A DNA stretch of 28,364 bases from a virus: positions 1-28,364 of the IMG/VR virus record IMGVR_UViG_3300042691_035697. One strand, written 5' to 3'. The notes under the pieces are model-generated. The model made no database searches and had not been told where the DNA came from. It saw only the letters and a program-made list of their open reading frames with translations. The position numbers and the translations under genes were made by a program. Shown here in pieces: positions 1-28,364 of the stretch. Numbering within the stretch: the first letter of the stretch is position 1; each line of letters begins with the position of its first letter.

Positions 1-190
1 ACACCGACAAAGGCCGGCCAGGACATCCTACACGGATCGCCACAGTCTTGCAGTGACAAAGAAATGAGGGCCTTCGGCAGCCCGCAAGGCCGATCTGCAC
101 GTCAAGCCGGTCAGCCCCGTGAAAAGTCGCTAAGTGCCCTTTAATCCCGGGTTTTTCCGGAGTTTACAGCGCCGCCACGCCGCATGGAGG
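1..190. other. Probable flanking DNA left of the phage, no gene seen
   Basis: No convincing reading frame, start site or RNA gene is visible here. The stretch lies outside the repeat cluster that I take as the transposase-binding end, so it is most simply host (target) DNA next to the inserted phage. It could instead be an unassigned part of the phage end. The right end is not in the window, so the short target duplication that would settle the boundary cannot be looked for. Confidence 0.4.
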
Positions 191-191
191 G

Positions 192-210
192 TGTCTGGCG
201 GGGTCTTGGA
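192..210. other. Candidate phage left end (attL-like boundary)
   Basis: Mu-family elements usually end in 5'-TG, with the first transposase site starting within about 5-30 bp of the end. The TG at 192-193 lies 17 bp before the first repeat of the cluster (209), so this is the best single candidate. Other TG steps nearby cannot be excluded and no target-site duplication can be tested, so the exact base is a guess. The general position, just left of 209, is better supported than the exact one. Confidence 0.3.
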
Positions 211-338
211 ACTGGGAAGCGCCGTTCCCAGAAGCGAAAGCGGTTCCCAGAAGGCGTTTCTGGCCGCTATGACAATGGCTTAGGCAGATGCAGGCGGAGT
301 GCGCCCGCGGGCCGAACTGGGAAGCGATTTCTGGCCGT
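209..338. repeat. Cluster of four inverted-repeat-like sites, probable transposase-binding end
   Basis: Four related copies of a GAAGCG-centred motif occur: CTGGGAAGCGCCGTTCCCAG (212-231), CCCAGAAGCG leading to TTCCCAG (227-250), CCCAGAAGGCGTTTCTGG (246-263) and CTGGGAAGCGATTTCTGG (317-334). The GAAGCG cores start at 216, 231, 250 and 321. They lie between the presumed host flank and the first phage gene. Unevenly spaced multiple sites at the left end are how MuA recognises Mu L1, L2 and L3. The repeats are seen directly; the binding role is inferred from position and from the MuA homologue at 4046-6181. Confidence 0.6.
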
Positions 339-360
339 CTCGGGCCGTCTCGGGCCGTCT
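331..360. repeat. Tandem 10-bp repeat, three copies
   Basis: CTGGCCGTCT, CGGGCCGTCT and CGGGCCGTCT follow each other without a gap. The first copy overlaps the last transposase-site-like repeat and the third runs into the stop codon of the lipoprotein gene. It may be simple slippage or an extension of the end-binding region. Confidence 0.6.
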
Positions 361-619
361 AGAGGCACAGGAAGAGATGATCGGCATAGGCAGCCGACGG
401 CGGCTGGAGCGTCGAGGCGAACTCGGCACGCTTGTCTGCCGTGCCGCAGATGCGGCTGGCTTCGGCCTCGATCTGAGGCGTCAGGCCAGGGATATTGACG
501 ACCGTCGGCTGGCGGATCGTGACGCTGTCGCCGTTGAATTCGGCCACGATGCCGTCGGTCGGCGTGCAAGCGACCATGGCCAGGCAGGCAAGGCCGAGCA
601 GCACTATTCCAGTCTTCAT
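359..619 (-). CDS. Small lipoprotein, likely lysogenic-conversion gene
   Basis: This is an 86-residue protein with a typical lipoprotein signal: Lys2, a hydrophobic stretch at about residues 4-16, then M-V-A-C with Cys18 as the likely lipidated residue. The mature part is about 69 residues, contains two more cysteines and ends HLFLCL. I recall similar short lipoproteins in Rhodobacterales genomes and prophages, but their function is unknown. A GGAGGAGG ribosome site lies a few bases before the ATG. The gene points left, is separate from the early operon and sits between the phage end and the repressor, where prophage-expressed cargo is common. It is probably exported and anchored in the cell envelope. 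A role in the lysogen, such as surface change or superinfection exclusion, is only inference. Confidence 0.75.
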   Translation of the reverse strand: MKTGIVLLGLACLAMVACTPTDGIVAEFNGDSVTIRQPTVVNIPGLTPQIEAEASRICGTADKRAEFASTLQPPSAAYADHLFLCL

Positions 620-687
620 TATTTCCTCCTCCGTTCAGAATGTTGGTGGCAATATCGGTCCCGTACCGGATCGATATCGCCGGCAGG

Positions 688-1362
688 TCACTTCGTCCAG
701 TTGTGGCCGGACCAGACGACCTCTCCGATCATCGTCAGGCGGTTCATGTCGCCGTCCTTGCGGATCTCCCATTCGTGGTCGGGGTTGTCGGAGCGGATCA
801 GGAGCGTGCTGTCGTCCAGATGCTGCAGGCGCTTGATCCTGGCCTGGCGGTCGAGGTCGACGAAGGCATAGACGCGGTGGTTGCGGATGCGCGTGCGGGC
901 GCGGTCGATCAGGGCCACGTCACCGTCGCGCAGGCCCGGGGACATGCTGTCGCCGCGGACGCGGAGAAGGCAGGCATCGGCGGGCCGGACGTTCATCTTC
1001 CTGAGCCAAGCGCGCTGAAAAGCCAGCTGCTCGATCACCTCGACGCCGTCATTCTCGGCGCCGGGACCGGCCGATACCTCGGCTGCGTAGAGCGGGACGG
1101 AGGCGTAGTCCTGACCCTGAACATGAATGACGACTTCAGGAGGCTTCCGCCGTGTTTTCGGTTGGCCGAAACTGAAGTCGAGCCCCAGAGCATCTGCCAA
1201 AGCCTGGAGTTTCTGGACCGAAGGCCATGCCCCCCGCCTGATGCCTTGAAAGGCAGAGTTGTCCGCGCGACCGAAGGCTTTCACGCTCACCTCAGCTTGA
1301 GACAACCCCAGCTCCTTCCGGCGGGTCTCCAAGGTCTCATAGATGCTCTCAAGAGATAACAT
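688..1362 (-). CDS. Phage repressor, XRE HTH plus S24 (LexA/CI-type) peptidase
   Basis: The 224-residue protein has an N-terminal lambda-repressor-like HTH (about residues 5-65, with LSQAEVSVKAFG as the first helices) and a C-terminal S24 peptidase domain. Visible catalytic parts are Ser139 in RGDSMSPG and Lys177 in RIKRL; a likely self-cleavage bond is Ala98-Gly99 in VSAGPG. The Ser-Lys spacing of 38 is close to that of LexA. It is therefore expected to keep the lysogen silent and to be inactivated through RecA after DNA damage. Mu's own c repressor is not of this type, so this switch is lambda-like. It is transcribed leftward, away from the early genes. The start at 1362 was chosen because a promoter fits directly in front of it; an in-frame ATG at 1380 would add six residues. 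No Shine-Dalgarno is visible for either. Confidence 0.9.
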   Translation of the reverse strand: MLSLESIYETLETRRKELGLSQAEVSVKAFGRADNSAFQGIRRGAWPSVQKLQALADALGLDFSFGQPKTRRKPPEVVIHVQGQDYASVPLYAAEVSAGPGAENDGVEVIEQLAFQRAWLRKMNVRPADACLLRVRGDSMSPGLRDGDVALIDRARTRIRNHRVYAFVDLDRQARIKRLQHLDDSTLLIRSDNPDHEWEIRKDGDMNRLTMIGEVVWSGHNWTK

Positions 1363-1396
1363 GGTGCAAAAATAACCCATGCAAGCCGAAACACAA
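1362..1396 (-). promoter_or_regulatory. Candidate leftward repressor promoter, leaderless transcript
   Basis: On the - strand TTGTGT (1396-1391) and TATTTT (1374-1369) are 16 bp apart. Transcription would start about seven bases past the -10, which is the A of the repressor ATG at 1362. This would give a leaderless message and explains the lack of a ribosome site. It is a prediction from sequence only. Confidence 0.4.
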
Positions 1397-1420
1397 GGTG
1401 GGAGAGACCTGTCCAAAAAG

Positions 1421-1458
1421 ATGCATTTTCGCATTGACAGCGTGATGCAGAAATGCAT
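1421..1458. promoter_or_regulatory. Paired 14-bp operators in the repressor/early intergenic region
   Basis: ATGCAGAAATGCAT on the + strand (1445-1458) and ATGCGAAAATGCAT on the - strand (1434-1421) match at 12 of 14 positions and face each other across 10 bp. Each is itself an inverted repeat of ATGCA around four A-rich bases (one mismatch in the left copy). The right copy covers the spacer and start of the -10 of the rightward promoter; the left copy touches its -35. They are the natural binding sites for the repressor, the Ner-like protein, or both. In Mu the operator region also serves as the transpositional enhancer that the MuA N-terminus binds; the same double use here is inference. 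Confidence 0.65.
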
Positions 1459-1467
1459 TTTGGGGGC
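1434..1467 (+). promoter_or_regulatory. Candidate early rightward promoter
   Basis: A perfect TTGACA (1434-1439) is followed after 16 bp by CATTTT (1456-1461). The expected start is at or next to 1468, the A of the first early ATG, so this message would also be leaderless. Both operators overlap or abut these elements, so bound repressor would block it. All early genes to about 11158 could be read from here. Confidence 0.5.
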
Positions 1468-1719
1468 ATGGACACGCAACACATCATCAAGCTCGTCGAC
1501 CTGCTCTCTGCGCACCTCAACAGGGGCGACAAGACGCTGGCCAAACGGGCCGGAGTTCACACGCGGATCGTTCTGCGCCTTCGCGAAGGTAAAGGCTGCA
1601 CGGTCGGGTCGTTCACCAAGATGCTGGGGTGGCTCGACGACAACTGGCCGGAAGACCTTGCATGGCCGGACGATATTCCGCGGCCGTCCCGCCGACCAAG
1701 AAAGGCAAGGGCGGCATGA
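1468..1719 (+). CDS. Ner-like small HTH DNA-binding protein
   Basis: An 83-residue basic protein holds the first position of the early operon, where Mu has ner, and faces the repressor gene. Residues about 20-50 (KTLAKRAGVHTRIVLRLREG) read as a compact helix-turn-helix of the lambda-repressor class. The tail at 60-73 is WPEDLAWPDDIPRP, followed by a basic end. The next gene has the same tail. An in-frame ATG at 1453 would add five residues but lies within the operator and upstream of the predicted transcript start, so 1468 is preferred. By analogy with Ner or Cro it should dampen repressor and early transcription after induction. DNA binding is likely; the exact role is inferred from position. 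Confidence 0.7.
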   Translation: MDTQHIIKLVDLLSAHLNRGDKTLAKRAGVHTRIVLRLREGKGCTVGSFTKMLGWLDDNWPEDLAWPDDIPRPSRRPRKARAA

Positions 1720-2096
1720 TCGGCGTTTTCCCGCGATCACTTCGACGCACGATGGCTCTCTGGCTCTGCCCAGAACTTGCCTTTGACAACATGGCTGCCG
1801 TCCGGAGCGACAGCGTTCTGACGGTGGGCGGCCACAAGCGGCACATGCTGACGCTCGCTGCCAGTTTGGGCGCGCACGAGAACCTGACGCATTGGGCGAT
1901 CTCGATGCGTTTCTGCAGAAAAGGCGACTTCTTCGACGGTCTGCTTCGCGGTGGCGATTGCCGGACTGAGACTTACGAGCGCGTGATGTTGTTCTTTGCG
2001 GGCAACTGGCCCGCCGATCTGCAATGGCCGACCGATGTGCCGCGGCCGGCGCCAGACACCACCCGAACTTCAACCAAGGAGGCGAATGATGGCTGA
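1716..2096 (+). CDS. Second HTH-like protein, paralogue of the gene before it
   Basis: This 126-residue protein starts in an ATGA overlap with the previous stop. Its C-terminal half aligns with the preceding Ner-like protein: a HTH-like stretch at about 57-92 (WAISMRFCRKGDFFDGLLRG) and then WPADLQWPTDVPRP at 98-111, against WPEDLAWPDDIPRP in the neighbour. The N-terminal 45 residues have no counterpart there. The pair looks like an old duplication in which one copy gained an N-terminal extension, perhaps to bind other sites or to make mixed dimers. Other in-frame ATGs (such as residue 13) could be the true start. Function beyond probable DNA binding is unknown. Confidence 0.65.
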   Translation: MIGVFPRSLRRTMALWLCPELAFDNMAAVRSDSVLTVGGHKRHMLTLAASLGAHENLTHWAISMRFCRKGDFFDGLLRGGDCRTETYERVMLFFAGNWPADLQWPTDVPRPAPDTTRTSTKEANDG

Positions 2097-2340
2097 CGGA
2101 GCCAGTCTGCACCTGCCTGCCTGTCTGCCGGTGGCGGCGGACAGCGACTCTCCCCTGATCGCGGCCGCCAGGGCGGCGTTCGGGGCGCTGAGCGATGCCC
2201 AGAGGCTGGCCTTCGTGACCGAGACGGTCAGGGACATCCGCGACATTCACTGCCGGCTGCAGCTTGGGCGGCTGATCCGGGTTGCCGAGGCGACGGCGGG
2301 CGAGCTTGCCCGCGAGGCGATGCTGCGGGGGAGGCTCTGA
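2089..2340 (+). CDS. Hypothetical early phage protein, 83 residues
   Basis: A strong AAGGAGG (2076-2082) sits six bases before the ATG at 2089, which favours this start over the ATG at 2086. The gene overlaps the end of the previous one by eight bases and ends in an ATGA overlap with the next. The product is mostly helical by eye, Ala- and Arg-rich, without signal peptide, membrane segment or cysteine pairs. I do not recognise the family. Its place in the tightly coupled early block suggests early expression. Confidence 0.6.
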   Translation: MADGASLHLPACLPVAADSDSPLIAAARAAFGALSDAQRLAFVTETVRDIRDIHCRLQLGRLIRVAEATAGELAREAMLRGRL

Positions 2341-2441
2341 TGGGGCGGATCGTGAAGGTCTGCGGCGATGTGGTGGCGGTGGCCATCCTGTTCGCGATCG
2401 CGGGGTTCGGGCCGGAGCTGATCGCGTGGGTGGTGTCATGA
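2340..2441 (+). CDS. 33-residue single-span membrane microprotein
   Basis: The reading frame MGRIVKVCGD followed by a hydrophobic run (VVAVAILFAIAGFGPELIAWVVS) fits exactly between its neighbours with ATGA overlaps at both ends (2338-2342 and 2438-2441). It starts with basic residues and has one likely transmembrane helix at about residues 11-24. The double translational coupling is good evidence that such a short frame is real. Small membrane proteins in phage early regions can act on host membrane proteins or in superinfection exclusion, but nothing here shows which. Confidence 0.55.
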   Translation: MGRIVKVCGDVVAVAILFAIAGFGPELIAWVVS

Positions 2442-2710
2442 CCCGGAGCGTGACCCGCAGGGATGCGCAGGCGTCTTTTGATGCGCTGACGATCGGGCTG
2501 ACCCGGCTGGTCGGGATGATGCATGTGATGCATTCCGATCCGGCCGAGGAGTGGACGGACGATCAGATCAACGCCTTCGGCGTGCTGATGAACGACTGTC
2601 TTGCCAATACCGTCGAGGCCTGGGGCGCACTGGCCGCGGACCTGAACGCGGTCGAGCTGATGCGCGCGGCCCTGCAGCAGGCCGGCCCTGCGGCGCGGGT
2701 GATGCAATGA
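2438..2710 (+). CDS. Hypothetical early phage protein, 90 residues
   Basis: It starts in the ATGA shared with the microprotein before it and ends in another shared with the next gene. The product looks all-helical, with several methionines (MMHVMHS at about 29-35) and an acidic middle (DPAEEWTDDQ). No signal peptide or known motif is seen and the family is not recognised. Context says only that it belongs to the co-translated early block. Confidence 0.6.
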   Translation: MTRSVTRRDAQASFDALTIGLTRLVGMMHVMHSDPAEEWTDDQINAFGVLMNDCLANTVEAWGALAADLNAVELMRAALQQAGPAARVMQ

Positions 2711-2970
2711 GCGGGCTGCATGTGCGGCGGCATGAGGTGCACCAGAACCTGCATGCGGTGTTTCGGGACGAGACGCGCGTGTCGGGCTGGCAGCTGATCG
2801 ATCTGACGCAAAGCGTCCTTGACCGGATGCTGAGGCGCGAGTCGGGCCGGATGCGCAAGCGCAAGTGCCTGTGCTGCAGTGCCGTATTCATGAGCGAGGG
2901 GCCGCACAACCGGCTGTGCAAGCATCACCGGGCGACCATCGGCCGCCTTGGCCGCGAGATGGTGGGGTGA
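2707..2970 (+). CDS. Small protein with a Cys/His zinc-binding motif
   Basis: The 87-residue product has a basic C-terminal half with the pattern KCLCC...NRLCKHH (about residues 56-76), giving enough Cys and His ligands for one zinc site. Upstream the protein is His- and Arg-rich. Such mini zinc fingers often bind DNA or RNA, or act as adaptors, in phages. It starts in an ATGA overlap with the previous gene. The specific family is not recognised; zinc binding is likely from the motif, and nucleic-acid binding is inference. Confidence 0.6.
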   Translation: MSGLHVRRHEVHQNLHAVFRDETRVSGWQLIDLTQSVLDRMLRRESGRMRKRKCLCCSAVFMSEGPHNRLCKHHRATIGRLGREMVG

Positions 2971-2974
2971 GGCG

Positions 2975-3208
2975 ATGCATGCGGCAAGCCTGACATCACC
3001 CCGCCTGCAGCGTGTTCTGGCGCTTCTGGGGGACGGGCGGCCGCATACGACGCGCGACATCGTCCGGCGGGCCCGCGTGATGGCGGTCAATGCCTGCGTG
3101 GCGGAGCTGCGCACACATGGCGCGGTGATCCTGTGCCGCGTCGAGGTCCTGCCGAACGGGCAGCGCCGATACTATTACACGATGACAAAGGGGCCCGACC
3201 GTGGCTGA
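2975..3208 (+). CDS. Small winged-helix-like protein
   Basis: This 77-residue protein reads as a winged helix: LQRVLALLGDGRPHTTRDIV and a following recognition-helix-like VNACVAELRTHGAVI, then a beta wing (VLPNGQRRYYYTM). It resembles the short phage helix-turn-helix proteins that bind DNA. It begins four bases after the previous stop, and overlaps the ParB-like gene by eight bases. The exact role (transcription control or a replication accessory) is unknown. Confidence 0.65.
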   Translation: MHAASLTSPRLQRVLALLGDGRPHTTRDIVRRARVMAVNACVAELRTHGAVILCRVEVLPNGQRRYYYTMTKGPDRG

Positions 3209-4049
3209 TCCGATCACGACCATCACCGAGTTGGCGGTTGCCGACATCATCTGCCGCGACCGGCTGCGCCCTGTGTCGGAGGCGGGGGTCGCGGCGCTGA
3301 TCGCGTCGATCGGCGAGCTGGGCGTGATCAAGGACGCGGTGCATGTGCGGCGCAAGAAGGATGGCACGTTCCATCTGATGGCGGGAGCGCATCGCCTGGA
3401 GGCTGCGCGGCGGCTGGGCATGGCGACGATGCCGGTGAAGGCCTGGACCTGCACCGACGACTGGGCGCGGCTGGTCGAGATCGACGACAACCTGGCCGGG
3501 GCCGAGCTGACGGCGCTGGACACTGCGCTGTTCCTCGCGCGCCGGAAGGAGGTCTACGAGCGGCTGCATCCGGAGACCCTGCGAGGCGTGGCCGGTGCGA
3601 GGGCGCGCTGGTCGGATGCAAGCGAACTCGGTTCGTTTGCATCGACGACGGCAGAGAAGCTTGGCATCACCGAGCGGCAGGTCCAGAAGATCGTCGCCGC
3701 CGGAGAGAGGCTGCAGCCGCCCGATGTGCAGGCGCTGCGCCGGGCGCCGCGCCCGGTCACGCTTAAGGACCTGACGGTGATCGCCGGGATCGAGAGCGCG
3801 CCGGAGCGGTATCATGTGGTCGGGGAGCTGGGCGGCGGGCAGGCCAGGTCTGCCGCCGAGGCGCGGCGGTCCTGGGCGGGCCGGCAGGGTGGCGCAATCG
3901 CGCATAAAGACCCGGTTGAAGAGGACTTCAAGGTGCTGCGGACCGCGTGGTTGCGCGCGTCCAAGGCCGCCCGGCGGCGGTTCATCGCGGCCGAGATCGA
4001 GGGGGTCGAAGACCTGCTTGCAGAGGTCCGCGAGGCATCATCCGAATGA
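3201..4049 (+). CDS. ParB-like N-terminal domain protein
   Basis: The 282-residue product starts at GTG 3201. Residues about 10-110 form a ParB/Srx-like domain with the signature GAHRLEAARRLG (62-73), preceded by a short strand and followed by EIDDNL, like the ParB box motifs. A helix-turn-helix-like segment with TAEKLGITERQVQKIV lies near 149-165. Proteins of this kind occur in front of the transposase in alphaproteobacterial Mu-like phages; chromosomal ParB proteins use the fold for CTP-dependent DNA clamping. The stop overlaps the transposase ATG (ATGA), so the two are co-translated. It is more likely a DNA-binding helper for replication or transposition, or a regulator, than a partition protein, since no ParA is visible in the window. 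Confidence 0.8.
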   Translation: MADPITTITELAVADIICRDRLRPVSEAGVAALIASIGELGVIKDAVHVRRKKDGTFHLMAGAHRLEAARRLGMATMPVKAWTCTDDWARLVEIDDNLAGAELTALDTALFLARRKEVYERLHPETLRGVAGARARWSDASELGSFASTTAEKLGITERQVQKIVAAGERLQPPDVQALRRAPRPVTLKDLTVIAGIESAPERYHVVGELGGGQARSAAEARRSWAGRQGGAIAHKDPVEEDFKVLRTAWLRASKAARRRFIAAEIEGVEDLLAEVREASSE

Positions 4050-6181
4050 CAGGGCCAGCGCAGGAATGGTGGACCGCCGCCGAGATCGCCGATGCGCGGC
4101 TGCCCGATCTTCCGGGCACCAAGCGCGGGGTGAACCTTGTGTCGGAGCGGCTGGGCTGGCCGACGCTGGCCGGCAAGGCGCGGCGGCGCGCCGGCAAGGG
4201 CGGCGGATGGGAGTTTCACTGGACGCTGTTCCCGTCGCGCGCGCAGGCGCTGCTTCTGGTGCAGGCGCGGCCTGCGGCCGCCCCGGTTGCGGCACCCGCG
4301 CCCGAGCCGATGGAGCGCGATGCGCTGTGGGCCTGGTACGAGGCGCTGCCGGCGGCGGTGAAGGCGGTGGCGGCGGCGCGGCTGGCGACGGTGCAGAAGG
4401 CAGAGGCCATCCGGGACGGCGGGGCGACGATGTATCTGGCGGTCGTCGAGGCTGGCCGGATCGACGGGGTATCGCCGCGGACGATCTGGAACTGGCTGTC
4501 GGCGATCGACGGGGTCAGGATCGACGACCGTCTGCCCGCGCTCGCCCCGCGCCACAGGGCGGCCGTGCGCCGGACGCGCCGGGCCGAGATCGATCCCCGG
4601 TTCGGCGATCTGATCAAGGCGGACTATCTGCGCCCCGAGGAGCCGTCGCTGACCGCCGTCTATGACCGGTGCGTGCGGATCGCCCGGGCCGAGGGCCTGC
4701 CGGTCGTGCCCGTGCACACGGTCAGGCGCTGGATCGACCGGACGGTGACCAGGACCGCGCTGGTGCTGGGGCGCAAGGGGATGGATGCGCTGAAGCGCAT
4801 GCGGCCCACGCAGGTGCGCGACAAGACGGCGCTGCATGCGATGGAGGCGGTGAACGGCGACTTTCACCGGTTCGACGTCTTCGTACGGTTTCCAGCCGGG
4901 CCCGGCGGCCAGAAGGAGGAAATCGCGCGGCCGCAGATGGTGGCATTCCAAGACATCTTCTCGGGGCGGCTCCTCAACTGGCGGGTTGACCGGACGGCGA
5001 ACAGCCAGGCTGTCCAGCTCTGCATCGGCGACATGATCGAGCAGTGGGGAATTCCGACCCACGTGCTTCTGGACAACGGCCGTGAGTTTGCCGCGAAGCT
5101 CATCACCGGCGGAGTGCCCACGCGATTCCGCTTCAAGGTCCGCGAGAGCGACATGTCGGGGCTACTGACCTCGCTTGGCTGCGAGATCCACTGGGCCCAA
5201 CCTTACAGCGGGCAGTCCAAGCCGATCGAGCGGGCCTTCCGCGATCTGTGCGACCGGGTCGCCCGGCATCCGGCCTTTGCCGGCGCCTATACCGGCAACC
5301 GCCCGGATGCGAAGCCCGAGAATTACGGATCGACCGCCATCGCGCTCGAGGATTTCCTGACCGTGCTGCGCGAGGAGCTGGCGCATCACAATGCGCGGCC
5401 CGACCGGCGGTCGGAGGTGGCTTATGGCCGGTCCTTTGCCGCGGTGTTCGACGAAAGCTATGCAACTGCGCCGATCCGCAAGGCGACGGCGGCGCAGCGC
5501 CGGCTGTGGCTGATGGGTGCGGAGGGCCTGCGGACCCATGCGCGCACCGGCCAGGTCATGTTCATGGGCAACCGGTACCACGCGGACTGGATGATCGAGA
5601 TCGCGGGGCAGCGGATCGTGGCCCGGTTTGACCGTGGCGCGCTTTGGGACGGGTTGCACATCTACAGCATGGCGGACGCCTATCTGGGGTTCGCGCCCTG
5701 TTCCGTGAAGGCCGGCTTCTTCGACGTCGACGATGCGCGGGCGCACAAGCGCAGCCTGAAGGAATGGCAGGCCGCGCGGCGGGCGGAACTGGCCGCGCAT
5801 CGCCGGCTGACCGCCGAGGATGTGGCCGATGCGCTGGGGCGGGTGCCGGGGATCGCGCCTGCGGCGCCGGCGGCAACGGTGATCAGGCCGCTCTTCGACG
5901 CGCCGCGGGTGCCCGCGGCGGCACCGATGCGCCCCGACGAGGAAGCGGCGCGGGCCGCCGTGGTGGCCGATCTGGCCAGTGCCCGGGCGGCACGGGCCCC
6001 GGCCAGCGATGCCGGCCGCGAGAACTATGCCCGCGCCCTCGACCTCGAGCGCAAGCTCGCGGCCGGGGAGGCGGTGACCAAGGACCAGCGCATCTGGCTG
6101 GAAGGGTATCGGACCACGCCCGAATACCGGACCTGGGCTGCGTTGGTGGCCGACTACGGGGAGGCGATCCTCGCCGGATGA
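4046..6181 (+). CDS. A: MuA-type DDE transposase
   Basis: At 711 residues it is close to MuA (663). The N-terminal about 75 residues (WWTAAEIADARLPDLPGTKR onwards) match the MuA enhancer-binding winged helix. Helical end-binding domains follow. The RNase H-like core has the expected triad: Asp272 in VNGDF, Asp343 in LLDNGREF and Glu395 in KPIERAF, near MuA Asp269, Asp336 and Glu392. The stretch THVLLDNGR and AGAYTGNRPDAKPENYG are strongly MuA-like. A beta-barrel and a basic C-terminal region end the protein; in MuA the latter contacts MuB and ClpX. It cuts and joins the phage ends for integration and replicative transposition, acting as a tetramer on sites such as those at 209-338. The ATG is in an ATGA overlap with the ParB-like gene. 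Confidence 0.97.
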   Translation: MTGPAQEWWTAAEIADARLPDLPGTKRGVNLVSERLGWPTLAGKARRRAGKGGGWEFHWTLFPSRAQALLLVQARPAAAPVAAPAPEPMERDALWAWYEALPAAVKAVAAARLATVQKAEAIRDGGATMYLAVVEAGRIDGVSPRTIWNWLSAIDGVRIDDRLPALAPRHRAAVRRTRRAEIDPRFGDLIKADYLRPEEPSLTAVYDRCVRIARAEGLPVVPVHTVRRWIDRTVTRTALVLGRKGMDALKRMRPTQVRDKTALHAMEAVNGDFHRFDVFVRFPAGPGGQKEEIARPQMVAFQDIFSGRLLNWRVDRTANSQAVQLCIGDMIEQWGIPTHVLLDNGREFAAKLITGGVPTRFRFKVRESDMSGLLTSLGCEIHWAQPYSGQSKPIERAFRDLCDRVARHPAFAGAYTGNRPDAKPENYGSTAIALEDFLTVLREELAHHNARPDRRSEVAYGRSFAAVFDESYATAPIRKATAAQRRLWLMGAEGLRTHARTGQVMFMGNRYHADWMIEIAGQRIVARFDRGALWDGLHIYSMADAYLGFAPCSVKAGFFDVDDARAHKRSLKEWQAARRAELAAHRRLTAEDVADALGRVPGIAPAAPAATVIRPLFDAPRVPAAAPMRPDEEAARAAVVADLASARAARAPASDAGRENYARALDLERKLAAGEAVTKDQRIWLEGYRTTPEYRTWAALVADYGEAILAG

Positions 6182-6229
6182 ACGGAGGCGGGCCGAACCC
6201 GCGGGACCTGTCATGGATCGGAGAGCAGG

Positions 6230-6991
6230 ATGACAGAACAACTCTACAGCACGGTGGCGCCGCTCAGGAACGTGGCGGCTATGAGCGCGCTGATCGACCG
6301 GGTGAAGAACCGGTCCAACAATCTGCCCGGGATGGGGACATTCTACGGCCCGTCGGGGTGGGGCAAGACGATGGCCGCGATATATGGCACGAACAAGCAT
6401 CAGGGGATACTGGTGCAGGTCAAGTCGGTCTGGACGCGCAAGACGCTGTGCGAGGCGGTCCTGGCCGAGATGGGCGTGCCGCCGGCACCGACGGTCAGCC
6501 GGATGCTCGACCAGATCAGCCAGCATCTGGCCGTGACGGATGCGCCGCTGCTGATCGACGAGGCTGATTTCCTCGTCCAGCGGAGCATGATCGAGATCGT
6601 CCGCGATATCTATGAGGGGTCGGGCGCCCCGGTCGTGCTGATCGGCGAGGAGCTTCTGCCGCAGAAGCTGCGGTCATGGGAGCGCGTGCACGGGCGCATT
6701 CTGGACTGGGTGGCCGCGCAGCCGGCCGATCTCAGCGATGTGCGGGAACTTGCGAAAATCTACGCCCGCGACGTTGCAGTTTCGGTCGAATTGCAGGAGC
6801 GCATTCTTGCCACGGCATTCGGATCGATCCGGCGCATCTGCGTCAATCTCGACCGGATCAGGGAATTCGCCAAGATCAAGGGGCTGCATTCCGTCGGCCC
6901 GACCGAATGGGGCAATCAGCCATTGTTCACGGGCACCGCGCCGGAAGTGCGGAAATTCGGCGAGCCGATCATCGCGCGGAGGACGGCCTGA
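6230..6991 (+). CDS. B: MuB-type target-DNA activator ATPase
   Basis: The 253-residue AAA-type ATPase has Walker A GPSGWGKT (40-47) and Walker B LLIDEADF (107-114). It lies directly after the transposase, as B does in Mu. MuB (312 residues) polymerises on DNA, picks target sites, stimulates MuA and gives target immunity. The homologue lacks roughly the N-terminal 50-60 residues where MuB carries a helix-turn-helix, so DNA binding must rest on the AAA part. It is preceded by a 48-base leader with GGAGA as ribosome site, the widest gap in the early block. Its stop overlaps the ATG of the next gene. Confidence 0.93.
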   Translation: MTEQLYSTVAPLRNVAAMSALIDRVKNRSNNLPGMGTFYGPSGWGKTMAAIYGTNKHQGILVQVKSVWTRKTLCEAVLAEMGVPPAPTVSRMLDQISQHLAVTDAPLLIDEADFLVQRSMIEIVRDIYEGSGAPVVLIGEELLPQKLRSWERVHGRILDWVAAQPADLSDVRELAKIYARDVAVSVELQERILATAFGSIRRICVNLDRIREFAKIKGLHSVGPTEWGNQPLFTGTAPEVRKFGEPIIARRTA

Positions 6992-7536
6992 TGGCGGCGG
7001 TGCATCTGCCATCGGGCCATGGGCTGGCCTGGCCGGCAGCGCAGGCGCGGCCGCGCTGGACCTATGACGACATCGTCGTGGCGACGGGTCTGACCTACGG
7101 CCAGGTGCAGAAGCTTGTCGCACGATGGGAGGAGGCGGGCGCGGTGCGCGCGGTGGGTGTCAGGCCGGATCGCCGGGTCGAGTTCGCCGTCACCGATCCC
7201 CGGGCCTTCGACACGGCCGCCGTGACCGAGGCTGCGCCGCGGCTTCAGACCGATGTCGGCAACATGTGGACGGCCATGCGGGCGCTGGCGACGTTCAGCC
7301 CCGTCGATCTGGCCGCGCAGGCCAGCACCGAGGAGATCGAAGTGACGCTGGTCCGGGCGCGCGAGTATTGCCGCACGCTGCTGCGGCACGGGTATCTGAA
7401 GGTGATCCGCAAGGCGGTGCCCGGGGTGCGCGAGCCGATCTACCGGCTGATCCGCAATACCGGGCCGGCGGCGCCGCGCGAAAAGCGGGTGACGGTGCTT
7501 GAAGACCTCAATGTCGGGCAGCGGGGGCGGCCATGA
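6991..7536 (+). CDS. Early phage protein with tandem winged-helix-like segments
   Basis: The 181-residue protein contains a first HTH-like part (WTYDDIVVATGLTYGQVQKLV, about residues 28-48) and a second (about 105-145, ending RTLLRHGYLKVIRK). Both parts have the helix-helix-wing layout of small DNA-binding domains. It follows B with a one-base overlap. Proteins like this are common downstream of B in alphaproteobacterial Mu-like phages, but I know of no proven role. Transcription control or help in replication are the likely options. Confidence 0.65.
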   Translation: MAAVHLPSGHGLAWPAAQARPRWTYDDIVVATGLTYGQVQKLVARWEEAGAVRAVGVRPDRRVEFAVTDPRAFDTAAVTEAAPRLQTDVGNMWTAMRALATFSPVDLAAQASTEEIEVTLVRAREYCRTLLRHGYLKVIRKAVPGVREPIYRLIRNTGPAAPREKRVTVLEDLNVGQRGRP

Positions 7537-7904
7537 ACGATCCCGTGACCACGATGCGCGCCGCCTGGGGCGAGGCCGCGCCCGACTGGGTCGTGGCCCT
7601 GGCGGGGGCCTGTGCGGCAAGCTCGCAGGGCCGGGTTGCGGACCGCATGGGGCGGTCGGCCGCCGTGGTCAGCCAGGTGCTGCGCAAGAAATATCCCGGC
7701 GACATGCGCGCGGTCGAGGAGCTGGTGCGTGGCTGTTACCTTGCCGCGACCGTCGATTGCCCGTCGCTCGGGACCCTGCCCACGAACGAATGTGCGAGAT
7801 GGCGCAAGAAGGCCCGCGTCTTTTCGGGGGCCAATGCGCTGGGCGTGCAGATGTACCGGGCCTGCCAAAGGTGCCCGCTGTTCCGAAAGGAGGACGCAAA
7901 ATGA
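7533..7904 (+). CDS. HTH protein with a C-terminal Cys pair
   Basis: This 123-residue protein has an XRE-like helix-turn-helix at about residues 32-52 (QGRVADRMGRSAAVVSQVLR). Cysteines occur at VDCPSLG, NECARW and in CQRCPLF near the C-terminus; the last is a CxxC pair. A small zinc site is possible. It overlaps both neighbours by four bases. The family seems common in Mu-like phages of this group, and DNA binding is likely; its target is unknown. Confidence 0.65.
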   Translation: MNDPVTTMRAAWGEAAPDWVVALAGACAASSQGRVADRMGRSAAVVSQVLRKKYPGDMRAVEELVRGCYLAATVDCPSLGTLPTNECARWRKKARVFSGANALGVQMYRACQRCPLFRKEDAK

Positions 7905-8284
7905 GCGAGACCAAGGCCCCGCGGGGCCGGCATGCCGACGTCGTGGCGCTTGCCGCCGAGGGCGTACCGCCGCGTGAGATCGTGAAGCGTCTCGGCATCC
8001 CCAGCGGCACGGTTCACGGGCACCTCTGGAGGGCGCGCCGCGACGGGACCTTGAAGATCACTTTCCCGCGCGGGGGGTTCAGGGGGCGCGAGCCGGGATC
8101 GACGATCGTCGTCATGCCCCGGGCCGTTGCCGATCTGATCCGGCCGGCGGCCGAGGCGCGCGGTCTGACCGTCTGCGCGCTGGCCACCGCCGTTCTGGCC
8201 CGCGTGGCCGTGGACCGACTTGTCGACGCCGTCCTGGACGATGGCGGCGAGCAGACGGAGGCCGGCGATGACTGCGCCGCGTGA
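7901..8284 (+). CDS. Helix-turn-helix protein, 127 residues
   Basis: Residues about 11-40 (HADVVALAAEGVPPREIVKR and following LGIPSGTVHGHLWRARR) form a sigma-factor or resolvase-like helix-turn-helix. A basic linker (RGGFRGREPG) and a helical C-terminal domain, perhaps for dimerisation, follow. A strong AAAGGAGG (7886-7893) inside the upstream gene sits seven bases before this ATG, so it may be made in greater amounts than its neighbours. The role is unknown; an early or middle regulator is likely. Confidence 0.65.
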   Translation: MSETKAPRGRHADVVALAAEGVPPREIVKRLGIPSGTVHGHLWRARRDGTLKITFPRGGFRGREPGSTIVVMPRAVADLIRPAAEARGLTVCALATAVLARVAVDRLVDAVLDDGGEQTEAGDDCAA

Positions 8285-8507
8285 TGCGCGGACGGGGCGC
8301 GAACCCCGGCGCTGGACCCAAGACGAGATGATCAGCCTCGCCGCCTCGGGGGTCGCCAAGGTCGACCTGCTTGGCGAGCGCGGCACCACGCTCTGCTCGA
8401 TGGAGGAGATCGCCGCGATGGCGGCGGTCCTTGCCGCATCTGGCATCCTGCCCCCGCCGCACAAGCGGGTCTTTCCCCCAGCCTATCAAGAAGGAGACCA
8501 GAGATGA
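8268..8507 (+). CDS. Hypothetical early phage protein, 79 residues
   Basis: The ATG at 8268 has GGAG about seven bases upstream and overlaps the preceding gene by 17 bases; the stop overlaps the DUF3164 gene by four. The sequence RRWTQDEMISLAASGVAKVD suggests a helix-turn-helix-like start, but the rest is too short to be sure. No membrane segment or cysteine pair is visible. It is not recognised. Confidence 0.55.
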   Translation: MTAPRDARTGREPRRWTQDEMISLAASGVAKVDLLGERGTTLCSMEEIAAMAAVLAASGILPPPHKRVFPPAYQEGDQR

Positions 8508-9160
8508 CCATTCTGCCCCATCCGGCGGACTTCGTGCCCGACGGCAAGACCGTGATCGGCGAGACCGAGTTCATGGGCGACGGCAAGGGCGGCCTCACGC
8601 CCGTCGACCTGATCAAGCCGCAGCACCTCCTCGAGGACCAGACGGTGCGCAAGATCGTGGGCTTTGCCGCGGCGCTGTCGGCGCAGGTCGCCCGCTTCAA
8701 GGAGCATACCTTCGACGACCTGGGCGCCTTCGAGGCGTTGCTGGCCGAGGAATACGGCACGAAGCTTGGCGGCGCGAAGGGCAACAAGACGCTGCAGTCG
8801 GTCGACGGGCTGTTCAAGGTGCAGGTGCAGGTCGCCGATCATATCGACTTCGGGCCCGAGCTGCAGGTCGCCAAGGCGCTGGTCGACGAGTGCCTGAACG
8901 AATGGGCCGCCGATGCCCGGGCCGAGATCAGGGCCATCGTCACGCGCGCCTTCAACACCGACAAGGCCGGCCAGATCAACCGGTCGGAGATCTTCATGCT
9001 CTTGCGGCTGGACATCGAGGACGACCGGTGGCGGCGCGCAATGCAAGCGATCCGCGATGCGATGCGGATCGTCGGATCGAAGACCTACATCCGCTGCTAT
9101 CGCCGCGACCGGTTCGACGCGCCCTGGCAGGCGATCACCATCGATCTGGCGAGGGCCTGA
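8504..9160 (+). CDS. DUF3164 family protein
   Basis: This 218-residue, mostly helical protein matches the DUF3164 family as I remember it: a start rich in short strands, the central segment LLAEEYGTKLGGAKGNKTLQ, and a C-terminal IVTRAFNTDKAGQINRSEIF. The family is a regular part of the early region of Mu-like phages such as B3 and D3112, between B and gemA. Its biochemical role is unknown; a place in replication or DNA handling is often supposed. AAGGAGA stands before the ATG. The neighbours support the assignment. Confidence 0.85.
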   Translation: MTILPHPADFVPDGKTVIGETEFMGDGKGGLTPVDLIKPQHLLEDQTVRKIVGFAAALSAQVARFKEHTFDDLGAFEALLAEEYGTKLGGAKGNKTLQSVDGLFKVQVQVADHIDFGPELQVAKALVDECLNEWAADARAEIRAIVTRAFNTDKAGQINRSEIFMLLRLDIEDDRWRRAMQAIRDAMRIVGSKTYIRCYRRDRFDAPWQAITIDLARA

Positions 9161-9163
9161 GCC

Positions 9164-9412
9164 ATGAAGATCGAACTGACCGCAACCGAGATCGGCGCGG
9201 CGCTGGAACCCGATGAGCTGATGGTGCTGCTGGCCACTCTGGCGACCGCTCGGGGCCGCCAGCAGCCGATTCTGATCAACGCTGTCGCTGCCCGGCATAA
9301 CGGGGGCGACTACCACCGGGCTGTCGCGCCCTTCCTGCGCGAGCTGGCGGAGGCGCTGGAGGCCGTCGAGGCGCGCGATGCCGCGGTCGACGCGGCGGGG
9401 AGGGTGGCGTGA
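9164..9412 (+). CDS. Hypothetical early phage protein, 82 residues
   Basis: The ATG is four bases after the DUF3164 stop. The product is helical with an acidic C-terminal half (RELAEALEAVEARDAAVDAA) that could form a short coiled coil. There is no signal peptide or known motif. Not recognised; the coupling to both neighbours is the main support. Confidence 0.55.
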   Translation: MKIELTATEIGAALEPDELMVLLATLATARGRQQPILINAVAARHNGGDYHRAVAPFLRELAEALEAVEARDAAVDAAGRVA

Positions 9413-9597
9413 TGCACATCACCACCGAACTCAAGGTCCGGGCGCTGAAGCGCGAGATCGCGATGCGCCGGGCGGTCTATCCGGCCCGGATCAGGCGCGG
9501 GGATATGCGGCCGAGCGAGGCCCAGCGCGAGATCGCCGTCATGGAGGCGATCCTGGCCGATTACGAGTCGCGCGAACCACAGCGGGAAGTGGCGTGA
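9412..9597 (+). CDS. Small basic helical protein, 61 residues
   Basis: GTG (9409) and ATG (9412) stand side by side; a GGGGAGG at 9397-9403 fits the ATG at eight bases. The protein is one or two amphipathic helices (ELKVRALKREIAMRRAVYPA, then SEAQREIAVMEAILADYE). Short helical proteins of this pattern are frequent in phages of alphaproteobacteria, without known function. The following 71 bases hold no gene other than a five-codon frame that I reject. Confidence 0.55.
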   Translation: MHITTELKVRALKREIAMRRAVYPARIRRGDMRPSEAQREIAVMEAILADYESREPQREVA

Positions 9598-9668
9598 TGA
9601 CCTGGTGCCCCTGACGCGGCAGGTTCGGCCCGCGTGTCTCTCTCATTCATCACTCAAAGGAGGAACCC

Positions 9669-9869
9669 ATGAATATCGCAGCTTTTGTCGCCTACGTCCT
9701 GACCGCCACGATCCAGATGCCCGGACAGCCCGACCAGGGCGTGTCGCTGATCTTCGCGTCCTATGAGGAGTGCATGGCGGGAGGCCGGCTGCTGAAGCAG
9801 TCGGTCGAAGGCAACTATCTCGGCGATCAGCGGCCGCGTGTCACCTTTTCCTGCAGCGCCGCTTCGTGA
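9669..9869 (+). CDS. Small, probably exported protein, 66 residues
   Basis: An excellent AAAGGAGG precedes the ATG by five bases. The N-terminus (MNIAAFVAYVLTATIQM) is a short hydrophobic stretch that could be a signal or anchor, though it lacks the usual positive charge. Two cysteines in the rest (YEECMAG and FSCSA) could form a disulphide after export. It is the only gene of the early block with its own spacer upstream, so it may be expressed strongly. The function is unknown. Confidence 0.6.
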   Translation: MNIAAFVAYVLTATIQMPGQPDQGVSLIFASYEECMAGGRLLKQSVEGNYLGDQRPRVTFSCSAAS

Positions 9870-9888
9870 CCGGAAGGGAGACAGCGTG

Positions 9889-10341
9889 ATGGCCGCTTTA
9901 CGCGCGCTTAAACAGACGGTTCACGTCGCCTGCCGCGAGCTGGGGCTTGACGGCGAGGCGCGGCGGGACCTGCAGCTGGCCGTCACCGGCAAGGCCAGCA
10001 TGACCGACATGACCGAGGCCGATCTGGAAAGGCTGCTGGACCGGCTGAAGGCGGACGGGTTCAAGCCGCAGACGGGGCGCCGGCCGGCGGCGCCGCGGGC
10101 GGACCTGCGGCTGGTGCATGTGCTCTGGCGCAGGCTGGGCGAGGCGAAGCTTGTGGAACGGCCCGGGCGGGCGGGGCTCAACGCCTTCGTGCGCGCCCGG
10201 TTCGGGGCGGCCTGGGGCAGCGTGCCCGCCGACATCGACATGCTGCGCGACCACAAGCAGATCGACATGCTGGTCGAGGCGCTGAAGCAGTGGTGCCGGC
10301 GGGCCGGTGTGGACATCAGGCCGGGGGGACGGGCGCCATGA
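9889..10341 (+). CDS. gemA: GemA-like regulatory protein (DUF1018)
   Basis: This 150-residue protein fits the Mu GemA family (DUF1018): an N-terminal helical domain with VACRELGLDGEARRDLQLAV and the recurring TGKASMTDMTEADLERLLDR, and a C-terminal half ending in LRDHKQIDMLVEALKQW. In Mu, GemA is an early to middle product that changes host gene expression and DNA supercoiling, and it lies just before mor. The gene here precedes the Mor-like gene in the same way, with four genes between. GGAAGGGAG (9871-9879) could serve either the ATG at 9889 or a GTG at 9886. Confidence 0.88.
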   Translation: MAALRALKQTVHVACRELGLDGEARRDLQLAVTGKASMTDMTEADLERLLDRLKADGFKPQTGRRPAAPRADLRLVHVLWRRLGEAKLVERPGRAGLNAFVRARFGAAWGSVPADIDMLRDHKQIDMLVEALKQWCRRAGVDIRPGGRAP

Positions 10342-10598
10342 AGAAGCCCCCCTATCCGGTGAGCGACCATGCCGTGCTGCGCTGGCTCGAGCGTGTGCGG
10401 GGCGTGGATGTCGAAACCGCGCGGCGCGAGATCGGGCACCGGGCCGCCATCGCGCTTGACCATCCCGGCGCCGGGGCGGTGCTTGTCGACGGGATCAAGC
10501 TGCAACTGCGGGACGGGATCGTGATCACCGTCGTCGAGAAGTCGAACAGCTACAAGGCGACCCGTCGCTACAGGGCCGACCGGGAGGATGCGGAGTGA
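10338..10598 (+). CDS. Conserved phage protein, 86 residues
   Basis: It starts in an ATGA overlap with gemA and ends in an overlap with the methyltransferase. The layout YPVSDHAVLRWLERVRGVDV, a central DGIKLQLRDGIVITVVEK and a basic end resembles small beta-rich nuclease or RelE-like folds, but this is only an impression. I recall similar proteins beside gemA in Rhodobacterales prophages, with no known function. The clustering with gemA and the methyltransferase suggests a role in DNA metabolism or protection. Confidence 0.6.
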   Translation: MKKPPYPVSDHAVLRWLERVRGVDVETARREIGHRAAIALDHPGAGAVLVDGIKLQLRDGIVITVVEKSNSYKATRRYRADREDAE

Positions 10599-11158
10599 TC
10601 ACGGTCTGGCCCTTCGACGGGCTCATGCCGTTCAAGTATGGCGCGATCCTGGCCGATCCGCCGTGGGCTTATGACATGCGGTCGCAAAATGGCTACGACA
10701 AAAGCCCGGAGGCCCATTACGCGACGATGCCGCCGGCAGAGATCAAGGCGCTGCCGGTGTCGCAGCTGGCGGCCCCCGATTGCCTACTCATGATGTGGAC
10801 GACCTGGCCGCATCTCGATCTGGCGATGGATGTCATGGCTGCGTGGGGCTTCGCCTATAAAACCGGCGGCGCCTGGGTCAAGCGGACAGCCACAGGCAAG
10901 GCGGCTTTCGGGACCGGCTATCTTTTGCGCTCGGCGACGGAGCCTTTCCTGATCGGCACGATCGGCAACCCCAAGGTCAGGTCGAGAAGCGTCCGCAATC
11001 TGATCGAGGGTCTGCGCCGGGAACACTCGCGCAAGCCGCCCGAGGCCCGTGCGATGATCGACAAGCTTCTGCCGGATGTGTGGGCGTGCGAGTTGTTCGC
11101 GAGAGAGCCATGGCCCGGGCGCGATGTCTGGGGCGACCAGACCGCGAGGTTCGCGTGA
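10595..11158 (+). CDS. MT-A70 family adenine-N6 DNA methyltransferase
   Basis: The 187-residue protein has the catalytic DPPW motif (21-24, in AILADPPWAY), the following HYATM segment, the MMWTTWP strand and the C-terminal ELFAREPWPGRDVWGDQ typical of MT-A70 enzymes. These use S-adenosylmethionine to methylate adenine N6. It starts with GTG in a GTGA overlap. No restriction enzyme is next to it, so it is an orphan methylase, most likely to shield phage DNA from host restriction or to mark DNA for regulation. In Mu the protection function is carried by Mom, a different chemistry at the far right end. Target sequence is unknown. Confidence 0.9.
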   Translation: MITVWPFDGLMPFKYGAILADPPWAYDMRSQNGYDKSPEAHYATMPPAEIKALPVSQLAAPDCLLMMWTTWPHLDLAMDVMAAWGFAYKTGGAWVKRTATGKAAFGTGYLLRSATEPFLIGTIGNPKVRSRSVRNLIEGLRREHSRKPPEARAMIDKLLPDVWACELFAREPWPGRDVWGDQTARFA

Positions 11159-11169
11159 GCCTGCCGTTG

Positions 11170-11502
11170 TCAGTCACCGATGATCGCATCGATATCGACG
11201 GACGGAGGCCGCGTCGTGATGCCTTCCGCCCGAGCCGTCGCAACGGCTATGCTGATCGTCATGGCTGGGTTGTCCGAGCATACCGATGGCAGATCGAGTT
11301 GGTTCCCGGCTTCATCGGTGCCTGCGAGATAGACGCCAAGAAGGAAGCTATCCAACTGAAGGCCGACAACCTTGTCGACCGTCTGCGGCGCTTGGAGATA
11401 GGTGGTCAGGACCGAGCAGGGCAACTCGTGAACGGTTACGTTTTGGGCAATGACGGCCTGCGCGGTCAGCCCCGAGACAGCGATGATTGCGAGTGCCTTC
11501 AC
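11170..11502 (-). CDS. Secreted HdeA/HdeB-like protein, antisense cargo gene
   Basis: This 110-residue protein runs against the phage early genes and converges on the methyltransferase stop 12 bases away. A GTG start at 11502 is chosen because AGGAGGTG lies just upstream at ideal spacing; a further ATG at 11520 would place the ribosome site inside the gene. A signal peptide (KALAIIAVSGLTAQAVIAQ) ends near residue 20. The mature part has LPCSVLTTYL, LDSFLLGVYLAG and VCSDNPAM: two cysteines around a helical core, as in periplasmic acid-stress chaperones HdeA and HdeB. The resemblance is moderate. GC looks lower than in the neighbours, in keeping with an acquired gene expressed in the lysogen. 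Confidence 0.6.
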   Translation of the reverse strand: MKALAIIAVSGLTAQAVIAQNVTVHELPCSVLTTYLQAPQTVDKVVGLQLDSFLLGVYLAGTDEAGNQLDLPSVCSDNPAMTISIAVATARAEGITTRPPSVDIDAIIGD

Positions 11503-11523
11503 GATCGCACCTCCTGGCACGAT

Positions 11524-11551
11524 GATCTTGTGTTCTGCTGCTGTAGGTCAA
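11524..11551 (-). promoter_or_regulatory. Weak candidate promoter for the leftward secreted-protein gene
   Basis: On the - strand TTGACC (11551-11546) is followed after 16 bp by AAGATC (11529-11524), about 20 bases upstream of the GTG. The -35 is good and the -10 poor. The position, between the divergent Mor-like and secreted-protein genes, is what supports it. Confidence 0.25.
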
Positions 11552-11578
11552 GGGCCGGACAGATGGCGGAGGCCGGTC

Positions 11579-11965
11579 TTGTCAGCTGACCCCGGCAAGC
11601 TGTCGCCGCGGCCGCCGGCGCAGGTGGCGCCTTACGTCGAGGTGCTGGGCGTCGACGGGGCGGTGAAGTTCCTGCTCGCCTTCGGCGGGGCCGAGCTTTA
11701 CCTTGCGGCCAATCCCAAGGGCCGGGGCCGTGTCGAGCGGATGTTCGGGGCGGATCGTGCGGCGGCGCTGGCGGCGATGGCCGAGCGGCTGCCGCGGCGG
11801 GTGCCGACGGCAAAGCCATGGATCGCGCAGGTGCTGCGCGCACGGGGCTTGCCCGTGGCCGAAATCGCCCGCATTCTGCATGCGACCGATGTGTCGGTCC
11901 GGGCGTGGCTGCGCCGGACCGATCTGGGCGAGGACCCGGACAGGCGGCAGATGCGGCTGTTCTGA
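11579..11965 (+). CDS. Mor-like transcriptional activator
   Basis: The 128-residue protein fits the Mor/C activator layout: a dimerisation part with FLLAFGGAELYLAANPKGRG, then a C-terminal helix-turn-helix (LRARGLPVAEIARILHATDVSVRAWLRR). In Mu, Mor and C turn on middle and late promoters, and C lies just before the lysis gene, as this gene does. No ATG fits; a TTG at 11579 with GGAGG (11568-11572) six bases upstream is the best start. Longer in-frame versions would run back through the spacer. With only one such gene visible, a single activator may serve both steps. The family call is by pattern, not by search. Confidence 0.6.
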   Translation: MSADPGKLSPRPPAQVAPYVEVLGVDGAVKFLLAFGGAELYLAANPKGRGRVERMFGADRAAALAAMAERLPRRVPTAKPWIAQVLRARGLPVAEIARILHATDVSVRAWLRRTDLGEDPDRRQMRLF

Positions 11966-11980
11966 TCCGGCGCAGGGCGC

Positions 11981-12000
11981 CCCCCGCAAGCGCTTGCGGG
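11981..12000. promoter_or_regulatory. Palindrome before the late genes, copy 1 of a shared motif
   Basis: CCCGCAAGCGCTTGCGGG (11983-12000) is a perfect 18-bp palindrome in the 99-base gap between the Mor-like gene and the endolysin. The 19-base form CCCCCGCAAGCGCTTGCGG (11981-11999) recurs at 20316-20334 with 17 of 19 identical bases, in front of the protease gene. It may bind an activator dimer at a late promoter, or act as a terminator hairpin; no T-run follows, which speaks against a simple terminator here. Confidence 0.5.
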
Positions 12001-12064
12001 CGGATCGGGAATTTCGGGAATGGCATGGTCTGACCACGGCACCGCCGGATGCGCGAGGACAGCC

Positions 12065-12712
12065 ATGAGCCTGAAGACGATCCAAGAGGGCCTGAACGCC
12101 CTTGGTTATGACGCGGGCGCGGCCGACGGCGACTGGGGCCCGAAGACCGAGGCGGCCCTGCGCGCCTGCATCGCCTTCCGCGGGCAGCCGGTGGTCACAT
12201 CGCGACCGCCTATGATGACCTCTCTGTCTTCGGGCGTGTCTGCCCAAAAGCTCTATCAGGGCAGCGCGCGCTATCTGGTCGACGAGATCGTGGTGCACTG
12301 CTCGGCCACGGAGCCCGACTGGATGGACGACTTCACGATGGCCGCCAAGGTCGCCGAAATCCGTCGCTGGCATGTCGAGGACCGGAAGTGGCGCGACATC
12401 GGCTATCACTGGATCATCGACCGCGACGGTGACGTGGCGCCCGGTCGGCCCGAAACCGAGATCGGCGCGGGTGTTGAGGGGCATAATCGCGGCGTCATCC
12501 ATGTCTGCCTGATCGGCGGGCATGGCTCGGCCGGCACCGACCGGTTCGGCGCGCATTTCACGAGTGAGCAGGACGCGGCGCTGCGCCAGCTTATCGCGCA
12601 GATCAGCGCGCGCACGCCGATCCGCCGCATCTCGGGCCACAACGAATGGGCAGCCAAGGCCTGCCCCGGGTTCAACGTGCCGGCCTGGCTGGCAAAGGGG
12701 GTTTCGCGATGA
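12065..12712 (+). CDS. Endolysin, N-acetylmuramoyl-L-alanine amidase
   Basis: The 215-residue protein has an N-terminal peptidoglycan-binding domain (about 1-40, LNALGYDAGAADGDWGPKT) and an Amidase_2 zinc domain (about 70-205). The likely zinc ligands are His78 in VVHCS, His192 in SGHNE and Cys200 in KACPGF. It cuts the bond between muramic acid and the peptide stem and so releases phage at the end of infection. No signal peptide is seen, so it should need a holin, which the next genes could provide. GAGGA stands six bases before the ATG. It opens the late block, as lys does in Mu. Confidence 0.92.
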   Translation: MSLKTIQEGLNALGYDAGAADGDWGPKTEAALRACIAFRGQPVVTSRPPMMTSLSSGVSAQKLYQGSARYLVDEIVVHCSATEPDWMDDFTMAAKVAEIRRWHVEDRKWRDIGYHWIIDRDGDVAPGRPETEIGAGVEGHNRGVIHVCLIGGHGSAGTDRFGAHFTSEQDAALRQLIAQISARTPIRRISGHNEWAAKACPGFNVPAWLAKGVSR

Positions 12713-13026
12713 TCGTCACGCGTCCGGCGCGCGCCCTGCGCCGTCTTGTCTGCGCCCTTGTCCTGGCCGTCCTTGTCAGCGGCTCTGCGTCGGCGCAGGG
12801 GGCGCAATGCGGCCCGACCGCCGATGTCGCGGCCAGGCTGGCCCAGGGCTGGGGCGAGAGCCCGGTTGCGATGGGCCTGAACGGCGAGTTGATGGTTCAG
12901 CTGTGGGGCAATGCCGAGACCGGGACCTGGACGCTCACCGCGACGACCGCCGCCGGCCTGACCTGCGTCGTGGGCTCTGGCGAGGGGTTTGCGCTTGCCG
13001 ATGCCGCGCCCGGCGACGACGCCTGA
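12709..13026 (+). CDS. Exported protein of the lysis region, 105 residues
   Basis: A strong signal peptide (Arg-rich start, then LVCALVLAVLVSGSASAQ) is cut at about residue 29. The mature part has two cysteines (AQCGPT and LTCVVGSG) and a beta-rich middle with NAETGTWTLTATT. I recall host proteins of alphaproteobacteria with this GTWT...G..C pattern, so the gene may have been picked up from a host. It overlaps the endolysin by four bases. Its place in the lysis block suggests a periplasmic lysis helper, but it does not look like a usual Rz or Rz1 spanin. Confidence 0.65.
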   Translation: MIVTRPARALRRLVCALVLAVLVSGSASAQGAQCGPTADVAARLAQGWGESPVAMGLNGELMVQLWGNAETGTWTLTATTAAGLTCVVGSGEGFALADAAPGDDA

Positions 13027-13052
13027 CCTATCCCCAGCAGAAGGCCTGACCG

Positions 13053-13442
13053 ATGTTCGACACCCTCCTGAAGGCCCTTGAGCCTCACCTGACCGAAATC
13101 CTGAGCGGCATCCTGATCTGGCTCTTCGGGCTTTTCGTGCTTGCCGTCCGCCAGCTGAGCCGCAAGGCGACCGACATGATCGGCCGTCACCTTGGGCTCG
13201 AGGCCGAGCGCATCTGGCGCGAGACGCTGCACCGCGCCCTGCAATCCGGCGTGCTGGCGACAGAGGGGGAAAGCGACGAGCCGCTGCGCATCGAAAAGGT
13301 CATCGGCTATGCGCTGCGCAGTTCCCCGGACGCGATCGCGGGGCTGAACCCGCGAGAGGATGTTCTGCGCGACCTTGCCCGGGCCAAGATCAGGGAAGTC
13401 GGGACATCCGTCCGCCCGGCCGCCAAGGGCACCGCACGATGA
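13053..13442 (+). CDS. Single-span membrane protein, holin candidate
   Basis: The 129-residue protein has one clear membrane helix (about residues 16-32, ILSGILIWLFGLFVLAV) followed by a basic, mostly helical cytoplasmic part. It lies just after the endolysin and exported protein. A short N-terminal tail with one membrane span is the class III holin layout, although the long C-terminal part is more like a Mu gp-type accessory membrane protein. Release of the endolysin is the likely role by position only. Confidence 0.55.
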   Translation: MFDTLLKALEPHLTEILSGILIWLFGLFVLAVRQLSRKATDMIGRHLGLEAERIWRETLHRALQSGVLATEGESDEPLRIEKVIGYALRSSPDAIAGLNPREDVLRDLARAKIREVGTSVRPAAKGTAR

Positions 13443-13780
13443 CGCCCGATCAGGTCGATGTCGGTGCGCTGGTGCTCTGGGCCGCGGCGTGCTCGACGCT
13501 TTTGACGCTCGGGATCACGATCTGGAACATCTTCTCTTCGCCCGCACGGCGGGCCGCAGACCGGATCGACATGCAGGCGCGCCGCGTCGAGGTCCTGGAG
13601 CGGCAACTGCAGCGCGCGGAGGACCGGATCGCCTCGATGCCGTCGATTTCCCAGATCAACGAGCTCGAGGTGATGCTCGTCCGCATGGAAGGCCGGCTTG
13701 AGACTTTGAATGAGAGGCTGAAGCCGGTCGCGGCGATATCCGACCGGATGCAGCAATGGATGCTGGAGAACGGCAAGTGA
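13439..13780 (+). CDS. DUF2730-like membrane-anchored coiled-coil protein
   Basis: The 113-residue protein has one N-terminal membrane helix (about 8-30, GALVLWAAACSTLLTLGITI) and then a long coiled coil (about 40-105) with ARRVEVLERQLQRAEDRI. This is the layout of the Mu-like DUF2730 family (Mu gp25 position), between the lysis genes and the terminase. It overlaps both neighbours by four bases. The function is not established; membrane anchoring is clear from sequence. Confidence 0.75.
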   Translation: MTPDQVDVGALVLWAAACSTLLTLGITIWNIFSSPARRAADRIDMQARRVEVLERQLQRAEDRIASMPSISQINELEVMLVRMEGRLETLNERLKPVAAISDRMQQWMLENGK

Positions 13781-14079
13781 CGACGCTTGACGAGATTCTG
13801 CGGGGGCAGGCCCGGCTGATCATCCTGACCGCGCTGCGCGCGCAGGTGGACGAGGCGCTGAACAGCGACATCCTGATCCATGAGCTGGCGCGCTTTGCGA
13901 TCCGCAAGGACCGGGGCTGGGTGCATGACGAGCTGTCCTGGCTGAAGGATCGCGGCGCCGTGACGCTGGTCGAAGCGGGCGGCATCCGCATCGCGCGGCT
14001 GACCGAGAAGGGCGCGCAGCACCTTGACCGGATCATCGCGATCGAGGGCGTGCAGCGCCCCAGCCGGCCGGAGGCCTGA
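13777..14079 (+). CDS. Mu gp26-like winged-helix protein
   Basis: The start is GTG 13777 in a GTGA overlap, with GGAGAA eight bases upstream. The 100-residue product has the plan of Mu gp26: ILRGQARLIILTALRAQ, LIHELARFAIRKDRGWVHDE, then a beta wing with GGIRIARLTEKGAQHL. That reads as a winged helix of the ArsR kind. It stands directly before the small terminase gene, as gp26 does in Mu. A role in late transcription or packaging is possible but unproven. Confidence 0.75.
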   Translation: MTTLDEILRGQARLIILTALRAQVDEALNSDILIHELARFAIRKDRGWVHDELSWLKDRGAVTLVEAGGIRIARLTEKGAQHLDRIIAIEGVQRPSRPEA

Positions 14080-14080
14080 C

Positions 14081-14689
14081 GTGGCGGCCGACATCAGCAG
14101 GGGGCCGCCTCGCGGCCGCGGGCGGCTCTCGGGCTTCGAGCTTCTGCCGCCCGAGTGCGAGCCGCTTCTGGCCGAGGCGGCCCAGGCGCTTGGCGCGCGC
14201 CAACGGACGCAGCTCGATATCTATGCCGACTTCGTGCGGGGCTGCGAGGAGATCATGGCCGCGAGCCGCGGCGAGATCGAGTTCACGATCCCAAGCTTTT
14301 CGTCCTTCAACCGGCTGTCGATCCGGCTTGCGCGCATCACGCGGCGGCTGGACCAGACCCGGCAGATCGTCTCGGCCATCAGCGAGAAGTTCGACGCCAG
14401 GGAGAGCGACGACCTGACCATCATGCTGGGCGAGACGATCAAGTCGCTGATCCTTCACATGCTGGCCGAGGGTGACGAGGTGCTGGGGTCGAAGGAGGTC
14501 ATGCAGCTCGCGAACGCCTTCAAGGCGGCACTGCAGGCGCAGTCGATCAGTTCGGACCGGCGGCGCAAGGTCGAGGCCGAATTCGAGGGCAAAGTCACCG
14601 AGGCCGTCGAACGCGCTGCAAAGGCGACGGGCATGTCGGCCGAGACGGCAGAGGCCGTGAAGGCGCAAATCCTCGGGGTCGGCGCGTGA
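14081..14689 (+). CDS. Terminase small subunit (DUF3486, Mu gp27-like)
   Basis: The 202-residue helical protein starts with GTG, with GGAGGCC upstream. Its N-terminus (RGRGRLSGFELLPPE) matches the usual DUF3486 start, followed by a helical body with VRGCEEIMAASRGEIEFTIP, the fingerprint of Mu-like small terminase proteins. It should recognise the phage left end and guide the large subunit for headful packaging of integrated copies. The order gp26, DUF3486, terminase is as in Mu, except that two small genes are inserted before the large subunit here. Confidence 0.85.
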   Translation: MAADISRGPPRGRGRLSGFELLPPECEPLLAEAAQALGARQRTQLDIYADFVRGCEEIMAASRGEIEFTIPSFSSFNRLSIRLARITRRLDQTRQIVSAISEKFDARESDDLTIMLGETIKSLILHMLAEGDEVLGSKEVMQLANAFKAALQAQSISSDRRRKVEAEFEGKVTEAVERAAKATGMSAETAEAVKAQILGVGA

Positions 14690-15162
14690 TCGCGGCCATG
14701 GCTGATCGCGGGGCAGGATTGGGCCGGCAGTGCCGGCACTTTTCCGCATTGAGTTTCCTGCGAGAGCGGCGCGGGTTCCCGGACTGCGCGGCCTGTGCGC
14801 TGGGCCACCCGATCCGGAAGATGGTCACAGAGGCTTGTGGCGACGAAACCGGGATCATATTCAAGCTGCCCTGTCGCCCCGGCCCCGAGAAAGCAGTCGA
14901 TTGCCCGGCCTACGACCCAAAGACGGATGCAGAGATCGAAGCGGACCGTGAAGCTCAACGCTGCTCGGTCGAAAAAGCGCTCGTGATGATGAAGGCGGCG
15001 GGGGCCTGGCGGAGAAGCATGGTCGCGGTGGGCGAAGAGACGCGTCTCTGGTCATGCCCGGTCTGCCTTGGGCTCGATACCGTCGAGGTGTCGATCGCGC
15101 TTGCCGTCAATGGCCACATGGCTTGCCGCTGCACCAATTGCGGCACGGGGTTTCGGGAATGA
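14686..15162 (+). CDS. Cys-rich zinc-ribbon protein inserted between terminase genes
   Basis: The frame starts at GTG 14686 in overlap with the small terminase stop; an ATG at 14698 is a likely alternative. The product (158 residues from the GTG) has two groups of cysteines: CRHFSAL...DCAAC near the N-terminus and WSCPVCLG...CRCTNCGTGF at the C-terminus. The latter reads as a zinc ribbon. The GC content in the middle is lower than in the terminase genes. No family is recognised. Position suggests late expression; the zinc ribbon suggests nucleic-acid or protein contact. It is not part of the standard Mu order. Confidence 0.6.
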   Translation: MIAAMADRGAGLGRQCRHFSALSFLRERRGFPDCAACALGHPIRKMVTEACGDETGIIFKLPCRPGPEKAVDCPAYDPKTDAEIEADREAQRCSVEKALVMMKAAGAWRRSMVAVGEETRLWSCPVCLGLDTVEVSIALAVNGHMACRCTNCGTGFRE

Positions 15163-15464
15163 TCCGCGCGATCTGGTGCCCCGACCGCGCGCGATGGATG
15201 ACCTACCGCTCGCGGGGGTCATTCTACCTCGCGCCGCGCGAGGTCGGCGGGCTGTTCGATTTCTGGTTCTTCTGTCCCTGCGGCTGCGGTCAGCAGACCT
15301 GCATCCTGATCGGCCAGGGGTTCGTCCCCGGCGGCAGCGAGCGGGCGTGGCGCTGGAACGGGTCCAGGACCGAGCCGACGCTCGACCCTTCGGTCTCGAT
15401 CGTGCACGGGGATCATGGCAAATTCGCCTGGTGGCTTGAAAACGGGTACTGGGCCGAGACATGA
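15159..15464 (+). CDS. Small Cys-rich protein, DUF6527-like
   Basis: The 101-residue protein has FFCPCGCGQQTCILIG in the middle, then RAWRWNGSRTEPTLDPSVSI and an ending FAWWLENGYWAET. The pattern CPCGCG, W, PTL.PS, and a C-terminal W-L-x-x-G resembles the DUF6527 family of phage and mobile-element proteins. It is coupled by ATGA overlaps both to the zinc-ribbon gene and to the large terminase. The function is unknown; together with its upstream partner it may form a two-gene cargo unit. Confidence 0.55.
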   Translation: MIRAIWCPDRARWMTYRSRGSFYLAPREVGGLFDFWFFCPCGCGQQTCILIGQGFVPGGSERAWRWNGSRTEPTLDPSVSIVHGDHGKFAWWLENGYWAET

Positions 15465-17119
15465 CCGCGCCCATCACCCGCGCGGAATGGGAGCGCCAGC
15501 GGCGCGAGGCCACCGAGGCGATGCCCGAGGTCGTGGCCGAGGTCGGGCTGCCGAAGGTGCTCCTGCCCTATCAGGCGCGCGCTGTCGGTCTTCTCGACGA
15601 CACCTCGACGCGCGTCCTGGTCGTCGAAAAGTCCCGCCGGATCGGCCTGACCTGGGGGCTCGCGGCCTATGCCGCGCTGCGCGCGGGGCGCGAACGGAAA
15701 GCGCGCGGGATGGACGTCATGTACATCTCCTACAGCCAGGAGATGACGCGGGAGTTCATCGATGCCTGCGGGATGTGGGCACGTGCCTTTTCGGTCGCCG
15801 CGGCTGCGTCGGAGGAGTTCCTCTTCCCCGACGGCGACGAAACGGGGGACCGGTCGATCAAGGCCTTCCGGATCGGCTTTGCCTCGGGCTTCGAGATCAT
15901 CGCGCTCAGTTCCGCGCCCCGGTCGCTGCGGGGCAAGCAGGGCGTCGTGATCATCGACGAGGCGGCCTTCGTCGACAGCCTGGCCGAGCTTCTGAAGGCG
16001 GCGCTCGCCTTCCTGATGTGGGGCGGGCAGGTCATCGTTTGTTCGACCCATGACGGGGCCGAGAACGTCTTCAACCAGACCGTCCAGGACATCCTCGCGG
16101 GCCGCAAGCCCTACGTCCACATGCGGATCGACTTCGACGATGCGCTGCGCGAGGGCCTCTACCAGCGCATCTGCCTCGTCACGCGGCAGCCATGGTCGCC
16201 GGCGGCGGAAGCCGCATGGCGGCAGGACATCATCGATTTCTACGGCGACGGGGCGGACGAGGAGCTCTTCTGCGTGCCGTCGATGGGGTCGGGCGCCTGG
16301 CTGAGCGCGCCGCTGATCGAGGCGCGGATGACGGCCGCCTCGCCGATCCTGCGGCTTGAGCTGCCGCCCGACTATCTGCAGCGCGACCGCTTCGACCGTG
16401 CGCAGCTCCTGGCGCCCTTTATGGAGGAGCTTGAAGGGGCGTTGAAAGGGCTCGATCCCGAGCCGCATTACGCCTTCGGCTTCGATTTCGCGCGGGTGGC
16501 GGACCTGTCGGTCGCCACGCTCCTGGCGGTCGAGCGAAACCTCCGGCGGCGCGAGGCGCTGTCGGTCGAGATGCGCGGGGTGCCCGGCGACGAGCAGAAG
16601 GCCATCGTGCGCGACATCCTGAACGCCGTGCGGGAACGGCTGGTCGGCGCGGCCTTTGACGCGACCGGCATGGGCTGGACCGTGGCCGAGGACATGGGCC
16701 GCATCTTCGGCCTGCGCGAGGGTGAGGACAGTTCCGGGCTGATCTGGGCCGTCAAGTTCACCGAGGACTGGTACCGGCTGCACATGCCGCCGCTGAAGAC
16801 GGCCTTCGAGGACGACACGATCGCGCTGATTGCCGATTCCGACCACCTTGCCGATCTCAGGACCGTCAAGCTCGTCCGGGGCACGCCGCGGGTGCCCCCC
16901 ACCCGCGAGGGCGAGAAGGGCAAGCGGCGGCACGGCGACTTTGCGATTTCACTTGCGCTCGCGCATTTCGCAAGCCGCATGCGCTGGGTCGAGTACGGCT
17001 ACCGCGCCGCCGGCGGCGGCGACGAGCGACGGCGATGGGACATGCCGCCCGACGACCGGGACGAGCGGCAATGGTGGTCCGGCCCGCTTGGCCAGCAGAT
17101 CAGGGGAAGCGTGCGATGA
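15461..17119 (+). CDS. Terminase large subunit (Mu gp28-like)
   Basis: The 552-residue packaging motor has an ATPase domain with the Walker A-like VEKSRRIGLTWG (55-66) and Walker B VVIIDEAAF (162-170), and a C-terminal RNase H-like nuclease with acidic residues in FGFDFARVAD, AAFDATGMG and RRHGDFAIS. KSRRIGLTW is the usual signature of Mu-like large terminases. It pumps DNA into the prohead through the portal and cuts when the head is full. It overlaps the genes on either side by four bases. Confidence 0.95.
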   Translation: MTAPITRAEWERQRREATEAMPEVVAEVGLPKVLLPYQARAVGLLDDTSTRVLVVEKSRRIGLTWGLAAYAALRAGRERKARGMDVMYISYSQEMTREFIDACGMWARAFSVAAAASEEFLFPDGDETGDRSIKAFRIGFASGFEIIALSSAPRSLRGKQGVVIIDEAAFVDSLAELLKAALAFLMWGGQVIVCSTHDGAENVFNQTVQDILAGRKPYVHMRIDFDDALREGLYQRICLVTRQPWSPAAEAAWRQDIIDFYGDGADEELFCVPSMGSGAWLSAPLIEARMTAASPILRLELPPDYLQRDRFDRAQLLAPFMEELEGALKGLDPEPHYAFGFDFARVADLSVATLLAVERNLRRREALSVEMRGVPGDEQKAIVRDILNAVRERLVGAAFDATGMGWTVAEDMGRIFGLREGEDSSGLIWAVKFTEDWYRLHMPPLKTAFEDDTIALIADSDHLADLRTVKLVRGTPRVPPTREGEKGKRRHGDFAISLALAHFASRMRWVEYGYRAAGGGDERRRWDMPPDDRDERQWWSGPLGQQIRGSVR

Positions 17120-17307
17120 CCGTCGACCGCCGTCCTATTCGTCAACGCCTGGAAGACTGGATCGCAACCGAAGAGCGGCTTCTGCGCTGGATGACACGCC
17201 GCCATCGCGAGCTTGACGGGCGGACGCCGGCCGCCGCCGTCCTTGCGGGTGACGTTGAAGATGTCCATGCCATCCTCGACCGCTGGCCGGTCGGGGCCGA
17301 ACAGTAA
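17116..17307 (+). CDS. Small protein between terminase and portal, 63 residues
   Basis: The ATG overlaps the terminase stop. The product is basic and helical (RQRLEDWIATEERLLRWMTR), with no membrane span or cysteines. It is not recognised and may assist packaging or be a spacer gene; the coupling and lack of rival frames support that it is real. Confidence 0.5.
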   Translation: MTVDRRPIRQRLEDWIATEERLLRWMTRRHRELDGRTPAAAVLAGDVEDVHAILDRWPVGAEQ

Positions 17308-17318
17308 AGGAAACCACG

Positions 17319-18950
17319 ATGGCCCGCATGCCGCAGCTGCTTGACCGCTTCGGGCGCCCGGTCGAACGGGGGCTGCTCGGTTCCGAGATGGCCGTCCCGC
17401 GGATCGGCAGCGTCCGATCACCGTTGACCGGATATCCGGCCGACGGGCTCGACCCGCAACGGCTGGCCTCGATCCTGCGGGATGCCGACCGGGGCGAGCC
17501 GGTCCGCTACCTCGAGCTGGCCGAGACGATCGAGGAGCGCGACCCGCATTATCTGGGCGTGCTCGGCACAAGGAAGAGGTCGGTCAGCCAGATCGAGATC
17601 ACCGTCGAGGCGGCAAGCGACGACGCGCTTGATCAGCTTAAGGCGGAAATGATCCGCGACTGGCTGACGCGGGGCGAGCTGACCGAGGAGATTTTCGACA
17701 TCCTCGATGCGATCGGGAAGGGGTATTCCTTCACGGAGATCATCTGGGACACCTCCGCCGGCCAGTGGCGGCCCGCACGGCTCGAATGGCGCAACCCCGC
17801 CTGGTTCCGCTTCGACAGGATCGACCTGTCGACCCCGCGGATGGTCGGGGACGCGGGTGAGGACATCGCCCTGCAGCCCTTCAAGTTCATACATGCCAAC
17901 ATGCGAGCGAAGTCGGGGCTTGCGCTGCGGTCGGGTCTGGCCCGCGTGGCGGCCTGGGGCTGGATGTTCAAGGCCTATACCCAGCGCGACTGGACGATCT
18001 TCACCCAGACCTACGGGCAGCCGGTCAGGCTCGGCAAGTACGGGCCGGGCGCCACGCAGGCGGATCGGGACACGCTGTTCCGCGCGGTCGCCAACATCGC
18101 CGGCGACTGCGCCGCAATCATCCCGGAATCGATGACGATCGACTTCGTCGAGCCGGCCAACGTCGGCGCGGCGTCCGACCTCTACCTGAGGCGGGCCGAC
18201 TGGCTTGACCAGCAGATATCGAAGGCGGTGTTGGGACAGACGTCGACGACCGATGCGGTCGTGGGGGGGCTGGGGTCCGGCAAGGAACACCGCGAGGTTC
18301 AGAAGGACATCGAGACGGCGGATGCACGGGCGCTGGCGGCCATCCTGAACCGCGATCTGATCCGGCCCTGGATGGACCTCGAATTCGGCCCGGCCCCGGC
18401 CTATCCCCGGATCAGGATCGAGCGGCCCGAGGCTGAGGACCTGACCGCGATGTCGGCGGCGCTCGGCGTCCTGGTGCCGCTCGGGCTCAGGGTGTCGATG
18501 ACCCAGGTGCGCGACCGGTTCGGCTTTGGCGAACCGGCGGAAACCGACGAAATCCTTGCCCCGCCCCCCGCTGCGGCACCGCCGGTCGACCCCGCGCAGC
18601 CCGGTTCGCCGGTTAAAGGGTTCTCCGGGCTTTTTAAAGGGGTCGGGGCGGCACCGGGTACGCGGACAGCCCCGCAGGCCGAAGCGGCTCCAGCGGCGAA
18701 ATCCGGGCCTCCCGGTGCGGCGGACCTGATCGCCGACCGGCTGGTCGTCGAAGCCGCCCCGGCGATGGAGATCATGCTCGACCAGATCGAGGCTATGCTG
18801 GGCGCCGCCAGCACGCTCGAGGAGTTCGGCGAGATGCTGCGCACAGGGTTCCCGCAGCTCGACCAGTCGGTGCTGGCGCGGGTCCTGGCCGAGGCCTTCA
18901 CCTCGGCGCATGCCGGCGGTCGGGCTGCGGCGGAGTCCGAAAGTGCTTGA
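17319..18950 (+). CDS. Portal protein (DUF935, Mu gp29-like)
   Basis: The 543-residue protein matches the Mu-type portal family DUF935: LASILRDADRGEPVRYLELA near the start, ERDPHYLGVLGTRKRSV, the GKGYSFTEIIW segment and the QTYGQPVRLGKYGPGATQAD core. Twelve copies form the ring at one vertex of the head, through which the terminase loads DNA and to which the neck is joined. A Pro/Ala-rich linker (about 410-465) separates the core from a helical C-terminal tail. AAGGAA precedes the ATG. Its end overlaps the gpF-like gene by 41 bases. Confidence 0.95.
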   Translation: MARMPQLLDRFGRPVERGLLGSEMAVPRIGSVRSPLTGYPADGLDPQRLASILRDADRGEPVRYLELAETIEERDPHYLGVLGTRKRSVSQIEITVEAASDDALDQLKAEMIRDWLTRGELTEEIFDILDAIGKGYSFTEIIWDTSAGQWRPARLEWRNPAWFRFDRIDLSTPRMVGDAGEDIALQPFKFIHANMRAKSGLALRSGLARVAAWGWMFKAYTQRDWTIFTQTYGQPVRLGKYGPGATQADRDTLFRAVANIAGDCAAIIPESMTIDFVEPANVGAASDLYLRRADWLDQQISKAVLGQTSTTDAVVGGLGSGKEHREVQKDIETADARALAAILNRDLIRPWMDLEFGPAPAYPRIRIERPEAEDLTAMSAALGVLVPLGLRVSMTQVRDRFGFGEPAETDEILAPPPAAAPPVDPAQPGSPVKGFSGLFKGVGAAPGTRTAPQAEAAPAAKSGPPGAADLIADRLVVEAAPAMEIMLDQIEAMLGAASTLEEFGEMLRTGFPQLDQSVLARVLAEAFTSAHAGGRAAAESESA

Positions 18951-19767
18951 GGCGATCCGGGCGATCTTCCGGCGGCCGTTCCTGCAACAGGTCGCCGCGT
19001 TTCGCCTCAGGCTCGGCAATCTCGTCCCGACCGCCCGGTGGGACGACATCCGCGGCGCGCAGCACGACAGCGCCTTCATGGTGGCCGGGGCGGTGAAGGC
19101 CGATCTGCTGGCCGACCTTGGCCAGGCGGTCGAGAAGGCCATCCTCGAGGGCACGAGCCTTGAGGAGTTCCGGCGAGACTTCCGCCGGATCGTCGAGACG
19201 CGCGGCTGGCACGGCTGGACGGGCGAGGGCACGAAGAAAGGCGAGGCCTGGCGGACGCGGGTGATCTACAAGACCAATGCCGCGACATCCTATGCCGCCG
19301 GCCGCATCGCGCAGCTCAGGGAGGGCGGGTTTCCGTTCTGGGTCTATTTCCACGGCGGCTCGCTCGAGCCGCGGCTGCAGCATCTGGCCTGGAACGGGCT
19401 CGTCTTGCCCGCCGACCATCCGTTCTGGAACACCCATGCGCCGCCGAACGGCTGGGGCTGCAGCTGCTACATCATCGGGGCGCGCACGCTCGCGGCCGCG
19501 CGGCGGCTGGGCGGCGACCCCGGCAAGCAGCTCGATCCCGGCTGGGATGCCATCGATCCGCGCACCGGCACGCCGCCGGGCATCGCGAAGGGCTGGGATT
19601 ATGCGCCGGGCGCAAGCGTGAGCGACCTCGTCTCGGCCATGGCGGCAAAGACGCGCAACTGGCCCGAGACGATCACCGAGGCGTTCCTGCGCGATCTTCG
19701 TGCCGAGCTCGCCGATCTGGTCCGCGCCGAGATCGCGCGGCAGGCCGCCGCAGGCGCGGGCACATGA
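18910..19767 (+). CDS. Head morphogenesis protein (Mu gpF/gp30-like)
   Basis: This 285-residue protein belongs to the Mu F-like / SPP1 gp7-like head morphogenesis family. The best signature is at about residues 155-195: LEPRLQHLAWNGLVLPADHP, then THAPPNGWGCSCYI, near the usual H..L.G...D.P...PP.G..C.C pattern. It is a minor head protein carried near the portal, and in some phages enters with the DNA. The frame starts inside the portal gene. An earlier part (GTSLEEFRRDFRRIVETRGW) is also typical. Confidence 0.92.
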   Translation: MPAVGLRRSPKVLEAIRAIFRRPFLQQVAAFRLRLGNLVPTARWDDIRGAQHDSAFMVAGAVKADLLADLGQAVEKAILEGTSLEEFRRDFRRIVETRGWHGWTGEGTKKGEAWRTRVIYKTNAATSYAAGRIAQLREGGFPFWVYFHGGSLEPRLQHLAWNGLVLPADHPFWNTHAPPNGWGCSCYIIGARTLAAARRLGGDPGKQLDPGWDAIDPRTGTPPGIAKGWDYAPGASVSDLVSAMAAKTRNWPETITEAFLRDLRAELADLVRAEIARQAAAGAGT

Positions 19768-20267
19768 TCAGCGTCGATCTGACCGAGGACCAGATCACGG
19801 CGGCGCTGGAACGGCTGTCGCGGTCGCTCACGAACCTTGCGCCGGTGATGCAGGATATCGGCGAGCTGATGGTCCGGTCGACCAAGCTGCGCTTCACCGA
19901 GGGCCGGGCGCCCGACGGCAATGCCTGGCTCCCGAAATCCGCCACCACGATCGCGGCCTATCAGGCGCGGGGCGACCGCATCGATTTCCGGCCCCTCTTC
20001 GGGCCGTCGGGGCGGCTGTCGTCGGAGATCTTCTACGAGGTCGCGGCCGACGGGACGTCGGTCGAGATCGGGTCGAACATGATCTATGCCGCCGTGATGC
20101 AGTTCGGCGCGGCGCAGGGGGCCTTCGGCACGACAGCGCGGGGATCGCCGATCCCCTGGGGGCCGATCCCGGCGCGGCCGTTCCTTGGCATCTCGGAGGA
20201 GGACCGCGGCACCATCCTGGCCACGATCGAAGAGTGGCTTGAAACGGCCGTCGCCGGAGGCGATTGA
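19764..20267 (+). CDS. Virion morphogenesis protein (Mu gpG/gp31-like)
   Basis: The 167-residue protein matches the phage virion morphogenesis family, of which Mu gpG (gp31) is a member: VMQDIGELMVRSTKLRFTEG, APDGNAWLPKS, a central SGRLSSEIFYEV and the C-terminal IPARPFLGISEEDR. Its place between gpF and the protease agrees. It is thought to act at the head-tail joining end of assembly. It overlaps gpF by four bases and is followed by a 103-base gap with a shared palindrome. Confidence 0.9.
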   Translation: MISVDLTEDQITAALERLSRSLTNLAPVMQDIGELMVRSTKLRFTEGRAPDGNAWLPKSATTIAAYQARGDRIDFRPLFGPSGRLSSEIFYEVAADGTSVEIGSNMIYAAVMQFGAAQGAFGTTARGSPIPWGPIPARPFLGISEEDRGTILATIEEWLETAVAGGD

Positions 20268-20315
20268 CGGCGGCCGCGCGACGGGGCAGCGTCGGGTTGC
20301 GATAGCTGGCGGATG

Positions 20316-20334
20316 CCCCCGCAAGCCCTTGTGG
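20316..20334. promoter_or_regulatory. Copy 2 of the shared palindrome, before the protease gene
   Basis: CCCCCGCAAGCCCTTGTGG is 17/19 identical to the motif at 11981-11999 and lies in the 103-base gap before the protease/scaffold gene. As RNA it folds into a CCGCAAG/CTTGTGG stem with one G-U pair, followed by CTGTTT, so it may also be a weak terminator for the upstream genes. Mu has a late promoter (PI) at the same place, which favours a control site. Confidence 0.45.
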
Positions 20335-20370
20335 CTGTTTCGGGCAGGCGGCACGGGCGATTGTCCCGGC

Positions 20371-21423
20371 ATGACCCGGACACACGACCAGATCGCACTT
20401 CTCGCGACCCGAGATTTTCCGCCGCCCGGCGATGTGCCGGCCGCGCCTGACTGGGTGCACCTGCTGCCCGGCCCTCTCGGCCTGCCGATCCGGACCGGCG
20501 ACGGCCGCGGCCCCTATCGCGTCGAGGATGCGGGCCGCCTGATCGCCGAGAGCTTTGCCGAGACCGACAGGCTGGCGATCGACGAAAACCATGCGACCGA
20601 CCTTGCCGCACCGCGGGGCGAGCCTGCGCCGGCGCGCGGCTGGATCGTGGCGATGGAAGCCCGCCCCGACGGCATCTGGGGTCGTGTGGAATGGAACGGC
20701 TCGGGCCAGGCGCTTCTGGCCGACCGCGCCTATCGCGGGATCAGCCCCGTTATCCTTCACGACAAGGCCGGCGTCATCCGGAGCATCCTCCGCGCCAGTC
20801 TTGTCAACCGCCCGAACCTGCGCGGGCTGACCGCGCTCAACCAAGAGGACCCAGAAGCCATGGCGTTCATGGAAAAGCTGAAGGAGATGCTCGGCCTGCC
20901 GGCGGGCGCCACGGAGGACGACATCCTCGCGGCCATCGGCGGCAGGCAGAGCGATGCGGCGATGCAGTCCGCCATCGCCGAGATCGGCGCCGCGCTGGGC
21001 GTCGAGGGTGGCGAGACATCGAGCGTGGTCGCTGCCGCCAGGGTCGCGGGCGCGGGCAAGGAGAGCCTGGTCGCGCTGCAGGCGCAGGTCGACCGGCTGA
21101 CCGCCGAGCTGACGGAAACGGTGACCGCGCGCAAGCGGGCCGCATCGGAAGCCTTCATCGACGGCGCGATCCGCGACTGCCGAGCCGGGCTCAACGCCGG
21201 CAACCGCGACGAGATGATCGCGCTGCATATGACCAGCCCCGACGCGGTCGAAAAGCTCGTGCTCGGGATGCCCAAGCTGGTGACGACCAAGGCCGCTGCC
21301 GAGCCGCCGAAGGACGGCGAGATCAGCCTGAACGCCGAACAGCGCCAGGCCGCCGATCTCCTTGGCGTGCCGCACGACAAGTTCCTCGACACCCTCAAGG
21401 CCGAACAGAAGGAGGCCCGCTGA
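20371..21423 (+). CDS. I: Prohead protease with C-terminal scaffold (Mu gpI-like)
   Basis: The 350-residue protein corresponds to Mu I (Mu-like protease family). The N-terminal half shows LAIDENHATD with His74, the strand ARGWIVAME, GRVEWNGSGQALLADRAYRG and ISPVILHD with Ser125, followed by the typical LVNRPNLRGL. His74 and Ser125 are the likely catalytic pair. The C-terminal half (from about 164) is a helical, coiled-coil-rich scaffold. The protease cuts scaffold and itself during head maturation. The ATG stands after a gap with a possible late promoter; no strong ribosome site is seen. Confidence 0.9.
   Translation: MTRTHDQIALLATRDFPPPGDVPAAPDWVHLLPGPLGLPIRTGDGRGPYRVEDAGRLIAESFAETDRLAIDENHATDLAAPRGEPAPARGWIVAMEARPDGIWGRVEWNGSGQALLADRAYRGISPVILHDKAGVIRSILRASLVNRPNLRGLTALNQEDPEAMAFMEKLKEMLGLPAGATEDDILAAIGGRQSDAAMQSAIAEIGAALGVEGGETSSVVAAARVAGAGKESLVALQAQVDRLTAELTETVTARKRAASEAFIDGAIRDCRAGLNAGNRDEMIALHMTSPDAVEKLVLGMPKLVTTKAAAEPPKDGEISLNAEQRQAADLLGVPHDKFLDTLKAEQKEAR
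20860..21423 (+). CDS. Z: Nested scaffold protein (Mu gpZ-like), internal start
   Basis: An in-frame ATG at residue 164 of the protease, MAFMEKLKEML, is preceded by AGAGGA (20844-20849) ten bases upstream and stands right after the protease domain. It would give a 187-residue helical protein with a central coiled coil (ALQAQVDRLTAELTETV) and the C-terminal AEQRQAADLLGVPHDKFL, the usual scaffold end. In Mu, gene Z lies inside I in just this way. The scaffold fills and shapes the prohead and is removed by the protease. The internal start is likely but not certain; the second ATG three codons on is a lesser choice. Confidence 0.65.
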   Translation: MAFMEKLKEMLGLPAGATEDDILAAIGGRQSDAAMQSAIAEIGAALGVEGGETSSVVAAARVAGAGKESLVALQAQVDRLTAELTETVTARKRAASEAFIDGAIRDCRAGLNAGNRDEMIALHMTSPDAVEKLVLGMPKLVTTKAAAEPPKDGEISLNAEQRQAADLLGVPHDKFLDTLKAEQKEAR

Positions 21424-21854
21424 TGCCGCTGACCGCTGACCGCAACACCCAGACCTGGCTTGGCGACCGCCGGTCCGGTCCCGTGGGCGCCTCGACCCGC
21501 ATCTTTGCGGGCGCGCTCATCATGCGCAACGCCTCGGGCTTTCTGGTCCGCGGCGCCGTGGCGACCGGTGCCTTCGGCGTCGGCATCGCCGAAGAGCCCG
21601 CCGACAACACGGGCGGCGCGAACGCGGCGATCAACGTCCTTTACCGGACCGGGATCACCGCGCGGTTCCGCAACTCGACCGCGGGCGACCTGATCGCCCA
21701 GGCCGATGTCGGCGGCATCGCCTGGATCGCCGACGACGACCAGGTCGCCAAGACCAACGGCACCAACACCCGGTCCCGCGCCGGGATCATCGAGGCGGTC
21801 GATTCCCAGGGTGTCTGGGTCCGTCTCGACGAAGCCATCACCCGCGCCGCGTAA
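21423..21854 (+). CDS. Small capsid-associated (head decoration-like) protein
   Basis: The 143-residue protein lies between scaffold and major capsid genes, overlapping the former by one base. It is beta-rich and Gly/Ala-rich (STRIFAGALIMRNASGFLVR, then GVGIAEEPADNTGG and GGIAWIADDDQV), with no signal peptide or cysteine. This is the usual appearance and place of head decoration proteins or the DUF2190-like group in other phages. It probably sits on the outer head surface. The family is inferred by position and composition. Confidence 0.65.
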   Translation: MPLTADRNTQTWLGDRRSGPVGASTRIFAGALIMRNASGFLVRGAVATGAFGVGIAEEPADNTGGANAAINVLYRTGITARFRNSTAGDLIAQADVGGIAWIADDDQVAKTNGTNTRSRAGIIEAVDSQGVWVRLDEAITRAA

Positions 21855-21865
21855 GGAGAGCCGCG

Positions 21866-22759
21866 ATGATCATCAGCCAAGCGAACCTCGACGCGCTGCG
21901 CGTCGGCTTCAAGACCGAATTCCAGCGCGGCCTCGGCATGGCGCCGCTCCTGCGCGACCGGGTTGCCATGACCGTGCGCTCGACCACCTTCGAGAGCCGC
22001 TACGGCTGGCTGCGCAAGATGCCGGGCATGCGCGAGTGGATCGGCCCGCGCGTCGTCGACAACGTGGCCGAAGCCTCCTACTCGATTGCCAACCGGCACT
22101 TCGAGAAGACCGTCTCGGTCGACCGCAACGACATCGAGGACGACAACCTCGGCCAATATGCGCCGATGTTTGCCGAGCTCGGCGAGCTTGCCGCGGCCCT
22201 GCCCGAACAGCTGGTCTGGGCGCTGCTTAACGCCGGCTTCTCGACCAACTGCTGGGACGGGCAGTTCTTCTTCGATACCGATCACCCGATCCTGGACGCC
22301 AACGGGGCCGAGACGACCTTTGCCAATACCGACGGCGGATCGGGAACGCCCTGGTTCCTGCTTTCCACGAACCGGTCGGTCAAGCCGATCATCTATCAGG
22401 AACGCAAGCCGGTCGAGTTCGTCACGAAGGATCGCCCGGAAGACGACAACGTCTTCAGCGATCGGATGTTCTTCTACGGAGCCGACCTGCGCTGCAACGT
22501 CGGCTACGGCTTCCCGCAGATGGCCTGGGGGTCGCGCCAGACGCTGAACGCCGCGAACTATGCGATCGCCCGGGCGGCGATCCAGAACATGAAGGGCGAC
22601 GGCGGGCGGCCTCTCGGCCTCGTGCCGAACCTTCTGGTCGTGCCGCCGTCGCTGGAAAGCGCGGGCCGGCAGATCCTGAACAGCGAGTACGGCACCGGCG
22701 GGATCACGAACGAATGGAAAGGCACGGCCGAACTGCTTGTCGTGCCCTGGCTGGCCTGA
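21866..22759 (+). CDS. T: Major capsid protein (Mu gpT-like)
   Basis: The 297-residue protein is a clear gpT homologue: an N-terminal LDALRVGFKTEFQRGL, the SRYGWLRKMPGMREWIGPRV segment, FEKTVSVDRNDIEDDNLGQY, FFDTDHPILD and the C-terminal NEWKGTAELLVVPWL. It forms the hexamers and pentamers of the icosahedral shell with an HK97-like fold. AAGGAGA is seven bases before the ATG, good for high expression. A long hairpin follows the stop. Confidence 0.95.
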   Translation: MIISQANLDALRVGFKTEFQRGLGMAPLLRDRVAMTVRSTTFESRYGWLRKMPGMREWIGPRVVDNVAEASYSIANRHFEKTVSVDRNDIEDDNLGQYAPMFAELGELAAALPEQLVWALLNAGFSTNCWDGQFFFDTDHPILDANGAETTFANTDGGSGTPWFLLSTNRSVKPIIYQERKPVEFVTKDRPEDDNVFSDRMFFYGADLRCNVGYGFPQMAWGSRQTLNAANYAIARAAIQNMKGDGGRPLGLVPNLLVVPPSLESAGRQILNSEYGTGGITNEWKGTAELLVVPWLA

Positions 22760-22765
22760 CGGCGG

Positions 22766-22816
22766 CCGTCGGTTGATCAGCGGGGCGGTCCGTCCGCCCC
22801 GTCACTGAACCGACGG
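22766..22816 (+). terminator. Long two-part hairpin after the major capsid gene
   Basis: An outer stem CCGTCGGTT (22766-22774) pairs with AACCGACGG (22808-22816), and an inner stem CGGGGCGG (22781-22788) pairs with CCGCCCCG (22794-22801) round a five-base loop. The six-base stretches between the stems are unpaired on both sides. There is no T-run, so a rho-independent terminator in the strict sense is not shown. It may weaken read-through or protect the 3' end of the abundant capsid message. Confidence 0.5.
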
Positions 22817-22856
22817 TGCCGGCCCGCCTTGCCGGATCAGAGGAGTTGCAGAGACG

Positions 22857-23126
22857 ATGACCAGCGAACAGAAGACCGCGACCAGCGAACAGAAGACCGC
22901 GACCAGCGAACAGAAGACCGCGACCAGCGAACAGAAGACCGCCAAGCCCAAAAACCGGCCGCCTGCCGTCGTTACCGTCGTGGCCAAGCAGGCCTCGCGC
23001 TGGCGGATCGGCCGGCAGTTCGGGCCGGTGCCCGTCGACATTCCCGCCGCCGAGCTGAGCGAGGACGACCTCGCCCGTCTGCATGCGGACCCCCTTCTCG
23101 TCGTCACGGCGGGCTCCGACGCCTGA
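22857..23126 (+). CDS. Mu gp35-like protein with four heptapeptide repeats
   Basis: The 89-residue protein begins with four copies of TSEQKTA (residues 2-29), then a KPKNRPP linker, and a folded C-terminal part (VVTVVAKQASRWRIGRQFGP to LARLHADPLLVV) that fits the Mu-like gp35 / HI1506-type domain. The domain is found after the major capsid gene in Mu and FluMu and is probably linked with the head or connector. The repeat is lysine-, glutamate- and threonine-rich and surely disordered. AGGAG lies 11 bases before the ATG. Confidence 0.75.
   Translation: MTSEQKTATSEQKTATSEQKTATSEQKTAKPKNRPPAVVTVVAKQASRWRIGRQFGPVPVDIPAAELSEDDLARLHADPLLVVTAGSDA
22860..22943 (+). repeat. 21-bp tandem repeat, four copies, in-frame
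   Basis: Four 21-bp units (22860-22880, 22881-22901, 22902-22922, 22923-22943) are identical but for the last base of the fourth unit (GCC in place of GCG). Each encodes TSEQKTA. The near-perfect match says the expansion is recent; copy number may vary by slippage without breaking the frame. Confidence 0.95.
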
Positions 23127-23135
23127 CGCGGGAGT

Positions 23136-23160
23136 GCGACCCCGGGGCAAACCGGGGCGC
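23136..23160 (+). other. Hairpin between gp35-like and gp36 genes
   Basis: CCCCGG (23140-23145) pairs with CCGGGG (23152-23157) round a GGCAAA loop, and the stem extends with GCG/CGC past a single bulged A. It is the first of two hairpins in the 108-base gap. Confidence 0.5.
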
Positions 23161-23165
23161 GTGCA

Positions 23166-23201
23166 GTCCTCCCGGCGCCGTGCCGGGCCCGCCGGGAGGA
23201 C
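23166..23201 (+). terminator. Strong hairpin, possible terminator, before gp36
   Basis: GTCCTCCCGGCG (23166-23177) pairs perfectly with CGCCGGGAGGAC (23190-23201), a 12-bp stem with a 12-base loop. CGCTTTCAAT follows, only a very short T-run. The right arm contains GGGAGGA, so opening of the stem could expose a pseudo-ribosome site. It could stop or slow transcription between the head and the neck/tail genes. Confidence 0.55.
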
Positions 23202-23234
23202 CGCTTTCAATCCGGCTTGAAGCGAGCGTGAAAC

Positions 23235-23666
23235 ATGCCCTACGCGACCCTTTCCCAGCTGACGGCCCGCTATGGCGAGCGGGTGCTGGTCGCGCTCACC
23301 GACCGGGGCGACATCCCGACGCATCTGGTGTCCGAGGCGGTCGTCGACCGCGCGCTGGCCGATACCGATGCGCTGATCGACGGCTATCTGATGGCGCGCT
23401 ACGTGCTGCCGATCGTCGGCACCGTGCCGCCGCTCCTGGCCGACCTCGCCCAGGCCATCGCGATCTACAAGCTGCACGTCCAGCAGGCCGACCCCAAGAT
23501 CGAAGCCGACTACAAGGACGCGCTGCGCATGCTGCAGCAGATTGCCGCCGGCACGATGCGGCTGCCGGTCGCCGGGATCGAGCCGCCGACCCAGGGCGGG
23601 TCGGGCGCGGTGGTGACCGACCGTGACAGACCCTTCTCGGCCGACACGATGCAGGGCTTCATCTGA
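23235..23666 (+). CDS. DUF1320 protein (Mu gp36-like)
   Basis: The 143-residue protein has the features of DUF1320: the start MPYATLSQLTARYGERVLV, the segment ALADTDALIDGYLMARYVLP and a helical part with LAQAIAIYKLHV. Mu gp36 has the same place and plan. Members are head-tail connector-like proteins. No strong ribosome site is visible, so its level may depend on read-through past the hairpins. It ends in a one-base overlap with the next ATG. Confidence 0.88.
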   Translation: MPYATLSQLTARYGERVLVALTDRGDIPTHLVSEAVVDRALADTDALIDGYLMARYVLPIVGTVPPLLADLAQAIAIYKLHVQQADPKIEADYKDALRMLQQIAAGTMRLPVAGIEPPTQGGSGAVVTDRDRPFSADTMQGFI

Positions 23667-24094
23667 TGTTCGTCGAAGCCGTCAAAGCCCGCCTGTCCGA
23701 TGCCGTGCCGGCGCTGCGCACGGTCGAAGGCGCGGCAAACCTGGCCGCGCTGATGGCGTCGAACGGGCTCCCGCAGCAGACGCCGGCGGCGCATGTCGTC
23801 ACGCTTGGCATCCAGGGCGGCGACGAGGAGGCGGCGGCTGGCGCTTTCGTTCAGTCGGTGACCGAGGTGGTCGGGGTCATCGTGACCTGGCGGATGGTCG
23901 TCCAGACCGACCGCGCGGTGGCCGACGTCGAGACGCTGATCGACGAGATCACGCAGGCCGTGGCCGGCTGGGAGCCCGAGGGCGCGATGGCGCCCTTCCG
24001 GCTGCTGCGCGGCCAGCTCGTGACCATGAACAAGGGGACGCTGGTCTACCAGCTCGACTTCGCGATCCCCAACCAGCTGAGGATTTTCGGATGA
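23666..24094 (+). CDS. Mu gp37-like protein, possible tail terminator
   Basis: The 142-residue protein starts MFVEAVKARLSDAVPALRTV and has alternating strands and helices with GVIVTWRMVVQTDRAVADV and a C-terminal VYQLDFAIPNQLRIFG. This is how Mu gp37-like or tail-terminator proteins look, which cap the tail tube and join it to the head. The place between gp36 and the tail-tube-like gene agrees. The exact family is inferred from position and pattern. Confidence 0.7.
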   Translation: MFVEAVKARLSDAVPALRTVEGAANLAALMASNGLPQQTPAAHVVTLGIQGGDEEAAAGAFVQSVTEVVGVIVTWRMVVQTDRAVADVETLIDEITQAVAGWEPEGAMAPFRLLRGQLVTMNKGTLVYQLDFAIPNQLRIFG

Positions 24095-24240
24095 AGAAAG
24101 CCGCCGCCGAGACCGCAGGGTTGAAGACCCCGCCGCCGCTGCCTGCAGAGGGCGGCAGCTACACCCGCAACCCCGACGGCTCGCTTTCCCGCGACAGCGC
24201 CGGCAGCCCGGCCGCCGAACCCCCCGCAGAGGAGGCATAG
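24091..24240 (+). CDS. Short disordered protein, 49 residues (gp38 position)
   Basis: The frame starts in an ATGA overlap and stops right before the next ATG. The product is Pro-, Ala- and Glu-rich with a central GSYTRNPDGSLSRD. No fold is predicted by eye. A small gene stands at this place in Mu (gp38) and its relatives. Its coupling to both neighbours supports that it is real; the function is not known. Confidence 0.6.
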   Translation: MKKAAAETAGLKTPPPLPAEGGSYTRNPDGSLSRDSAGSPAAEPPAEEA

Positions 24241-25179
24241 ATGCCCGTCACCACCCAGCGCTGGAACACGAAAATCCTGCTTGCCAAGATCGAGACGGCC
24301 TACGGCACCGACAGCGTGCCGGTGCCCGCCACGGACGCGATCTTTGCCCGCGACGTCGAACTGACCCCGATGGAAGGCAGCGACCTCGCGCGCGAGCTCG
24401 AGCAGCCCTTCATGGGCCACAACGTCACAATTGCAGCCGATCTGCACACGCGGCTCAGCTTCCGCGTCGAATTTGCGCCGTCCGGAACCGCCGGGACCGC
24501 CCCGCGCTGGGGGGCGCTGCTGCGCGCCTGCGGCTGCGCGCAGGTCGTCTCGACCGGCGTCTCGGTCACCTACAACCCGGTGTCCGACGCGCATGAAAGC
24601 GTCACCTTCTATCTCTGGATCGGGGGCACGCGGTATGTCGTGCGCGGCGCGCGGGGCAATGCGCGGATCGAACTGGCCGCAAGCGGCATCCCCTACATCG
24701 TCTTCGACTTCTGGGGGCTGTTCTCGCAGCCGACCGATGTCACGCGGGTGACGCCGTCGCTGTCCGGATGGCCGCTGGTCCAGGCCGTGTCGGACACCAA
24801 CACGCCGACCTTCACCATCGGCGGCGCGGACTTCATCCTGCGCAACCTGAACTTCGACCTCGGCAATGCGGTCGAGCCGCGGATGCTGATCAACAGCGAG
24901 GAAATGTGGATCACCGCCAAGGCCGAGACGGTCGAATGGCAGATGGAAGCGGTGCCGCTCGCGACCTGGAACCCCTACGCCCTTTCGGCCGCGCGGACCA
25001 CCGTCGCGGCGGTCGTCGCGCATGGGGTCGGCGCGGGGCGGATCGCCACGCTCACCCTGCCGCGGCTCGAGGTGCAGCGGCCGCAGGTGACCGGCGCGCA
25101 GAACGTCAAGGAATGGTCGCTGCGCGGCAATCCGATCCCGAACGCCGGCAACGACCAGTGGACGCTCGTCCTGACCTGA
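24241..25179 (+). CDS. Major tail (tail tube) protein, siphovirus type
   Basis: The 312-residue protein is beta-rich and starts RWNTKILLAKIETAYGTDSV, as many phage tail tube proteins do (KxExxYGxD pattern). Other features are RVEFAPSGTAGTAPRWGALL and RACGCAQVVS, also usual in this family. It precedes the G/GT chaperone and tape-measure genes, the standard siphovirus order. There is no sheath gene in the window, so the tail is probably non-contractile. GAGGAGG precedes the ATG. Confidence 0.8.
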   Translation: MPVTTQRWNTKILLAKIETAYGTDSVPVPATDAIFARDVELTPMEGSDLARELEQPFMGHNVTIAADLHTRLSFRVEFAPSGTAGTAPRWGALLRACGCAQVVSTGVSVTYNPVSDAHESVTFYLWIGGTRYVVRGARGNARIELAASGIPYIVFDFWGLFSQPTDVTRVTPSLSGWPLVQAVSDTNTPTFTIGGADFILRNLNFDLGNAVEPRMLINSEEMWITAKAETVEWQMEAVPLATWNPYALSAARTTVAAVVAHGVGAGRIATLTLPRLEVQRPQVTGAQNVKEWSLRGNPIPNAGNDQWTLVLT

Positions 25180-25206
25180 TTTGACCCACCCGACCCGGAG
25201 CAGCTT

Positions 25207-25530
25207 ATGTTCAACATCAACAAGACCCCGACCTTCACCGTCCAGGTGCCGATTGTCATCGACGGGATCGACGAGCCGATGAGCCTGCGCGCCACCTTCC
25301 GCGCTGTCTCGGACGACGAGCTGCTCGCGGCCGAGTCCCGGTCGATCGAGGGGTTCAAGGCCTTCCTGCGGCGCATCACCGTGCAGCTGCATGATCTCGA
25401 GAATGACGAGGGCAAGCCGGTCGCCTTCACGCCGGAGCTTTTCGAGGAGCTGCTCGGGCAGGCCCATGTCCGCGTGGCGCTGCAGGCCGCCTTCTGGAAG
25501 GCGATGCTCAAGGCCCGCGTGGGAAACTGA
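25207..25530 (+). CDS. Tail assembly chaperone G
   Basis: The 107-residue protein with a strand-rich start (TPTFTVQVPIVIDGIDEPMS) and a helical C-terminal half stands between the tail tube and tape-measure genes, the place of lambda gpG. Its stop codon comes directly after GGGAAAC, a -1 slippery site; slipping gives the longer GT protein. The chaperone coats the tape measure and gathers tail tube subunits but is absent from the final tail. GGAG is seven bases before the ATG. Confidence 0.8.
   Translation: MFNINKTPTFTVQVPIVIDGIDEPMSLRATFRAVSDDELLAAESRSIEGFKAFLRRITVQLHDLENDEGKPVAFTPELFEELLGQAHVRVALQAAFWKAMLKARVGN
25521..25527 (+). other. -1 programmed frameshift site GGGAAAC
   Basis: In the zero frame the codons are GTG GGA AAC TGA, so the heptamer is G GGA AAC, the canonical X XXY YYZ pattern; lambda uses GGGAAAG at the same place in G-T. 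The stop follows directly. After the slip, the next codon is CTG at 25527 and the frame is open to 25895. Confidence 0.85.
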
Positions 25531-25895
25531 AATGGGCAGGGGGCGCCTGGGTCCGTGGCGAACTCCTTGCCCGCGATGACGACGACGATGCGCTGGCCGA
25601 TGCGCTGGACGATGCGCGCCGCTGGGGGATCGAGCTTCGGTCCGAGGATATTGCCCCCAAGGAACGCGAGGGCATCTGGGAGGAGAACCTGGCCGCCGTC
25701 ACGGCATTCCTGGCCGTCTCGACACAGTGGCGGATGGTTTCGGGGGCGGCGGGCATGATGGTGACGGGCCTTGATTATGCCGGCGCGCGGGCCGGCCTCG
25801 AGGCCCTGGGGATGGTGGTGACGCCCCGGCTCTGGGGCGATCTTCAGGCGATCGAGGCGGGCGCGCTCGCCGAGTTGAACAGGCAGAGACGATGA
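25527..25895 (+). CDS. T extension of the GT tail assembly chaperone, read by -1 frameshift
   Basis: From CTG 25527 the frame runs 122 codons to TGA 25893-25895, starting LKWAGGAWVRGELLARDDDD and ending ALAELNRQRR. It has no usable start codon near its beginning, so it should be made only as a fusion with G (107 + 122 = 229 residues). An acidic DDDDDALADALDDA stretch and a helical core are seen. Its last codons overlap the tape-measure ATG (ATGA). The GT form recruits the tape-measure protein in lambda. This exact span was not drawn from a start codon: the true product is join(25207..25527,25527..25895). Confidence 0.8.
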   Translation: MKWAGGAWVRGELLARDDDDDALADALDDARRWGIELRSEDIAPKEREGIWEENLAAVTAFLAVSTQWRMVSGAAGMMVTGLDYAGARAGLEALGMVVTPRLWGDLQAIEAGALAELNRQRR

Positions 25896-28099
25896 CGTTC
25901 AGGGTCAGCCTTCTGTTCCAGGCGGATGCCAAGGCCGCCAAGGCCGAGGTGGAGGGCCTGGCCACGTCCGCCCGCAAGGTGGGCGAAGCCGCGCAGGACA
26001 TGGGCCGCAAGTCCGCCGATGCCGCGCGCGGCGTGGGGTCGCTCTCCGGCGCGGCCGACGGGGCCGAGGCGCAGCTCAGGGGCATGGCGGCGGCGCAGGA
26101 TGTGGCAGCCGCATCGCAGACCAAGCTTGCGCGCAGCACGACGATGGCCGCCGGGGCCACCGGCAGCCTTGTCGCGCAGTTCAACGACATCGGGATGATG
26201 CTTGCCGCCGGGCAGAACCCGCTGCAGCTGGCGATCCAGCAGGGCACGCAGATCACCCAGGTGATCGGCCCGATGGGCGCCGCCGGCGCGGCCCGCGCGC
26301 TGGGCGCGGCCTTTGTGGGGATGCTCTCGCCGATCAATCTGATCACCATCGGCGCAATTGCCGCCGGTGGTGCCATCATCCAGTGGCTGACCTCGGCGCG
26401 CGAGCCTGCGATCACACTGCAGGAGCGCATCGACGATCTGAGCGCTGCCGTCGCCGCCTACCGCGATGCGTCGGCGCTGGCGGCTGCAGGCACAGACGAG
26501 CTTGTCGCGCGCTTCGGCGGCGCGGCTGGAAAGGCAGGCGAAGTCGCAACGATCCTCGAATCCTGGGCGCGGGTTGACGCGGTGCGTGCGCTCGATGCAG
26601 CCGTCGACGATATCACGCAAAGCTTCGGCGGACTGTCGGACAGCCTGACGGTCACGACGGGTGGGATCGTTCAGGAAATCGACGCAACATTCTTTGAACT
26701 GCGCGATAACCTGCGTCTGACCGATCTGCAGGCCGCGACCGTTGTCGACGCCTTGAGGGACTTGGCCGAAGCACCGACCGTCGGCGCACAGGTCGAAGCG
26801 GCGATCGCGTTGAACGAGGCCTTCATCCGTGTCTTTGGCTCGATCGAGGAAATTCCGGCCGAGCTTTCTGCCGTAGCGCGCCAGGCTGCGATGATCGCGC
26901 TGCGGGCCGCCGAGATGGAAGGCGGGATGGATGGCGCGACGGACAGCGCCGGGCGCCTGTCGGGCGCCCTGCGGACTGTTGCCGACTACGCCATCGATGC
27001 GCAGACGGCGATTGCGACCCTCGCTGGGATCGAGCCCGACGCGGGCTGGCTGGGCCACGCGATCTACAACGCCTCCGCGCTGGCACAGCAGCTGTGGAAT
27101 GCCGTCGGTGCGATGCAGGCCTATCGCATGGATGCCACGGGGCCGCTGCCCGTCGGCGGGCCGGGAACGTTCCCTGCCGCCGGCCTGCCCGCCGATGCCG
27201 CGCCGCCGGGCCGGCCAGAGGCGCGTCCGACCGACATCGACTTCGGCTTTGTCCCGCCCCCGACCGTCGGCGGCGGTGGTCGCGGCGGTGGTCGCGGCGG
27301 TGGCGCCGGCGCGGCGCGGGCCGAGCGGGACGCGGTGGGCGAGCTGATCGAAAAGCTGCAGGAAGAGCTCGACATCCTGCGCGAAACCGACCCCGTCCAG
27401 CAGGAGCTGATCCGCCAGCGCGAGACGCTGGCCGGCGCGACCGAGGCCGAGCGGGCCGAGGTCACCGCGCTGATCGCGGCGCGCGAGGCCGAACGGCAGG
27501 CCTCGGAGGCGACGGCCGAGATGTGGGACTACCTCGCGCAGACGGCCGAGTCCTCGCTGATGGGGATTGCCACCGGCGCGCAGAGCGTCGAGGAGGCCGC
27601 GCGCAACGCGGCGGCCGCGCTGGCCGAAGCGGTGCTGCAGGCTGCGCTGTTCGGACAGGGGCCGTTTGGCGGGCTCTTCGGGGGGACGTCGATCCTGGGC
27701 GACCTCGGCGACTTGTTGGGCTTCGCGCGGGGCGGGATGATCCACGGGCCCGGCGACGGGACGGCGGACCGTGTGCCGATCCTGGGCTCGGCCGGCGAGT
27801 TCATCGTGACGGCGGCGGCGACCCAGCGGTACCGGCCCGTGCTCGAGGCGATGAACGCCGGGGCGCCCCTGCCCCGCTATGCCGCGGGCGGGATGATCGG
27901 CGGCGAGGGCGGGCGCGGCGGCAAGACCGGCGGTGGCGGAGAGACCACCTTTGTGATCGACGTGCGCGGCGCGCGCGGCAATCGCGAGATCGAAAACATG
28001 GTGTCCGATGCGGTCAGCCTGGCGCTGCGCATCTATGACCGGGATGTCTTCCCGCAATCGTTTCGGCGGGTGTTCGGTGATCCGGCGAGGGTCGGCTGA
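25892..28099 (+). CDS. Tail tape measure protein
   Basis: The 735-residue protein has the tape-measure plan: a helical, Ala-rich N-terminus, a hydrophobic segment (MLSPINLITIGAIAAGGAII, about 145-164), a Gly/Arg linker (GGGGRGGGRGGGAG, about 461-475), coiled coil and a C-terminal part with FARGGMIHGPGDGTADRVPI and GEFIVTAAATQRY, the usual C-terminal motif of lambda-type tape measures. It fixes tail length: at about 1.5 Angstrom per residue, roughly 110 nm. A central stretch, about 26480-26900, is visibly lower in GC, as if exchanged by recombination. It overlaps GT and the next gene by ATGA. Confidence 0.92.
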   Translation: MTFRVSLLFQADAKAAKAEVEGLATSARKVGEAAQDMGRKSADAARGVGSLSGAADGAEAQLRGMAAAQDVAAASQTKLARSTTMAAGATGSLVAQFNDIGMMLAAGQNPLQLAIQQGTQITQVIGPMGAAGAARALGAAFVGMLSPINLITIGAIAAGGAIIQWLTSAREPAITLQERIDDLSAAVAAYRDASALAAAGTDELVARFGGAAGKAGEVATILESWARVDAVRALDAAVDDITQSFGGLSDSLTVTTGGIVQEIDATFFELRDNLRLTDLQAATVVDALRDLAEAPTVGAQVEAAIALNEAFIRVFGSIEEIPAELSAVARQAAMIALRAAEMEGGMDGATDSAGRLSGALRTVADYAIDAQTAIATLAGIEPDAGWLGHAIYNASALAQQLWNAVGAMQAYRMDATGPLPVGGPGTFPAAGLPADAAPPGRPEARPTDIDFGFVPPPTVGGGGRGGGRGGGAGAARAERDAVGELIEKLQEELDILRETDPVQQELIRQRETLAGATEAERAEVTALIAAREAERQASEATAEMWDYLAQTAESSLMGIATGAQSVEEAARNAAAALAEAVLQAALFGQGPFGGLFGGTSILGDLGDLLGFARGGMIHGPGDGTADRVPILGSAGEFIVTAAATQRYRPVLEAMNAGAPLPRYAAGGMIGGEGGRGGKTGGGGETTFVIDVRGARGNREIENMVSDAVSLALRIYDRDVFPQSFRRVFGDPARVG

Positions 28100-28364
28100 T
28101 GCCATTGCAGGCCATGCTGAACCGGACGGAGTTCATGTACAAGCTCCCGATCGCGGACATGACGATGCGATGCCCGCCCGTAGCCGAGTACAACCGCACG
28201 GGCGGGGGCGATCAGCTTGGCGCCGACATCGGCGTGCGGCTTTGGCAGGGCGATATCATTCTGGGCCGGATGACCCGGGCAGAGGCCGGCGAGATCGAGG
28301 TGCTTGTCGATCTGGTGGCGCAGACCGGCCGGGCGTTCCGGTGCTTCGACATCCGCCGACCCTA
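28099..28364 (+). CDS. Tail protein after the tape measure, partial
   Basis: The frame starts ATG 28099 in an ATGA overlap and is open to the window edge (88 whole codons seen). The start MPLQAMLNRTEFMYKLPIAD and VLVDLVAQTGRAFRCFDIRR resemble the first protein after the tape measure in alphaproteobacterial siphophages (distal tail or minor tail protein). With only the first part visible no family can be fixed. Confidence 0.6.
   Translation, partial: MPLQAMLNRTEFMYKLPIADMTMRCPPVAEYNRTGGGDQLGADIGVRLWQGDIILGRMTRAEAGEIEVLVDLVAQTGRAFRCFDIRRP

Follow-up and report, generated by a model that had tools for sequence, protein, structure and literature searches.

A tandem pair of PHROG 7669 proteins of different HTH classes at the Cro position of a Mu-like phage

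To our knowledge, no function has been assigned to PHROG 7669, a protein family whose members share an HTH-like domain and a C-terminal Trp-Pro tail and mostly occur singly. Two members, here named P1 and P2, lie side by side in the stretch of DNA analysed here, a 28,364-base virus record that ends within a gene (the window); they have the family domain and tail but belong to different classes, and the second carries an additional N-terminal module. Among well-described regulators, Mu Ner (Mup02, NP_050606.1) is a negative regulator of early transcription, a small early protein encoded divergently from the repressor gene and just upstream of the transposition genes. P1 and P2 occupy a Ner-like position, except that several small genes and a ParB-like gene precede MuA, and by analogy P1 may have a similar role; however, Ner is the only such gene in Mu, it has no WPxxxxWPxxIPRP tail, and no sequence relation is detectable. 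Lambda Cro (NP_040629.1) is similarly encoded opposite cI, and palindromic operators occupy the intervening DNA, but it also has no detectable sequence relation to P1 and P2, and lambda has no second paralogous gene. The nearest parallel is Thiobacimonas phage vB_ThpS-P1 (KT381864.1; PMC5488378; locus L006 of our sample, whose loci bear L numbers), which also has two tail-bearing genes with the second of class THW, whereas its first gene belongs to class STVSY, the operators there being CGGTA-N4-TACCG, and the N-terminal extension of its second gene is a different one. This first Cro-position gene (L006:2690-2944, plus strand) is unannotated in KT381864.1, in which only the second is annotated (ALF02086.1). 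Prophage trans-acting antirepressors (PMC3121763) are likewise phage-encoded proteins acting on the immunity of other prophages, but those are antirepressors, whereas the action in trans proposed here for P2 would go through operator DNA. A loose literature search, in which short terms matched unrelated words, found no report on tandem Cro gene pairs, which is not proof of absence.

The gene pair and its phage setting

P1 (1468..1719, plus strand; 83 aa; ATG at 1468 and TGA at 1717-1719) is a Cro-position HTH-like protein of class GVH ending in ARAA, and P2 (1716..2096, plus strand; 126 aa; ATG at 1716 and TGA at 2094-2096) is a second family member, of class THW, with about 40 additional N-terminal residues absent from P1. 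The two reading frames overlap by 4 nt (ATGA), so that the co-translation claimed in a previous sequence-only reading is plausible as translational coupling. The nearly identical 14-residue tails described there are also present, at 1645..1686 in P1 (WPEDLAWPDDIPRP) and 2007..2048 in P2 (WPADLQWPTDVPRP), both on the plus strand, with 10 of 14 positions identical and the common pattern WPxDLxWPxD[IV]PRP. The supposed relatedness of the two proteins was borne out by BLASTP (E=3e-12, 30% identity across a 71-residue alignment that takes in HTH and tail), by recovery of P2 when P1 was used as query against the whole record (7e-9), and by independent matches of the PHROG 7669 profile to P1 (3.9e-22, residues 4-81) and P2 (1.4e-25, residues 41-122), each including HTH and tail; no Pfam or NCBIfam family matched either protein. 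Because both the BLASTP alignment and the separate profile matches extend over HTH and tail, the likeness is, on these sequence comparisons, far above chance and points to homology over the whole domain, beyond the tail alone.

A CI-like repressor gene with HTH and S24 peptidase domains (688..1380, minus strand; start codon at 1380 or 1362) is divergent from P1 and matches Pfam PF00717 (3.6e-20) and PHROG 4, transcriptional repressor (6e-40). The rightward operon comprises P1, P2, small genes, a ParB-like gene, MuA (4046-6181), and a MuB-like gene (6230-6991), followed by terminase, portal, head, and tail genes. The phage is Mu-like and near Rhodobacter phage RC1, Rhodovulum phage RS1, and vB_ThpS-P1, of which RC1 has been grouped with vB_ThpS-P1 (PMC5488378). 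The label "Ner-like" given to the pair in the sequence-only reading is apt for its place in the genome, where it faces away from an S24 repressor gene and precedes the genes for ParB-like, MuA, and MuB proteins, but not as a statement of homology, the probability being below 1% in hhalign profile comparisons with both Mu Ner (0.4%) and lambda Cro (0.5%). Homology of the family to Mu Ner, lambda Cro, or CI repressors was rejected as no profile relation was found. On the other side of the repressor gene, 3' of it, lies a lipoprotein-like gene of 86 aa (MKTGIVLLGLACLAMVACTPTDG...; 359-619, minus strand).

Position, tail, and predicted fold of the family

Relatives collected by searches of viral and genome contigs represent about 150 loci. 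Of 127 non-redundant loci, 111 have a CI/S24-type repressor gene beside the first family gene and divergent from it; no repressor was recognised in the other 16, and a same-strand repressor was found in none of the 127. This divergent position holds in Mu-like phages and equally in phages of other kinds, which have CII or primase genes downstream. Considering this position opposite a CI/S24-type repressor, PHROG 7669 is probably the Cro/Ner-equivalent of many alphaproteobacterial phages, and a likely role can now be proposed for a family without a known one.

The Trp-Pro tail turned out to be a signature of this large family, single-copy in most phages, and not a peculiarity of the pair as had been assumed. 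W60, P61, W66, and P67 are invariant across 106 aligned members, with R72 and P73 almost so, and the tail pattern matched 147 of the 18,610 ORFs of the sampled loci, every one of them a PHROG 7669 member. A generic or convergent motif, whose occurrence in unrelated proteins had been named in the sequence-only reading as evidence against it, is thereby ruled out. Since the tail is invariant in the family and all matches fall within it, P1 and P2 share the tail by common descent; it is a family trait that did not evolve for the pair.

An AlphaFold2 model of P2, built with an alignment of 84 sequences from the window and related loci only, has helices at residues 38-55, 59-67, 72-77, and 84-97 and a pLDDT of about 90 from residue 41 through the tail, which forms an ordered coil past the last helix (91 for residues 101-110). 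In this model, the tail would be an ordered C-terminal strap of the domain rather than a loose motif. The N-terminal module of P2 was modelled as a helix with low confidence. Modelling of P1 without alignment gave three helices, also with low confidence (pLDDT 65), such that the HTH-like part described earlier recurs as a helical HTH-like fold in both predicted models, less securely in P1. No PDB entry matched the P2 model significantly in Foldseek; the most sensible hits were XRE-type HipB and C.Esp1396I (E of about 5), and Cro was absent from the matches. HipB was also the top match by profile comparison, weakly (E 0.38), while among viral models the two leading Foldseek matches, of 87 aa (E 1.8e-5) and 82 aa (E 6e-3), were unnamed or uncharacterised. 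The HTH assignment of the family is thus a model-based one, drawn from helix pattern and gene position.

HTH classes and operator-like palindromes

Four class profiles (GVH, THW, STVSY, and HWRV) assigned all members correctly in leave-one-out analysis (63/63). They place P1 in GVH (70.4 bits vs at most 32.6 for the others, a margin of 38 bits) and P2 in THW (90.3 bits vs at most 36.8, a margin of 53 bits). The nearest relatives of both are lone Cro-position genes of other phages, that of P1 in L144 (46% identity) and that of P2 in L094 (63% identity).

The interval 1421-1458, pointed out previously as the region to be assayed by gel shift, does contain a pair of operator-like palindromes, which are candidate sites judging by their sequence. 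O1 (1421..1434, ATGCATTTTCGCAT; ATGCA-TTTT-CGCAT, one mismatch) abuts a -35-like hexamer, TTGACA, that can be read between the palindromes (1434..1439, plus strand), and O2 (1445..1458, ATGCAGAAATGCAT; ATGCA-GAAA-TGCAT, perfect) ends 9 nt before the P1 start codon. The motif has four matches in the window against 0.75 expected, and these two are the only adjacent ones. In locus L151, the half-sites are those of O2 and the gap to the start codon is likewise 9 nt, and TTGACA-like hexamers occur at the equivalent place in relatives; a sigma-70 consensus scan found no full promoter.

Across Mu-like loci, the palindromes differ according to the HTH class to which the first gene belongs. At least two copies of the GVH-class motif, ATGnA-N4-TnCAT, are present in 13 of 16 GVH loci (2.9 in shuffled sequences), the THW-class motif, TAGC-N8-GCTA, is found in 25 of 25 THW loci (shuffled, 2.1), and the STVSY-class motif, CGGTA-N4-TACCG, in 14 of 21 STVSY loci (shuffled, 0.02), whereas an AAGAT...ATCTT-like repeat assigned to HWRV occurs in two copies in just one of four loci; as the motifs were defined on the same sequences in which they were later counted, these counts are descriptive, and the informative part is the scarcity of cross-hits between classes, which were few. 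The CI protein would be expected to read the same sites, and the palindromes may even be read by CI alone, so the co-variation fits binding by PHROG 7669 proteins without proving it. HTH classes paired with distinct operator sequences nevertheless constitute a readable code, whose DNA specificity is open to experiments exchanging half-sites.

P1 is very probably the Cro-equivalent of this phage, in the place of its lysis-lysogeny switch. It would be an HTH repressor made early, which we infer to bind the two ATGCA-N4-TGCAT operators between its own gene and the CI-like gene and in this way to set the divergent promoters. Its ARAA C-terminus (terminal Ala-Ala at 1711-1716) may add a further property. 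P1 has the Ala-Ala feature of ClpXP substrates, that is, a C-terminal AA after a flexible linker, whereas P2 does not end in AA. A terminal AA is found in 68 of 122 family members against 5% of control ORFs. Part of this excess is due to the Shine-Dalgarno sequence of the next gene being read as KEAA or RRAA, but the ending is not a mere by-product of a Shine-Dalgarno sequence and ATGA overlap, as the excess persists in every stratum: 56% against 12% of controls where both are present, 60% against 5% where there is overlap alone, and 47% (7/15) against 3-6% without overlap. The ssrA-type ClpXP degron has a terminal Ala-Ala as its main element (PMC7652416), and CtrA is stabilised in alphaproteobacteria by changing or removing its C-terminal alanines (PMC4433202). 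Given the excess and these precedents, fast turnover of this Cro through a degron-like ending is a reasonable inference by analogy.

Origin and possible role of the second gene

That P1 and P2 arose by duplication, as had been suggested, is not what the comparisons indicate: with 30% identity, the two are less alike than either is to a lone gene of another phage (46% for P1 and 63% for P2), and they belong to GVH and THW, respectively. Copies duplicated in tandem in situ should be mutually closest, which neither the identities nor the class profiles bear out. In a tree of the HTH part only, P1 and P2 fall into different well-supported groups, but the AU test on this 59-column alignment did not reject their sisterhood (p 0.27), such that the tree by itself is not decisive on their origin; for other pairs, sisterhood was rejected in L006 (p 0.0099), and in L133 the sister tree scored higher. 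Further tandem pairs were found in L006, L017, L133, and L141, and together with the window all five are of mixed class, which could also come from second genes drawn at random. L010, L040, and L139 have second genes with a far-diverged domain and the same tail (hhalign probability 96.7). On balance, P2 was probably recruited rather than duplicated from P1.

The manner of recruitment may be reflected in the parts of P2. Its N-terminal module (MIGVFPRSLRRTMALWLCPEL; 1716..1779, plus strand) is common to unrelated second-slot proteins of other phages: modules of this type start many otherwise different ones (L094, L021, L095, L058, L108, L137, and others) and also occur on the Cro-like second genes of L017, L141, and L133 and the distant one of L139. 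P2 looks like the N-terminus of an L094-type second gene joined to the domain of an L094-type first gene. In L017 and L141, moreover, a 42-nt stretch of tail DNA is 98-100% identical between the two genes and the HTH DNA further upstream is unlike, which looks like exchange or gene conversion at the tail as far as can be read from the sequences. The tail DNAs of P1 and P2 are 74% identical, and any exchange there must therefore be old. P2 would thus have entered the operon by recombination, the conserved tail DNA being the place of exchange in related phages, and would now be translated by coupling to P1 as a THW-class DNA-reading part with a separate N-terminal module.

No THW-type site (TAGCY-N6-RGCTA, at most one mismatch) was found in the 28.4-kb window, although one could sit in the missing part of the genome beyond this record, and the complete genome of vB_ThpS-P1, whose second gene is also of class THW, has two such sites against seven in the control, i.e., no excess. 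Because no P2-class operator was found in the available part of the genome, P2 would most likely act in trans; its target could be phages or prophages whose immunity is of class THW, or else a partner protein. Taken as a whole, we lean towards P1 being the phage's own Cro and P2 a member of the Cro family that was recruited, has a foreign specificity, and is probably trans-acting. Action on THW-class phages in particular is a tentative proposal from sequence, which we favour over a relic of an immunity swap or a heterodimer partner. Mixed-class pairs raise the question of whether a foreign-class Cro is kept to act on competitors. It is more speculative, and perhaps rather doubtful, that some Mu-like phages keep a foreign-class Cro binding the operators of competitors, so that one phage would disturb another's switch at the level of DNA, with the tail DNA allowing HTH modules to be swapped like cartridges.

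Alternatively, a THW immunity might have been replaced by a GVH cassette (CI, operators, and cro) through a crossover near the tail, leaving P2 behind as the old, functionless cro. The differing classes in all five pairs, the tail DNA as recombination point in L017 and L141, and the lack of P2-class operators in the window or of their excess in vB_ThpS-P1 agree with such a scar, but we consider it unlikely: P2 is intact, and its 90.3 bits lie within the 73-113 range of single-copy THW members, so it has not decayed; its extra N-terminal module is one that turns up repeatedly at the second gene position; and the second genes of L006 and L133 are also intact by score (101 and 108 bits).

A duplication within the lineage, yielding a Cro pair that forms homo- and heterodimers through the tail and acts as a graded switch on the same operators, is improbable. 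Although the shared domain and tail, the overlap in the operon, and the sisterhood tolerated by the AU test are compatible with it, and the tail they share might offer a joint dimer surface, each protein is closer to a lone gene elsewhere than to the other, their class signatures differ by wide margins, and the operators present are solely of P1's class. That the family consists of antirepressors or RNA-polymerase-binding proteins with the tail as partner-binding element, as its strict conservation and the absence of any known DNA-binding protein among significant structural matches might suggest, is likewise improbable in view of the Cro position opposite CI, the XRE-like helix pattern, the operator sequence co-varying with the class of the family protein, and the tail predicted to be ordered together with the domain.

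As opposed to these readings, a recruited P2 acting in trans remains our preferred one. Some additional observations concern the second gene slot. The short N-terminal module of P2 (1716-1779), of the pattern LRRxxALxLCPEL, is fused to many different proteins at or near this slot in Mu-like phages (L017, L021, L058, L094, L095, L108, L116, L137, L141, and L154); a strict scan of viral contigs with this pattern returned four stretches only, and the match in L156 is apparently due to chance. The near-identical tail DNA mentioned above lies at L017:1881-1955 and 2213-2287 and at L141:3915-3989 and 4274-4348. In addition, the slot after the Cro-position gene is often taken by a very small protein whose single hydrophobic segment is of membrane type (...WxGDLxGAxxLF...), for example in L035, L121, and L138.
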